64,000 bases of DNA from positions 1,426,001 through 1,490,000 of the forward strand of contig NZ_CP048113.1 of assembly GCF_010093065.1 (NCBI RefSeq). The letters run 5' to 3'. Every line of letters begins with the position of its first letter. The stretch's first letter is position 1. Under the pieces are notes generated by a model. That model was not told the origin of the DNA and did no database searches. It was given only the letters and a program-made list of their open reading frames with translations. This document shows, in pieces, positions 1 through 64,000 of the stretch. The position numbers were made by a program, and so were the translations under genes. This DNA comes from Chitinophaga agri. GTDB lineage: Bacteria; Bacteroidota; Bacteroidia; Chitinophagales; Chitinophagaceae.

Positions 1-3000
1 ACTATCACACAGGCTTGGTACACCGTTGTCACATACCTCATAAACAAGGCTATCCAGTCCATTGAAGTTTGCGTTCGGTGTATATATGAAGCTACCATCA
101 GCGTTCAGCACTACCGTTCCATTTACTGGTGCCGTTACTAATGAAGCTGTCAGGGCATTACCCTCAACATCCGTATCATTAGTCAGGACATTACCAGTTG
201 CTGGTACATCCTCTGTTACTGTTACATCATCATCTACCGCTACTGGTGCGTCGTTCACCGCATTCACTGTGAATCTTACTACACCGCTATCACACAGGCT
301 TGGTGTGCCATTATCACATACCTGATAAACTAGGCTATCCAGGCCATTGAAGTTTGCGTTCGGTGTATATGTGAAGCTACCATCAGCGTTCAGCACTACA
401 GTTCCATTTACTGGTGCCGTTACCAATGAAGCTGTCAGGGCATTACCCTCAACATCCGTATCATTAGTCAGGACATTGCCTGTTGCTGCTACATCCTCTG
501 TCACGGTTACATCATCATCTACCGCTACCGGCGCGTCATTTACCGCATTCACAGTAAATCTTACTACTCCACTATCACACAGGCTTGGTGTGCCATTATC
601 ACATACCTGATATACCAGACTATCCAGGCCATTGAAATTCCCATTCGGTGTATATGTGAAGCTACCATCTGCGTTCAGCACTACCGTACCATTCACTGGT
701 GCTGTTACCAATGACGCAGCCAGGGCATTACCTTCAACATCCGTATCATTAGTCAGGACATTGCCTGTTGCTGCTACATCCTCTGTTACTGTTACATCAT
801 CATCTACCGCTACTGGGGCATCATTCACCGCATTCACTGTGAATCTTACTACTCCACTATCACACAGGCTTGGTGTGCCATTATCACATACCTGATAAAC
901 TAGGCTATCCAGGCCATTGAAGTTTGCGTTCGGTGTATATGTGAAGCTACCATCAGCGTTCAGCACTACAGTTCCATTTACTGGTGCCGTTACCAATGAA
1001 GCTGTCAGGGCATTACCCTCAACATCCGTATCATTAGTCAGGACATTGCCTGTTGCTGCTACATCCTCTGTCACGGTTACATCATCATCTACCGCTACCG
1101 GGGTGTCATTCACTGCATTTACTGTAAATCTTACTACCCCACTGTCACACAGGCTTGGTACACCATTATCACATACCTGATAAACAAGACTATCCATGCC
1201 ATTGAAGTTTGCGTTCGGTGTATATGTGAAGCTACCATCAGCGTTCAGCACTACCGTACCATTCACTGGTGCCGTTACCAATGAAGCAGTCAGGGTATTA
1301 CCCTCAACATCCGTATCATTAGTCACAACATTACCGGTCGCTGCTACATCCTCTATTACTGTTACATCATCATCTACCGCTACCGGGGTGTCATTCACTG
1401 CATTTACTGTAAATCTTACTACACCACTGTCACACAGGCTTGGTGTGCCATTATCACATACCTGGTAAACAAGGCTATCCAGGCCATTGAAGTTTGCGTT
1501 CGGTGTATATGTGAAGCTACCATCGGCGTTCAGCACTACCGTACCATTCACGGGAACCGTTACCAGGCTTGCAGTTAAACTATTGCCTTCTGGGTCTGTA
1601 TCATTAGTCAGAACATTACCGGTCGCTGCTACATCCTCTGTCACGGTCACATCATCATCTACCGCTACAGGTGCGTCATTCACCGCATTCACTGTGAATC
1701 TTACTACACCACTATCACACAGGCTTGGTACACCGTTGTCACATACCTCATAAACAAGGCTATCCTGACCATTGAAGTTCGCATTCGGTGTATATGTGAA
1801 GCTACCATCAGCGTTCAGCACTACCGTACCATTTACTGGTGCCGTTACCAATGATGCAGTCAGGGCATTACCCTCAACATCCGTATCATTAGTCAGGACA
1901 TTGCCTGTTGCTGCTACATCCTCTGTTACTGTTACATCATCATCTACCGCTACTGGGGCATCATTTACCGCATTTACAGTGAATCTTACTACCCCGCTGT
2001 CACACAGACTTGGTGTGCCATTATCACATACCTGGTAAACAAGGCTATCCAGGCCATTGAAGTTTGCGTTCGGTGTATATGTGAAGCTACCATCGGCGTT
2101 CAGCACTACCGTACCATTCACGGGAACCGTTACCAGGCTTGCAGTTAAACTATTGCCTTCTGGGTCTGTATCATTAGTCAGAACATTACCGGTCGCTGCT
2201 ACATCCTCTGTCACGGTCACATCATCATCTACCGCTACAGGTGCGTCATTCACCGCATTCACTGTGAATCTTACTACACCACTATCACACAGGCTTGGTA
2301 CACCGTTGTCACATACCTCATAAACAAGGCTATCCTGACCATTGAAGTTCGCATTCGGTGTATATGTGAAGCTACCATCAGCGTTCAGCACTACCGTACC
2401 ATTTACTGGTGCCGTTACCAATGATGCAGTCAGGGCATTACCCTCAACATCCGTATCATTAGTCAGGACATTGCCTGTTGCTGCTACATCCTCTGTCACG
2501 GTCACATCATCATCTACCGCTACTGGGGCGTCATTCACCGCATTCACTGTAAATCTTACTATCCCGCTATCACACAGGCTTGGTACACCATTGTCACATA
2601 CCTGATAAACCAAACTATCCTGACCATTGAAGTTCGCATTCGGTGTATATGTGAAGCTACCATCAGCGTTCAGCACTACCGTACCATTTACTGGTGCCGT
2701 TACCAATGATGCAGTCAGGGCATTACCCTCAACATCCGTATCATTAGTCAGGACATTGCCTGTTGCTGCTACATCCTCTGTCACGGTCACATCATCATCT
2801 ACCGCTACTGGGGCGTCATTCACCGCATTCACTGTAAATCTTACTACCCCGCTATCACACAGACTTGGTACACCATTGTCACATACCTGATAAACCAAAC
2901 TATCCTGACCATTGAAGTTCGCATTCGGTGTATATGTGAAGCTACCATCCGCGTTCAGCACTACAGTTCCATTCACTGGTGCTGTTACCAATGAAGCTGT

Positions 3001-6000
3001 CAGGGCATTACCCTCAACATCCGTATCATTAGTCAGGACATTGCCTGTTGCTAGTACATCCTCTGTTACTGTTACTTCATCATCTACCGCTACTGGGGCG
3101 TCATTCACCGCATTCACTGTAAATCTTACTATCCCGCTATCACACAGGCTTGGTACACCATTGTCACATACCTGATAAACCAAACTATCCTGACCATTGA
3201 AGTTCGCATTCGGTGTATATGTGAAGCTACCATCCGCGTTCAGCACTACAGTTCCATTCACTGGTGCTGTTACCAATGAAGCTGTCAGGGCATTACCCTC
3301 AACATCCGTATCATTAGTCAGGACATTGCCTGTTGCTAGTACATCCTCTGTTACTGTTACATCATCATCTACTGCTATTGGGGCATCATTTACTGCATTC
3401 ACTGTGAATCTTACTACTCCGCTATCACACAGGCTTGGTACACCATTGTCACATACCTGATAAACCAAACTATCCTGACCATTGAAGTTCGCATTCGGTG
3501 TATATGTGAAGCTACCATCCGCGTTCAGCACTACAGTTCCATTCACTGGTGCTGTTACCAATGAAGCAGTGAGGGTATTACCCTCAACATCCGTATCATT
3601 AGTCAGGACATTGCCTGTTACTGGTACATCCTCTGTTACTGTTACATCATCATCTACCGCTACTGGGGCATCATTCACCGCATTCACTGTAAATCTTACT
3701 ACCCCGCTATCACACAGACTTGGTGTGCCATTATCACATACCTGGTAAACCAGGCTATCCAGGCCATTGAAGTTCGCATTCGGTGTATATGTGAAGCTAC
3801 CATCAGCGTTCAATACTACGGTACCATTCACTGGAACCGTTACCAGGCTTGCAGTTAAACTATTGCCTTCTGGGTCTGTATCATTAGTCAGAACATTACC
3901 GGTCGCTGCTACATCCTCTGTCACGGTCACATCATCATCTACCGCTACGGGTGCGTCATTCACCGCATTCACTGTGAATCTTACTACACCACTATCACAC
4001 AGGCTTGGTGTGCCATTATCACATACCTGGTATACCAGGCTATCCAGGCCATTGAAGTTTGCGTTTGGTGTATAGGTGAAGCTACCATCAGCGTTCAGCA
4101 CTACCGTACCATTTACTGGTGCCGTTACCAATGAAGCAGTCAGGGTATTACCCTCAACATCCGTATCATTAGTCAGGACATTACCAGTCGCTGGTACATC
4201 CTCTGTTACAGTCACATTATCATCTACCGCTACAGGTGCGTCATTCACCGCATTCACTGTGAATCTTACTACACCACTATCACACAGGCTTGGTACACCG
4301 TTGTCACATACCTCATAAACAAGGCTATCCAGTCCATTGAAGTTTGCGTTCGGTGTATATATGAAGCTACCATCAGCGTTCAGCACTACCGTTCCATTTA
4401 CTGGTGCCGTTACTAATGAAGCTGTCAGGGCATTACCCTCAACATCCGTATCATTAGTCAGGACATTACCAGTTGCTGGTACATCCTCTGTTACTGTTAC
4501 ATCATCATCTACCGCTACTGGTGCGTCGTTCACCGCATTCACTGTGAATCTTACTACACCGCTATCACACAGGCTTGGTGTGCCATTATCACATACCTGG
4601 TAAACAAGGCTATCCAGGCCATTGAAGTTTGCGTTCGGTGTATAGGTGAAGCTACCATCTGCGTTCAGTACTACTGTTCCATTTACTGGTGCCGTTACCA
4701 ATGAAGCTGTCAGGGCATTACCCTCAACATCCGTATCATTAGTCAGGACATTACCAGTTGCTGGTACATCCTCTGTTACTGTTACATTATCGTCTACCGC
4801 TACAGGGGCGTCGTTTACCGGCGTCACAATAAAGGAGAGTAATGCCGTATCGCACGCTCCCGACGGATCACAGGCACTATACACAGCGCCGTCCGGACCA
4901 TTATAGCCCGGATTCGGTGTATAGGTAAACGTTCCGTTTGCATTGAATACAAGCGTACCATTCGTTGTCGTAGATATCAACGTAGCTGTCAGTGGATCTC
5001 CATCAGGATCGGTATCGTTATCCAACACATTACCTGTCATCAGACTATCTTCCGGCATTGCATAGACGTTGTCCAATGCCACAGGCGCATCATTCACACT
5101 ATTCACTAAAATGGTCACCAGGGCAGTATCACATAACCCTCCCGGATCACAGGCCCGGTAAATGAATGTATCGATACCATTATATCCCGGATCTGGTACA
5201 TATGTAAACGACCTGTCACTGTTCAGCGTCACACGGCCATGCGCGGCAGGTGTTTGGATTGCTACAGAAAGTGGATCTCCATCTACGTCACTGTCATTAA
5301 TCAACAGACCTGGCGCTGCCACGCTGAGGAGAATGTCCTCATCTGTCTGATAACTATCTGGCAGCGCAACCGGCGTATCGTTCACCGGAGTAATGGTCAG
5401 TCTGATATAACCTGTATCACAGGCGCCATACGGATCACACACTTCATACTGCACGCTGTCCAGACCATTAAAGTTCGGATTAGGTCTGTAAGTATAGGTT
5501 CCATCAGGATTGGTTGTGTAAGAGCCGTTCAGCGGAGTGCCAATCGGCCTGCCCTGTAAGGCATCACCGTCAGGATCGTAGTCATTTATCAATGCTACCT
5601 GGGCTGTAAATGTGATGACGGTATCCTCACGCCTTGTAAACTGATCGTCTACTGCCACCGGACGGTCATTCACCGGATTAATAATAAACAGGATCTTTGC
5701 CGTATCACAGGCACCTAATGGATCACAAACATTATATATCGCACTATCCCTTCCATTGTAATCTCTATTCGGCACATACGTGAACCCTCCATTTCGATTC
5801 AGCTGCAGCTGACCATGAAGCGCCGCTGTTACAATAGTAGACGTCAACTGATCCCCGTCAATATTAATATCATTAGACAGTACGCCTGGCGTTCCCAAGG
5901 TGATCGTACTATCTTCGTTGAAGTTGTAAATATCAATATTGCCAACCGGTGCATCATTCACCGGTAATACATTGATCGTAACAGTACCACTTGTACACTG

Positions 6001-9000
6001 ATCAGCACCCAATGTATCACATACAAGGTAAGTAAACCGGTCAGTGCCATTGAAATCCGCATTCGGCGTATACACAAAGCTACCATCATAATTTACTATC
6101 ACAGTACCATTTGCAGGCGCTGTCTCCAGTGATGTTACCAAGGGAGCGCCATCAGGATCTGTATCATTGATCAGCACTCCTGGCGCTGGTACTGTCAACT
6201 GTACATCTTCATCTGTTGTATAATTATCATTACCTGCTACAGGAGGGTCTGGTACCGCCGCTACATTAAATCTTACAATACCCGTATCACAGGAACCAGA
6301 CGGATCACAAACACTGTATAGCAAACTGTCAGGACCGTTATAGTTAGCTACCGGCGTATAACTAAAGCTGCCATCCCGGTTTAACGTCAATGTACCATGA
6401 GCCGGATTTGTCAATACGCTTACTGCCAGCGGATCACCATCAACGTCTGTATCATTACCCAGCACTCCCGGCGGCGCCACCGTCAAACTACCATCCTCAT
6501 CCACAGAGAACACATCATCCTGCGCTACCGGTTTATCATTTACCGGGGTCAGTTCCACTACAACTACACCTGTGTCGCAAGCTCCCGAAGGATCACACAC
6601 CTGGTACTGTATGCTATCCAGACCATTAAAGTTTGCATTCGGTATATAAGTATATGTACCATCGGGATTTGCAATCACCGTGCCCTTGGTCAGCGTACCG
6701 ATAGGTCGGCCGGTCAGCACATCTCCGTCCACATCTATATCATTCGCCAATATCACAGATGTGGGGAAAGTAATAACGGTATCTTCTGTCCGCAGGAAAT
6801 AATCATTCACCGCTATAGGTGGATCATTAACAGGCGTTACCCTGATCACTACATTCGCCGTACCACACAAACCGCCCAGATCACATGCCCGGTAAGTAAA
6901 GGAATCCAGGCCATTGAAATTTAGATTTGGTCTGTAGTTAAATGACCCGTCGGAATTTAACGTCAGCGTACCACTTGCCGGATATTCCACAGTAGATACC
7001 AGTACATCCCCATCCGGATCAGTATCATTCTTTAACACGCCCGCGGTAGCCGGTACCTGCAGCGTTACATCTTCTGATACCTCATACGTATCCGGTAAGG
7101 CAACAGGAGGATCATTCGCCGGTGTAATATTAAGGATGATCAACCCGGTGTCACAAAGGCCCATGCCATCACATACCTCATATTGAATACTATCAAGTCC
7201 ATTAAAGTTAGGCGCAGGGGTATAAGTATACGTACCATCCGGATTGGATACATAGGACCCGTTATTGAGCGTGCCAATAGGCCGGCCTGTCAGGATATCT
7301 CCATCTACATCAATGTCGTTTGCCAGGATCACGGACGGTGGGAAGGTCAAAACAGTATCCTCCGACCGGGCAAAGAAATCGTTCACGGCAATAGGTGCAT
7401 CATTCACCGGTGTTACTGTAATAGTTACCTTGCCCGGCGAACAAGCTCCACTCAGGTCACAGGCATTATAAGTAAACGAATCTACACCATTGAAGTTTGG
7501 ATTAGGACGGTAGATGAATGAACCGTCGGAATTTAATGTCAGCGATCCACTCGTCGGACTCACCAACGTAGACACCAGCACCTCGCCATCCGCATCAAAG
7601 TCATTGCTCAGCACTCCTGCAGCAGCCACGTTAAGCACATTGTCTTCCGCAACCGCATAATTGTCGTTGCCTGTCTGCGGCGCATCATTCACAGGATTCA
7701 CCGTAATAAAGACAGTTGCAGTATCACATAGTGGGATGGTACCGTCATCACAGATCTGGTACCAGAACATATCTGTGCCGTTGAAGTTCTCACCTGGCGT
7801 GTAAGAGAAGGTTCCGTCAGCATTCAATATCAGTGTTCCGCTGGACGGACCTTCCACCAGGCTGGCTGTCAGATTATTCCCTTCCAGATCACTGTCATTT
7901 AGTAATACATTACCTGTCAGATTCACATCCTCATTCGTACTCACAGAATCATTCACTGCCACTGGGCGGTCGTTCACAGGCAGAATATTGATGAACACAA
8001 TAGAGGTATCGCAGGCTCCATTCGCATCGCAGGCATTATAGATAAACTGATCTGTGCCATTGAAGTTCAGATTAGGCCTGTAAGAGAAACTACCATCGGG
8101 CCAAATGGTCACTACACCATTAGCCGGACCTGTCAACAATGCTGCATTCAACTGGGTACCTGGGTCAGGATCCGTATCATTACCCAGTACACCTGGAGGT
8201 GCTACATACAACTCTTCATCTTCATTCACCGTATAGAAATCAGGATTTGCTACCGGTGGATCATTTTCATCGCCCACATTGAAGTAAATACGAGCGGTAT
8301 CACAAGCGCCTGATGGATCACATACACGATAAAGCGCGGAGTCAAGTCCGGTGGAATCCAGCGTTGGGGTATAGGTAAATGTACCGTTACTATTGAAGGT
8401 AATAGTACCTCTGGCTGGTTGTGTGATCAGTGTAAAGGTCAGCGGATCGCCATCTGCATCATTATCATTCTGCGAAACATCGCCATTAATAACCACATCC
8501 TCATCACCATTTAAGATGTCATTCCTCGCGATAACCGTATCGTTTACCGGAGTGATAGTAATATAAGCCGTGTCAGCCACGCAACTACCCGCCGGATCAC
8601 ATACATTATAAGTAAAGAAGTCTGTACCATTATAGTCAAGCCGCGGCGTGTATACAAAACTACCATCAGCTGCAAGTATCACATTACCGTTTGCCGGCGC
8701 CTGTAACAACGTAGCTGTCAATACATCACCGTCCACATCGGTGTCATTCGCGAGCACACCATTGGCTACACCGACGTTCAGCAGGACATCTTCCGGTGTG
8801 GTATAGGTCTCGGAAGACGTTACTGGCGCATCATTTACCGGTACTACTACCACCCTCACCACCGCTGTATCACATGTACCCTGGTTGTCACATACCCTGT
8901 AAGTAAATGAATCCAGCCCCCGGTAATCAGCATTCGGTGTATATGTAAAACTACCATTAGCATTGATACTCACTGTACCATTGGCCGGACTAAGCACAGC

Positions 9001-12000
9001 GCCTGTTATTGTTAACGGATCTCCATCCGGATCTGTATCATTGAACAATATACCCGGAGCGGCTACTGTCAATGGTACATCTTCAGAAGTAGTATAGTTA
9101 TCATCAGTGCCTACCGGCGCATCGTTATCATTTGTAATAGTCAACCTTACTACGGCCGTATCACAAGCCGCCGGTACATTATTATCACAGACATTATATA
9201 CGAACAGGTCTGTACCTGTGTAATCTCTGGCTGGTGTATACGTGAAACTGCCATTTGGATTGATGGTGACCGTACCATGAGCGGGTTGCCTGAATATACC
9301 AGTCACCCGCAGCGGATTACCATCCACATCTGTATCATTGGCCAGCACTCCCGGAGTTGCGATCGTCAGCGGCACATCTTCCTCCAGTGTATAGGTATCA
9401 TCTACCCCATCCGGTGCATCGTTCACCGGTGTTACATTGATCGTAACGGAACCCGTATCACAAAGGCTTGGCGTACCATTATCACAGGCCAGATAAGTGA
9501 ATGTCACTATTCCGTTGAAATTCGTCGCTGGTGTGTATACGAATCCACCATTGGGATTCAATACCAGGTTGCCACTGGCCGGACCGGTCAGCAAACTTGC
9601 CGTAAGCGTATTTCCATCCTTATCGCTATCGTTGAATAGTACACCGCTGGCTGCAACGGTCAGCGTATTATCTTCTGCCACCGTGTATACATCATTCACC
9701 ACTGTCGGCGTATCATTCACGGGCGCAATAGTGATCACCGCCAGCGCGGTATCGCACAATCCGCTACCGTCACAGGCTCTGTAAGTAAAGCTGTCCAAAC
9801 CATTAAAATCCCGGTTTGGCGTATACACGAACCCACCATTACTATTCAGTGTCAGTGTACCATTCAGCGGATTACGCAGCACACTGGAGGTCAGCGCATC
9901 TCCGTCCAAATCTGTATCATTGCCCAATACGCCTGGCGCGGTGATGGTCAGCGTTGTTTCTTCATTGGTCGCATAGTTATCATCTGTCGCAACAGGCGCA
10001 TCATTCACCGGTAGCACAGTCAGCACTACACTACCCGTATCACAGGCGCCTGATGGATCACACGCACGGTAATAGAACGTATCCGCGCCATTGAAATTAG
10101 GTGCAGGTGTATAGGTAAAGCTACCATTAGAATTCAATACCAGTGTTCCATGTGCAGGTAGTGTTACCACGGAAGCTGTCAGCGGATCTCCATCAGGATC
10201 ATTATCATTAAACAATATCCCCGGTGCGCCTACGGTGAGCGTGACGTCCTCTGTTGCTGTATAACTGATATCACCTGTAACAGGCGCATCATTCACTGCT
10301 GAGATATTAATAGTAACAGTGCCGGTATCACAACCTCCTTTACCATCACATACGCGATATGTATAAGTATCTGTACCATTATAATTAGCTTTCGGTATAT
10401 AGGTAAAGCTACCATTAGGGTTGATTGCCACGGTACCATTCACTGGTCCTGCCAGCAGTGTAACTGTCAATGGATCACCATCAACATCTGTGTCATTTGC
10501 CAACAGACCCGGAGCAGCAACTGTCAGTGGCGCGTCTTCCGAAGCGTTATATGTATCATCTCCGGCGACAGGGGCATCATTCTCAGCCGCTACGGTTATT
10601 GTAGCAGTGGCAGTATCACACAACTGAGGTGTGCCATTGTCACATACGCTGAATGTGAAGACATCTGTACCATTATAATTTGCATTTGGTGTATAAGTGA
10701 AGCTACCATTTGGATTAACTGCAATGGTACCATTGGATGGTTGCGTAACAATTGCTGCGGTCAGCGTACCTCCTTCCCTGTCGCGGCTGGCCCCCAGGAG
10801 ACCCGGAGGATTAATGCTCAATGGAATGTCCTCTCTCGCTGAGAAGCTTACATCTCCTGCATCAGGGGCATCATTTACAGCATTAATGGTCAGCGTAACC
10901 GTGCCGGTATCACAGGCGCCATTGCCATCACATGCTTTGTAGGTAAATACGTCCGTACCATTGTAATCAGGAGCCGGTGTATAGATAAAGCTACCATCAC
11001 CATTAACAGTGACAGTACCATGTGCCGGATTGGTGACCAGCGATGCAGTCAGTGTGTTACCATCTGCATCGGTATCATTGGCCAGCAGACCTGGTGCTGA
11101 GATATTCAGCGGTGTATCTTCATTCAGGGCATAATCGTCGTTCACTACTACGGGCGTATCATTTACCGGCCTTACGGTGATCGTTACAAGGGCGGTATCG
11201 CACAGCTGCGGCGTACCATTGTCACACGCCCGGTAAATAAAGCTTACTACTCCGTTAAAATCCGGCGCTGGTGTATAGATCAGACGGCCATTCGGATTCA
11301 GCGTGACAGTACCACTCGCGGGTGTAGTAACGATACTTACTGTCAGCGGATCACCGTCTGCATCTGTATCATTGCTCAGCACACCCGGCACGACCACATC
11401 CACTACCTTATCTTCATCAGTTACATAGGCGTCGTCATTCGCCACAGGCGCGTCGTTCACAGCGTTCACTGTAATGGTCGCCGTCGCATTGCTACACTCA
11501 CCACTTGCATCACAGGCGGAATATGCAAATGAAACGACACCATTAAAGTTAGCTACAGGTACATAACGGAAGGAACCGTTCGGGTTCAGTGTCAGTGTAC
11601 CACTAGCGGGTGGTGTTAAGAGTGTGGCGCTCAGGACATCATTATCCGCATCGGTATCATTGGACAATACCCCACTCGCTGGCACGTCCAACGGCGTGTC
11701 TTCGTTGACACTATAGCTGTCATTCACAGCCACCGGTGCGTCATTGTCGTTACCTACTTCCAGTCTCACCGTAGCTGTATCACAAAGGCCGCCGCCATCA
11801 CAGACACGGTAGGTAAAGGTAGCGATACCATTATAGTTGACCGGTGGTGTATAGGTAAGCGAACCATTACCGTTCAATACCAGTGTACCTGCGGTCACCG
11901 AAGTAATCAGTACGGCTGTCAGCTGATCTCCATCGGGATCACTGTCATTGCCCAGGACACCCGGTGCCGGGATGGTGATGGTCATGTCCTCAACGAGGTT

Positions 12001-15000
12001 AATATCATCATCGACGGCCACTGGCGCATCATTCACTGGTGTGATCGTAACAGAGACAGTAGCGGTATTAGAAAGTGTACCCAGATTATCTCTTACAGTA
12101 TAACTGAAGACATCATTACCATTATAATTAAGATTCGGCGTATAGGTTACCACGCCATTCGCGGCTACACTCAGGGTACCATGTGCAGGCTGGTTCACGA
12201 TGGTTACGCTGGCCGGATTGATGGTACCATCCGCATCTGTATCATTACTTAATATACTTATATTGACTGCCACGTCCTCATTTGTAGTCACCACATCATT
12301 CGTAGCCACAGGTGCCGCATTGATAATGATCAGCACATCATCTGTACTTGGTGCACAGGGAGGATTGGTGATGGTCCAGCGGAAAGTATAGATACCTGCT
12401 GTCAGTCCGGTAACACTGGTCGTGTTGGAAGACGGGTTGACAATAGTCGCCGTATTCGGACCGGATACCTGTGTCCAGCTACCCGTGCCGGTTGCAGGGA
12501 CGTTTGCGGACAGTGTTGCAGATGTCGCATTTAATGGTCCCTGGTCGGGGCCTGCGTTCGCTGCCGTTGTTGTACCATTTACGGTGACCTGTATCACATT
12601 GCTTACGCTGGAAGCGCAACCATCAGAAGTAATTGTTCTTCTGTACTGGGTGGTTTGTGTCAATGGTGCCGGGGCCGTATAATTCTGTGTATTGCTGGTT
12701 CCTGGCGCAACAGTGAAACTACCACCACCCACACTTACTTCCCACTGATAGGTGAATACCCCATTACCACCTGCCGGTGTACTACCAGTAAGTGTGGCTG
12801 GTGTAGAGCCACTACAGATTGTCTGTGCAGCAGCAATTGTATTATTAGACAATGCAGGATTAACAGTGACAGTGATCACATTCGAATTAATATCCGCGCA
12901 GGTAGCCGAACGGGTGATCCTGCGGAAATAGGTGGTCTGCGAGAGAGATGGTGCATCATAGGTCACGGCAGTCGCTCCGCTGATATCGGTAAAGCCGGTA
13001 GTCGTGCCGGTCAAAGAACTCTGCCATTGGTAGGTGTAGGTTCCATTACCACCAGTCGGTGCGGTGGTTTGTGTAAAGGCAGCAGGATCACCGCTTGCGC
13101 AGAAGGTCTGGTTACCAGCTACGACACCCGGTGTCAGTGATGCATTCACGGTTACGGTCAGCACATTGCTGATCGCATCAGCACAAACACCAGAACGGGC
13201 GATCCTTCTGTAATAAGTGGTCTGATTAATAACAGTCGCATCATAGGCAGCAGCTGTGGCACCGGAGATATCTGTAAATCCGCTGCCTGCACTGGTGACA
13301 GAACTCTGCCACTGATAGGTATATGTACCACTGCCGCCAGTTGGTGCCGTTGTTTGTGTAAAGGCAACCGGGTCACCGGATACGCAGAACTCCTGACTGG
13401 CGGCAATGGCGCCGGCGGTCAGGGAAGGCTGTACGGTGATGGTGACCACATTACTGGTGGATGGGGTAGAACAGGCACTGGACGTTACCTGACGACGGTA
13501 ATAGGTGGTGGCACTGGCTGCAGGAGGATCATACGACTGACTGGTCGCCCCTGCTATATTCGTGTATGTAGCGTTATCAGTACTACTTTGCCACTGGTAA
13601 GTAAACGTACCGCTACCTCCCGCTGGTGCAGCACCGGTAATAACAGCTGCATCACCGGAAGAACAGAATGTTGTCGTAGCTGGTGCTGTAATGGTATTAT
13701 TCGTGACAGCCGACTGTATAGTGATCGTCACCACATTACTTGCGCTGGCTGTTGTACAGGCGCCAGACGTAATGAGCCTGCGGAAATAGGTTGTGGTGGA
13801 GGTTACCGGCGGATCATAAGCCTGTGATGTCGCACCGGAGATATTGGTGTAGGTGACATTGTCTGACGACTGCTGCCATTGATAAGTATACGTCCCACTC
13901 CCCCCTGTTGGTGTCGTACCATTGATCACAGCAGGATCTCCTGCTCCGCAGAAAGTGGTCGTCGCCGGCGCAGTGATTGTATTCCCACCTAACGCGGCCT
14001 GTACGGTAACAGACACGTCACTGACACTTGGCGTACAGGTACCATTGGAGATAGTCCAGCGGAATACATAAGTACCCGTTACCAGACTGCTCACGCTTGT
14101 TGTCGGAGAACTGGTATTGGCTATCACGGCCGTTCCTGGTCCGCTCACCTGTGTCCAGGAACCGGTACCCACTGTTGGAGTATTAGCTGCCAGCGCAGTA
14201 GATGTCGCCGCACATAATGTCTGTGCGGGCCCGGCATTTGAAGCGGTAGGCGTCTGCGATACAGCAACTACATCTGTTTTAATATTATTACAACCTACAC
14301 CCGAGGGCAGGGCGTCGCACTCCAACTGTGGATCAGTCGGAACAGCAGCATCCGGATTTGTCGCGTCCGGATCCGTAACGTCCTGCGGACGCATGATGGC
14401 GGATGTTACAGATAAGGAGCCTCCGGCAGGGAATGTAGAAATGGTTCCTGTGATAGTAAATGTCACTACCGAAGCATTGTTCATTGATAATGTGGCAGAA
14501 TATTGTGTGGCTGTGGTTGTACCATCTGTTACCGTAGCAATACCGGAAGTAGCAGCACTGGTAACACTCACGTTTGTCAGGTTAGCCGGGAAGTTAAACT
14601 GATAAGTAGCACCCACCACGTTGTTCGGTCCATTATTTCTTACAGCAGTAGTATAGGTCACAGTCCCGCCCTGACAAAGTGTTGTTGTTGATTTATTAAT
14701 GTTGACGACTTCCAGATCAGCCTCCCTTAATACGATCAATAGCGGAACAGGCACCGGAACACTTGTCAGATAAGACCAGGTATCAATACCATTTTCATTA
14801 CCGAAGTCAGTACCACTATAAGCAGTGGAACCGAACCTATGACCGTTTGTTGTACTGGAAATACCGGTCGTAGCAGTACTAATCGGATTAGAAGCGGTAC
14901 CGTTTACCGTCAGCTGAGAATCATCCCAATACACGACATCATTGGGAGCACCTGTACCATTAGTACGGGTAATAATAATTCCCGACGGATTATTCTCCAC

Positions 15001-16251
15001 ATCTATAAATGGAAAATGCACCTCGCCGGCAAACAGCACGACACGCGTATTATAAGTTGTCATGCCGGATAAGACTTTTGCCCCCTGCCCGTTATTACCA
15101 TCCCAATACACACTGTTGTTACCAACAGTAGCACTACCGGTCAGACGGCGATCCACGGCATCTGTATACACACCATTGCCGTTGATGTCTATATCAACGG
15201 CGTAATTAGCTGCGTAGGATGAGGTGAAAGTAATATTACCCCCTGCGGGATTCGTACCCGCCACTCCGGGTGTGCCTTCCACTCCGACAAAAGATACGAC
15301 TGTGGCAGTTATGACGGGGGGTGTGGTGAGTAGCCATGTAGAGCCCGACACACTATTGGCACTCGCAGGCAGGTCTGCGGCGGGTGCATTGAAGAAGATC
15401 TTGTGGGTGATATCTGTTTCTGTATCCGCAGTACGTGGATCCTTTAGTCTGAGACTGGCCAGATCATCCACGCTTTTATAGGTAGGGTCACCATCTGTGG
15501 TACGAAAGCCTTTATTGTTAGCCACAAAAGAAAAACCAAAACCCGCCTGGCCGTTATTATTAACAGTATAGATATAACCATCATTGGTCAGTACCCTGAG
15601 TATCGCGTTAAATGTTGCGTTAGCAGCACCCAGGTTGGCGGTAAAAATATTCGTATAGAGGCGACCAGGGATGAACGCCGTATTGGCACTGTTCCTAACG
15701 CTGACATCAAATGCTGCTATCATGGAAGAACTGGTCGGCTGTGTCCAGTTACCGGTAGATAATATCGCTGTTGGATTAGCAGCATTCGCTGCATTGGGTG
15801 GTACAAAATCTATTTCCCATATACCTGCCTGCCCGGCGGCAACAGTGACTATGCCTGGGTTATACCCTGTGGTGAGTGCGCCTACATTAGGTCCATTTAC
15901 CTCCTGAGTACGGTTACTGATACGCCCTACTGTCGTACTCGTACCTGTCGTATACGTGGCACCGTTAGGCGCGCGCAGAATTATCGTACCATTACCAATA
16001 CCCTGTGCACTGGACCCGACAAATATACGTTCACCTACATTCACGAATACCTTCACTGTTCCCGTTGTGGGGAACAGATTGTTCACACTTGTGGCAGACG
16101 CAGCGTTCAGATAAGCACGATATCCACCGCTCTGATTCAACTCCTTACTACCTTCTGCTCTCGCAGAAAAGCGCGTGACAACAACTGCTGCTAAAAGCAG
16201 ACACCAGATTTTTAACCCTCTGAGAAGGTTACGACAGTAAAGTTCTACCAT
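1..16251 (-). CDS. Giant secreted tandem-95 repeat adhesin, N-terminal part (runs off left edge)
   Basis: One open frame runs from the ATG at 16251 to the left edge, 5,417 codons with no stop in the parts I translated; the C-terminus lies outside. A TGA directly before the ATG fixes the start. Residues 1 to about 32 are a signal peptide (hydrophobic LLLAAVVV core, ARA before the likely cut). Then follow a unique N-terminal region to about 505, a DUF11-like domain (about 510-620, with NNGPNN), a PKD-like domain (about 664-754), five Ig-like units (about 755-1217), a second PKD-like domain, and from about 1306 onward some 43 cadherin-like units of 95 residues carrying [15 protein letters not shown] and TPN-NFNG motifs with paired cysteines (VCD...LCD). 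The family is named tandem-95 repeat protein. Secretion by the type IX system is usual for such Bacteroidota proteins, but its C-terminal signal would be off-window. Likely role: surface adhesion or matrix. Confidence 0.9.
1439..2496 (-). repeat. Identical 488-bp direct repeat, offset 570 bp
   Basis: Positions 1439-1926 and 2009-2496 match base for base by line-to-line comparison. The offset is two 285-bp units. The first mismatches are at about 1438 versus 2008 on the left and 1927 versus 2497 on the right. The block includes one rare-subtype unit, so a two-unit block was probably duplicated or converted. Confidence 0.85.
4276..4599 (-). repeat. Segment identical to window positions 1-324, offset 4,275 bp
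   Basis: Positions 1-324 and 4276-4599 are identical by eye, and the identity is cut on the left only by the window edge. The offset is exactly 15 units of 285 bp. It breaks at 325 (A) versus 4600 (G). This could be a higher-order repeat, a conversion tract or an assembly artefact. Confidence 0.85.
4816..12330 (-). repeat. Diverged tandem-95 units (about 26)
   Basis: The VNDAPV-type signature recurs roughly every 285-295 bp (near 5087, 5370, 5665, 5965, 6250, 6530, 6820 and on to 12030 and 12310). Unit sequences here are clearly diverged at DNA level, unlike the array to the left. The change at about 4815 is abrupt. Confidence 0.85.
12600..13990 (-). repeat. Five Ig-like units in the adhesin
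   Basis: About 93 residues each, with recurring motifs: FC near the unit start, [18 protein letters not shown], ISGAT, and TYYRR before a conserved Cys and SNVVTVT ending. They are flanked on each side by a PKD-like domain (about 14260-13990 and 12600-12340) with SWTQVSGP and FRWTI motifs. This layout is common in Bacteroidota surface proteins. Confidence 0.75.
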
Positions 16252-16891
16252 TCAAAATGGAATAGGTGATATATGACGTTTGATTGTTCACAACATGGAA
16301 TAGTCACACTGCACGATAGATCGTACTGCACAATGCTTATGTAAGCTGTACTCTGAAGCGGAAGTGGGTTATGAAAAATAGGCTCTTACAGGATACTCCT
16401 GTTAAAAGTAAAACTCTCTGGTAAGGCGGTGGTTATGAAGAAAAGTACTTATAAAAAGAAAGAAAATTTTTTAAGGGACTGCGATAGTCGGTTACAATAA
16501 CAATGACATCTTTCTTCAATAGACAATTCAAATATATGTTAAAAGAATTAAAAAATCCAAATCGGATAATTGATCTTCTATTCTCAAATAAAATAAATTA
16601 TTATCATGATAAAAAACGTGCATGACAGTATGTAATGCTTTTCTTACAGCCTGAACAAGTGAAGACGTAGGTTGGTAACAGTGATAGGTAAGTTCAGCTC
16701 AAGTGCATCAGGCAGGCAGGCTAAACCGTATAGTTTCAAAAAACATCACATCCATTTCGAATGAAATTGCCGTAATTGTGTTATCAATCAATATTAATGC
16801 ATCTGTACTTGAAAGGCTCCTCCTGTCAAACAGGATAGCTGTCGCGACAGAGAATTTACAAAGAAAACGTAATTTGCAGCCAAATAATTTT
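16252..16891. other. 640-bp AT-rich divergent intergenic region
   Basis: Separates the divergent adhesin and response-regulator genes, so it should hold both promoters. I see no clear TTTG/TAnnTTTG match or sigma-54 site. Visible dyads are ACGATAGATCGT (16313-16324), flanked by two ACTGCAC copies, and the perfect palindrome TTATCATGATAA (16601-16612) in a very AT-rich stretch. Confidence 0.5.
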
Positions 16892-18235
16892 ATGCCCGGA
16901 ACTGTCCTAATAATAGATGATGAAGAGAAGCTGCGCAGCCTGATGAAAAGGATTATCGCACTGGAAGGTTTTAACGTACTCGAAGCCGGTAATATCAAAA
17001 GTGCCCAGAAAGTAATCGACAAAGAAGAAATAGACGTAATACTCTGTGATGTAAAATTGCCTGATGGCAGTGGTGTAGACTATGCCAGAACCATCAAGGA
17101 AAAACATCCATCTGTGGAGGTTATTCTCCTGACTGCCTACGGTAATATTCCCGATGGTGTACAGGCGATCAAAAACGGAGCCTTCGACTACCTCACCAAA
17201 GGCGATGATAACAACCGCATCATCCCGCTGCTCAACAGGGCTTTGGAAAAAGTGGAACTGCAGAAACGCATCGAGAAGCTGGAAAGCCAGGTCGGTAAAA
17301 AATACAGTTTTGACACTATCCTTGGTAGTTCCCGTGCAATCCGGGACGCGATAGAACAGGCCAGTAAAGTGGCTCCCGCCGACACCACGGTGCTGCTGCT
17401 GGGAGAAACCGGTACGGGAAAGGAAGTCTTCGCGCAAGCCATTCACAATCACAGCAAACGTATAGGGAAACCTTTCGTCGCGCTTAACTGTAGTGCCTTT
17501 AGCCGTGAACTGCTGGAAAGTGAATTATTTGGCTATAAAGCAGGCGCTTTTACGAACGCCAACAGGGATAAGAAAGGATTGATCGAAGAGGCCAATACGG
17601 GTACTATCTTCCTGGACGAGATCGGGGAAATGCCACTGGACCTGCAAAGTAAACTACTCCGGGTACTGGAAACCGGTGAGTTTATTAAAGTAGGTGATAC
17701 CAAACCCACAAAGGTGAACGTCAGGATCATCGCAGCAACCAACAGAGATCTGAAGGCGGAGTCAGAAAAAGGCCATTTCCGTGAAGACCTCTACTACCGG
17801 TTGAATGTTTTCGCCATCACCCTCCCTCCCCTCAGGGAAAGGAAAAAGGATATCCCTTTGCTGGCGGAATTTTTCGTCGGTATCTTCTCTGCCAAAATCA
17901 ATCAGCGTAAGCAGAAAATAACGCCTGCTTTCACGGAGAAACTACAACTGCATGAATGGAAAGGTAACATCCGTGAACTGAAGAACGTGCTGGAAAGAGC
18001 CGTGATCATGGCCGGCGGTCAAGACCTGTCTGTTGAACATCTGCCGCTGGACCTCCAGGTGGCCGATAAGTCTAACACTTCCCTATCCGCGTTCGATCTT
18101 GCCAGCGTAGAAAAGCTTCACATTATCAGAGTCTTGCATCACACCAAAAATAATAAGACAGAAGCTGCCCGACTCCTTAATATTGGTTTGGCGACGTTGT
18201 ACAGGAAGATCGAAGAATACGGGTTGAATAATTAG
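16892..18235 (+). CDS. NtrC-family sigma-54-dependent response regulator
   Basis: 447 aa. It has a receiver domain (1-115; acidic pair near D9-D10, likely phospho-acceptor D53 in LCDVKLPDG, then a T, and K103), a sigma-54-interacting AAA+ domain (about 143-370; Walker A GETGTGKE at 171-178, Walker B FLDEIGEM at 240-247, R-finger region), and a C-terminal Fis-type helix-turn-helix (EAARLLNIGLATLYRKI). The loop that contacts sigma-54 reads GAFTNA (218-223) instead of GAFTGA. The ATG at 16892 was chosen because it starts directly at the receiver domain; an upstream GTG at 16703 would add 63 residues unlike the family. No KdpE exists in the kdp operon that follows, and sigma-54-like elements precede kdp and the porin, so I infer that this is the Kdp response regulator. 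Confidence 0.93.
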   Translation: MPGTVLIIDDEEKLRSLMKRIIALEGFNVLEAGNIKSAQKVIDKEEIDVILCDVKLPDGSGVDYARTIKEKHPSVEVILLTAYGNIPDGVQAIKNGAFDYLTKGDDNNRIIPLLNRALEKVELQKRIEKLESQVGKKYSFDTILGSSRAIRDAIEQASKVAPADTTVLLLGETGTGKEVFAQAIHNHSKRIGKPFVALNCSAFSRELLESELFGYKAGAFTNANRDKKGLIEEANTGTIFLDEIGEMPLDLQSKLLRVLETGEFIKVGDTKPTKVNVRIIAATNRDLKAESEKGHFREDLYYRLNVFAITLPPLRERKKDIPLLAEFFVGIFSAKINQRKQKITPAFTEKLQLHEWKGNIRELKNVLERAVIMAGGQDLSVEHLPLDLQVADKSNTSLSAFDLASVEKLHIIRVLHHTKNNKTEAARLLNIGLATLYRKIEEYGLNN

Positions 18236-18308
18236 GGAGTAGGAATTGATCCCAATTATCTCCCATTATAGAGCAACATCATCTATTAATTGTATTACCA
18301 AATAATAA

Positions 18309-18340
18309 GGGCGCTTCGACGTTGAAGCGCCCTCTTCATA
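18309..18340. terminator. Hairpin between convergent genes
   Basis: Perfect 9-bp stem GGGCGCTTC / GAAGCGCCC with a 6-nt loop (18309-18332). On the minus strand it is followed by a U-rich run (TTATTATTT), which suits the Ohr gene; the plus-strand tail is weaker (TCTTCAT). Confidence 0.7.
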
Positions 18341-18411
18341 AAGAAATATCAGATCCATCCTACATAACTCATCTTGGCTGCATTTCATTCCTAATTCCTA
18401 ATTCCAATTTA

Positions 18412-18858
18412 CTATGCCAGTCTGATGGTGACATCGATATTACCCCGGGTTGCCTTTGAATAGGGACATGTCTGATGTGCCATCTCCAGCAATGCTTTGG
18501 CGGTTTGTTCATCCAGCCCAGGCAGACTCACCTTCAGCCTTGCCTGCAACTGGTAGCCATTATCGTTTGTACCAAGGTCTACTTCTGCATTTACAGCTGT
18601 ATCCGCAGGCACCCTGATATTTAGCACCTGTCCTGCCTTACCGATCGCTCCTATAAAACAGGCTGACCATCCTGCGGCAAACAATTGTTCAGGGTTCGTG
18701 CCGCTGCCAGGAAAACCCGGAGGTGTTAGTGTAATATCCAGTTTTCCATCATCACTACGGGATTCTCCGTTCCTTCCGCCAGTAGTCATTGTTTTGCCAG
18801 TATATAGCACTTTCTCAACTGGTACGATACCTTCTACTGCTACATGTTTGTTTTCCAT
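18412..18858 (-). CDS. ohr: Ohr/OsmC-family organic hydroperoxide reductase
   Basis: 148 aa, the usual size for Ohr. The two reactive cysteines are C67 (in GWSACFIGAI) and C131 (in HQTCPYSKATRGN), and the supporting Arg (R29 in TGGRNG) and Glu (E57 in TNPEQLF) are present. Together these favour Ohr over OsmC. The family reduces organic and lipid peroxides in the cytoplasm using dihydrolipoyl thiols. The gene starts 55 bp downstream of the DUF1223 gene on the same strand and is probably co-transcribed with it. I saw no OhrR-type regulator nearby. Confidence 0.93.
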   Translation of the reverse strand: MENKHVAVEGIVPVEKVLYTGKTMTTGGRNGESRSDDGKLDITLTPPGFPGSGTNPEQLFAAGWSACFIGAIGKAGQVLNIRVPADTAVNAEVDLGTNDNGYQLQARLKVSLPGLDEQTAKALLEMAHQTCPYSKATRGNIDVTIRLA

Positions 18859-18913
18859 CTTTTTGACATTTATGTTTTATGCTATTATAGATTGTTATAA
18901 ATTATGTGGTTAA

Positions 18914-19702
18914 TTATTTCGTATGAAAACCAACCTTTGCTGCCGCACTGATATGCCCGTTGTTACTGTTCTGTAAAAAGCCTACCAGCTCCCAGCCTTC
19001 GGGATTGAAATCAGCCGGCAGATCAAGTGTTACGTCACTATTACTATCTGCTTTTACAGGGATTTCTTTCAGTACCCTTACGATCTGTACGTGAGACAGT
19101 TTTCGGCCTGAATTCTCCCCTGCTCTCACATTACTTTCACCATGTTTCTGAACAAGCGTCAGCACCAGGTTTGTATTCTTTTTGAGATTGGTTTCCTGGT
19201 GACTGATACGTAAATGATTCCCATCTTTTACACTTTGCAAAGTGAGGACGGCAGCAGGTGTTTTATTAAGTGCTGCTGCGATACCACCTATCACCGAGCT
19301 TTCGTCAGAACCAATGCATTCGGTATCTCCGTTGATGATCAGTTGTGGTGTATAAACAGAAGAGAGACTCATCCAGGAAGCATAGGTTCCCTGTCTGTCA
19401 GAATATGCGTGGTCGCTGAATGTATCTTTCCAGCCCAAACGATCCCAGTAGTCTACATGATAAGCCAGGATATAAATATTTTCATTCTCGTTACCTTTTT
19501 CTATTCTGCCAACTAAATCATCCGCTGCCGGGCAACTGGAACAACCCTCTGACGTAAAAAGTTCCACCACAGCAAATCCTTTACTCTCCGTTGTCTGCAT
19601 ATGCTTAATCGCTTTGTCATTCTGCATGTTGCAAAAGGCGACCATACCGACACACATTGCGATAAGTCCTGCGCTGATAAAAAACAAGCCCATTGATCTC
19701 AT
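18914..19702 (-). CDS. DUF1223 thioredoxin-like protein, membrane-anchored
   Basis: 262 aa from the ATG at 19702; a longer TTG-initiated frame to 19822 is not credible. The N-terminal hydrophobic stretch (about 5-24) is a signal anchor or signal peptide, so the protein is probably periplasmic. The DUF1223 signature follows: VVELFTSEGCSSCPAADD with the CxxC pair C54/C57, HVDYWDRLGWKD, and YTPQLIINGD. The fold is thioredoxin-like; the biochemical role is not established. It is paired with ohr, which fits a redox or peroxide-stress function (inference). It is transcribed divergently from the kdp operon across a 331-bp gap that holds the kdp palindrome and promoter. Confidence 0.88.
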   Translation of the reverse strand: MRSMGLFFISAGLIAMCVGMVAFCNMQNDKAIKHMQTTESKGFAVVELFTSEGCSSCPAADDLVGRIEKGNENENIYILAYHVDYWDRLGWKDTFSDHAYSDRQGTYASWMSLSSVYTPQLIINGDTECIGSDESSVIGGIAAALNKTPAAVLTLQSVKDGNHLRISHQETNLKKNTNLVLTLVQKHGESNVRAGENSGRKLSHVQIVRVLKEIPVKADSNSDVTLDLPADFNPEGWELVGFLQNSNNGHISAAAKVGFHTK

Positions 19703-19864
19703 AATTGATGCTTTTAATGCTGTTAGTTGTATGATTGATTTACAATACAAATGGACACCAAAAGCCAGAGAAAGAGAAGTGCGAAGAGTCAAGTCGGGCA
19801 AATCACCCCTTGAACCGGACAACTGACGCGATGAAAATTACCTACCCCAATTACATACCCCAAA

Positions 19865-19903
19865 TTGATAAAAGCCTCTCTCAAAATGAGAGGGTTTTAT
19901 CAA
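19865..19903 (+). promoter_or_regulatory. Palindromic upstream element of the kdp operon
   Basis: Inverted repeat with 16-bp arms, one mismatch and a 7-nt centre: TTGATAAAAGCCTCTC at left, GAGAGGGTTTTATCAA at right. It sits about 90 bp upstream of the sigma-54-like promoter, a typical distance for an NtrC-type activator site. The core 19876-19899 matches 31948-31971, upstream of the porin, at 20 of 24 bases. No plus-strand gene ends here, so it is unlikely to be a terminator. Confidence 0.65.
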
Positions 19904-19992
19904 TGGTACAGCTATCAGTAAAAGAATACGTCAGCTTATAAATCATTACTAATAAAATAGTTACAGAAGCCAAGAGTCGGTTTACCGGGAAC

Positions 19993-20008
19993 GGGCATGC
20001 CATTCGCC
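19993..20008 (+). promoter_or_regulatory. Sigma-54-type promoter of the kdp operon
   Basis: GGGCATGCCATTCGCC: GG and GC are separated by exactly 10 nt, as required for the -24/-12 elements, with CA after GG. The main departure from the consensus is C instead of T directly before GC. Predicted start of transcription is about 20019, 15 nt before the first gene of the operon. Confidence 0.65.
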
Positions 20009-20033
20009 TTATTCCTGCCGTAAATCATTTTTT

Positions 20034-20393
20034 ATGAACCAATATGAAGCCGCCGCTCAGATAGCGGATGAAATACCAGAAATACAAAAGCAAATTGTGT
20101 GTGCTCCGGTTTTTGGAAGTGCCTATCTCTCTGTAAAAGTATTGGCTAGCTACACGGCGAAGATGTTACAGCAGCATCAGCTGCGTCAGGTGCAACGTTG
20201 TATGCTGCTGGCGGAGAAGATCTACAACCGTGGTAACCAGCTGGTGAAGACGGCGATCGAGAATGTTTTCATTTTCTCCTTCTCAAGCTTCAGAATGTCC
20301 TGCACCCATCAGGAATGGCTGGAAATACAGCGTGTAATGCCCGCTGTACTCTTTTCGCTCTACATCCAGCAGGTATTAAAACCTGGCGTATAA
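20034..20393 (+). CDS. Small hypothetical protein, first gene of the kdp operon
   Basis: 119 aa; I do not recognise a named family. It has no signal peptide and reads as mostly alpha-helical (EAAAQIADEIPEIQKQI, then VQRCMLLAEKIYNRGNQLVKTAIENVFIF) with a short hydrophobic C-terminal part (MPAVLFSLYIQQVL). It starts 15 nt after the predicted sigma-54 transcription start and lies directly before the small membrane peptide and kdpF, so it should be the first gene expressed when potassium uptake is induced. A regulatory or adaptor role in Kdp is inferred from position only. Confidence 0.8.
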   Translation: MNQYEAAAQIADEIPEIQKQIVCAPVFGSAYLSVKVLASYTAKMLQQHQLRQVQRCMLLAEKIYNRGNQLVKTAIENVFIFSFSSFRMSCTHQEWLEIQRVMPAVLFSLYIQQVLKPGV

Positions 20394-20421
20394 CTTATAA
20401 CCGTCAATAAAACACATTCAT

Positions 20422-20505
20422 ATGCCTACCGCAATTTACCTGCTCATTATGCTGGTATGTTTTTATCTCTTCTACAAAACACTCGATTTCTTTGAAAATA
20501 TATAA
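20422..20505 (+). CDS. 27-aa predicted membrane peptide in the kdp operon
   Basis: ATG at 20422 to TAA at 20503-20505. The sequence is almost entirely one hydrophobic helix (IYLLIMLVCFYLFY) with a short polar end (KTLDFFENI). It sits 28 bp after the leader gene and 10 bp before kdpF. It resembles KdpF in size and layout but lacks the LLKPEKF-type ending. It may be a second KdpF-like subunit or an unrelated small protein; no homology search was possible. Confidence 0.5.
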   Translation: MPTAIYLLIMLVCFYLFYKTLDFFENI

Positions 20506-20515
20506 CTGACTAGCC

Positions 20516-20596
20516 ATGATGACATTACTGCTGATAATATCCATCCTAGTATTTATTTACCTGGTGTATGTTCTCCTTAAACCTGAAAAATTCTGA
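20516..20596 (+). CDS. kdpF: KdpF, small stabilising subunit of the K+-transporting ATPase
   Basis: 26 aa, starting with two adjacent ATGs (20516 and 20519). It is a single transmembrane helix (LLLIISILVFIYLVYVLL) ending in KPEKF, the typical KdpF C-terminus. In known systems KdpF binds KdpA and stabilises the KdpABC complex in the inner membrane. It lies 19 bp before kdpA. Confidence 0.88.
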   Translation: MMTLLLIISILVFIYLVYVLLKPEKF

Positions 20597-20615
20597 TATC
20601 AAACCGTTTTAATCA

Positions 20616-22337
20616 ATGAAAAGCGAAATAATAGGTATCCTCTTCACCTTTATCTTAACGCTGGTGATCGCATTCCCACTCGGAAAATACATAGCAAAAG
20701 TTTTCCAGGGCGAGCGCACCATCACCGACTTCCTGCATCCTGCTGAACGCTTCATTTACCGGATCTGTGGTATTGATCCGCACCAGGAAATGAACTGGAA
20801 GCAGCACATGGCCGCCATGTTATCCATTAACCTGGTATGGCTGATATATGCCTTCTTTATCCTGTTGTTTCAGTCTCATCTCCCGCTCAATCCGGATGGT
20901 AATCCGGATATGACACCAGATCTGGCTTTCAATACTGCCATCAGTTTCCTCGTAAACTGTAACCTGCAGCACTATTCTGGTGAAACCGGTGTCACTTACC
21001 TTACACAGCTGATCGTGATCACCTTCCTGCAGTTCGTATCTGCTGCCACAGGCGTAGCCGCTGTAGCGGTATTGTTCCGGGCTTTTGCAGAAAAGACGAC
21101 CGAGAAACTGGGTAACTTCTTCGTATTCTTCACCAAAACGATCACCCGTATATTGCTGCCGCTGAGTATTGTCATGGCAATTATCCTGGCATTCAACGGC
21201 ACGCCCGCCAGCTTCGACGGTAAAGACAGCATCGTTACCCTTCAGGGCGATTCTGTACAGGTTTCCAGAGGTCCCGCTGCAGGTATGATCGCTATCAAAC
21301 ACCTTGGTACAAATGGTGGTGGATGGTTCGGCACTAACTCCACACATCCACTGGAGAACCCGAATTACCTGACCAACATCGTTGAGATCACTGCACAGGT
21401 CATCCTGCCAATGGCACTCGTTTTTGCATTCGGTTGCTTCATCCGCAGACGAAAACTGGGTTATGTCATCTTCGGTGTGATGACAGTTGGCATGCTAACG
21501 CTCATGATCCCGAACATGCTCTCTGAAATGGGTGGGAACCCGATGCTGCATCAGCTCGGACTGAAAGACATCACTGCCATGGAAGGCAAGGAAATACGCA
21601 TAGGAGTACCCGCTTCCGCTTACTGGCAGGTAATGACGACTATTATTTCCACTGGTTCTGTGAACTCCATGCATGACAGCGCTATGCCTTTATCAGGCGC
21701 TATGCAGATGCTGGGTATGATGACCAACTGCTTTTATGGTGGTAAGGGTGTAGGTTTGCTTAACTACTTTATCTTCCTGATAATCGCGGTATTTATCTCC
21801 GGACTGATGGTCGGCCGTACACCTGAATTTATGGGTCGTAAGGTAGAAGCAAGAGAAATGAAGATCGCCGCTATCATCGCGTTATTCCATCCATTCCTGG
21901 TACTGGTGGGAACAGCGCTGTCAGCTTACTTCGCAGCGCATCACCCACAACTGGCATGGTCCGTACAACCGGCTAACTGGTTCAACAATCCATCTAATCA
22001 CGGCTTCTCAGAGATGCTGTATGAATATACTTCTTCCTCCGCCAATAACGGCTCCGGCTTTGAAGGTCTATCAGACAACAATGTCTTCTGGAATATCACC
22101 ACCGGTATTGTCATGATACTGGGTCGTTTTATTCCTATCATAGGACCAGTAGCGATTGCTGGCATACTGGCCAGGAAGAAATATATCCCTGAGTCCGCGG
22201 GTACTTTGCAGACAGACACGACCACCTTCGGTATCATGACCTATGCAGTGATCATGATCATCGCAGCACTGGCATTCTTCCCTGCATTGACCCTGGGACC
22301 AATCGCAGAGTATTTCACGAAGTACCAGGTCTTCTAG
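20616..22337 (+). CDS. kdpA: Potassium-transporting ATPase subunit A (KdpA)
   Basis: 573 aa, the usual length is 555-575. Polytopic inner-membrane protein of the potassium channel superfamily that forms the K+-selective pore of KdpFABC. Family signatures: a first filter segment VNCNLQHYSGE (from V113), LGTNGGGWFGTNSTHPLENPN, NSMHDSAMPL, and SANNGSGFEGL near the end. The first filter segment has Cys (C115) where the enterobacterial protein has Thr. The gene lies 19 bp after kdpF and 68 bp before kdpB, in the classical order. Confidence 0.98.
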   Translation: MKSEIIGILFTFILTLVIAFPLGKYIAKVFQGERTITDFLHPAERFIYRICGIDPHQEMNWKQHMAAMLSINLVWLIYAFFILLFQSHLPLNPDGNPDMTPDLAFNTAISFLVNCNLQHYSGETGVTYLTQLIVITFLQFVSAATGVAAVAVLFRAFAEKTTEKLGNFFVFFTKTITRILLPLSIVMAIILAFNGTPASFDGKDSIVTLQGDSVQVSRGPAAGMIAIKHLGTNGGGWFGTNSTHPLENPNYLTNIVEITAQVILPMALVFAFGCFIRRRKLGYVIFGVMTVGMLTLMIPNMLSEMGGNPMLHQLGLKDITAMEGKEIRIGVPASAYWQVMTTIISTGSVNSMHDSAMPLSGAMQMLGMMTNCFYGGKGVGLLNYFIFLIIAVFISGLMVGRTPEFMGRKVEAREMKIAAIIALFHPFLVLVGTALSAYFAAHHPQLAWSVQPANWFNNPSNHGFSEMLYEYTSSSANNGSGFEGLSDNNVFWNITTGIVMILGRFIPIIGPVAIAGILARKKYIPESAGTLQTDTTTFGIMTYAVIMIIAALAFFPALTLGPIAEYFTKYQVF

Positions 22338-22405
22338 TTATAACACTATTGAGATTGAAAATGCGTATCCTATGCAAACCTTGTTTCGCAAAACTTTGAA
22401 TTAAT

Positions 22406-24463
22406 ATGTCTGAGAATAATCATAAAACTAAACTTTTCGAACCCGCTCTTGTCAGCGGCGCCCTGAAGCAGGCTTTGGTGAAACTGTCACCTAAAGTAAT
22501 GTTTCGCAACCCGGTAATGTTTACCGTGGAAATCGGCACTGCTATCATGCTGGCAGTGACTATATACACTGCCCTTACCGGCGATACCAGACAGGGTTCA
22601 TTTGGCTATAACCTGGCCGTGTTCATCATCCTGCTGCTTACCTTGCTGTTCGCCAACTTTGCAGAAGCGATCGCTGAAGCACGTGGTAAGGCGCAGGCTG
22701 AGAGCTTACGCAAAACCAGGGAAGAAACGCCTGCCAAGAAAGTACTGGCTGTTGGCGAAGTATATACTAATGAGATCAAAATCGTTCCATCTTCTCAATT
22801 ACGCAAAGGTGATCTCTTCATTTGCGAAGCAGGTGATATGATCCCGATGGATGGTGAGATCGTCCAGGGACTGGCAACTATTGACGAATCAGCGATCACT
22901 GGTGAATCTGCTCCTGTGATCCGTGAGTCAGGCGGCGACAAATCTTCCGTAACGGGCGGCACCAAAGTACTGAGTGATAAAATCCGGGTTCGTGTTACTA
23001 CTGATCCCGGAGAGAGCTTCCTTGATAAAATGATCGCACTCGTAGAAGGTGCCAGCCGTCAGAAGACACCTAACGAGATCGCACTTACGATCCTGCTCGC
23101 AAGTTTCACGCTGGTCTTCACCATCGTTTGTGTAACCTTAAAGCCTTTTGGTGATTATGCCAACACGCCTATCACCATTGCGGCGTTTGTATCACTTTTC
23201 GTGTGCTTAATACCTACAACTATCGGCGGGCTGCTCAGTGCGATCGGTATCGCGGGAATGGACCGCGCATTGAGAGCCAACGTCATTACCAAGAGTGGTA
23301 AAGCAGTAGAAACGGCAGGTGACATTGATACCCTACTGCTGGACAAAACAGGCACTATCACCATCGGTAACCGTAAAGCCACTCATTTCTGGCCGGCATA
23401 TACCATAGGTAAGAAAGAGTTCTTTGAAGCATGTGCCCTGGCCTCACTGGCAGATGAAACACCGGAAGGTAAATCTATCATTGAACTGGCCACCGAAAAA
23501 GGTATTAAGGCCAGTCAGCTGAACAGTGAGAATGCCACGTTTATTGAATTCACCGCCGAGACGCGTAGTAGTGGCATCAACCTGGATGGTGTACGTATCC
23601 GTAAAGGGGCTTTCGATGCCATACGTAACATCGTTACCAGAGCGGGTCAGGTATTTCCTGCGGAGATGGAGGAGAAAGTGAAAGAGATCTCTTCGAATGG
23701 TGGTACGCCGCTAGTAGTAAGCCGTAATGAAGAAGTGATCGGTGTCATTGAACTACAGGATATTATCAAACCAGGCATCCAGGAGCGTTTCGAACGTCTG
23801 CGCAGAATGGGTGTAAAGACGGTAATGGTAACCGGTGACAACCCGCTGACCGCAAAATACATTGCTGAAAAAGCCGGTGTAGATGACTTCATTGCAGAAG
23901 CCAAACCTGAAGATAAAATGATCTACATCCGTAAGGAACAGGAAGGTGGTAAACTGGTAGCCATGATGGGTGATGGTACAAACGATGCCCCTGCACTGGC
24001 ACAGGCTGATGTTGGAGTAGCAATGAACAGTGGTACCCAGGCGGCCAAGGAAGCTGGTAACATGGTGGACCTTGATAATGATCCTACCAAACTGATTGAG
24101 ATCGTGGAGATCGGTAAACAGTTACTGATGACCCGCGGTACACTCACGACCTTTTCTATCGCAAACGACGTGGCAAAATACTTTGCTATTGTACCAGCCC
24201 TTTTTGTAACCGCTATTCCGGCATTGCAGGGTCTTAATATCATGCACCTTGCTTCTCCGGAGAGCGCTATTCTATCTGCCGTGATCTTTAACGCTCTCAT
24301 CATACCAGCACTGATACCGCTTGCTCTGAAAGGTGTCGCGTACAAACCGATCGGTGCAAGTGCGCTGTTACGCAGAAACCTGCTGATCTATGGTTTTGGT
24401 GGTGTGATCATCCCATTCGTCGGTATTAAGATCATTGACCTCTTCCTTTCTCTTTTTATGTAA
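22406..24463 (+). CDS. kdpB: Potassium-transporting ATPase ATP-binding subunit B (KdpB)
   Basis: 685 aa, full length. P-type ATPase that couples ATP hydrolysis to K+ import through KdpA. The phosphorylation motif DKTGTIT has its Asp at residue 313. Also present are the actuator TGES motif ([10 protein letters not shown]), the [10 protein letters not shown] hinge and [13 protein letters not shown]. Membrane helices flank the catalytic domains. The TGES serine, which inhibits enterobacterial KdpB when phosphorylated, is conserved. It lies 25 bp before kdpC. Confidence 0.98.
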
Positions 24464-24488
24464 AAAATGATTTAAAAAAGAAATTATC

Positions 24489-25052
24489 ATGAAAAAATAT
24501 ATCTGGCCTTCTGTTAAGCTCACTGTCTTTATGATACTCGTACTTGCTGTACTGTATCCGTCCCTGATCGCTGCCGTTTCCAAGGCAGCGCCGGGACAGG
24601 GAAAAGGAGAAACCGTGAGTGTAAACGGGAAGGTAGTTGGCTACGAAAATGTAGGACAGAAATTTACAGATGATAAATACTTCAACGGCCGCCCGTCTGC
24701 CGTAGACTACAACGCTGCCGGTTCCGCAGGTTCCAACAAAGGCGTCTCCAATGCTGATTATAAAAAAACTGTACAGGAACGCATTGATACCTTCCTGGTA
24801 CACAATCCGGGTATCAAAAAAGAAGACATTCCTGCAGAACTGGTAACCGCGTCAGGTAGTGGTCTGGACCCGGACCTCTCGCCTGCAGCAGCTATGATAC
24901 AGGTAAAACGTATCGCCACAATACGTAACATATCAGAAAGCAAAGTCGTAGCGCTGATATCAGATCATATCCGTGGTCCGTTACTTGGATTTGCTGGCCC
25001 TGCGAAAGTTAATGTACTTAAACTCAATATCGCACTCGATACATTAAAATAA
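24489..25052 (+). CDS. kdpC: Potassium-transporting ATPase subunit C (KdpC)
   Basis: 187 aa. One N-terminal transmembrane helix (about 9-28) is followed by a periplasmic domain with the family motifs NGRPSAVDYNAAGSAGSN, VTASGSGLDPDLSP and a conserved LNxALD-type ending. KdpC helps assemble and stabilise the complex. It lies 25 bp after kdpB and only 11 bp before the acetyltransferase gene, so that gene is very likely on the same transcript. Confidence 0.97.
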   Translation: MKKYIWPSVKLTVFMILVLAVLYPSLIAAVSKAAPGQGKGETVSVNGKVVGYENVGQKFTDDKYFNGRPSAVDYNAAGSAGSNKGVSNADYKKTVQERIDTFLVHNPGIKKEDIPAELVTASGSGLDPDLSPAAAMIQVKRIATIRNISESKVVALISDHIRGPLLGFAGPAKVNVLKLNIALDTLK

Positions 25053-25063
25053 ACTCACCCGAA

Positions 25064-25657
25064 ATGTACAACGACAGCGTCATAGTCAGAAAGGCGGTGC
25101 TCTCCGACTGTAAATATGCCGCCATGATCACGGCAGAAATGGAAGCATCCGCCAAAGCACGGGGTACCGGTATCAGCAAACGTTCCGTTACCGCTATTAT
25201 GAAAAAGATAAGGGAGGGCAAGGCTGTCATTGCACTGACAGTCGGGAAGATCTGGGTTGGATTCTCTTACATAGAGAGCTGGAGCAACGGCGCATTCGTC
25301 TCCAACTCAGGAATGATCGTTAATCCGTCATTCCGCGGACAGGGAGTAGCCTCCCGTATCAAAAGGAGAATATTCCAGTTGTCACGTGAAAAATATCCGG
25401 AGGCAAAATTATTCAGCATTACAAGTGGACTGGCCATTATGCGCATGAACAGCAAGTTAGGTTTTTTACCAGTCACCTTTAATGAAATAACCCGGGACCC
25501 TGAATTCTGGAAGGGATGTAAGAGTTGTGTTAACTTTAATATCCTGCAAAAGAAGGGGTGCCAGAACTGCCTCTGTACGGCAATGCTTTACACGCCACCG
25601 GCCCTGCAAAAAGAAGAAGAAAAAGAAGGGCTGCTGCTGGCAGCTGGCCCCTACTGA
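25064..25657 (+). CDS. GNAT acetyltransferase resembling Bacteroidota N-acetylglutamate synthase-type enzymes
   Basis: 197 aa. The GNAT fold is shown by the acetyl-CoA loop NPSFRGQGVASRIK and MRMNSKLGF. The segment AEMEASAKARGTGISKRS and the Cys-rich tail (C-x2-C in KGCKSCVNF, then C-x2-C-x-C in CQNCLCTAML) match what I remember of a Bacteroidota GNAT protein usually found with arginine biosynthesis genes. The tail cysteines suggest a metal site. Here it is in the kdp operon, 11 bp after kdpC and 110 bp before the KdpD gene, with no arginine gene in the window. The substrate is unproven; the arginine-pathway assignment is from memory of the family. Confidence 0.75.
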   Translation: MYNDSVIVRKAVLSDCKYAAMITAEMEASAKARGTGISKRSVTAIMKKIREGKAVIALTVGKIWVGFSYIESWSNGAFVSNSGMIVNPSFRGQGVASRIKRRIFQLSREKYPEAKLFSITSGLAIMRMNSKLGFLPVTFNEITRDPEFWKGCKSCVNFNILQKKGCQNCLCTAMLYTPPALQKEEEKEGLLLAAGPY

Positions 25658-25705
25658 TCTTCTTAACTGATTGATCTCACATCTTCCGTACCCGGCTATG
25701 GAACA

Positions 25706-25722
25706 CCTCTCATTTGAGAAGC
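25706..25722. promoter_or_regulatory. Possible third copy of the kdp-type palindrome
   Basis: CCTCTCATTTGAGAAG; its reverse complement CTTCTCAAATGAGAGG resembles the TCTCAAAAyGAGA core upstream of kdp and the porin, with a centre one base shorter. It lies in the 110-bp gap before the KdpD gene. I found no -24/-12 promoter behind it, so it may be chance. Confidence 0.25.
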
Positions 25723-25767
25723 GTTTCCCGGTCTGGACGGAAAGTGAGTTTTTGAACTTGACAGCAT

Positions 25768-26892
25768 ATGAGCGAAAGAGACAATAATGCCCAGCACTTC
25801 CTTGACCTGATCCGTCAGTCCAGGAAAGGAAAGTTTAAGATATACATCGGGATGAGCGCCGGTGTAGGTAAGACCTACCGGATGCTGCAGGAGGCCAGGA
25901 CCCTGTTACGAAATGGCGTCGATATCAAGATCGCCTATATCGAAACACACAACCGTGCTGAGACGCATGCATTACTGGAAGGTCTGCCTGTCATTCCCCG
26001 CAGGGAATTATTTTACAAAGGGAAAGCACTGGAAGAGTTGGATATGCAGGCAGTACTGAACCTGCATCCGGAGGTCGTGGTCATTGATGAACTGGCACAT
26101 ACTAATATTGAAGGCAGTAAGAACGAGAAACGCTGGCAGGATGTGATGGAGATACTGGAGGCAGGTATAAATGTGATCAGTGCCGTTAACATACAGCATA
26201 TCGACGGGTTACAGGAGGAAGTAAAACATATCACCGGGGTGGATGTGTCAGAGCGTATTCCGGACCTTGTACTGCAGCAGGCAGATGAAGTGGTGAACAT
26301 TGACCTGACAGCCGATGAACTGGTCACCCGCCTGAAAGAAGGGAAGATCTATACCCCCGATAAGATAGCCGTGGCCCTGAAGAACTTCTTCCAGCCCGAA
26401 AAGATCCTCCAGCTCAGGGAACTGGCATTGAAGGAGGTCGCGACGCAGGTCGAACGTAAGATCGACTCCTCCCTCCCACGAAGTGCACAGGCCAGGAATG
26501 AACGTTTCCTTGCCTGCATCAGCAGTAATCATCTGATCGCCAAAAAAGTGATCCGCAAGACCGCCAGACTTGCCGCATACTATCAGTCCAAATGGTATGT
26601 GCTCTACGTGGAAACACCGAAAGAAGGCAGTGATAAAATAGGACTGGCACAGCAACGCCACCTGATTAACAACTTCAAACTCGCCATGGAACAGGGGGGA
26701 GAAGTCATAAAGGTAAAAAACAGTAATATTGCTAAAAGTATCATGCAGGCTGCCGATGAAAAGAAGATCACCACGATCTGCCTTGGCAAACCTCACCTTA
26801 ATGTGATGGGCATGCTGCTGAATACAGCCGTTTTCTCCCAGCTGCTGGGCAAGCTGTCTGAATCGGATATTGACATTATAATTCTTTCCTGA
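25768..26892 (+). CDS. kdpD: KdpD sensor protein without kinase domain
   Basis: 374 aa. It contains the KdpD N-terminal domain (about 20-230; Walker A-like GMSAGVGKTYRML, then ETHNRAET, VVVIDELAHTN and VNIQHIDGL) followed by a universal-stress-protein-type domain (about 245-374; LACISSNH, then TTICLGKP). Unlike enterobacterial KdpD (about 890 aa) it lacks the four membrane helices, HisKA and ATPase domains; those functions are supplied by the next gene. It ends 1 bp before that gene, so the two halves are almost certainly co-translated. Likely role: cytoplasmic K+ or nucleotide sensing that acts on the neighbouring kinase. Confidence 0.93.
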   Translation: MSERDNNAQHFLDLIRQSRKGKFKIYIGMSAGVGKTYRMLQEARTLLRNGVDIKIAYIETHNRAETHALLEGLPVIPRRELFYKGKALEELDMQAVLNLHPEVVVIDELAHTNIEGSKNEKRWQDVMEILEAGINVISAVNIQHIDGLQEEVKHITGVDVSERIPDLVLQQADEVVNIDLTADELVTRLKEGKIYTPDKIAVALKNFFQPEKILQLRELALKEVATQVERKIDSSLPRSAQARNERFLACISSNHLIAKKVIRKTARLAAYYQSKWYVLYVETPKEGSDKIGLAQQRHLINNFKLAMEQGGEVIKVKNSNIAKSIMQAADEKKITTICLGKPHLNVMGMLLNTAVFSQLLGKLSESDIDIIILS

Positions 26893-26893
26893 C

Positions 26894-28594
26894 ATGCGCC
26901 TCAAGACGAAATTAAGTATAGGTATCGGATTTCTGTTTATCGCCATCCTCATATCCGGCATCCTGGGTATCTATTCCATACACCAGCTGAAAAAAGATGC
27001 GCGCCTCATTCTGGAAGACAACTACGAAACACTGGTATATGGCAATAATATGCTGGCGCTGATGGATATGACACCATTCGACTCGTCTGTCATTTCCATG
27101 TTTGAAGCAAACCTTCTCAAACAGGAGGCGAATATCACCGAACCGGGCGAAGCGGCCGCCACCGGCGCAGTGCGGGGTATCTTTGAACAGCTGAAACGTA
27201 TGCCCGATAATGACTCCCTCCAGACGCTCATCCGCAGAAAAATATACCAGATCAATACAGAGAACCAGCAGGCGATTTTCAGGAAGAACAGTATGGCAGA
27301 AAGCAACGCAAGGCGCTTTAGCAATTTCATGATGGTGATCTTCGGATTCCTGTCGCTGATCGCATTTACACTGGCAGTGAACTTTCCGGGTATTATCAGT
27401 GAGCCTGTTAAGGCATTATCCGATGGTATTAAAGCAATCGTGAATAAGGACTACTCCAAACGTATCCGCATCTCCCAGCATGATGAATTTGGTGAACTGG
27501 CACAGGCATTCAATAGCATGGCCGAGAAGCTGGATGAGTATGAACATAGTAACCTGGCAAAGATCAAGTTTGAGAAGAGTCGTATTGATACTATCATCAA
27601 CCAGATGAACGATGGTATTATCGGACTTGATGAGAACAGAAACCTGCTGTTCCTCAATAAAGTTGCGGAAAAGCTGCTGGGTTTACGGGAAGTAGAGATC
27701 ATGGGGCAATATGCACCGGATATTGCGGTGAACAATGACCTGATGCGTAGCTTGCTGAAGACAGACAATCCCACTAAAGAACTGAAGATCTTCGCCGATC
27801 AGAAAGAGAGCTACTTCCACCTGGACATACTGAATGTCACCAATAATGAGAAGGTGATCGGTCAGGTGATCGTACTGCGTAATATCACCCCTTTCCATGA
27901 ACTGAATGAAGCAAAGACCAACTTTATTGCCACGATTTCACATGAACTAAAAACACCTATAGCCTCTATCAAGATGAGTGCACAGCTGCTCACTGACGAC
28001 CGTGTGGGTCACGTCAATAAAGAGCAGGAGGAACTGGTAAAAAGCATTTCAGATGATGCAAACCGGTTACTGAAGATCACAAGTGAACTGCTGAATATCA
28101 GCCAGGTGGAAACGGGACATATACAACTGAAAATAGAGCCGGTATTGCCGGATATTATAATAGACAACGCTACCAATACCGTAAGTGCACTGGCACAACA
28201 GAAGAATATCGCCATACGCATAAACAGGCATACCAATGGCCACAAGATCATGACTGATCCGGAAAAAACGGCCTGGGTGCTGACGAACTTCCTGACAAAT
28301 GCGGTGAAGTATTCTACGGAAGACGCTGAGATCGAACTGACGACCCACCTCAGAGATAATAATGTGGAGTTTTCTGTAGTGGACCATGGAAGGGGCATCG
28401 AGGAGAAATACCTGTCCAGGATATTTGACCGGTATTTTAAGGTACCGGGAACACCGGAAAAGGTGGGTACCGGGTTAGGGCTATCTATTTCCAGGGAGTT
28501 TATTGAGGCACAGGGTGGAAAAATCTGGGTGGATAGTAAGTTGGGAGAAGGGAGTACGTTCGGGTTTAGTCTGCCGTTGTCTACTTTGGCATAA
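26894..28594 (+). CDS. Membrane sensor histidine kinase of the Kdp system
   Basis: 566 aa. Domains: transmembrane helix 1 (about 8-27), periplasmic region (about 30-142), transmembrane helix 2 (about 144-164), HAMP (about 165-217), PAS (about 228-335), HisKA with phospho-accepting H350 in ATISHELKTPIAS, and HATPase with NAVKYS, DHGRGI and GTGLGLSI. It begins 1 bp after the kinase-less KdpD and ends the operon. The most plausible partner is the NtrC-type regulator at 16892, since no other response regulator is in the window. The downstream 228 bp (28595-28823) hold no clear terminator. Confidence 0.93.
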   Translation: MRLKTKLSIGIGFLFIAILISGILGIYSIHQLKKDARLILEDNYETLVYGNNMLALMDMTPFDSSVISMFEANLLKQEANITEPGEAAATGAVRGIFEQLKRMPDNDSLQTLIRRKIYQINTENQQAIFRKNSMAESNARRFSNFMMVIFGFLSLIAFTLAVNFPGIISEPVKALSDGIKAIVNKDYSKRIRISQHDEFGELAQAFNSMAEKLDEYEHSNLAKIKFEKSRIDTIINQMNDGIIGLDENRNLLFLNKVAEKLLGLREVEIMGQYAPDIAVNNDLMRSLLKTDNPTKELKIFADQKESYFHLDILNVTNNEKVIGQVIVLRNITPFHELNEAKTNFIATISHELKTPIASIKMSAQLLTDDRVGHVNKEQEELVKSISDDANRLLKITSELLNISQVETGHIQLKIEPVLPDIIIDNATNTVSALAQQKNIAIRINRHTNGHKIMTDPEKTAWVLTNFLTNAVKYSTEDAEIELTTHLRDNNVEFSVVDHGRGIEEKYLSRIFDRYFKVPGTPEKVGTGLGLSISREFIEAQGGKIWVDSKLGEGSTFGFSLPLSTLA

Positions 28595-28823
28595 AATATT
28601 TTTCAGGGATGGTAAATCGTTCTTTTCTCTACAGCAACATTTTATTCATAGTACCTAAGTGTTGATACAAAGGGTCCTCCTTTCCGGAAAGGAAAATATA
28701 CTCTTTTCTTTGTCAAAGGTCAGGTTGGCCGCTTCTATTCCAAGAGCATCCAGGAACGCAGTAACACACGCAAACATAACGGTGAGATGGTCTGTATCCG
28801 TTGATCACTTTGGGAATAAAATA

Positions 28824-31193
28824 CTATTCGCTGCGCAGACTTTTCACAGGGCTGATCAACGCGGCCCTGATCACTTCAAAACTCACGGTAAACAACGTGA
28901 TAACTATCACCAGTAATCCGGCAGCCGCAAATACCACCCAGCTGATCGTCATCCGATAGGCAAATCCATTCAGCCAAGAACGCATGATCAACCAGGCGAT
29001 CGGCGCTGCGAGTATCAGCGCTAACAGTACGAGTCTAAGGAAATCAGCTGTCAGTAAACGGGTGATACTGAATACGGAGGCCCCCAATGCTTTACGAACT
29101 CCTATTTCCTTTACCCTGCTTTCAGCCATAAAAGCGGATAGTCCGAGCAGACCGAGACAGGAGATAAAAATAGCGAGTGCGGCAAACATCCCTGCCATCA
29201 TTTTCATACGTTCCTCCCCATCGAATTTCATTGCATATTCCTGATCAACGAACTGATAAGTAAAAGGATAGCCAGGATTGAACCGTTTAAATATCGCTTC
29301 TGTTTTCTGTAGACTCGCCGTCAATGTCTGCGCATCATTCAGTCTGATATGCATGGTATTGAACCAGCTACCTGGCCCCTGTATCACAACGGGCGGCACT
29401 TTCTCGTAAGAAGAACCCACGACATAATCCTTTACCACTCCCACGACATGCCAGGGTTTGCCATCTGTCGTCTCACGCAGCACCTGCCCTACCGGATCTT
29501 TGAAGCCCATTGTCTTTACAGCCGTTTCATTGAGCAACACGGCGAAACTATCCGTGGGATAGCGTTGTATGTCGATATCCCGCCCGGCTAATAAGGTTAG
29601 TCCAACAGTACGTACCAGCCCTTCGTCTGCACTGTAAAGCGCTATTGTTTCATCAAATCCGGCTGGTTTACCTTCCCAGGTAAGTCCCCAGGTATTAGCT
29701 GCACGCTGGGTAATGAGAGACATTGTTTTTGTTACAGACGTGGCCACACCTGAACCAAGCAGCTCCTGCCGGATTGCGCTGTAGTTATGCTGAATATCTC
29801 CGGTAAAGTCAATATTGATAAGCCGCTGCATCTGATATCCCCTTTCTCTTTCCTGTGCATACACAATTTGGTTACGGATAACAATAGTAGATATGATCAG
29901 GATAATGGCAATGGTAAACTGCATTACTACAAGTGCTTTTCTGGGGGAGAAAGCGCCCTCCCTTCGCTTAAAACCACCTTTCAGTACGCTCACCGGCTGG
30001 AATGCAGAAAGGTAAAAAGCAGGATAACAACCAGCCAGCATGCCTGTCAGCAGGATAAAAATACCTGCACTGCTCCAGAACATCAAACTATTATACGGAA
30101 TGGACAGCTGACTATTGATCAGCACATTGAAGTAAGGCAGGGCACACTGCAAAATGAGCATTGCAATACAGCCGGCGATGAAGGCCGTGAGTAACGCTTC
30201 CGTCATAAACTGCACAAATACCAGAGACTTACCTGCACCAGCTACTTTCCTGATACCGACTTCTCTCGCCCGCCGTTCACTTCTGGCAGTACTGAGATTG
30301 ACAAAATTGATACAGGCAATGAGTAGGATGAGCGTCGCTACTATAGCGAACAAGCGTACGACAGTGATACGTCCGCCAACAGGTTGCCCATTTTCAAAGT
30401 TGGCATACAGGTGCCATTTCTCCAGTGGAAAAAGGAAATATGTCCATATATCGTTCCTGCCTGCGTAACGCCTGCCCATGTCTTTCATTCTCTCACCAAA
30501 GGCAGGCACATTCACATCTGGGTTCAGCAGCACAAAAGTGGAGACGTTATTGCTCAACCAGCTGTCATTATCTCGTCCGGCCCGTTTCATATAGCTCCAG
30601 GGTAAGAGGTAGTCAAAGTTAAAACGGGTATTGGACGGCAGATCTTTCAGAACGGCCGCTACGCGGAAATAATCGGCAGAGTCGATCTTTACGATCTTAT
30701 TGAGTGCAGGTTCACCATCGAATAGTTTGGCCGCCAGCCGTTCTGTGATCACGATGTCATTTACACCATTCAGGAGTGAACGCTGGCTTCCCTGTCGCAA
30801 AGGAAAACTGAACATACCCAGGAACTCATGGTCAGTCATCGCTCCTTTGATGCCAGCAAACTGTTGATCGCCTGCAGACAACACCAGACTGCTGACTTCC
30901 GCAAACCGGGTGCTGGCTGAAACCTCGGGATAGTCTTTTTTCAGGGCAGGTGCCAATGGCTGTCCAGTCTGGTTAATGGGTGTAAGCTTCTGATCAATCT
31001 GCGCCAAACCATACACTTCATATAGTCTGTCCCTGTTGACATGGAACTGATCAAAACTGATCTCATTCCATACCCAGAGAAATACGAGTGCAGCACCCGC
31101 CATACCTACGGCCAGACCGGATATATTAATAACAGAAAATCTCTTTGTGCGTAATAGACTGCGCCAGGCAGTTCTTACATAGTTGATGAGCAT
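28824..31193 (-). CDS. ABC transporter permease of the MacB/FtsX type
   Basis: 789 aa, the usual size of the two-domain Bacteroidota permeases. It has an N-terminal transmembrane helix (about 21-43), a MacB-type periplasmic domain, FtsX domain 1 (about 285-430; NLSTARSERRAREVGIRKVAGA), a further membrane and periplasmic core, and FtsX domain 2 near the end (about 670-785; FMAESRVKEIGVRKALGAS). The repeated (E)VGIRK / IGVRK motifs mark the two FtsX halves. Such proteins span the inner membrane and work in mechanotransmission-type export. No ATPase gene is adjacent, so the substrate is unknown. It is convergent with the Kdp kinase gene. Confidence 0.93.
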   Translation of the reverse strand: MLINYVRTAWRSLLRTKRFSVINISGLAVGMAGAALVFLWVWNEISFDQFHVNRDRLYEVYGLAQIDQKLTPINQTGQPLAPALKKDYPEVSASTRFAEVSSLVLSAGDQQFAGIKGAMTDHEFLGMFSFPLRQGSQRSLLNGVNDIVITERLAAKLFDGEPALNKIVKIDSADYFRVAAVLKDLPSNTRFNFDYLLPWSYMKRAGRDNDSWLSNNVSTFVLLNPDVNVPAFGERMKDMGRRYAGRNDIWTYFLFPLEKWHLYANFENGQPVGGRITVVRLFAIVATLILLIACINFVNLSTARSERRAREVGIRKVAGAGKSLVFVQFMTEALLTAFIAGCIAMLILQCALPYFNVLINSQLSIPYNSLMFWSSAGIFILLTGMLAGCYPAFYLSAFQPVSVLKGGFKRREGAFSPRKALVVMQFTIAIILIISTIVIRNQIVYAQERERGYQMQRLINIDFTGDIQHNYSAIRQELLGSGVATSVTKTMSLITQRAANTWGLTWEGKPAGFDETIALYSADEGLVRTVGLTLLAGRDIDIQRYPTDSFAVLLNETAVKTMGFKDPVGQVLRETTDGKPWHVVGVVKDYVVGSSYEKVPPVVIQGPGSWFNTMHIRLNDAQTLTASLQKTEAIFKRFNPGYPFTYQFVDQEYAMKFDGEERMKMMAGMFAALAIFISCLGLLGLSAFMAESRVKEIGVRKALGASVFSITRLLTADFLRLVLLALILAAPIAWLIMRSWLNGFAYRMTISWVVFAAAGLLVIVITLFTVSFEVIRAALISPVKSLRSE

Positions 31194-31346
31194 AGATAGT
31201 TTGCCTTATAATAGCATAAAAGGTCTGCCAATGGCTATGCCAAAATACGAAGGGAATGTTTAGCACCTGCTTATCTATTATAAATAAAGACATGTGTTCA
31301 GTTTCATGGCTTTACCTGTCCGTTTTAGGACAAGGAGTGCACATAT

Positions 31347-31377
31347 GAAAAATCCCGGATCACTTTCGTCATCCGGG
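31347..31377 (-). terminator. Intrinsic terminator of the thioesterase gene
   Basis: On the minus strand, a 7-bp perfect stem CCCGGAT / ATCCGGG with a 10-nt loop is followed by ATTTTT. It lies 27 bp after the stop of the thioesterase and before the permease gene, so those two genes are probably separate transcripts. Confidence 0.8.
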
Positions 31378-31403
31378 AATATCGAACTATAACAAAACAC
31401 CAG

Positions 31404-31832
31404 TTATTTCAGGGTCGCCACATCCAGTTTAGGCGCATCCTTTACCTTTTCAGCCATTTCCGCTGGCAGATAAGGTCTTCCACCGGTAGCAGCTACACAG
31501 GTCCCCGTGAACACTGCCGTGGTCATTACCTTTCCATTCAGCACGATCGCCTGTTTGAAGTGCAGTCTTGGCTGTCCGGCAGCATCACCAAACAGTCCAC
31601 AGGTGACAGTGAACTCGTCATCCTTTTTCAGCGAGCGTAAGAATTTCAGCGTATACTGAGACAACACCATATGTACTCCTTTGGCAGCTTCTTCTGCGAA
31701 ATCAAATCCCAGTACTTCCTTAATATAATCATGTCTGCACCATTCCATATAAAAAGGATAGTACAATCCGTCCATGATTCCCTGTACGTCAATATGTTCT
31801 TCTTTTACTTTATAGATTTTTGAATATTCCAT
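31404..31832 (-). CDS. Hotdog-fold acyl-CoA thioesterase (4HBT type)
   Basis: 142 aa, the usual length. The 4-hydroxybenzoyl-CoA thioesterase signature is at the N-terminus (HIDVQGIMDGLYYPFYMEWCRHDYI, of which DVQGIM and YYPFYMEWCR are the key parts), with the catalytic Asp in HIDVQGIM. Middle and C-terminal strands fit the fold (FLRSLKKDDEFTV, HFKQAIV, GTCVA). It likely hydrolyses an acyl-CoA thioester in the cytoplasm; the chain specificity cannot be read from sequence. It has its own promoter-like -7 element and a terminator, so it appears monocistronic. Confidence 0.82.
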   Translation of the reverse strand: MEYSKIYKVKEEHIDVQGIMDGLYYPFYMEWCRHDYIKEVLGFDFAEEAAKGVHMVLSQYTLKFLRSLKKDDEFTVTCGLFGDAAGQPRLHFKQAIVLNGKVMTTAVFTGTCVAATGGRPYLPAEMAEKVKDAPKLDVATLK

Positions 31833-31857
31833 AAGATCACTATCGTTTTTACGGGCG

Positions 31858-31865
31858 CAAAGATA
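31858..31865 (-). promoter_or_regulatory. Bacteroidota -7 element for the thioesterase gene
   Basis: On the minus strand TATCTTTG, a perfect TAnnTTTG match, ends 25 bp before the ATG at 31832. I find no good TTTG at -33, so support is from this box and its position only. Confidence 0.45.
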
Positions 31866-31947
31866 AGTACAGAACAGCTGATTTGTACAGGTGATACATC
31901 ACCGAAAAAGAGGATATCTCACAGGACCCTATCAAAATCAACAAAGT

Positions 31948-31971
31948 CCTTCTCAAAACGAGACGGTTTTA
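31948..31971 (+). promoter_or_regulatory. Upstream element of the porin gene, shared with kdp
   Basis: The core TTCTCAAAACGAGACGGTTT is almost the same as the kdp element at 19876-19899; 20 of 24 aligned bases match. The dyad is less perfect than at kdp. It lies 72 bp before the sigma-54-like promoter. The element-to-promoter distance differs from kdp by 22 bp, close to two helical turns. Confidence 0.6.
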
Positions 31972-32042
31972 CGGACCGGCACTAACTGCCGAAAACATAC
32001 AAATAAATAGTAATCAAGCTGTTGATCAAAAACCAGTTCTCC

Positions 32043-32058
32043 GGGCATTCTCTTTGGC
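32043..32058 (+). promoter_or_regulatory. Sigma-54-like promoter of the porin gene
   Basis: GGGCATTCTCTTTGGC shares GGGCAT with the kdp promoter. The -12 dinucleotide is GG at the standard spacing, or GC with one extra base, so the match is imperfect. Predicted transcription start is about 32070, 24 nt before the ATG. Confidence 0.5.
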
Positions 32059-32093
32059 TATACCGGGCGGAATAGATCATTATAATCTTTTGT

Positions 32094-33434
32094 ATGAAAA
32101 AGTATGTATTTACGGCTGCCTGCCTCTGTGCGAGTGCAATGGCCATGGCGCAGGAAAATGTTCAACCTGCAGCGAAAGTTCCTTTTGACGGCATGAACCT
32201 GACCTGGATCAATGGACAGAACAGGCAGTCCTCTTCTCCGTTACAACTGAAAGATAAGGACGGGGAGGTTATTCTCACTGGAACAGTACTGACAGACGCG
32301 TATTTTAACTACAACTTTGCACGTCCAAAGGACAACACGCAAACTATCTCTGCGGCTACCGGCAGGGCCAACGAATTTTCTATCAACCAGGCAAGCCTCG
32401 GTATTGAAAGCAATTACAAGAACGTGATCGGCCGTTTGTGGCTGCAGACTGGTAGTATGACGCACATCGTACAGGAAACAGATGGTGCAGTTACGAGAGG
32501 TCGTAATACGGGCACGGGCAACCTGAAATTTATCCGCGAAGCAGCTGCTGGTTACCATTTTAACTATAAATACGGTCTGAACATCGAGGCGGGTATCTTC
32601 ATGAGCTATATCGGCCTGGAAAGCTATGTGCTGCAGGAAAACTGGAGCTACCAGCGTAGCATGGTCTGTGAGTTCACTCCTTTCTATTTTCAGGGTGCAA
32701 GGGTACAGTTCTATCCGACCAAAAAGTATAAAGTTGAACTGTGGTTGCTGAATGGCTGGCAGACCTACAACAGCTGGAGCAAAAACATCGGGTTCGGTAA
32801 CTCTAACTACTACCGTCCTTCTGAGAACGTTCAGCTGGTCGCTAACTTCTACTATGGTAATGATACCCATGTAGCAGGCTCAAATACGCTTTCAAAAGTG
32901 CGCCGCTTCCATCATGATAACAGTATCGTAGCACGTTATTTTAAGAACCCGGCCTCCAAAGGTATTTCACAGGCTGCGTTCAGTCTGAACAGCCACTATG
33001 GATTCCAGTCAGGTGATGGTATAAAGGCAAAAGACAACTACATGACCGGTACGTCACTGACTAACCGCGTATGGTTTAATAAAAACAAACTGGCGTTGAC
33101 CCTGAGAGGTGACTTTGTTACCAACCCAGGTGGCTATCTGGCATTCGTTCCAGCTGCACCAAGTGCACAGCCGAATGCTTACGATAAAGCGATCGCCTCC
33201 GGTAAAGATCTCAAAATGGGACAACTCAGTGCCACGTTTGATATAATGCCCAATGACCTCGTAACATTCCGTTTCGAATTTGCACACAGGAACGCCAACG
33301 TTCCTTACTTCGCAGGTAGCGGTGGTACAACTTCACAGACGGGTTTCACTTCCGATCCGGTAGATCCAACATGGTTACCCGACCTGGTTAAAAGCGAAAA
33401 CCGCCTTATCTGGGCTGTAAACTTCAGATTGTAA
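32094..33434 (+). CDS. Outer-membrane beta-barrel porin (OmpL-like, BBP2 type)
   Basis: 446 aa. A signal peptide (1-19, ending AMAMAQ) is followed by alternating polar and aromatic strands typical of a barrel: YFNYNF, GLNIEAGIFMSYIGLE, YKVELWLLNGWQTYN, VARYFKN, LALTLRGDF, TFRFEFAHRN, and a final strand LIWAVNFRL. The family is the putative beta-barrel porin-2 group, which in other Bacteroidota often lies next to kdp genes (from memory). Here it is 3.5 kb beyond the kdp operon but shares the kdp-type upstream palindrome and promoter, so a role in passing K+ or small solutes across the outer membrane is a reasonable inference. Confidence 0.85.
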   Translation: MKKYVFTAACLCASAMAMAQENVQPAAKVPFDGMNLTWINGQNRQSSSPLQLKDKDGEVILTGTVLTDAYFNYNFARPKDNTQTISAATGRANEFSINQASLGIESNYKNVIGRLWLQTGSMTHIVQETDGAVTRGRNTGTGNLKFIREAAAGYHFNYKYGLNIEAGIFMSYIGLESYVLQENWSYQRSMVCEFTPFYFQGARVQFYPTKKYKVELWLLNGWQTYNSWSKNIGFGNSNYYRPSENVQLVANFYYGNDTHVAGSNTLSKVRRFHHDNSIVARYFKNPASKGISQAAFSLNSHYGFQSGDGIKAKDNYMTGTSLTNRVWFNKNKLALTLRGDFVTNPGGYLAFVPAAPSAQPNAYDKAIASGKDLKMGQLSATFDIMPNDLVTFRFEFAHRNANVPYFAGSGGTTSQTGFTSDPVDPTWLPDLVKSENRLIWAVNFRL

Positions 33435-33470
33435 TACATAGCGTTTGCTGTTCTTAAGTGTTAGTTAAAC

Positions 33471-33503
33471 GGCCGGGGTACTTTCTACTTCGGCCTTCTT
33501 TTT
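33471..33503 (+). terminator. Intrinsic terminator of the porin gene
   Basis: 10-bp stem GGCCGGGGTA / TACTTCGGCC with two G-U pairs, followed by TTCTTTTTTT. It starts 37 bp after the stop codon. Confidence 0.8.
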
Positions 33504-33628
33504 TTCAAAAGACCAAAAATGGCTATATTGATGTCTTTAACCTGTCGCGCATAAAAACAACATCAGGTTCCATAATATTCACTACAGAATAGACCATTTA
33601 AGTTTATTTGTCTTTTTATCTTTAACAT

Positions 33629-34252
33629 ATGCAGCATCATTTAAAAATCACCACATTGTTCCTCGATATAGGCGGCGTGCTATTGAGCAATGGATGGGAC
33701 CGTGCCGCCAGAAGAGAAGCAGCAGCGAAGTTCGCACTTGACCTCCCCGAACTGGAAGAACGTCATCACCTGACGTTTGATACCTACGAAGAAGGCAAGC
33801 TGACGTTAGATGAGTACCTGAAAAGAACCGTCTTTTACGAACACAGGACTTTCACCGAGGAGGAATTTAAAGCGTTTATGTACTCGCGTACCACGCCTAT
33901 CCCCGAAATGATCGAACTGGTATGTAAGATTAAAGAAAAATACGGTGTTAAGATTGCCATCGTGAATAATGAAGGGCGGGAACTCAATGAATACCGCATC
34001 CGCACCTTCGGTATCAATAAATTTGTAGACTTCTTTATCTCCTCCTGCTTCGTCCATTTCAGGAAGCCGGATGCGGATATCTGGAAAATAGCACTGGATA
34101 TCGCCCTGGTAAACCCGGAGGAGGTACTGTATATAGACGACAGAGCAATGTTTGTTGCTGTGGCGGAAGGACTGGGCATCAATGGTCTTCAGCACGTGAC
34201 GTACGAAGCAACAAAAGCTAATCTCGAGAAATTTGGGTTTGTCGTAGCGTAA
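33629..34252 (+). CDS. HAD-superfamily hydrolase, subfamily IA
   Basis: 207 aa. HAD motifs: nucleophile D13 in LFLDIGGVLL (the second acidic residue is Gly, as in the DIGGVL subgroup), motif II in IAIVNNE (Asn in place of the usual Ser/Thr), motif III Lys in HFRKPDAD, and acidic motif IV in YIDDR. The helical cap lies at about 30-100. Such enzymes are mostly cytoplasmic phosphatases of small metabolites; the substrate is not evident. The replaced general-acid Asp and the motif II Asn mean phosphatase activity should not be taken for granted. No operon partner: the porin terminator precedes it and a bidirectional terminator follows. Confidence 0.85.
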   Translation: MQHHLKITTLFLDIGGVLLSNGWDRAARREAAAKFALDLPELEERHHLTFDTYEEGKLTLDEYLKRTVFYEHRTFTEEEFKAFMYSRTTPIPEMIELVCKIKEKYGVKIAIVNNEGRELNEYRIRTFGINKFVDFFISSCFVHFRKPDADIWKIALDIALVNPEEVLYIDDRAMFVAVAEGLGINGLQHVTYEATKANLEKFGFVVA

Positions 34253-34292
34253 CTAAGATCTGCAGACACCTATCTGAACCGATAAGGTGTAT

Positions 34293-34345
34293 AAAAAAGC
34301 ATGAAGCAGGCATGGAGGATAACCATGATCACTTCATGCTTTTTT
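34293..34345. terminator. Bidirectional terminator
   Basis: 14-nt arms AAAAAAGCATGAAG / CTTCATGCTTTTTT are perfectly complementary, with a 25-nt loop. It sits between the convergent HAD and AraC genes and carries A and T tracts on both sides. Confidence 0.85.
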
Positions 34346-34361
34346 ACATGTATGGTAATTA

Positions 34362-35261
34362 TTATACCGTCGTATTCCTGTTCCTGTACTCGGAGGGTGA
34401 CATCCCCATCAGCTTCGAAAACATTCGCGAGAAATAATACTGATCCTCCACTCCCAGTCTGAGAGCTATCTCTTTCACGGTAGCCTTTGAGAATAACAGA
34501 TGCTGACAGGACTTCTGTATTTTCAAATGATTAAAATATTCTATCGGTGAATAGCCGGTCTTTTCCCTGAACACGGCTGAAAAATGAGATACAGATAATT
34601 CCGCGTAACCGGCAAACTCCTGTAAAGTGATCACCCTATCCAGCTTCTCCTGCATCATACTGATAGTACGCCCGATCACATCCTGCCGTTGCTCCTCACC
34701 CGCATGGTTAAACTTCTCTTCATACAGTAATGACGATAGGAAATGATTGAACGTCATGTTGACGTATCGCAGGTTGTCACCACCATACCCTTTTTGCAGG
34801 TTGATGCATATGTCTTCAAATAAGCGTATACGCGTTTCGTTATACGTCAGATGCAGGCAGTTGTTCTTCGTACGCTGCAAGATCAGTTCTACGACATATG
34901 CCGAGATCTCGCCTTTGAAATGTGTCCAGTATATTGTCCATGGTTCGTGTTCATCAGACATATATTTATGCGGTGTATTCGCCGGTATGATCACAAACTG
35001 GGAAGGCCCTATATCTGTCCGCTTTTTGTCTATCTCCACCCAGCCTTTTCCTTCTATACAATATATAATGATATGCTGGCTGACGCCGGCAGGTCTTTTG
35101 ACATAGTGAAACCGCGCCTTGGGATAATACCCGATATCGGTAATATACAGCTGACGGGTGATAGGGTCCCGCGTCAGGAAATCCGCCGAAATCTTCCTCG
35201 GCACCACGATCAGTTGCTGCCCTTCAAACCCCTCCCGCTTCTTTAATACCTTTTCCTTCAT
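34362..35261 (-). CDS. AraC-family transcriptional regulator of the adjacent sugar locus
   Basis: About 299 aa from ATG 35261. Other in-frame ATGs at 35267 and 35366 are possible; 35261 was preferred because the residues before it look non-conserved and a TATCTTGG box (35279-35286, minus) lies just upstream. The N-terminal cupin-type sugar-binding domain (about 40-170) shows RPAGVSQHIIIYCIEGKG and IGPSQFVIIPANTPHKY. The C-terminal double HTH (about 200-295) shows LQEFAGYAELSVSHFSAVFREKTG and VKEIALRLGVEDQYYFSRMFSKLMGMSPSEYR. It is divergent from SusC at 35468 and is the likely local activator of that locus. Confidence 0.9.
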   Translation of the reverse strand: MKEKVLKKREGFEGQQLIVVPRKISADFLTRDPITRQLYITDIGYYPKARFHYVKRPAGVSQHIIIYCIEGKGWVEIDKKRTDIGPSQFVIIPANTPHKYMSDEHEPWTIYWTHFKGEISAYVVELILQRTKNNCLHLTYNETRIRLFEDICINLQKGYGGDNLRYVNMTFNHFLSSLLYEEKFNHAGEEQRQDVIGRTISMMQEKLDRVITLQEFAGYAELSVSHFSAVFREKTGYSPIEYFNHLKIQKSCQHLLFSKATVKEIALRLGVEDQYYFSRMFSKLMGMSPSEYRNRNTTV

Positions 35262-35467
35262 ATACATGGATATATCACCCAAGATACAAAAACCAGAAAA
35301 TAATCCATCATATTCATAAGAAACCCCATTTCTCCTCTTCGTCCTAAAAACGAAATTTGACTTCATAAAATCACCATAATTCCACAGTCATCAGCAACAG
35401 GCATCACGTTCTGTACAGGTACAATCACAATTACTATCACCATTACAAACACTGGCAAATTCAGGTT
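35262..35467. promoter_or_regulatory. Divergent AraC / SusC promoter region
   Basis: 206 bp. A dyad TGTACAGGTACA (35412-35423; arms TGTAC / GTACA) lies 45 bp before the SusC ATG and could be part of an operator. A TTTG at about 35356 is followed after 17 nt by TAATTCCA, a poor promoter match. No strong promoter can be named for SusC. Confidence 0.3.
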
Positions 35468-38400
35468 ATGAAAAGATCTTTATCCCTGCTTCTACTACTG
35501 CTTACCTTCCACACATGGGTAGTGGCACAAAACAAACCGCTCGGGGGGAAAGTGGTGGATGCCGCCTCTGGTAAGCCACTGCCTTTCGTCACTATCACCG
35601 GCAACGGCAAAGGCACGTCCATGAAGACGGACGCCGATGGCGGATTCACACTTCCTGCAACCAAAGCCACGCTTAGCTTTCGTTATGTAGGATATAAGAC
35701 TCAAACGATCACCGTCAGTCCGGGAGAGACGTCCCTGCTCGTCAAACTGGAATCAGACATCTCCGGACTAGACGAAGTAGTGGTAATAGGATACGGACAA
35801 CAAAAAAAGAAAGACATCACCAGCGCGGTGTCCAGTCTCTCCGGGAAAGAGATTTCGGAACTGCCGGCTACTTCTATTAACAGTGCATTACAGGCAAGAG
35901 TGCCTGGTGTACAGATCACCAGCGCAGGTTATCAGCCAGGTGCAGGTACCACTATTAAGATCCGGGGGATCAATAGCATCATGCAGGGAGATGGCCCGAT
36001 CTATGTTGTCGATGGTGTGATCCTCACCGGCGATATACGTGAGATCAACCCATATGACATCGAATCTGTAGATGTGTTAAAAGACGCTTCTGCTGCAGCT
36101 ATATATGGCGCCAGAGCCGCTTCCGGCGTAGTCATCATCACCACAAAAAAAGCCAGGACGGGAAGAGCGTCTGTTGACTACAACGGCTATTACGGCGTTC
36201 AGAAAATCGTTAAGACCTACGACTTCATTGATGGTGCCCAGTATGGATACCTGCGCAGGCTGGCATGGGCTGACGAAGATCCCAATGCCTGGCCGATGAA
36301 CAATCCGGAGACCGACAGGAAGATCTTCAGTGCGGTAGAACTCAAAAGTCTGGCTGAAGGCAAGACCTACAACTGGCCGGATGCCATCACTCATGCAGCA
36401 CAACAGCAAAGTCATACGCTGAGTATCTCCAATGGTATTGGCAAGAATAAGGTCTATCTCAGTGGCAACTATCTCAACCAGGATGGCATCATCAGGGGGT
36501 CAAATATGAAACGTTATAGTCTGAAAGCGAACATTGAATCAGCTGTAACAGATAAACTGTCTATCGGACTAAATACCAACTTCTCTCATATCGGTACTGA
36601 CATTGTCAGCAACGAGGCCTACTATGGCGCAGTTACCATGAGCCCATTGCGTCCTATCTATGATTCTGCCGGTAATCCACTGATAGAAATTGACCCCAGT
36701 ACAGGTAATCTGACAGCCAATAATCCGCTGACACTGACCAAAGACGCCGTTAACCACCGTGTAGACGACAGAATGATCGGTAACATTTACCTGGATTATA
36801 AGCTCTTCCCTGGGTTGAGCTTCCGCTCGAACCTGGGTGCTGATATTTACAAAAACCAGCAATTTGAATACTATCCCAGAACGACCAGCGACGGTTACCT
36901 GTTAAAAGGGCTTGCCAAGGTACAGAACTTCGGGTTCAGGGACTGGTTGTGGGAGAATACCTTTACCTATGACTATAATCCTTCTGAGGATCATTCACTG
37001 AACCTCCTGTCTGGCTTCACCTTCCAGAAAAGAAGACAGGAATGGAACTTTGAACAGGCTTCAGGCTTTCCAACAGATGAACTGAGTTATAAGAACATGA
37101 GCCTCGCCAACAGAAGAGACTATATACTGAGTGACTATTTTAACTGGTCAACCAGCTCACTGCTGGGAAGGGCCATCTATAAATACAAGCAACGCTATAT
37201 CCTGAACTTCACTGCCCGTTATGACGGGTCATCGCGCTTTGGTGCACAGAACCGTCATGGATTCTTTCCTTCAGTCAGTGGTGCATGGAGACTCATAGAT
37301 GAACCCTTTCTTGGCGTGAAATTCAAATCACGGGTCAACGATGCCAAGATCAGGATGAGTTATGGTGTGATCGGCAATCAGGATATTTCCTATGATAAGA
37401 TCTACTCCCGCATGAATGCTGCCAGTTATCCATTCAATGGTAATACGCAGTCCACCGGCTACCAGATAGGCAGTGCCAAAGGCAATGATGCGCTAAAATG
37501 GGAAAGTCAGCATCAGTTCAATACAGGCTTTGATGTAGCCGTACTAAACTCACGCGTACAGCTTTCTTTCGATTACTATAACAAAAACATTAAAAACCTG
37601 CTGTTACAAAGAGGACTCGCGCCTTCACAGGGATTCGATACGATGATGATCAACGTAGCGTCCATGAATACAAAGGGCATTGATATTGGCATTAAACTCG
37701 CGCCTGTTAAGACGCCCAACTTCGACTGGCAGATAGATCTGAACTGGTCAAGATACCGTTCGAAAGTCACATCGCTGCTGCCAGGCAGGGACTCCCTCAG
37801 TCCTTATCTGAAAGTAGGAGAAGCACCGAACAGCCTGATCGTAGATTATGTGTTTGACGGGATCTACAATAAAGGCGATGACTTCTCACTGAACCCTACA
37901 GGAAAACCGGGGGATGTACGTATAAAAGACCTGAACAACGACGGTATCATCAACCAGTATGACCGTGCTATTGTAGGACGTACTACGCCCAAAGCCTGGG
38001 GAGGTATCTGGAACTACTTCCGGTATAAAAGAGTGTCGCTGACAGTATTCGCCAGCTATATGTACGGGCATAATATCTATAACAAGGCGTACATGGACTA
38101 TGTATATTCCGATGGCCGCCGGGTGATCCTGAAAGACGGACTGAATTACTGGACACCGGAGAACCCGGGAGCAAATTTGCCAAGACCCAATGCCTTCGGC
38201 AGTTCTACAAGAACACTACCACAGGGTTCTTCCAGCTTTGCAGTGCAGAAAGGAGACTTCCTCCGCATCAGGAATATCACCCTGGCGTACGACCTCTCTC
38301 CTACCCTGCTGGCAAAGCTAAAGATCAGATCACTGGGCATCTATGGCCAGGTAATGGAACCATTCCTCTTCACAGGATATAAAGGTACTGATCCTGAGAT

Positions 38401-38476
38401 CGGTGTGGGTATGGGTTCGTATGATATCTATCCCCGCTTCTCTACTTATCTGTTCGGTTTAAAAATGGGGCTGTAA
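35468..38476 (+). CDS. SusC/RagA-family TonB-linked outer-membrane transporter
   Basis: 1002 aa. Signal peptide (1-20), carboxypeptidase-D-like N-terminal extension (about 23-100; GGKVVDAASGKPLPFVTI), TonB box EVVVIGYG, plug domain (about 115-225; SALQARVPGVQI, PIYVVDGVI, VLKDASAAAIYGARAASGVVIITTK) and a 22-strand-type barrel to the end. It imports oligosaccharides across the outer membrane using TonB energy, with SusD as the lid. It starts the locus SusC-SusD-glycosidase-DUF5107-epimerase-MFS and lies 18 bp before SusD. The C-terminus ends LKMGL rather than in an aromatic residue, a small departure from most barrels. Confidence 0.97.
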   Translation: MKRSLSLLLLLLTFHTWVVAQNKPLGGKVVDAASGKPLPFVTITGNGKGTSMKTDADGGFTLPATKATLSFRYVGYKTQTITVSPGETSLLVKLESDISGLDEVVVIGYGQQKKKDITSAVSSLSGKEISELPATSINSALQARVPGVQITSAGYQPGAGTTIKIRGINSIMQGDGPIYVVDGVILTGDIREINPYDIESVDVLKDASAAAIYGARAASGVVIITTKKARTGRASVDYNGYYGVQKIVKTYDFIDGAQYGYLRRLAWADEDPNAWPMNNPETDRKIFSAVELKSLAEGKTYNWPDAITHAAQQQSHTLSISNGIGKNKVYLSGNYLNQDGIIRGSNMKRYSLKANIESAVTDKLSIGLNTNFSHIGTDIVSNEAYYGAVTMSPLRPIYDSAGNPLIEIDPSTGNLTANNPLTLTKDAVNHRVDDRMIGNIYLDYKLFPGLSFRSNLGADIYKNQQFEYYPRTTSDGYLLKGLAKVQNFGFRDWLWENTFTYDYNPSEDHSLNLLSGFTFQKRRQEWNFEQASGFPTDELSYKNMSLANRRDYILSDYFNWSTSSLLGRAIYKYKQRYILNFTARYDGSSRFGAQNRHGFFPSVSGAWRLIDEPFLGVKFKSRVNDAKIRMSYGVIGNQDISYDKIYSRMNAASYPFNGNTQSTGYQIGSAKGNDALKWESQHQFNTGFDVAVLNSRVQLSFDYYNKNIKNLLLQRGLAPSQGFDTMMINVASMNTKGIDIGIKLAPVKTPNFDWQIDLNWSRYRSKVTSLLPGRDSLSPYLKVGEAPNSLIVDYVFDGIYNKGDDFSLNPTGKPGDVRIKDLNNDGIINQYDRAIVGRTTPKAWGGIWNYFRYKRVSLTVFASYMYGHNIYNKAYMDYVYSDGRRVILKDGLNYWTPENPGANLPRPNAFGSSTRTLPQGSSSFAVQKGDFLRIRNITLAYDLSPTLLAKLKIRSLGIYGQVMEPFLFTGYKGTDPEIGVGMGSYDIYPRFSTYLFGLKMGL

Positions 38477-38494
38477 TTTCTAAAAATAACACAC

Positions 38495-40000
38495 ATGCAA
38501 ACGCATCGCTATATACTGTTATTCATTACGCTAACGGGCATACTGTTCAGCGGTTGTGAAAAACAACTTGACATCAAACCAGAAGTATTTATTTCTCCGG
38601 AAGAACTATACAAGGATGAAGCGGGTGTAATAGCCGGCATCACAGGCATCTACCGGCAACTGCTTGTATTGAAAAGATCGGACTATGCCGTGGTGGGCAT
38701 GGTGGGAACAGATGAAGCCAAAATGACCATTTTCGTACCAACCTGGGGGCCCTACTGGCAGGGATTCGCGGCGGTGAATAACTATTCCAATCTGTTAACA
38801 GCACAGAATGATGTAGTACAGGGCTTCTGGACCGTCTCTTACAAAGGCATCAACAATGCGAATGTGGCTATCAAATACATTCAGAAGGCGCCAGTCAGCG
38901 AAGAACTGAAGTCGCGTACGATTGCAGAAGCACGTTTTCTCCGGGCACTGTTCTACTTCTACCTGGTACAGCTGTATGATGGTGTGCCCATGCCAACAGA
39001 AGCTGATAACCCGGAAGCGGACAAAGAAGGCTACCCACGCCGTACGGCGGAGGAAGTATATCAGCTGGTGATCACAGATCTGCAGTTTGCCGCCGACCAC
39101 CTGAACAGCAAAGGCACTAACGGACCCGACGCTGGCCGCGCCACCAAAGAAGCGGCCACCGCGCTGTTGGGAAAGGTATACCTGACACGTAAACAGTACG
39201 ATCTTGCGAAGAGCATACTGGCGCCCCTGCTCACATCTTCAAAGACAACGCTGATGCCAGCATATGCAGATCTCTTTGTAGAAAAAAATGAGAACAATAC
39301 AGAGTCACTTTTTGAAGTGCAGTTCTCCAACGAACCGGACAACACCAGCAATATGGCTAATAATACCGGCGCCTGGCAGATCAACTCTCCCGGCCTGTCG
39401 GGGGCAGGTGGACATGTCATCATTCCGACTGACTATTTCTTTAACAGCTTTGAAGACGGAGACCTGCGCAAAGACGCTACCTTCCGTACTATATTTTATG
39501 ATGTGAACGGGAATGTGGTAGATTATTCCTGGTGGGCAGATGTTGGAAAACCACACGTTAAAAAATTCGACATCACCGCCGGAGTGTCTGTCAGTGGTTC
39601 ACAATCTTCCAGGAACATGTACTATCTGCGTCTCGCAGATGTGATACTCATGCATGCGGAAGCAGCCAATGAAAGCAATGACATCAATACTGCCCTCGGT
39701 GAGCTGAACATCATACGGGCACGTGCAGGACTGGACAAATGGGAAAAGGCGCATGGAGGACTGCCATCACAGGACCAGCTGCGTGACGCGATCATGACTG
39801 AACGGATGCATGAACTGGGCTTTGAAGGGTGGAGATGGTTTGACCTGAAAAGGACCGGTAAACTGATAGAGACCGTGAAAGCGAATAATATAGATGCCAC
39901 GCCTAACATCCAGCAGAAACACCTGTTATATCCTATTCCGGCAAAAGAATTTGAGAACAATCCGAAACTTACTCCTAAAGATCAAAACCCAGGCTATTAA
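38495..40000 (+). CDS. SusD/RagB-family surface glycan-binding lipoprotein
   Basis: 501 aa. Lipoprotein signal with lipobox LFSGC (C21), then SusD-like N-terminal helices (IAGITGIYRQL, EARFLRALFYFYLVQLYDGVPMP) and the C-terminal RagB/SusD region (LRLADVILMHAEAANES, ELNIIRARAGL, ERMHELGFEGWRWFDLKRTG). It binds glycan at the cell surface and closes over the SusC barrel. It lies 18 bp after SusC and 3 bp before the glycosidase gene, so it is tightly coupled in one operon. Confidence 0.97.
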   Translation: MQTHRYILLFITLTGILFSGCEKQLDIKPEVFISPEELYKDEAGVIAGITGIYRQLLVLKRSDYAVVGMVGTDEAKMTIFVPTWGPYWQGFAAVNNYSNLLTAQNDVVQGFWTVSYKGINNANVAIKYIQKAPVSEELKSRTIAEARFLRALFYFYLVQLYDGVPMPTEADNPEADKEGYPRRTAEEVYQLVITDLQFAADHLNSKGTNGPDAGRATKEAATALLGKVYLTRKQYDLAKSILAPLLTSSKTTLMPAYADLFVEKNENNTESLFEVQFSNEPDNTSNMANNTGAWQINSPGLSGAGGHVIIPTDYFFNSFEDGDLRKDATFRTIFYDVNGNVVDYSWWADVGKPHVKKFDITAGVSVSGSQSSRNMYYLRLADVILMHAEAANESNDINTALGELNIIRARAGLDKWEKAHGGLPSQDQLRDAIMTERMHELGFEGWRWFDLKRTGKLIETVKANNIDATPNIQQKHLLYPIPAKEFENNPKLTPKDQNPGY

Positions 40001-40003
40001 TTC

Positions 40004-42196
40004 ATGAATTATTCCGGTAAAATATTACTGAGTGGCCTGCTCACCTGCCTGGGTGTAACCACCGTACAGGCGCAGCATATCAGTCAGTCACCCGATAGCG
40101 TGGTCATCGCTAATGATCATGTCCGCCTGCATGTTGATACCCGTACCGGGTATATTGATTACCGCTTCCATAACGGAGTAGTACTGCAACACACAATAGC
40201 TGGTATCGACGAATTACAGGCAGGTCATTTAACAACGGCCAGTTTTTCTAAACATCAGTGCAGTACACAACCCGTTAAGGACGCTACCGGCAATGGGACG
40301 CTGCTGACAATCATTCACAGTAACCCTGCCGGTGCATTACAACTGGAGCAACAGATCACGGTGTATGAACAAGCCCCGCACCTGCTGCTGAAAGTGCAGG
40401 CTACCAGTAATACCTTGCTTGAAACACGCCACATCTCTCCACTAAGCATTCTCCCGGAACAACAGGGTTACCTGACCATCCCGGGCAATGCGCCCCGTAT
40501 ACTCGATGTACCATTTGACAATGATAACTGGGTACCCGTTGTAACCCGGCAATGGCCTTCCGCAGCCGGCATGAGTTATGAGTTTACAGCTATTTATGAT
40601 CAGCATACAATGGCAGGACTGGTAGCAGGTAGTATTACACATGATACCTGGAAAACGGGGTTGCAGTATAAGGCGGGTGAGACAACCGGAAGGCTCGATT
40701 CTTTCATTGTCTATGGCGGTGCGGCTACGAAAGACGAAAAGCGTCTGCCACCGGCTTACGGCGGACTGGATGGCACGCACGATCATCTGTCTCATGGCAC
40801 CTTACAGGGGCGCATAATAGCATCTCCGGTGATCTTGCTCTCAGCTACCAGTGATACGAGAGAAGCGTTCCGGACTTACGGTCAGGTGAATGTGCAGATG
40901 GCGGGTAACCGTGAGTGGAAGGGGCATGCACCGTTTTACTGGAACAGCTTCGGCGTTGAGAATGTATTGGGCTACACGAAAGTCATGATGCCACCGGGCG
41001 TCATCAAAACATCGGACTTCCTCGCCACGCTGGACAACTTCAACAGGTATGCCGAGCCGGTGCTCAGCGTAGACTCTTATGACCAGTCCGTTTATACCAC
41101 CTCTCTCCTGACATCGCTGTCTAAGTATGGACGAAAAAAACATCAGCAGATGGGCTTTTACTTTATCCCGTTTGCAGTATGGACCTGGAAGAATACCGTC
41201 GAAACGCAGCAGTTGTCGGGTACACCGACCCCGCTCAGTGAAGTGGTGCTGCGCGATAATAACAGACAGCCCATCATGTATAAAGAAGGTGACTGGGCGG
41301 CTTATGCCATTGACCCGTCTCACCCGGCAACAAGAGCTTCCATTATACAACAGTTACTGAAAGCCAAAGCTATTCATGCCACCTTCCTGAAGATCGACTT
41401 TCTGACGGCAGGAGCACTCGAATCCAGCACACGCTATAACAGGAACATCCGGACGGGCATGCAGGCTTATAATGAAGGCATGAAAATGCTACGTTCACTT
41501 GTTGATTCCATCCTGGGACCGGACATCTTTATTACGATGGCCATCTCGCCGATCTTCCCGCATCAGTATGCACATACCCGCTTTATCTCTACAGATGTTT
41601 ACTCACACCTGAGAGATGATCAGCCGGGGTTTCCTCATTATGGTAGTACAGCTGCCTCGCTGGCAACAGGTTCACACCTTACCTGGATGCAGGGTACGCT
41701 GTGGCCGTTTACAAATCTGGATGTGGTCGTAATGAAGAATTTCCAGCAGAACCCGGATCTTAGCGAGCAGGAAATCAAAGTCCGCCTATATGCCATGATG
41801 GTAATGGGGAGTATACTGGGTGATGGTTCTGACTTCCGGCAAAAAGTAGCCGCTGACAGGGCAAGGCAATACCTGAATAACCCGGCATTGTGCGCTTATT
41901 TCAGTCAGCCGGTAGCCTTCACACCTGTAAAGACCTCCGACGGTGACACACAGGACCAGCAGTTGACCTTTTATCGTAAAGGAGATACCACCCTACTGGC
42001 CATGTTCAATTTCGTAAAAGACACCACCTTTGAAAGCCGTTGGCAAACAGCAGGTCTCACCGGCACACACGATTATGAGATCAGGGACTTTATGAGTAAT
42101 GCCCTGTTGGGAGAGGTCCGTAAAGATCAGGTATCCTTTACGCTCAGCGTACCGGCCCGCGACGCATTACTGGTGAAGCTGGTACCGCGCGATTAA
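40004..42196 (+). CDS. Secreted clan GH-D (GH36/GH27)-like glycosidase, probable alpha-galactosidase
   Basis: 730 aa. A signal peptide (about 1-23, ending VQAQ) is followed by a beta-rich N-terminal domain (about 25-290), a TIM barrel (about 300-600) and a C-terminal beta domain. Candidate catalytic residues are the nucleophile D465 in FLKIDFLTAGA and the acid/base D531 in FISTDVYSH, a spacing that fits clan GH-D. No exact family can be fixed by eye. The neighbours (aldose 1-epimerase, sugar porter, SusCD) make an alpha-galactoside a sensible substrate, but that is inference. The protein is probably periplasmic. Confidence 0.7.
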   Translation: MNYSGKILLSGLLTCLGVTTVQAQHISQSPDSVVIANDHVRLHVDTRTGYIDYRFHNGVVLQHTIAGIDELQAGHLTTASFSKHQCSTQPVKDATGNGTLLTIIHSNPAGALQLEQQITVYEQAPHLLLKVQATSNTLLETRHISPLSILPEQQGYLTIPGNAPRILDVPFDNDNWVPVVTRQWPSAAGMSYEFTAIYDQHTMAGLVAGSITHDTWKTGLQYKAGETTGRLDSFIVYGGAATKDEKRLPPAYGGLDGTHDHLSHGTLQGRIIASPVILLSATSDTREAFRTYGQVNVQMAGNREWKGHAPFYWNSFGVENVLGYTKVMMPPGVIKTSDFLATLDNFNRYAEPVLSVDSYDQSVYTTSLLTSLSKYGRKKHQQMGFYFIPFAVWTWKNTVETQQLSGTPTPLSEVVLRDNNRQPIMYKEGDWAAYAIDPSHPATRASIIQQLLKAKAIHATFLKIDFLTAGALESSTRYNRNIRTGMQAYNEGMKMLRSLVDSILGPDIFITMAISPIFPHQYAHTRFISTDVYSHLRDDQPGFPHYGSTAASLATGSHLTWMQGTLWPFTNLDVVVMKNFQQNPDLSEQEIKVRLYAMMVMGSILGDGSDFRQKVAADRARQYLNNPALCAYFSQPVAFTPVKTSDGDTQDQQLTFYRKGDTTLLAMFNFVKDTTFESRWQTAGLTGTHDYEIRDFMSNALLGEVRKDQVSFTLSVPARDALLVKLVPRD

Positions 42197-42224
42197 TCAT
42201 GCATACAAACAAAAGAACGACAAT

Positions 42225-45200
42225 ATGGAAGTGACAGTCCGGATCGAAAAAGTATCCATTCCGACTTACAAGACAGGCACACCGGAGAAACATCCTATGT
42301 TCCTTGAGAAGAGAGTTTATCAGGGCAGCAGTGGGGTTGTCTATCCTCATCCCGTTATTGAGCAGATCGCAGACGAGAAAAGCATGCAGGAGTACAATGC
42401 AGTTTTCCTGGAGAATGACTTCCTGCAGATCATGATACTACCAGAACTCGGCGGACGTATCCAGCGGGCCTACGACAAGATCAGGCAACGGGATTTCGTG
42501 TATTACAACCAGGTCATCAAACCGGCACTCGTCGGACTGGCCGGCCCCTGGATATCGGGCGGTATTGAATTTAACTGGCCACAGCACCATCGTCCCAGCA
42601 CCTTCCAGCCGGTGGATTATGCCGTGGAAGAGCATACTGATGGCAGTAAAACGGTTTGGGTCAATGAAGTGGAACTGATGTTTCGTACAAAAGGCATGGC
42701 CGGCTTTACGCTCTATCCTGACAGAGCCTATCTGGAGATCAGGGGGAAATTGTTCAATCGTACGCTGTTCCCGCAAACCTTCCTATGGTGGGCGAATCCG
42801 GCGGTAAAAGTGAATGAACACTATCAGTCAGTATTCCCACCAGATGTATATGCCGTATTCGATCACGGGAAACGCGACGTATCGGACTTCCCGATCGCTA
42901 CTGGTACTTATTATAAAGTAGACTATGCACCAGGCACAGACATCTCCCGTTATCATACGATCCCTGTGCCGACGTCCTACATGGCCATCCGTTCTGAATA
43001 TGATTTCATGGGCTGCTATGAGCACGATACACAGGCCGGTATGCTGCATGTGGCAGACCACCATGTATCACCGGGCAAGAAACAATGGACATGGGGCAAT
43101 GGTGATTTCGGTTACGCGTGGGACAGGAACCTGACCGATGAAGATGGCCCCTATATTGAGCTGATGACAGGTATGTTCACAGACAATCAGCCTGACTTCT
43201 CCTGGTTACAGCCGAATGAAGGCAAAACCTTTGAACAGTATTTCATGCCTTATGCACAGATCGGTGTGGTGAAGAATGCGACGAAAGAAGCCATGCTGAA
43301 TATGGAATGGGAAGGACAGCGACTGCATATTAAAGTATATGCGACTGCTTTATACAAGGATGCAGCGGTGCTGGTTTTACATAAAGACCGCGAAGTAAAA
43401 AGGTTTGCAGCTGCTTTATCTCCATATGCCCCTTTTACAACAGTTTATGATGGAGAGGGACCAATAGTGACGGAAGACTGGAAAGTGGCTGTAATCGGTT
43501 CTAATGGGCGGGAACTGGTATCCTGGCAACCAGCACCACCGGTAGCGCATGAAATACCTCCTCCCGCCACCGCAGCAAAACTGCCTAAAGACATTGAGCA
43601 GGTGGAAGACCTCTACCTGAATGGCCATCACCTGGAACAATACCGTCATGCTACTTTCAATCCGATAGACTACTACGAAGAAGGCCTAAGGAGAAGTCCG
43701 GGCGACATCCGCTGTAACAACGCTATGGGATTATTGCTATTGCGCCGCGGACAGTTCAGTCAGGCAGAACCTTACTTCAGGACAGCCATCAGGACAATGA
43801 CCAGCCGCAACCCGAACCCGTATGACGGGGAAGTATATTACAATCTGGGCTGCTCACTCCTGCTTCAGGGCCAAAATGCTGCGGCTTATGATGTCTTCTT
43901 CAAAGCTACCTGGAATGACGCCTGGCAACATAGCGCTTTTCTGATGCTGGCACGTATTGCGGCCACCCATGAGAAGTGGGATGATGCACTGGCTCTTGTA
44001 AAAAAGTCACTGGTACGTAACTACCATAATCATACCGCCCGGCACCTGCAAACCATCCTTCTGCGGGAAAAAGGACTGACGGATGAAGCGATCACATTTG
44101 TGCAGGAGTCGATGGCCATTGATCCTTTTAACTATGGTTGTCTGTATGAATCCTACCTGGCTACCCAGGATAATAGCATACTGGAACGTATGCACACCCT
44201 GATGCGGGGTTCCGCTAATAACTACCTGGAACTGGCGCTGGATTACGCCTATGCCGGCCGTTATTACATAGGTATTTCCCTGCTTCAGTCGTACATTGAC
44301 GTGCATGGCGTTACCTCTCCTCTGTTATATTACTACATGGGATGGCTCGCCTCCCGCCGGCAGGCTACAGAACAGGCGCTTGATTACTACCGGAAGGCAT
44401 CGGAGCAATCACCGGACTACTGCTTCCCTAACAAGATCGAAGAAGTACTGATATTGCAGGATGCGTTAAAACACCTGCCTATGGATGCCAAAGCAGCCTG
44501 CTACCTGGGTAATCTTTGGTATGACAAACGGCAGTACGCCGCCGCCATAGAATGCTGGCAGCAATCGGCCGCCCTGGACGATAGCTACCCGACCGTACAC
44601 AGAAACCTGTCGCTCGCCAGTTATAATAAGCTACATGATAAAGAAGGCGCCATAACAGCCATGGAAAAAGCGTTTGCCCTGGCACCTGATGATGCGCGTA
44701 TCCTCATGGAATTAGACCAGTTGTATAAGATCACCGGCAAACCATCCTCAGCGCGATTATCGCTGTTGGAGAATAATATAACACTGGTGCATATGCGGGA
44801 TGATCTCTACCTGGAGAGAGTGACCCTGTATAATAACCTCGGTGAATTTGAACAGGCCCGTCAGCTATTATCACAACGGCAGTTCCATCCATGGGAAGGC
44901 GGTGAAGGTAAGGTAGTAGGACAGTTTATTCTATGTCATACCGCCCTGGCTAAACAGGCCTTACAACAGGCAGACTACACAACCGCCCTGTCTCTACTAC
45001 AGGCACTGGAACGCTATCCGGATAATCTCGGAGAAGGAAAACTCTACGGAGCACAGGAAAACGACATCAATTATCTGCTGGGATGCGCCTACGCAGGCTT
45101 AGGCAACACAGAACAGGCAAACGCCTCCTTCATGGCCGCCACAGTAGGTATCAGCGAACCAGTACAAGCCATCTACTACAACGATCCCCAGCCAGACAAG

Positions 45201-45527
45201 ATCGTGTACCAGGCATTGGCATGGCAACAGCTGGCGCAGCCGGAAAAAGCCAGACAGATCTTTGAACGTCTTATCCAGTTTGGTAAGGCACACCTGCAGG
45301 ATGAGATCCGTATTGACTACTTTGCAGTGTCCCTTCCGGATATGCTGGTCTTCGACCTGGACCTTAACCTGCGCAACCGTATCCATTGCCTGTACCTGAT
45401 GGGACTAGGCTACCTGGGCTTACAACAGGAGCAACAGGGACAGCAACTACTGAATGAGGTGCTGGCACTAGACGGTAATCATCAGGGAGCGACCTTTCAC
45501 CCGTTCACTAAAACAATGCTATGCTGA
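42225..45527 (+). CDS. DUF5107 and tetratricopeptide-repeat protein
   Basis: 1100 aa, no signal peptide, so probably cytoplasmic. The N-terminal DUF5107 domain (about 1-350) shows LPELGGRIQRAYDK, GLAGPWISGGIEFNWPQHH and PQTFLWWANPA, and is related in fold to aldose-mutarotase-like sandwiches. A long TPR region follows (about 480-1090; GLLLLRRGQFSQAEPYF, YYNLGCSLLLQGQNAAAYDVF, CYLGNLWYDKRQYAAAIECWQQ). It overlaps the aldose 1-epimerase gene by 7 bp, so translation is coupled. The family occurs in Bacteroidota and other sugar-use loci, but its activity is not established; carbohydrate binding or modification is suggested by the fold and context. Confidence 0.85.
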   Translation: MEVTVRIEKVSIPTYKTGTPEKHPMFLEKRVYQGSSGVVYPHPVIEQIADEKSMQEYNAVFLENDFLQIMILPELGGRIQRAYDKIRQRDFVYYNQVIKPALVGLAGPWISGGIEFNWPQHHRPSTFQPVDYAVEEHTDGSKTVWVNEVELMFRTKGMAGFTLYPDRAYLEIRGKLFNRTLFPQTFLWWANPAVKVNEHYQSVFPPDVYAVFDHGKRDVSDFPIATGTYYKVDYAPGTDISRYHTIPVPTSYMAIRSEYDFMGCYEHDTQAGMLHVADHHVSPGKKQWTWGNGDFGYAWDRNLTDEDGPYIELMTGMFTDNQPDFSWLQPNEGKTFEQYFMPYAQIGVVKNATKEAMLNMEWEGQRLHIKVYATALYKDAAVLVLHKDREVKRFAAALSPYAPFTTVYDGEGPIVTEDWKVAVIGSNGRELVSWQPAPPVAHEIPPPATAAKLPKDIEQVEDLYLNGHHLEQYRHATFNPIDYYEEGLRRSPGDIRCNNAMGLLLLRRGQFSQAEPYFRTAIRTMTSRNPNPYDGEVYYNLGCSLLLQGQNAAAYDVFFKATWNDAWQHSAFLMLARIAATHEKWDDALALVKKSLVRNYHNHTARHLQTILLREKGLTDEAITFVQESMAIDPFNYGCLYESYLATQDNSILERMHTLMRGSANNYLELALDYAYAGRYYIGISLLQSYIDVHGVTSPLLYYYMGWLASRRQATEQALDYYRKASEQSPDYCFPNKIEEVLILQDALKHLPMDAKAACYLGNLWYDKRQYAAAIECWQQSAALDDSYPTVHRNLSLASYNKLHDKEGAITAMEKAFALAPDDARILMELDQLYKITGKPSSARLSLLENNITLVHMRDDLYLERVTLYNNLGEFEQARQLLSQRQFHPWEGGEGKVVGQFILCHTALAKQALQQADYTTALSLLQALERYPDNLGEGKLYGAQENDINYLLGCAYAGLGNTEQANASFMAATVGISEPVQAIYYNDPQPDKIVYQALAWQQLAQPEKARQIFERLIQFGKAHLQDEIRIDYFAVSLPDMLVFDLDLNLRNRIHCLYLMGLGYLGLQQEQQGQQLLNEVLALDGNHQGATFHPFTKTMLC

Positions 45528-46600
45528 ATATAAAAAGCGGTACGCTCTCTGCCACCCTCAGCACATATCAGGAGACTGACGGAACAGCATTGCAGCAAAT
45601 CACCCTTGAAAACGGTATCATCACCGTACAACTAATTAACCTGGGTGCGACCATTACTTCAATACATACACCAGACAGGACCGGCAGCAATAAAAATATT
45701 GTTGCCGGTTTCCCACATCCGCACAACTACCGGGACAACCCCGCTTACTTTGGTTCGACAGTAGGACGTTATGCCAACAGAATAGCCGGTGGCAGGCTGA
45801 CCATCGGTAATATGCACTATCAGTTGCCCGTCAATAATGGGAACAATCACTTACATGGTGGTGTTGATGGATTTCATAAAAAGGCGTGGCAGGTGACTTC
45901 CTGCACAGAAAACGAAGAACAGGCTGCGGTTACCATGGAATATGTGAGCCGGACCGGCGAAGAAGGCTACCCAGGTACACTGACGGTACACGTCACATAT
46001 GCATTAGACCTGCATAACCGGCTAAGCATCCTGTATATGGCATATACCGACCAGGCAACAGTGGTGAGTCTGACTAATCATTCATACTTTAATCTTACAG
46101 GGTTCGAGCAACCGCTGGTAACTGATCATCTGCTACGTATAAATGCCACTGCCTACACTGAAAAGAACGACAACAATACGCCTACCGGGCAGATATTACC
46201 GGTAGCAGGCACACCGCTTGATTTCACCAGTTTCACACCCTTAGGTACAAACATCGATCTGCTAACTGCCGACGGGGGCTTTGATCATAATTACGTACTT
46301 GATCATGCCAGCTCCCCTTCAGGAAATCCAGCAACGCCTGCCGCAGAACTGGAAGACCCGTCAAGCGGACGATTCGTTCAGGTTTTCACCGATCAGCCGG
46401 GCTTACAGCTATACAGTGCTAACTACTGGGATGGCAGTCTGACAGGTGCACATGGCCGGGCCTATCTCAGGCACGGCGCGGTGGCACTGGAAACACAGGC
46501 ATTTCCTGACAGTCCGAATCAACCGCATTTTCCAAATACCATCCTCCGGCCGGGAGAGATCTATAAACGAGAGACCGTATTTGCCTTTGGTGTGCGATAA
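45521..46600 (+). CDS. galM: Aldose 1-epimerase (galactose mutarotase)
   Basis: 359 aa, the expected length. It interconverts alpha and beta anomers of galactose or related aldoses. Motifs: GATITSIHTPDR, YFGSTVGRYANRIAGGRL, NNGNNHLHGGVDGFHKKAWQV (catalytic His in LHGG), LTNHSYFNLTG (second His), GGFDHNYVLDH, and ALETQAFPDSPNQPHFP with the catalytic Glu. No signal peptide is evident, so it is likely cytoplasmic. It overlaps the DUF5107 gene by 7 bp and lies 37 bp before the sugar porter, supporting a galactose-containing substrate for the locus. Confidence 0.95.
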   Translation: MLNIKSGTLSATLSTYQETDGTALQQITLENGIITVQLINLGATITSIHTPDRTGSNKNIVAGFPHPHNYRDNPAYFGSTVGRYANRIAGGRLTIGNMHYQLPVNNGNNHLHGGVDGFHKKAWQVTSCTENEEQAAVTMEYVSRTGEEGYPGTLTVHVTYALDLHNRLSILYMAYTDQATVVSLTNHSYFNLTGFEQPLVTDHLLRINATAYTEKNDNNTPTGQILPVAGTPLDFTSFTPLGTNIDLLTADGGFDHNYVLDHASSPSGNPATPAAELEDPSSGRFVQVFTDQPGLQLYSANYWDGSLTGAHGRAYLRHGAVALETQAFPDSPNQPHFPNTILRPGEIYKRETVFAFGVR

Positions 46601-46637
46601 TTTCTTTACTTTAAAACATCCGCTGCGATATTCCGTT

Positions 46638-47966
46638 ATGAAACATTCATCATTCAATAGCTCCTACATACTGGGCATTTCATTTATTTCGGCCCTGGGA
46701 GGCTATCTCTTTGGTTTTGACTTTGCCGTGATTGCAGGGGCATTACCTTTCCTGCAACAACAGTTCGGACTAGATGCCTACTGGGAAGGATTTGCTACCG
46801 GTAGTCTGGCGCTGGGTGCTATCATTGGCTGTATCGTTGCTGGCACTACCGCTGATAAATACGGTCGTAGGAAAGGTCTGTTACTCGCTTCCATGATCTT
46901 TGGTATCTCCTCGCTGGCAATGGCTGTCGCACCTGACAGAAATATCTTTATCGCCTTCCGCTTTGTAGCCGGCATCGGTGTCGGCATGGCTTCCATGCTC
47001 TCGCCCATGTACATCGCAGAGGTCTCTCCAGCGCATCTCCGGGGCAGAATGGTGGCCATCAATCAGCTGACAGTGGTCACAGGCATCCTTGTGACCAATA
47101 TCGTCAACTACACACTACGAAATCATGGAGACGATGCCTGGCGTTGGATGTTTGGACTGGGTGTGCTGCCCTCTCTGTTGTTTTTCATAGGCGCATTGTG
47201 GCTGCCGGAGAGTCCACGCTGGCTGGTAAAAGCGGGGCGTTCAGCAGAGGCACGTCAGGTGTTACTGCGCATCGGAGGTGATCATTTTGCGGCTGAATCG
47301 CTATCGGTGATCCAGCATTCTCTTGCAGGCAATGAACATGTCAGCTATATACACATCTTCCGGAAAGCAGTATTACCCGCCGTAGTGATCGGTATTATAC
47401 TGGCGATCTTCCAGCAATTCTGCGGGATCAATGTCGTGTTCAACTATACACCAAGGATCTTTCAGAGTATAGGCGTATCACAGGATGGGCAGCTGTTACA
47501 GACGGTATTTATTGGCGGAGTGAATCTTGTGTTTACCATTCTTGCCATGGTGCTGGTTGATAAGCTGGGACGTAAGCCATTGATGCTAATTGGTGCGGGA
47601 GGATTGACTATTCTTTACATCATCGTAGTGCGCATGCTGGCGGCGGGATCTGCGCATGTCTCCTGGTATTTACTGGCAGCTATCGGGACGTACGCCATGT
47701 CACTGGCGCCTGTGACGTGGGTGCTGATAGCGGAGATCTTTCCGAATAAGATCAGGAGTGCGGCGACGTCCTTTGCCGTCCTATGTTTGTGGGCAGCGTA
47801 TTTTGTGCTGGTGTTTACGTTCCCGATGTTGTTTGAACGACTGAAAGATGGGACGTTCTACATTTATGCAGTGATATGCCTGGCGGGGTTTGTGTTTATA
47901 TGGAGGAATGTGAGAGAGACAAAGGGGAAGACATTAGAGGAACTGGAGGGAGTGATGATGCATTAG
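46638..47966 (+). CDS. MFS sugar porter (H+ symporter, XylE/GalP type)
   Basis: 442 aa from ATG 46638; an upstream GTG at 46446 would overlap galM and adds non-family residues. Twelve membrane helices are expected. Sugar-porter signatures: GYLFGFDFAVIAGALPF, ADKYGRRKGL, RFVAGIGVGMASMLSPMYIAEVSP, LPESPRWLVKAG, FQQFCGINVVFNYTP, DKLGRKPLM and a final FVWRNVRETKGKTLEELE-type tail. It imports the released monosaccharide across the inner membrane. It is the last gene of the AraC-SusCD locus, 37 bp after galM. Confidence 0.93.
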   Translation: MKHSSFNSSYILGISFISALGGYLFGFDFAVIAGALPFLQQQFGLDAYWEGFATGSLALGAIIGCIVAGTTADKYGRRKGLLLASMIFGISSLAMAVAPDRNIFIAFRFVAGIGVGMASMLSPMYIAEVSPAHLRGRMVAINQLTVVTGILVTNIVNYTLRNHGDDAWRWMFGLGVLPSLLFFIGALWLPESPRWLVKAGRSAEARQVLLRIGGDHFAAESLSVIQHSLAGNEHVSYIHIFRKAVLPAVVIGIILAIFQQFCGINVVFNYTPRIFQSIGVSQDGQLLQTVFIGGVNLVFTILAMVLVDKLGRKPLMLIGAGGLTILYIIVVRMLAAGSAHVSWYLLAAIGTYAMSLAPVTWVLIAEIFPNKIRSAATSFAVLCLWAAYFVLVFTFPMLFERLKDGTFYIYAVICLAGFVFIWRNVRETKGKTLEELEGVMMH

Positions 47967-48035
47967 TATTTGCTGAGTTACTATTTTGCTGGTTTGCCGC
48001 AAAGCAGTAAATGACAGGCGCTTCTTTTACGTTGA

Positions 48036-48086
48036 TTTAAGGTGGGTACTTAGGGCCCTAACGTACTGCCCGGGTTCCACCTTAAA
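48036..48086. other. Nested inverted repeat between convergent genes
   Basis: Outer arms TTTAAGGTGG / CCACCTTAAA (10 bp, perfect) enclose a perfect inner palindrome TTAGGGCCCTAA (48050-48061). No T-tract follows. It could act as a terminator for the MFS gene or the minus-strand 48138 gene, or be a dispersed repeat. Confidence 0.45.
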
Positions 48087-48137
48087 CCGTATGGCATACG
48101 TGTAAATGCACCTGGTTAATGACACACAATTTTAATA

Positions 48138-48419
48138 TTAACAACGAATCCCTTCCTCAAAATGAATATGCTCCTGTGCAGCAGTAGTGAATTTCCCTAC
48201 AAACGTCGAAGTATAGTGCTCATTTTTGGTAGGGGCGAACAATTCTTCCTCAATAGCCCAGTCGTAACATCCGGCATTGATAGGATACTGTGTCAGTACA
48301 CCGGTAAGCCTATGTTTTAATATCCATGCTTCCGCCAGACTGACATCTGTAAAAACGCCACCGGCGAAACGCGCATCTATACCGTGAAATACCCATACTG
48401 ATTCGATGGTGTTCATCAT
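48138..48419 (-). CDS. Conserved-looking small hypothetical protein
   Basis: 93 aa with no signal peptide or membrane helix. Segments VWVFHGIDARFAGGVF, WILKHRLTGVLTQYPINAGCYDWAI and TAAQEHIHFEEG look like a small conserved cytoplasmic family of unknown function that I recall from several phyla, but I cannot name it with confidence. It starts with two adjacent ATGs (48419 and 48416). It lies 48 bp downstream of the next minus-strand gene and may share its transcript. Confidence 0.7.
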   Translation of the reverse strand: MMNTIESVWVFHGIDARFAGGVFTDVSLAEAWILKHRLTGVLTQYPINAGCYDWAIEEELFAPTKNEHYTSTFVGKFTTAAQEHIHFEEGIRC

Positions 48420-48467
48420 TCAATGATGTTTAAAATAGTGGATGAGATATAAAAAAGTACGTCTCTG

Positions 48468-49217
48468 CTACAGCGGGAATAACGGTGGCTGGTTTAACTC
48501 CAGTCTCTCTGCTACTTTCACTAAGCGGTCATACATATCGGCATACGTAACAGACTTATCCTTCAACTTCAGCAACCCTTTTTTGAGATATTCGTAATAA
48601 TCCCTTGCGCCCGGATTCCCGGCAAGCGCTTTAATAGCTAACATCCTGTGAATAGTAGAATTATCACCGCTATGGCCAATTAATGTTCGGGCATCCTTGT
48701 CTTTGAGATCAGAAAGACGACAATCTACCGCTTCAAGGGTAGTATACTGCTGATAGAACGGCTTTGCACAAGCCTCATAAAACTGCTGAAGATAGCTGAT
48801 AAAATACATCTTCTCCTCTTCTGTGTTTACCGCCAGCATATAATTCTTCATGTTCAATCCCGTATTATTGTCAAGCATCTGCTGAAAGCAATCACTATGA
48901 ATGGTAGGATTTCCATAAGGATCATGTGCAGGGCTTCCCAATACCTCTTCTACCTTGTGAAAGGTGATCTGTGCCTTCGGAATACCAAACTCCACAAAAG
49001 CCTTGTACTGACCGTTCGTATGTGTCGTCTGATATAGCCAGATGACCTCGTCCCGGTCTAGTTTCGATCTTCTGAAAATATAACTTGTAGCAAATCCGTC
49101 AGATACCACTTCACAGGTAAAACCATATTTATTGAACGTATTCTCCAGGGATTCCTGCGCTTGTAACTGCAGGGCCGAAAAACACGAAACCATCGCAAGA
49201 ACTAAAGGACTCTTCAT
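48468..49217 (-). CDS. Hypothetical secreted protein
   Basis: 249 aa from ATG 49217 (a GTG two codons earlier is less likely). A signal peptide (about 1-20, MKSPLVLAMVSCFSALQLQAQ) predicts a periplasmic or exported protein. The remainder is mostly alpha-helical, especially the C-terminal half (RMLAIKALAGNPGARDYYEYLKKGLLK). I recognise no domain. It lies 325 bp after the GH30 gene and its terminator, so it is probably transcribed on its own or with the downstream 93-aa gene. Confidence 0.7.
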   Translation of the reverse strand: MKSPLVLAMVSCFSALQLQAQESLENTFNKYGFTCEVVSDGFATSYIFRRSKLDRDEVIWLYQTTHTNGQYKAFVEFGIPKAQITFHKVEEVLGSPAHDPYGNPTIHSDCFQQMLDNNTGLNMKNYMLAVNTEEEKMYFISYLQQFYEACAKPFYQQYTTLEAVDCRLSDLKDKDARTLIGHSGDNSTIHRMLAIKALAGNPGARDYYEYLKKGLLKLKDKSVTYADMYDRLVKVAERLELNQPPLFPL

Positions 49218-49542
49218 AGGCACATAAGCTGTTAAAATGCAACATAACGATTACCACGTCACTGCATCACGACTCTGAATGTTGTATTATCACACCTGGA
49301 ACCACCGGAGCACTATCAGGGCAGAAATCCCTGATAGTCAGAACACTGCCATTCCAGCATTAACAAATATACGTAGTTTTCAAGCACTTGCACCCACATC
49401 ACCAAGATATTATAGTATACAATACCCCTGCACCTGAACCCAATCGACTCACGGTACCTCCTTAGACATAGACGCAAATAAAAACAGCGGCCAGGTCCTT
49501 ACACCAGCCGCTGCCCAAAAGAAAGAAAGCAAACTAAACTCC
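49218..49542. other. 325-bp gap with a perfect hairpin
   Basis: Contains the GH30 terminator at the right end (listed separately) and a perfect 10-bp inverted repeat ACTATCAGGG / CCCTGATAGT with a 7-nt loop (49312-49338) about 95 bp upstream of the hypothetical gene. It has no T-tract on either side, so it looks more like an operator or RNA leader hairpin. No gene seen. Confidence 0.5.
49478..49513 (-). terminator. Intrinsic terminator of the GH30 gene
   Basis: On the minus strand, stem CAGCGGC / GCCGCTG (7 bp) with a 15-nt loop, then TTTTTATTT. It starts 30 bp after the GH30 stop codon. Confidence 0.8.
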
Positions 49543-51000
49543 TTATCGCCATACCAGCGTCGCCACTGCCCCCGGCTGCAACGTATACGCCACCACCGAC
49601 TGCTCTTTTACAGAAAAACTCCTGGGCTCTTTAGTAGTATTGATCACCACCATCACACGCGAGCCATCCCTGTTCAGAAACGCTGTATTCTCAATTCCTT
49701 TATCCGCCAGCGCAGAAGAATAGATCCTCTTCGCGCCCGGACGTACGAACTTGCTAAAATGCGCTATCGCATAATATTCTACATTACGCGTCACACCACC
49801 GTCTTTGGAATTCACGGTTACCACACCACGACAAGTCATACAACCGCGATTCGCTTTTCCTTCACCCGGTTTGTTGGTCGTAGGACCATTATTCTCGTCC
49901 AATGCCATATTCCACAGCAACACATTCCTTGACCAGTTATTCACCGTGCCGATAAACAACTGACGTACCATATATTGAAGATTATCAGCAAATGCAGGTG
50001 ACCAGCTACCCCCGGAACACTCAGTGAAATAAAGCCCTTTCTCAGGGTGCGCATCATGTACCACAGACATCGCCCCAACAGCGCCTTCATAACAATGGAA
50101 AGCTGCACCAGCAGTATATTTCGCCATTGTGCTATCATTCAGTATGGAGATAGGATACTCCGGACTATTCCAGTTATGGTCAAACAGCATTATAGCAACC
50201 TGTTTGTTCAGTCCCTCCTGTGCCAGCAACGGGCCGAGGTGTTCTTTGATGAAAGTTCCCTGCTCCGGCGCTGTCATTTTCATGGTTGGATAAGCCGCTT
50301 CATATTGTGGCTCATTCTGCATCGTCAATGCAGTGATCTTCACACCAGCTGCCGCAAACGCACGAATGTATTTTACAAAGTAACGGGCATATACCGCATA
50401 GGCATCAGGACGCAATGATCCGCCTTCCAGTTTACCACTGGTCTTCATCCAGGCAGGCGCACTCCAGGGGCTACCCATGAGATGGATATCCGGATTGATA
50501 GCAAAGATCTGCTTTAACACAGGCACTACGTCTTTCTCATCATGCGCAATGCTGAAATGCGCCAGGGAATCATCGCGCTGTCCGGCAGCCATATCATCAT
50601 ACGTATACGGATCAGTGGAGAAATCAGAAGCACCTATAGACATACGGATATAATTGATCCCCAGTCCCTTGTCGGCGCTGAACAACTCTTCCAGCAATGC
50701 CTGACGCTTCTCAGGCGTCATATACTGCTGCATTACATACGCCGAAGAACCGGTAACAGACGCACCAAAGCCTTCAATCTCCTGAAACTGACGACTCGTA
50801 TCCATGGTGATATTGAGTGCTGCAGTGTCAGTTGCCTCCCCCAGTGACGCCTGTTGTGCAAATAATTGCTGCTGATCGGGCGTCGTCAGATATACAGCTA
50901 CAGCGTCACTGTGCTGGGTATCTCCCTGCTGTTGCCCATTGTTACAGGCGGCCAGGAAGGTGCTGATACAACAGGTATACATCCATAATTTCTTATTCAT
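49543..51000 (-). CDS. GH30-family glycoside hydrolase, lipoprotein
   Basis: 485 aa from ATG 51000 (a GTG at 51024 is rejected: the ATG begins a clean lipoprotein signal with lipobox LAAC). The TIM barrel shows EIEGFGASVTGSSAYV, INYIRMSIGASDFS and MGSPWSAPAWMKTSG. The acid/base is E230 in TMQNEPQYE and the nucleophile E327 in YFTECSGG, both typical of GH30. A beta-sandwich domain made of N- and C-terminal parts completes the fold. GH30 covers glucosylceramidase, beta-1,6-glucanase and related activities; the residues here fit the glucan and glucosylceramidase-like branch, but the substrate is inferred. It is third in a SusC-SusD-GH30 locus, surface or periplasmic. Confidence 0.93.
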   Translation of the reverse strand: MNKKLWMYTCCISTFLAACNNGQQQGDTQHSDAVAVYLTTPDQQQLFAQQASLGEATDTAALNITMDTSRQFQEIEGFGASVTGSSAYVMQQYMTPEKRQALLEELFSADKGLGINYIRMSIGASDFSTDPYTYDDMAAGQRDDSLAHFSIAHDEKDVVPVLKQIFAINPDIHLMGSPWSAPAWMKTSGKLEGGSLRPDAYAVYARYFVKYIRAFAAAGVKITALTMQNEPQYEAAYPTMKMTAPEQGTFIKEHLGPLLAQEGLNKQVAIMLFDHNWNSPEYPISILNDSTMAKYTAGAAFHCYEGAVGAMSVVHDAHPEKGLYFTECSGGSWSPAFADNLQYMVRQLFIGTVNNWSRNVLLWNMALDENNGPTTNKPGEGKANRGCMTCRGVVTVNSKDGGVTRNVEYYAIAHFSKFVRPGAKRIYSSALADKGIENTAFLNRDGSRVMVVINTTKEPRSFSVKEQSVVAYTLQPGAVATLVWR

Positions 51001-51036
51001 ACATCGATAGTTTTCTTGTAACACGCATTTACGGAT

Positions 51037-51069
51037 AAAAGAAGGTCCCGTCTCCGTTGAGACGAGACC
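51037..51069 (-). terminator. Hairpin between SusD and GH30
   Basis: On the minus strand an 11-bp stem GGTCTCGTCTC / GAGACGGGACC (one G-U pair) with a 4-nt loop is followed by TTCTTTT. It lies between SusD and GH30, so it may end most transcripts or attenuate GH30 expression relative to SusCD. Confidence 0.75.
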
Positions 51070-51103
51070 CTACTTTTTCGTTAACGCTATCTTATATCCA
51101 CAA

Positions 51104-52582
51104 CTAATAGCCGGTGTTCTGCACCAGGTTGGCATTCTGGTCCATCTCGCTCTGAGGGATCGGCCACAGCAGGCGTGCTTCCGTCAGATGATAGCCCAGA
51201 TTGACGCCTTTACCATCTGTAACGGCCTGCATTACTGGTATGGCACGGTCGGTACGTACCAGGTCCTGCCAGCGGTTACCTTCAAACGCCAGCTCCAGGC
51301 GACGCTCTTTTTCTATTGCCAGGCGCATCGCTGCCTGATCAGTGATCTTCAGGTCTTTCAGATTGACGCGCTCGCGGATCTGTGTAACGATGGTGTTAGC
51401 CGCTGCCACATTACCCTGTTCGTTCAATGCTTCTGCTTTCAGCAGCAGTACATCTGCAAGACGGTACATGATGATGTTCTGGCTCGCATCTGTCTTACGT
51501 AATTTATAGAAGAACGGAAAACTGTCCAGTGGCAGACGTGCATCTCCCCATTTGCCATTCACGTTTGCAAAAGTGATCGTTGATTTGAAACGTACGGTGT
51601 CCTTTTCCAGCTGATAAGCACGCACAAGGTCGTTACTCGGATTACAGAATTTCTTCCAGTCAGTACCGAGGAACATGCTGGTGCCCCAGTTCCCACCGGT
51701 ATCCCAGCTATCGAAGTTCAGTTCGAAGATGGACTCGGCCGAGTTCTCATGTGCACCATCCCACAGATGATCATAAACCGGCAGCAAACTATACCCCAGC
51801 GCCATCACCTGGTTGGCATAGTTCTCTACCTGTTGCCAGTTCACAGGTTTATGGGTAGCCGCTACTTTAGCCAACAGGGTATACACCGCACCTTTCGTAA
51901 CATAGCCTTTGTTGACAGCAGTAGCAGGTACCGCTTCCACCGCAGCCTTGAGGTCCTCATCGATCTGTGCATAGATACTGTCTGCACTCTTACGCGCAGG
52001 ATACAGCAACGGGTATACTTCGTTCAGGTTATCTGATGTAATAGTAGGCAGTTCGGTCAGTACCAGTGGCACATCACCAAAGATCCTTACCAGATCAAAG
52101 TAGGCGCGTGCCCGGATGAACTTTGCCTCTCCGAGGATCTGTGCCTTACGGTTAGCAGATAAAGCAGGATCGGTCACGTTAGGTACGTTAGCGATCACGG
52201 AGTTACATGCCGTGATCTGATTGTACAGATACCCCCAGTCACGGCCTGCCCATGAATTGGTAGAGAGCAGGCGGAACTCGTCGATCTCAAAACCGGCCGC
52301 GTTATCTGCACCGGCGTAGGCATTATCAGACTGTGCTTCTGATATATTAAAATAATCAAGTACGTAGTATTCGGAAGACCCGCTACGGAAGTATGAGTAA
52401 CAGCTGGTAAGGGCCGCTTCCGCCGTAGTAGCGTCTTTAATGTAGGAACCTGCAGTGCCCTGTCCGCCGTTGCCAACGGTGGTATTAGACGGCGGAGTCA
52501 GGTTCAGGTCTTTATTACATGCACCCAGCGTCAGTGTCGCCAGTGCAGCGGATATGAGGAAGAGACGATTTGTTTTTTTCAT
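51104..52582 (-). CDS. SusD/RagB-family surface glycan-binding lipoprotein
   Basis: 492 aa. Lipoprotein signal with lipobox LGAC (about C22). SusD features: EAALTSCYSYFRSG, KFIRARAYFDLVRIFGDVPLV, IIMYRLADVLLLKAEALNEQGN, VTQIRERVNL and EKERRLELAFEGNRWQDLVRT. It works with the SusC protein encoded 11 bp upstream. Together with GH30 it forms a compact three-gene locus that probably takes up beta-linked glucan oligosaccharides (inference from GH30). No ECF sigma or anti-sigma pair is next to it. Confidence 0.97.
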   Translation of the reverse strand: MKKTNRLFLISAALATLTLGACNKDLNLTPPSNTTVGNGGQGTAGSYIKDATTAEAALTSCYSYFRSGSSEYYVLDYFNISEAQSDNAYAGADNAAGFEIDEFRLLSTNSWAGRDWGYLYNQITACNSVIANVPNVTDPALSANRKAQILGEAKFIRARAYFDLVRIFGDVPLVLTELPTITSDNLNEVYPLLYPARKSADSIYAQIDEDLKAAVEAVPATAVNKGYVTKGAVYTLLAKVAATHKPVNWQQVENYANQVMALGYSLLPVYDHLWDGAHENSAESIFELNFDSWDTGGNWGTSMFLGTDWKKFCNPSNDLVRAYQLEKDTVRFKSTITFANVNGKWGDARLPLDSFPFFYKLRKTDASQNIIMYRLADVLLLKAEALNEQGNVAAANTIVTQIRERVNLKDLKITDQAAMRLAIEKERRLELAFEGNRWQDLVRTDRAIPVMQAVTDGKGVNLGYHLTEARLLWPIPQSEMDQNANLVQNTGY

Positions 52583-52593
52583 AACTCAGGCGT

Positions 52594-55554
52594 TTAGAAT
52601 GACAGGTTTAAACCGAGGACGAAGGTTCTTGCTACCGGATAGGTACCGTAGTCAATACCCAGTGTTACACCATTGGCAGCATCACCCGCGTAAGCATTTA
52701 CTTCTGGATCGAAACCTTTGTATTTGGTAATAGTGAACAGGTTCTGTGCAGTTGCATACACCATTAAACGGCTCAGGTGCAGTGTGCTCAGGGCACGCTG
52801 TGGCAGGTTGTATGACAGGGTTGCACTCTTCATACGCAGGAAGGAGCCATTTTCAACGAAACGGGAGGAAGTACGGGAATTGGTTACGTCTCCGTTGGTC
52901 GCACGTGGGATGTCGGTCACCTGACCAGCTGCTCTCCAGCGACGCAGTACTTCGGTTGACTGGTTCTTGCTGTCGTACATACCTTCTGTTTCCATACGGG
53001 AAGCGTTGAACACTTCGTTCCCCTGTGAACCCTGGAACAGGAAAGACAATGACCAGTTCTTATATGCCAGGTTGTTATTCATACCGTAAGTAAAGCTAGG
53101 CTGTGCATTTCCAATCACGGTACGGTCTGTAGGCGTCACATTACCATCATTGTTGACATCTTTATAAATCACATCACCGGTTTTAGGATCTACACCTTCA
53201 GATACGTATCCGAAGAAGGTACCCAGTGGCAGTCCCTTTCTCAGGGTGATAATATAATCTCTGTTCTCTACAGCGGCATAGTTATATACCTGTGTCAGCT
53301 GCAGATCGGTAAGGCGGTTACGATTGAAAGCAATATTGAAATCAGTGCTCCAGCGAAGCCCATCCTTCTTATCAATATTAACTGTTGACACCAGGAACTC
53401 CAGACCTTTATTCTCCAGTGCACCAGAGTTACGTGGCATGTAGTCATACTCAGCGGATTGCGGGAATGGTACATTCAGCAGCAGATCTTTTGTTTTTTTG
53501 ATGTAAGCGTCCGCAGTGAAGGTCAGACGGGAATCAAAGAGACTCAGATCGATACCCACGTTGGTCTGTGTAGTCGTTTCCCATTTCAGGTCCGGATTTG
53601 GCGCACCTGGAGGCAGGGTGATACCAGGGCCTGACAGTGGACTGGTTGGCGTCTGGCGTACAAAGTTGTTCAAACCCAGAGAAGCATATGGGCTCAGTCC
53701 TTCTACGTTACCGTTCTGTCCCCAGCCCGCTCTTACCTTCAGGTCACTGATCGCTTTCACATCTTTCAGGAAAGGTTCAGCGGAAAGACGCCAGCCGGCA
53801 GATACAGACGGGAAGTAACCCCACTTGTGTTTCTTATCCAGTTTGGAAGAACCGTCAGCACGGAAGTTAACGGTCAACAGGTATTTGCTGTCGTAGTTAT
53901 ACATCACGCGACCCAGGTAAGACATCAGGAACCACTGTGATTCATAGGTATCGCCTACGATCTGGTTCGCAGCATTCAGGGTCTTTACTGTCGGATCAGC
54001 CGGGAAATCCCGACCTGTCTGATTAGTGACATCATAGTTATTCTTTTGCGAAGTCACACCACCCAGTGCGGAGATATTATGTTTCTTCCAGCTCTTATCA
54101 TAGTTCAGGGTATTCTCCCATAACCATGTCAGGGTGTTATAACGCTGAGAAGTAGCATAACCGTGATCCAGACGGCCCGGCGTGGTCATGATATAGTCCA
54201 GGTAGTAATCGTATTTATGATTGGTATAATCGATACCATAGTTAGTTCTGAACTTCAGGTCTTTGGTAAAGTTGATGTCCATGGCTGCATTACCCAGTAT
54301 ACGGTTATCCTTTGTTCCCTGTGTAGGACCTTCGATAGCAGCCAGCGGGTTATCCCAACCGGATTTATACGGGTTCATGGTATAGCGGCGGCGACCGTCA
54401 GCATCTGTTTCGTAGATCCCAATGATCGGAGGAGCATTCAAAGCACCCAGGATTGCCGCGTTACGGCCAGCATTTGCGTTATCCTTGACATCTTTCAGAT
54501 CTACATTGGAGTAACTGATATTAGTAGTTAGTTTCAGCCATGGTTTCAGCTGATTGTCCAGATTGGCGCGGAAAACACGACGGTTGTACTGTGCAGGTTT
54601 TACCATACCATCATCCTTGGTATATGCACCAGAGATGAAATATTTTGATTTCTCGCTACCACCGGAGGCTGACAACTGATAGTTCTGGTTTTTACCGGTA
54701 CGGAACACCTCATCCAGCCAGTTAGTGGTGGTAGTAGGTGTAACGACATTGAAACCCATTTCCTTCATCAGGTCATTGTACTGGGTCGCATCCAGTACAT
54801 CGATCTTCTTACCAATCCGGGATACACCATAATAAGTATTGAAATTGATCACGGCATCGCCCAGACGACCTCTTTTAGTAGTGATCAGCACAACACCATT
54901 TGAAGCCCTTGCACCATAGATAGCAGCGCTGGAGGCATCTTTCAGCACGGTGATCGTTTCTATATCGTTGGTGTTCAGGTCTCTTGTATCGGTGGTTGGC
55001 ACACCATCGATCACATATAAAGGTTCATTACCTGCCTGTACGGAAGTAGCACCACGTACCCTTACGGAGAAGGCAGCACCTGGTTTACCGGAAGGCTGTG
55101 TCACCTGTACACCAGCAGCTTTACCCTGGAGGGCAGCAGCCGTCTGTGTGATCGGACGTTCGGCGATATCTTTTGTGTTAACAGAGGCTACGGAAGTCGT
55201 AATGTCCCTCTTCTTCTGTGTGCCATATCCGATCACCACTACCTCTCCCAGATCAGTTTTAGTATCGGATAATGTGATGGTGAGCTGGGTACGGCCACCT
55301 ACGGCTACATCCTGTGTTTCATAACCTACATAGGAAAGTTCCAGTATGGCAGTGGGTGCCACCTGAATAGTAAAACTACCATCCGGCTGGCTGGCCGCTC
55401 CTTTAGAAGTCCCTTTGATCTTAATGGATACGCCGGGAAGAGAGTTGCCCTGCTTGTCCTGTACGTGTCCCTTTACTGTGATGTCCTGCTGTGCCATAGC
55501 AAAACTCCACAGTGCTAACAGCAATGCTGTCAGGAATGTTCCCCTTTTTTTCAT
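52594..55554 (-). CDS. SusC/RagA-family TonB-linked outer-membrane transporter
   Basis: 986 aa. Signal peptide (1-21), carboxypeptidase-D-like domain (about 25-100; VQDKQGNSLPGVSIKIKGT), TonB box EVVVIGYG, plug (TAAALQGKAAGVQVTQPSG, PLYVIDGVPTTDTRD, VLKDASSAAIYGARASNGVVLITTK) and a barrel ending in an aromatic residue (GLNLSF). It imports oligosaccharides across the outer membrane. It starts the SusC-SusD-GH30 operon; its 411-bp upstream region contains two perfect palindromes. Confidence 0.97.
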   Translation of the reverse strand: MKKRGTFLTALLLALWSFAMAQQDITVKGHVQDKQGNSLPGVSIKIKGTSKGAASQPDGSFTIQVAPTAILELSYVGYETQDVAVGGRTQLTITLSDTKTDLGEVVVIGYGTQKKRDITTSVASVNTKDIAERPITQTAAALQGKAAGVQVTQPSGKPGAAFSVRVRGATSVQAGNEPLYVIDGVPTTDTRDLNTNDIETITVLKDASSAAIYGARASNGVVLITTKRGRLGDAVINFNTYYGVSRIGKKIDVLDATQYNDLMKEMGFNVVTPTTTTNWLDEVFRTGKNQNYQLSASGGSEKSKYFISGAYTKDDGMVKPAQYNRRVFRANLDNQLKPWLKLTTNISYSNVDLKDVKDNANAGRNAAILGALNAPPIIGIYETDADGRRRYTMNPYKSGWDNPLAAIEGPTQGTKDNRILGNAAMDINFTKDLKFRTNYGIDYTNHKYDYYLDYIMTTPGRLDHGYATSQRYNTLTWLWENTLNYDKSWKKHNISALGGVTSQKNNYDVTNQTGRDFPADPTVKTLNAANQIVGDTYESQWFLMSYLGRVMYNYDSKYLLTVNFRADGSSKLDKKHKWGYFPSVSAGWRLSAEPFLKDVKAISDLKVRAGWGQNGNVEGLSPYASLGLNNFVRQTPTSPLSGPGITLPPGAPNPDLKWETTTQTNVGIDLSLFDSRLTFTADAYIKKTKDLLLNVPFPQSAEYDYMPRNSGALENKGLEFLVSTVNIDKKDGLRWSTDFNIAFNRNRLTDLQLTQVYNYAAVENRDYIITLRKGLPLGTFFGYVSEGVDPKTGDVIYKDVNNDGNVTPTDRTVIGNAQPSFTYGMNNNLAYKNWSLSFLFQGSQGNEVFNASRMETEGMYDSKNQSTEVLRRWRAAGQVTDIPRATNGDVTNSRTSSRFVENGSFLRMKSATLSYNLPQRALSTLHLSRLMVYATAQNLFTITKYKGFDPEVNAYAGDAANGVTLGIDYGTYPVARTFVLGLNLSF

Positions 55555-55965
55555 AATGTGACGGTACTTTAGTTTGTGGATAAGGATAATCCTTAGTATC
55601 AGTTTTAGATTTTGTTATAAGACAATAGTTGGAAATGAGTCACTCATATTCTGAACGGGATAGTGTTTCCATAACCTTTCACATAACATGAATTTCCATT
55701 TCATAACGATGCCCAGGCTTCCATTCAATTATTGCCAGGTTTCATATTGTAAAGATAGGGTGAGTTTGACAAACAACAATGGATTTGTTTTCACAAATAG
55801 CTGATTACGAGATGATTATGCGAAATCTGATACGCTTTGATACCATAATGAATTTCTCCCTGAAAAGCTTGATAATGAACGGATCAGCGTAGTTATGACG
55901 GATATCTTGCATAAGTCGGCTGATACGCTTCAGTACCTTTCAAAATAATTTCACTTTATTTCATT
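55555..55965 (-). promoter_or_regulatory. Upstream region of the second SusC gene with two palindromes
   Basis: No gene seen in 411 bp. Two perfect odd-length dyads lie close to the SusC start: TAAGGATAATCCTTA (55581-55595) and ATGAGTCACTCAT (55635-55647), 27 and 81 bp upstream of the ATG. Centres of one base exclude tight hairpins, so protein binding is more likely. No TAnnTTTG box was found, so the promoter is not located. Confidence 0.4.
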
Positions 55966-57888
55966 TCACTCAGCCTCTCTTTCGTCAAGTACCAGCAAAC
56001 TCCACCCCTGCCCGTTTGCCTGCCTCAGTTCCTTCTTCCGCTCGTCCATCATTTTCAAAATGCGGGTGGCATATGACCAGCAGGTACTTTGCCGGATGTC
56101 CAGAATTTCGGACAGCTTGTGAGACGATATCTTACCCTTGGTAGAGTACACCAGGAAGGTGAGATAGAATGCCTTATTGATCGGAATACGGATGTTCTGG
56201 TAAATAGTATAGGCAGTTGCCGATTCTTCATAACCACATTTGCTGCAACGACGGCTAAAAGGCTGATGACCTGCGTAATAATGATCATTATTACACTTAC
56301 GGCAACGAAAATCACCCGTCCATTTCAGATCGGACAGGAAGCGCAGACAACTTTCCTTATCAGGATAGATCTTACTAAACTCTTCAAAATCAAGCGTAGT
56401 AGACATCGCTCTTGCCCGTGTCACCTTCTCTACATTCGTCTGCAACTGCTGGTTGTCCTGCTCCAGCAGGGCGTTCATCCGCGTGATCTCAGCTGCCTGC
56501 GTTTCCAGCAGGGCATTATTCTTTAGTAACTCCTCATTCTGAGCGGCAATGATCCCAGCCTGCTCTGACAACTGTTTGGTCCGGGCAGCCACCTGTGCTT
56601 CCAGTTCCCGGTTCTGACTGTCTTTCAGCCGGGCATTCTCTGTCATCTGCCGGATCATCTGCCGGTGCGCCTTATCCCGCTTCTTCTTCAGCAAACGCAC
56701 TTTATCGCCTACAGCAAATGATAAAAAGAACATTTCAAGTATAAAACAGAAACTCAGACTATAATAACTAACAATGCCAAAATTCAGCCAGGTATACCCC
56801 AGCATAATAAAAAATTTCAACATGAAACCCACGAAAAGGAAACTGTACCCTAATACAAAGAAACGGGCAGGCCGGTATCCCCTGAGCCAGATGTAAATAC
56901 CGGTATAGAAGGCGACTGCCAGCGGCAACAGTTCGATAAACTTATAATTGAACCAATATGGATTAATGAACAGGCAACATAAAAAGTAGGCGCCGCGGGC
57001 GATGATCACTCCGGTGATCAGCTTATTCAGCAAGGGGGCCCGGGCCTTTACATGTAACAGACTGCTGGTGAACAATAATGCAAAAATGCTCATACTGAAC
57101 AGCGGCCAGGCAAAGGCATACTGGTTCCAGACCGGTGCATTGGGCCAGAGCCATTGATAGGCGATACCATCTGTACACATCTCATACAATACCACACTCA
57201 GGTTGTACAACACATAGTACAGGTACTGCCGCTGTCGCATGGCAATGAACATGATCAGGTTATAAAAGCTGAAGATGAAGATCATGCCATAAAAAATGCC
57301 GAAGGTCAGGTACTCGCTCAGTGCATAGGACACAAACCGGTCTATAGACCTGATCACAATGATCACATCGGCCGTCTGCCGGGAACTGATCCTGAAATAA
57401 TAGACTGCCTCGTCCTGCCGGTCATTATCCAGCGACAGTTCGAAATTCTTATGGTGGAACCAGCGTTGTGCAAAGGGATACTTATCGCCTACCTTTTCCT
57501 CCCGGTACCTACCGGCCGTGTCAGGGAGATAGGCGACAATATCATCGATCGTCTGATCAAAAAATTCGAGCAGGTAATATTTATGTGCCTCCCTGTTGTG
57601 CCGGATCTTAACGCGGAACCAAACCGGTCCTCCCAGATGCTGGTTCTGTGGTGTACTGACAGCACTGGGTTTAAAAAGGGCAGAAATACTGTCACTGCGC
57701 ACCTGGTTTAATGTTAACCGGCCAGATAGATCCTCCAGGTATTGAATCTCGTTATATGTAAAAATGTGCTCCCTTAACGCGGTATCGATCTGCACGACCT
57801 CCTGAGCATAGATAGCCTGTAGTCCTGTCGTCAGCAACAACACGAGGCATAGGGCTCTTAACTTCACTCCCTTTTTAATACTGTCCAT
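55966..57888 (-). CDS. 7TM-DISM membrane sensor fused to an IS1595-type zinc ribbon and HTH
   Basis: 640 aa. Order: signal peptide (1-29), periplasmic 7TMR-DISMED2-type sandwich (about 30-180; GGPVWFRVKI, YYLLEFFDQTIDDI), seven membrane helices (about 190-397), coiled coil (about 398-495), then a cytoplasmic module resembling the N-terminus of IS1595-family transposases: YPDKESCLRFLSDLKW, a zinc ribbon with C529, C532, C548 and C551, TIYQNIRIPINKAFY, and an HTH-like segment (GKISSHKLSEILDIRQSTCWSYATRIL). No DDE catalytic domain follows. The receptor family normally ends in kinase, cyclase or DNA-binding domains, so this end probably binds DNA or protein. It begins immediately after the TGA of the radical SAM gene, so translation is coupled. 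Confidence 0.85.
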   Translation of the reverse strand: MDSIKKGVKLRALCLVLLLTTGLQAIYAQEVVQIDTALREHIFTYNEIQYLEDLSGRLTLNQVRSDSISALFKPSAVSTPQNQHLGGPVWFRVKIRHNREAHKYYLLEFFDQTIDDIVAYLPDTAGRYREEKVGDKYPFAQRWFHHKNFELSLDNDRQDEAVYYFRISSRQTADVIIVIRSIDRFVSYALSEYLTFGIFYGMIFIFSFYNLIMFIAMRQRQYLYYVLYNLSVVLYEMCTDGIAYQWLWPNAPVWNQYAFAWPLFSMSIFALLFTSSLLHVKARAPLLNKLITGVIIARGAYFLCCLFINPYWFNYKFIELLPLAVAFYTGIYIWLRGYRPARFFVLGYSFLFVGFMLKFFIMLGYTWLNFGIVSYYSLSFCFILEMFFLSFAVGDKVRLLKKKRDKAHRQMIRQMTENARLKDSQNRELEAQVAARTKQLSEQAGIIAAQNEELLKNNALLETQAAEITRMNALLEQDNQQLQTNVEKVTRARAMSTTLDFEEFSKIYPDKESCLRFLSDLKWTGDFRCRKCNNDHYYAGHQPFSRRCSKCGYEESATAYTIYQNIRIPINKAFYLTFLVYSTKGKISSHKLSEILDIRQSTCWSYATRILKMMDERKKELRQANGQGWSLLVLDEREAE

Positions 57889-60087
57889 TCACAATTTCAA
57901 AAGTCCGAATTTATACAGTGAATTTACCGGTTTATTGTCCCAGAACAGTTCAAAATCCTCCAGACCAGCAGCCTCGTAACTGTCCATTACCTCTTTCAGC
58001 GTATAGGTCTTCTGATTACGGACAGATAGCTTATCCAGCATATCCGCCAGCCAGATGCCTTCTTCTTTATTAACGCTGATACTGGCTTTTTCCTTGCGGC
58101 TCTGGAAAGTCAGCGAGGTCACCTCCCAGGAATTACCTTTTTTCGTCTTGGTGATAGTCTGCACAACAGGCTTTTTTCCCAGCCACACTACCTTACTGGT
58201 CGGCTTGGAGGGGGCGTACTGGTCTTCCTGCAATGCTTTCTCTATATAATCAGGTGCAATCCTGGTCTTAGGCGTTTTAAACTCGAACCATTTCTGCAGG
58301 GGATCGTCCAGACAGATGCCATGCATATAGTTGAGGAGGGATTTTTTGAGGCCGTACGCAAACTGCTCATGTTCCGCTCCCGTCTCATCGATATGTACAA
58401 TATCATTATTGGCGAAAGCCCCGATGACTTCGGTCTCTTTTTTCACACTGAACTTCTCGGGCGCCTGTCCCACCGGACTATGGGCCGTCATGGTGAACTG
58501 GTGCCAGAATGCAGACTGCATAATACCCGTCTTAAACATCTGTCGTACCATTTCAAGAGAGTCGATGGTTTCCTGAGCGGTCTGCGTTGGGAACCCGTAC
58601 ATCAGGTAGGCGTGTACCATAATACCGGCCTCGGTAAAGTTACGGTTCACCTGGGCCACCTGGGCTACTGTGATCCCTTTCTGTATGAGTTCGAGCAGTC
58701 TGTCGGACGCTACTTCCAGTCCGCCGGAGACGGCAATACAGCCGGACTCCTTTAGCAACAGGCAAAGATCACGTGTAAAGCTTTTTTCGAAACGGACATT
58801 GGTCCACCAGCTGACATTCAGCTTTCTCTTCAATATTTCGAGTGCCAGCGCACGCATCAATGCAGGTGGTGCGGCTTCATCCACAAAGTGGAAACCATTC
58901 TGACCGGTTTGTGCGATGATCTCTTCCATCCGGTCGCACAGAAGCTGTGCTGCAATCGGCTCATATAAACGAATGTAGTCAAGTGAGATATCGCAGAATG
59001 TACATTTACCCCAGTAACAGCCGTGTGCCATGGTCAGCTTGTTCCATCTGCCGTCACTCCACATGCGATGCATGGGATTAACCACCTCAATAGCGGAAAT
59101 GTAGCTGTCCAGCAGGAAATCGCTATAGTCAGGTGTACCTACCTGTGACTGCTTATAATCGGCACAGCTTTTATCGTTGATATACGTGACCTGGTCATCT
59201 ACGAGGGTGAAAGTGCGTTTAAGATCACTCACTTCCTTTTTCCCTTCTATATGTGCCACCAGGTTCTCCAGCGGCGCTTCCCCATCGTCCAGTGCGATAA
59301 AATCATAGAACTCGAACACACGGGTGTCGGTCAGCGAGCGCAGTTCGGTGTTAGCAAAGCCACCTCCCATTGCAATCTTAACATCGGGATAATTGGCCTT
59401 GATCCATTGTCCACAGCGGAGTGAAGTATATAAATTGCCTGGAAAAGGCACAGAAATAGCCACCAGCTTAGGCAGTACATTCGCCATGTGCCGCGACAGT
59501 ATATCGATGAGGATACGATCTATGAAAGTATATTCCTCCTGAAGGGCCTCATAGAGTTCATCGAAACTATTGGCAGAACGGGCCAGTTTCTCCGCATAAC
59601 GGCTGAAACCAAAGTGCTCGTCTACACACTCCATGATCAGGTCGGACAAGTCTTCCAGGTACATCGTAGCCAGGTGTTTGGCTTTGTCCTGGGTACCCAT
59701 TGAACCGAAGGCCCAGTCCAGGTCCTCCAGCTGGGCAAAGCGGCCGGCTTCCGGCAGGAAATCGCGTTTGCAGATGCGATGTGCAAGGGTCGGATTCTTT
59801 CCCTGGAGGAAAAGGATGACGTCGTCAATAGTCTCTATATAATCCTCCTGCAGAGTGATGATCCGGGAGATGTTCTCAGAACGTTCATCAGACTGGCTGT
59901 TGATGAGGTTAAAAAGTTCCTGCAGACCCTGTTTGCTGAACAGGGCCAGGGTTACCTCTATACCGAGGTCGGACTGGAAAGAGGTAATACCTTTGGTATT
60001 TAAAAAGCCTTTCAGGTAGGCTGTAGCCGGATATGGCGTATTCAGCTGAGTGAAAGGCGGTGTAATCAGGAAAACAGATGCACCCAA
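57889..60087 (-). CDS. B12-binding-domain radical SAM protein
   Basis: 732 aa starting at TTG 60087. No ATG lies nearby, an in-frame TAG is at 60096-60094, and a strong promoter at 60107-60139 leaves room only for a very short leader, so TTG (or ATT at 60093) must serve. The N-terminal cobalamin-binding-like region (about 1-310) shows FLITPPFTQLNTPYP, VAISVPFPGNLY and AMGGGFANTELR. The radical SAM domain carries HGCYWGKCTFCD (C357-x4-C362-x2-C365; the usual spacing is x3, x2), then HFVDEAAPP, SGGLEVASDRLLELIQKG and YLMYGFPTQT. Substrate unknown; the family includes methylases and ring-forming enzymes. It is coupled to the 7TM-DISM sensor (stop and start adjacent). Confidence 0.88.
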   Translation of the reverse strand: MGASVFLITPPFTQLNTPYPATAYLKGFLNTKGITSFQSDLGIEVTLALFSKQGLQELFNLINSQSDERSENISRIITLQEDYIETIDDVILFLQGKNPTLAHRICKRDFLPEAGRFAQLEDLDWAFGSMGTQDKAKHLATMYLEDLSDLIMECVDEHFGFSRYAEKLARSANSFDELYEALQEEYTFIDRILIDILSRHMANVLPKLVAISVPFPGNLYTSLRCGQWIKANYPDVKIAMGGGFANTELRSLTDTRVFEFYDFIALDDGEAPLENLVAHIEGKKEVSDLKRTFTLVDDQVTYINDKSCADYKQSQVGTPDYSDFLLDSYISAIEVVNPMHRMWSDGRWNKLTMAHGCYWGKCTFCDISLDYIRLYEPIAAQLLCDRMEEIIAQTGQNGFHFVDEAAPPALMRALALEILKRKLNVSWWTNVRFEKSFTRDLCLLLKESGCIAVSGGLEVASDRLLELIQKGITVAQVAQVNRNFTEAGIMVHAYLMYGFPTQTAQETIDSLEMVRQMFKTGIMQSAFWHQFTMTAHSPVGQAPEKFSVKKETEVIGAFANNDIVHIDETGAEHEQFAYGLKKSLLNYMHGICLDDPLQKWFEFKTPKTRIAPDYIEKALQEDQYAPSKPTSKVVWLGKKPVVQTITKTKKGNSWEVTSLTFQSRKEKASISVNKEEGIWLADMLDKLSVRNQKTYTLKEVMDSYEAAGLEDFELFWDNKPVNSLYKFGLLKL

Positions 60088-60106
60088 ATCAATCTAATTT
60101 TGGCCG

Positions 60107-60139
60107 CAAAATTACCGATAAATAACCGAAGGAGGCAAA
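60107..60139 (-). promoter_or_regulatory. Bacteroidota promoter of the radical SAM / 7TM-DISM operon
   Basis: On the minus strand: TTTG (60139-60136), 21-nt spacer, TAATTTTG (60114-60107), a full match to TTTG-N19-21-TAnnTTTG. Predicted start near 60100, 13 nt before the TTG start codon. It follows the Crp/Fnr gene directly, so the pair can be expressed independently of it. Confidence 0.65.
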
Positions 60140-60163
60140 TTATCAGGTCAGAACGGGTTGCAG

Positions 60164-60739
60164 CTAGTGTTTAGACAGCTGTTTTCTGATCCTGCTGAGG
60201 GATGACTGGGTGATGCCCAGGTAAGAAGCGAGATAAGACAGCGGGATCTTATTGGCAAGATCGGGGAACTTTTCCATGAACATCAGGTAACGGCTGGTTG
60301 CATCTTCTGTCAGCATAGGCGCGATCTTCTGGATCTTTTCCATCATGGCTTTCTCCCGGATCTTAGCCAGGATACGGTCCCAGTCCAGGATAGTTGACGA
60401 AAGCAGCTTTAACGTCTCTTCCGTAAAGATGATCATTTCACAGTCAGTAATAGCCTGGATGTATTCGGTGGATGGCACTTTGCTGTCCATACTATTTATA
60501 TCAGCTATCAGCCTGTTCTCCTCGACGAAATAACGGGTAACTTCTGTTCCTTTGTTATTAAAGTAGCATACCCGGAAAATGCCGGACCTTATATATCCTA
60601 TTTCCCGGGGAATTTTGCCGGCTTCTGAGAAGTAGGCGTCTTTTTTCACTGTGCGTTCAAAGACATTGTCCAGGATCAGCTGTAGCTGCTGCTGGTTCAG
60701 GTTGCCGAATTGCAATAAGTAGTTGATCAGATCATCCAT
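60164..60739 (-). CDS. Crp/Fnr-family transcriptional regulator
   Basis: 191 aa from ATG 60739 (a TTG at 60754 is rejected). The cyclic-nucleotide-binding-like domain covers about 10-125 (GKIPREIGYIRSGIFRVCYFNNKGTEVTRYF); the Crp-type HTH is at the end (PLSYLASYLGITQSSLSRIRKQL). It lacks the Fnr cysteine cluster and the cAMP-binding RxS motif of true Crp, so the ligand is unknown. Such short regulators are numerous in Chitinophaga-like genomes. It lies 76 bp before the radical SAM gene on the same strand and is divergent from the SH3-like gene. Confidence 0.9.
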   Translation of the reverse strand: MDDLINYLLQFGNLNQQQLQLILDNVFERTVKKDAYFSEAGKIPREIGYIRSGIFRVCYFNNKGTEVTRYFVEENRLIADINSMDSKVPSTEYIQAITDCEMIIFTEETLKLLSSTILDWDRILAKIREKAMMEKIQKIAPMLTEDATSRYLMFMEKFPDLANKIPLSYLASYLGITQSSLSRIRKQLSKH

Positions 60740-60798
60740 AGTCTTACATATCAAAACGTTGGTACGTCAATGTATGATGACGCACCCGTTTATCTGCC

Positions 60799-60826
60799 CA
60801 AAGATACGCATTCCCTCCCCTGTCAA
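60799..60826 (-). promoter_or_regulatory. Promoter of the Crp/Fnr gene
   Basis: On the minus strand: TTG (60826-60824), 17-nt spacer, TATCTTTG (60806-60799), matching TTG-N17-23-TAnnTTTG. Leader about 52 nt. Confidence 0.5.
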
Positions 60827-60828
60827 TA

Positions 60829-60863
60829 TTTGCCATTTGACAAATAACATTTGAATATCTTTG
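60829..60863 (+). promoter_or_regulatory. Promoter of the SH3-like gene
   Basis: TATCTTTG (60856-60863) is a perfect -7 box. TTTG occurs at 60829-60832 (23-nt spacer) and 60836-60839 (16-nt spacer), either side of the preferred length. Predicted start about 60870, 11 nt before the ATG. It overlaps the Crp/Fnr promoter region head to head. Confidence 0.55.
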
Positions 60864-60880
60864 CAGCCGAAATCTTACCT

Positions 60881-61720
60881 ATGAAGAAATTATTTTTATC
60901 CATGCTGGTATTAGCAGCAGCCCCTGTTATGGCGCAAGTAAGCGGGAATGTAGAATACAACCTCTGGAGGGTACAACAGAAAGATACCCTGACTGTATTT
61001 GCAGAAAAAGCATACATCAGGCAAACCCCGTCCCCGAAAGGAACTATCCAGGATTCACTGACCACCGGCGAAATGGTGATAGCCCTGAAATTAAATGAAA
61101 CAGAATTTACGATGAAAGGCGTTTCTGCTCCCTGGTGGCAGGTGAAGTATAAGGCAGGCGGTAAGCAAAAAGAAGGTTATATCTGGCTGGGGCTGATGTC
61201 TCTGGGCACTTATGCTAAAGACAGTCTCACATTCATGTATGGTATTGACAAACTGATACCAGGTGCGACCAAGGAAGAAGATCCGAAATATGTGATCCTG
61301 CTGAAAGCACTGAACAGCAAACATGCCGTACTGGATAAAAAAAGCGTAACAGTGGACGGTGGCCAGTTCGCTATCTCAGCTGAAGGAAAGTTGCTGGGCG
61401 GTATGGGACTGGATAAGGTCAGCAACATCATCCGTCTTTACTTCAGTGGCGAGGCCTGTGGTATCCCTGAAGTGTATTACTATTACGGCTGGAATGGCAC
61501 TAAGCTATTAGAACTGCCGGGTAAATCCAGCATGTTTGATGCAGGAGCGGTCGCACATACGGAGACACTGCTGTTTCCAAAAGAACCAGGCGGGCAGCCC
61601 GGAAAGATCATCAGGCAAACACTTGACGAAGAATTTGGTGAAGACGGAGAAACAGTAGCGCACAAGACAAGTAAACGTGAAGTTTATCTCTGGAACGGGG
61701 AAAAAGCAGTTAAACAGTAA
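60881..61720 (+). CDS. Secreted SH3-like domain protein
   Basis: 279 aa from ATG 60881 (an upstream TTG is rejected). Signal peptide (about 1-18, ending APVMAQ). The middle has a bacterial SH3-like domain (about 45-110): AEKAYIRQTPSPKGTIQDSL, then APWWQVKYKAGGKQKEGYIWLGLMSLG. Such domains bind cell-wall peptides or other ligands in the periplasm. The remaining C-terminal part (about 120-279) has no recognised domain but is rich in beta-type segments. It is the first gene of a pair with the NTF2-like gene, 29 bp downstream. Confidence 0.8.
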   Translation: MKKLFLSMLVLAAAPVMAQVSGNVEYNLWRVQQKDTLTVFAEKAYIRQTPSPKGTIQDSLTTGEMVIALKLNETEFTMKGVSAPWWQVKYKAGGKQKEGYIWLGLMSLGTYAKDSLTFMYGIDKLIPGATKEEDPKYVILLKALNSKHAVLDKKSVTVDGGQFAISAEGKLLGGMGLDKVSNIIRLYFSGEACGIPEVYYYYGWNGTKLLELPGKSSMFDAGAVAHTETLLFPKEPGGQPGKIIRQTLDEEFGEDGETVAHKTSKREVYLWNGEKAVKQ

Positions 61721-61749
61721 GCGTAATTGCTTAAATTCAGGTTAAAAAG

Positions 61750-62202
61750 ATGCGACGTCTTACCTGCTTATTACTGCTTACGTTTTTCACCTTCGCCGTA
61801 CATGCGCAAACGACCACTGACTCCGTGAAGACCGCTGTCAGCAACCTGTTCTCCGCCATGTTAGGATCTGATAGTGCCGCATTAGTCAGCTGCTTTGCAC
61901 CAGGTGGCGTGCTGCAAACAATTATCAAAGATAAACAGGGTGTTGTCAGTGTAAAGTCAGAGGCCATCAGCGAGTTCGCTTCCCACATTGGCAAGTTACC
62001 AAAGCAGGCAGTAGATGAGCGGATCACCTTTGATGTGGTGAAAATTGACGGGGATCTGGCAATAGCGTGGACCCCCTATAAGTTATACTTCAAGGAGCAG
62101 TTTATGCATTGCGGGGTTAACTCCTTTCAGCTGGTGAGAATGGCTGAAGGATGGAAGATCCAGTATATTATAGATACCCGCCGGAAGACCGGCTGCGAAT
62201 AA
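61750..62202 (+). CDS. Secreted NTF2/SnoaL-like protein
   Basis: 150 aa. Signal peptide (1-20, TFFTFAVHAQ) and a single NTF2-like cone domain (about 25-146): SVKTAVSNLFSAMLGSDSAALVSCFAPGGVL, then VVKIDGDLAIAWTPYKLYF, and NSFQLVRMAEGWKIQYIIDTRRK. Proteins of this fold include small enzymes and binding proteins, so no reaction is assigned. It is 29 bp after the SH3-like gene and followed by a strong terminator, making a two-gene operon. Confidence 0.85.
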   Translation: MRRLTCLLLLTFFTFAVHAQTTTDSVKTAVSNLFSAMLGSDSAALVSCFAPGGVLQTIIKDKQGVVSVKSEAISEFASHIGKLPKQAVDERITFDVVKIDGDLAIAWTPYKLYFKEQFMHCGVNSFQLVRMAEGWKIQYIIDTRRKTGCE

Positions 62203-62203
62203 A

Positions 62204-62257
62204 AAACATCCCGGAGTAGCCTTTCAGTGAGAAAAGGAGCGCCGGGATGTTTCTTTT
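62204..62257 (+). terminator. Terminator between convergent genes
   Basis: 11-bp stem AAACATCCCGG / CCGGGATGTTT, enclosing a smaller hairpin (CCTTT / AAAGG), followed by TCTTTT. It serves the SH3/NTF2 pair; A-rich bases on the left allow use from the minus strand too. Confidence 0.8.
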
Positions 62258-62264
62258 ATAATCA

Positions 62265-62996
62265 TTATTTTTCTATCCTGAACCAGGGCATGTGAAACGC
62301 CCCTTCATGATGATAAACATGCACCTTGTCATTCACCTCTTTTACGCTATATAATCCACCGGCGGTTACGGTGATCGCTTCCGTCTGATCCCCCCAGGGC
62401 GCAAGTTTGAAATAATACGATTTGATTTTCCCTTTACGATCTATCCACTTATCAAGGATCGTTACCTCATACTGCTTTTCTTCACTTTTGTCGAGCAAAC
62501 GATTTTCCTGCAATACCACATTATAGGTGGCAAAGTAGGATATCGGTATCATGGCTATCAGCAACAGGGTTGATATCCCTCCTGCTCTGATCATGGCAAA
62601 GATGAAGAGTAACAGCAACACGACTGTAATAAGGATCGCTACTGCCATGACCTGCCGCCAGTCAAGTATATGTGAAGCGCCTCCCGTGAATGCCAGCGTT
62701 ATACAAACCAGAAAAGGCATCATCAAAACGGTGGAAATACTATGGAGATGATTGCCCAATGGCTCAACACCATCTTTATGCAGAAATATCCAGAGGATAA
62801 ATAAAGGTATACAGGTAAATAATAACGCTGTCAATAAAGCGCTATTACCTATCAACACTTTGAGTATAAACAACACCAGCGTAAAGCTTATAACGATACC
62901 CGCATCTCTTCTGGCAGGTTTAACTGCTGCATGCGTGGCCGCTTGTAATTGTGCTGCTGACCACGCAGCCATTTTGGCTTTCTTCGACCGCTTCAT
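62265..62996 (-). CDS. Hypothetical membrane protein, paralogue of its neighbour
   Basis: 243 aa. Five or so membrane helices (about 32-50, 55-72, 88-107, 115-135, 140-160) follow a basic N-terminus. The C-terminal soluble domain contains ENRLLDKSEEKQYEVTILDKW, SYYFKLAPWGDQTE and YHHEGAFHMPWF. The same pattern (ENKLLDK, TVLEKR, SYDLTLSPWKNQES, YRYPGAFHIPW) is found in the upstream gene, so the two arose by tandem duplication. No known family was recognised. It lies 25 bp after its paralogue and is probably in the same operon. Confidence 0.8.
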   Translation of the reverse strand: MKRSKKAKMAAWSAAQLQAATHAAVKPARRDAGIVISFTLVLFILKVLIGNSALLTALLFTCIPLFILWIFLHKDGVEPLGNHLHSISTVLMMPFLVCITLAFTGGASHILDWRQVMAVAILITVVLLLLFIFAMIRAGGISTLLLIAMIPISYFATYNVVLQENRLLDKSEEKQYEVTILDKWIDRKGKIKSYYFKLAPWGDQTEAITVTAGGLYSVKEVNDKVHVYHHEGAFHMPWFRIEK

Positions 62997-63021
62997 TTTT
63001 GATATCTTACTTTAGGAACAG

Positions 63022-63792
63022 TTACTTGTAATCTGGTATATACACACAGCTCCATGGAATATGAAATGCCCCCGGGTATCGATATATGTTTACGCTCCTG
63101 CCTACTGATGTACTCTCATAAAATGATTGCTTCACAGAAACATTGACAGTGGACTCCTGATTTTTCCAGGGTGATAGTGTAAGATCATAACTCGGATGCT
63201 TCCCGCCCGAATAACGTTTTTCGAGTACAGTGCTGTATACAACATCTGTCGCGTCCTTATCCAGCAGCTTGTTTTCTGCCTGTATAAAACAGGTCGATAC
63301 CGGATAATAAAACATGGCTGTCCAAAGGGCAACGGTGCGTCCTCCTTTCCCTTTTGAAAGGACAAACGCCAGTCCCAGTAATAGCAGCATGACAACAGTC
63401 ATCACGATAGCCACCCGGACCAACTGTTGTGGCTCATCCAGAAAAGTACCAAATATACTCCTGCCAAACGCCGCTCCTACCCAGAGAGGGACAATCATCA
63501 CCAATACCTCCGCAGAACTGAACTTCCAATCTACTCTGGGGGTTCGCAGCGTAGCAACAGGTAACGATTGTCTATGTCGCCAGAGCCATAAAGCTGACAG
63601 CGGCATACACGCTAAAAGCAGTACGGCCGGGATAAGGCTGTCACGTTGAAAATACCCCCAGATGAAGGATAACACTGCCGTAATACCCAGTAAGATCCGG
63701 GCGTCTCTCCGGGCATGCAGATACTGTTTTTTGCTGTTCGCACTTTCTTCAGCAGCTATGGCAGATAATTCTCGATTCACTACGCTATGCAT
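63022..63792 (-). CDS. Hypothetical membrane protein, paralogue of its neighbour
   Basis: 256 aa. Layout as in the downstream paralogue: N-terminal charged stretch, several membrane helices (about 33-48, 55-70, 94-115, 125-147, 152-170) and a soluble C-terminal domain with ENKLLDK, SYDLTLSPWKNQES and YPGAFHIPWSC. The most conserved feature of the pair is GAFHxPW near the end. Function unknown; the soluble part follows the last helix and could face either side. First gene of the pair; no clear promoter box was found upstream. Confidence 0.8.
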   Translation of the reverse strand: MHSVVNRELSAIAAEESANSKKQYLHARRDARILLGITAVLSFIWGYFQRDSLIPAVLLLACMPLSALWLWRHRQSLPVATLRTPRVDWKFSSAEVLVMIVPLWVGAAFGRSIFGTFLDEPQQLVRVAIVMTVVMLLLLGLAFVLSKGKGGRTVALWTAMFYYPVSTCFIQAENKLLDKDATDVVYSTVLEKRYSGGKHPSYDLTLSPWKNQESTVNVSVKQSFYESTSVGRSVNIYRYPGAFHIPWSCVYIPDYK

Positions 63793-63863
63793 TCTTTAAC
63801 ACCTACTATTTACAAAAAATAAGTTTCTTTATTCATTTACGTTGGTATGCCCTATAGCGGCTG

Positions 63864-64000
63864 TCACGGTAGTGCAACACGGTACCAGGGTATTAAACGC
63901 GCCTGTATGGCAATAGATCCTGCTCCCAGTGCGGGAAACAGACCGTTCGTATTCATCTCTTTCCATAAATATAGGTAGTCAGTATGCGGGATTAAATATA
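63864..64000 (-). CDS. 3' end of a gene running off the right edge
   Basis: Minus-strand frame open from the window edge to TGA at 63866-63864, 44 codons visible. The residues look like real protein: YLYLWKEMNTNGLFPALGAG, then ARLIPWYRVALP at the end. No homologue is recognised. The stop is 72 bp upstream of the paralogous membrane gene, on the same strand. Too little is visible for a function. Confidence 0.5.
   Translation of the reverse strand, partial: YLIPHTDYLYLWKEMNTNGLFPALGAGSIAIQARLIPWYRVALP

Follow-up and report, generated by a model that had tools for sequence, protein, structure and literature searches.

A 7TMR-DISM Membrane Sensor Fused to an IS1595-Type DNA-Binding End, a Probable Regulator of Polysaccharide Utilization Loci in Bacteroidota

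Introduction

Among the regulators described to date, those closest in build to the protein considered here are the SusR-like regulators (DUF6377; SusR, BT3309/SusR3), which are likewise membrane proteins with a periplasmic sensor and a cytoplasmic DNA-binding end. From the portions of the published descriptions consulted, SusR-like genes adjoin SusC-SusD genes, and BT3309 precedes a SusC-SusD-GH30 set. The operators predicted for them there consist of direct repeats with a spacing of 67 or 77 bp (PMC3878776, PMC5481569), two values that differ by one turn of the helix (PMC3878776). Hybrid two-component systems (HTCS) are also membrane-spanning, single-chain sensor-regulators of polysaccharide utilization loci (PULs), built with kinase, receiver, and AraC domains. 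In the 7TMR-DISM receptors (RetS, LadS, NicD), a DISMED2 domain and a seven-helix domain are coupled to a kinase or a diguanylate cyclase as output; the DISMED2 domain of NicD is reported as carbohydrate-binding in an excerpt of PMC8544897. Lastly, the combination of a zinc ribbon and a helix-turn-helix (HTH) is found in IS1595 transposases.

A gene whose product unites features of all these systems can be found in the window, i.e., the whole stretch of 64,000 nucleotides of Chitinophaga agri DNA that was analyzed (Table 1). The product shares the DISMED2 and seven-helix domains with the 7TMR-DISM receptors but differs from them by its output, a predicted DNA-binding unit, which is aligned with IS1595 transposases through both zinc ribbon and HTH. 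As in the 1,6-beta-glucan PUL of Bacteroides thetaiotaomicron (BT3309-BT3314), the order in the window is regulator, SusC, SusD, and GH30. No account of a 7TMR-DISM/IS1595 fusion as a regulator was found in open-licence papers, and database names for the relatives range from hypothetical to LadS, transposase, and chromosome partitioning protein ParA; for this family, a putative function, presumed target genes, and a testable candidate operator are proposed below.

Table 1. Features of the fusion gene and of its presumed targets in the window.
Feature	Position	Strand	Basis or remark
Fusion gene, 640 aa	55966..57888	-	7TMR-DISMED2, seven membrane helices, long helix, IS1595-type zinc ribbon and HTH
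7TMR-DISMED2 periplasmic sensor domain, residues 47-179	57352..57750	-	Pfam PF07696, E 1.1e-27
7TMR-DISM_7TM seven-helix domain, residues 192-396	56701..57315	-	PF07695, E 6.2e-44; model helices
Predicted long linker helix, membrane to DNA-binding domain, residues 397-494	56407..56700	-	AlphaFold2 model
IS1595-type zinc ribbon, residues 510-553 (C529, C532, C548, C551)	56230..56361	-	Pfam and alignment
IS1595-type HTH segment, residues 567-620	56029..56190	-	NCBIfam NF033547, profile comparison, model
Far direct repeat GGTACTGAAGCGTATCA, candidate operator	55921..55937	-	
Near direct repeat GGTATCAAAGCGTATCA, candidate operator	55828..55844	-	93 bp from far repeat
TATCTTTA, candidate -7 element of susC promoter	55750..55757	-	Aligned in 20 genus loci
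susC-like TonB-dependent receptor, presumed target	52594..55554	-	
susD-like lipoprotein, presumed target	51104..52582	-	
GH30 glycoside hydrolase, presumed target	49543..51024	-	Closest solved structure 5ngk (BT3312, endo-1,6-beta-glucanase)

Architecture and Spread of the Fusion Protein

The fusion gene is a single, unbroken frame with an ATG start. A first-pass annotation of this DNA had proposed a DISMED2-like domain followed by seven membrane helices, and both 7TMR-DISM profiles do find a match within residues 30-400. The AlphaFold2 model of the whole protein (65 sequences; mean pLDDT 81.0, pTM 0.59) agrees, with strands in residues 40-181, seven membrane-type helices from residue 182 on, one helix spanning residues 372-494, of low confidence at 468-498 (pLDDT <50), and a compact C-terminal unit with ribbon and HTH elements in residues 537-616. 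When this unit was modeled alone (31 sequences), the pLDDT was 87.1 and the HTH was formed by helices 76-88, 95-102, and 106-122 (unit numbering). In a fold search with the whole model, the top solved structures were two of the RetS periplasmic domain (2xbz and 3jyb, E 6.6e-6 and 7.6e-6), the only matches below 0.001, with weaker GH2 enzymes coming next. Unlike in HTCS, no histidine kinase, receiver, or AraC domain was matched by Pfam in the fusion protein. Sensor, membrane part, and predicted DNA-binding domain all lie in one chain, in keeping with the earlier description of the protein as a membrane-tethered one-component sensor.

Regarding its spread, 2063 homologs were counted, and the names among the 120 listed include Chitinophaga, Pedobacter, Dyadobacter, and Filimonas. 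The cysteines C529, C532, C548, and C551 are kept in all 122 aligned sequences (the query, its own-genome paralog, and the 120 listed of the 2063 homologs), which are likewise of the same length. In a scan of the genus, an ortholog was found in 26 of the 79 genomes (C-terminal part 66-100% identical) and a paralog in 10 of the 79 (48-54% identical). For the comparison of loci, every fusion match whose open frame reached about 600 aa was kept, giving 55 loci and, with the window, 56. Both CxxC pairs are present in 56/56, and the survey of other Bacteroidota that had been suggested at first pass extends the fusion over several families.

Origin of the DNA-Binding End

The derivation of the C-terminus from the N-terminal part of an IS1595 transposase, put forward in the first-pass annotation, is borne out by profiles and alignment alike. 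The Pfam profile Zn_ribbon_IS1595 matches the ribbon with 26.8 bits in the whole protein, just above its cut-off of 25.4, and with 30.8 bits when residues 495-640 are scored alone, so that an IS1595-type zinc ribbon is indeed recognized within residues 500-640. The NCBIfam profile transpos_IS1595 (NF033547) matches the HTH segment with 26.1 bits (E 6.8e-6), below a cut-off of 75 bits that is set for whole transposases. When a profile of the C-terminal domain was compared with one of nine IS1595-type proteins bearing the DDE motif, a probability of 100 and, for this single comparison, an E of 6.1e-42 were obtained, and the fusion C-terminus can be aligned to the transposase N-terminus over 123 columns with zero gaps. 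The nearest stand-alone match outside the fusions (L222; E 3.1e-33, with 42% of residues identical to those of the query domain) is a true IS1595 transposase, scoring 160.5 bits with NF033547 (cut-off 75) and 83.9 bits with DDE_Tnp_IS1595. Although L222 displays this DDE domain, the fusion protein has no Pfam match to PF12762, and the DDE part of the NCBIfam profile is likewise unmatched, as the annotation had stated.

A tree was built from 82 domains, namely the 56 fusion domains and 26 stand-alone IS1595-type proteins picked by similarity to the fusion domain, the first catalytic motif being visible in only 11 of the latter (two of the 11 by eye). All 56 fusion domains fall on one side of one branch (support 100/96, in a tree for which the tool flags long branches and few columns), which fits one domestication, and they are nested among the stand-alone domains if midpoint rooting is followed and the root put on the long branches of the IS1595 side. 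Judged from these sequence comparisons, the DNA-binding part derives from an IS1595 transposase of which the DDE domain was lost. In contrast to IS1595 transposases, the fusion lacks this domain and is fixed in a PUL; copy number and context do not correspond to a mobile, multi-copy element, since the two copies in the own genome have diverged (47% identity) and sit in separate contexts, each of them conserved.

Some features of the relatives can be mentioned here. A conserved GWSxLV tail occupies residues 628-637 of the fusion protein, where transposases start the strand of the first catalytic Asp (VEVDE), and, judged by eye, it may be a remnant of that strand. In genome G162, the 12/12 copies fetched from 13 matches (L123-L134) are IS1595-like proteins of about 300-340 aa that lack the V-x-V-D-E catalytic start, some being 97% alike with inverted ends (L130/L132); they are possibly a non-classical or trans-mobilized family. 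In G340, G347, and G348, 79-aa ORFs match the IS1595 zinc-ribbon part alone, with 31-36% identity, and are perhaps small stand-alone relatives.

Association With Polysaccharide Utilization Loci

Going by its neighbors, the fusion gene is part of a PUL, upstream of SusC-SusD-GH30, a context that the first-pass annotation did not include. For the window GH30, BT3312 (5ngk) is the best solved match, with 304.9 bits. A SusC gene or a GH30, GH3, GH5, GH144, or GH2 gene lies within five ORFs in 51/56 fusion loci, and a GH81 gene is next door in 3/3 loci of group f81; together, 54/56 loci (window included) thus adjoin SusC or glycoside hydrolases (GH30, GH3, GH144, GH81, and others). As for the two remaining loci, in L094 a GH20 gene is found two genes upstream and the candidate target lies 14 kb away, and in L105 no PUL gene was recognized nearby, the one neighbor examined being a PPIase. 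The background for such linkage in the own genome is 74 SusD genes in 7.97 Mb.

A same-strand SusC gene within the next four ORFs is found in 38/56 loci, distributed as 25/26 in genus group 1, 3/5 in the other f1 loci, 2/3 in f3, 3/3 in f9, and 5/5 in f8, with 0/10 in the paralog group, 0/3 in f81, and 0/1 in f2. In the paralog loci, the neighbors are an outer-membrane protein and a GH30 protein of 602-604 aa (10/10). Only SusC, SusD, and hydrolase genes recur across the fusion loci, which have no other regulator gene in common. A radical SAM gene (57889-60087, minus strand) ends one base before the ATG of the fusion gene in the window; as a relative occurs at that place in 12/56 loci, it is not a core partner. 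The GH30 protein of the paralog (L120:10267-12075) has a C-terminal DUF7910/fascin-like module, unlike the window GH30.

A Candidate Operator in the Genus

When the intergenic regions of the genus loci were aligned, two 17-bp direct repeats were found before susC in 20/20. The exact word GGTAnnnAAnCGTATCA has three sites in the own genome (7,969,925 bp), two of which are the window pair, and a control word has zero. As a strict pattern, the repeat pair occurs once each in 23 of the 26 genus genomes with an ortholog and in 0/53 without one, and a reversed-pattern control gave 0/79; for this co-occurrence, the Fisher value of 5e-17 treats genomes as independent and overstates the evidence, since the ortholog-bearing genomes are related to one another. 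The three ortholog genomes missed by the strict pattern hold a weaker pair, with one mismatch in G309, two mismatches in G327, and a score of 17/20 by the degenerate core in G302. The pair is not tied to the 3' end of the gene: in G373, about 14 kb separate the fusion gene from a SusC-SusD-GH30 set, and the pair is found before the susC of this set, at a distance of about 160 bp.

The Bacteroidota -7 consensus is of the TAnnTTTG type. In 7/9 loci examined, the core of the near repeat lies 77-78 bp from a TAnnTTTR element, which is absent in the other two, and from this position an upstream activator is inferred. The 17-bp word can hold GTATCA twice at a distance of 10 bp, so that each word may take two units.

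Looser patterns are not specific. A loose CGTATCA pair is found in 63/79 genus genomes, and a loose degenerate pair has 8 matches in the own genome, both expected places among them, vs. 5 in a reversed control. When direct repeats of 17 bp with a spacing of 80-100 bp were searched for blindly, whatever their sequence, only 5/26 loci stood clearly above shuffles (shuffles reaching the score per 100: window 1, L079 0, L096 2, L103 0, L104 0), with 3 for L220, 6 for L216, and more for the rest.

The first-pass annotation had supposed that a fixed DNA motif is possibly recognized. For this, the paired repeats before susC are a strong candidate, but a resemblance to transposon ends did not emerge: they are unlike the terminal inverted repeats of the G348 element (from its two copies, L228/L229) and of the L223 element (23-nt inverted repeats), the two IS1595 relatives with definable ends, and thus are not the ancestral transposon end. 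Element ends were also looked for around L222 and not found.

Two more conserved elements can be seen in the promoters of the window (55750-55930) and of L113-L122. One, TTATCA-like, lies between the repeats; the other, AATCAGnTnTTTGTG (AATCAG...TTTGTG), follows the near repeat and is common to the genus and paralog groups.

Related Repeats in Other Groups

For the other groups, a degenerate core, AAGYGTATYA, was searched for twice, 74-96 bp apart, with at least 18/20 letters. Such a pair is present at the expected promoter in 37/56 loci, namely 22/26 in genus group 1, 5/5 in the other f1 loci, 2/3 in f3, and 8/10 in the paralog group, the counts in the genus and paralog groups not being independent, as 20 genus loci had served to derive the motif and, together with the paralog group, to define the core. 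It was found in 0/5 f8, 0/3 f9, 0/3 f81, and 0/1 f2 loci, nor in L215, and promoter alignments of the f8, f9, and f81 loci display no pair. A few extra pairs occur elsewhere, e.g., inside L109, and none occurs in the 1,483,142 bp of 80 named BT3312-like loci from other Bacteroidota. In the f9 loci (L107, L108, L220), one ACGTGTG....AAGYGTATAA site, without a second copy, precedes the target gene (3/3).

The spacing of the pair, 93 bp in the window, is 88-93 bp in most other loci. In the paralog group, the pair before the group's own GH30 gene consists of AAGTGTATTA and AAGTGnATTA, 88-89 bp apart, and the spacing is one helical turn less, 78-79 bp, in L116, L118, and L122; spacings thus differ by one turn within this group as they do among the predicted SusR-like operators. 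The HTH segment is near-identical between the genus and paralog groups (RQSTCWSYATR and RQGTCWAYATR) and more distant in f8, which fits a motif that the genus and paralog groups share and f8 lacks. The RQxTCW residues are kept in f9 and f81, yet without the pair.

Proposed Mode of Action and Alternatives

Taken together, the fusion protein is very probably a membrane-tethered one-component regulator of the adjacent PUL, acting via the paired repeats on susC-susD-GH30. The domain make-up, IS1595 origin, PUL linkage, and co-occurrence of repeats and gene can be read from the sequences; DNA binding, dimerization, the ligand, and activation rather than repression are inferred. The periplasmic DISMED2 domain would sense a sugar, most likely a beta-glucan oligosaccharide of the kind imported by the SusC-SusD pair, and the signal would pass through the seven membrane helices and the long helix, which may mediate dimerization, to the C-terminal units. 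Two or more zinc-ribbon-HTH units would then bind the paired direct repeats on the same DNA face upstream of susC, and the bound regulator would turn on susC-susD-GH30.

That the protein is instead a repressor, or responds to a ligand other than a beta-glucan product, is possible though rather unlikely. The neighboring enzymes do vary (GH30, GH3, GH5, GH2, GH144, GH81), which leaves room for another ligand, but several of these families include beta-glucanases. Regarding repression, about 77 bp separate the near repeat from the candidate -7 element downstream of it, activators usually occupying such an upstream position, and the analogue SusR is an activator according to the part of PMC3878776 consulted. 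Far less probable is that the repeats are the operator of another regulator of such loci and that the fusion protein acts otherwise, e.g., on protein partners. A zinc ribbon by itself could have other binding targets, and the same promoters hold two further conserved elements; against this stand the restriction of the pair to genomes with the gene (0/53 without), the lack of any other regulator gene common to the fusion loci, and the paralog, whose HTH and the core before its own presumed target gene are both near-identical to those seen here. A functionless chance join of a sensor gene and a decayed transposase, or an artefactual join of two genes, can be practically dismissed, even if databases call some relatives transposase or chromosome partitioning protein ParA, given the equal length and four cysteines in 122/122 aligned sequences, the occurrence in 56 loci over several families, the single tree branch, and the conservation of HTH residues and genetic linkage.

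With the fusion protein read as a regulator of its PUL, the family is likely a further class of PUL regulators beside the SusR-like, HTCS, and ECF sigma/anti-sigma types. It would have arisen once, by joining of an IS1595 DNA-binding end to a 7TMR-DISM receptor, have travelled with beta-glucan loci into several families of the Bacteroidota, and, held at the membrane, read long-spaced direct repeats by convergence with the presumed way of SusR, each subgroup with its own DNA word. If so, one more regulator type would be added to the three listed for Bacteroidetes glycan loci in the consulted part of PMC3878776, and a transposase DNA-binding domain would have been recruited to a membrane receptor.

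Comparison With SusR-Like Regulators at GH30 Loci

Kinship with SusR was considered and rejected, as the fusion protein has neither BLASTP similarity to a SusR3-like protein (L135) nor a DUF6377 match. The L135 protein, in turn, has DUF6377 and TPR matches, not 7TMR-DISM ones, and is devoid of the IS1595 ribbon-HTH. Long-spaced direct repeats at a SusC promoter are common to both, which is a likeness of working and not of descent, and in the best reading the fusion regulator is analogous, not homologous, to SusR. As both are membrane-anchored with repeats far apart and are unrelated, the need for such a geometry becomes testable.

A scan with BT3312 yielded 80 named loci with similar GH30 genes; the fusion is found in 0/80 of them and a SusR3-like (L135-like) ORF in 54/80, several of the remaining 26 being short contigs. 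With the fusion at one set of GH30 loci and SusR3-like ORFs at the other, the same locus type would be run by two unrelated regulators. In one locus (L167:14571-16715), a 714-aa 7TMR-DISM protein without a DNA-binding end adjoins the BT3312-like GH30 set.
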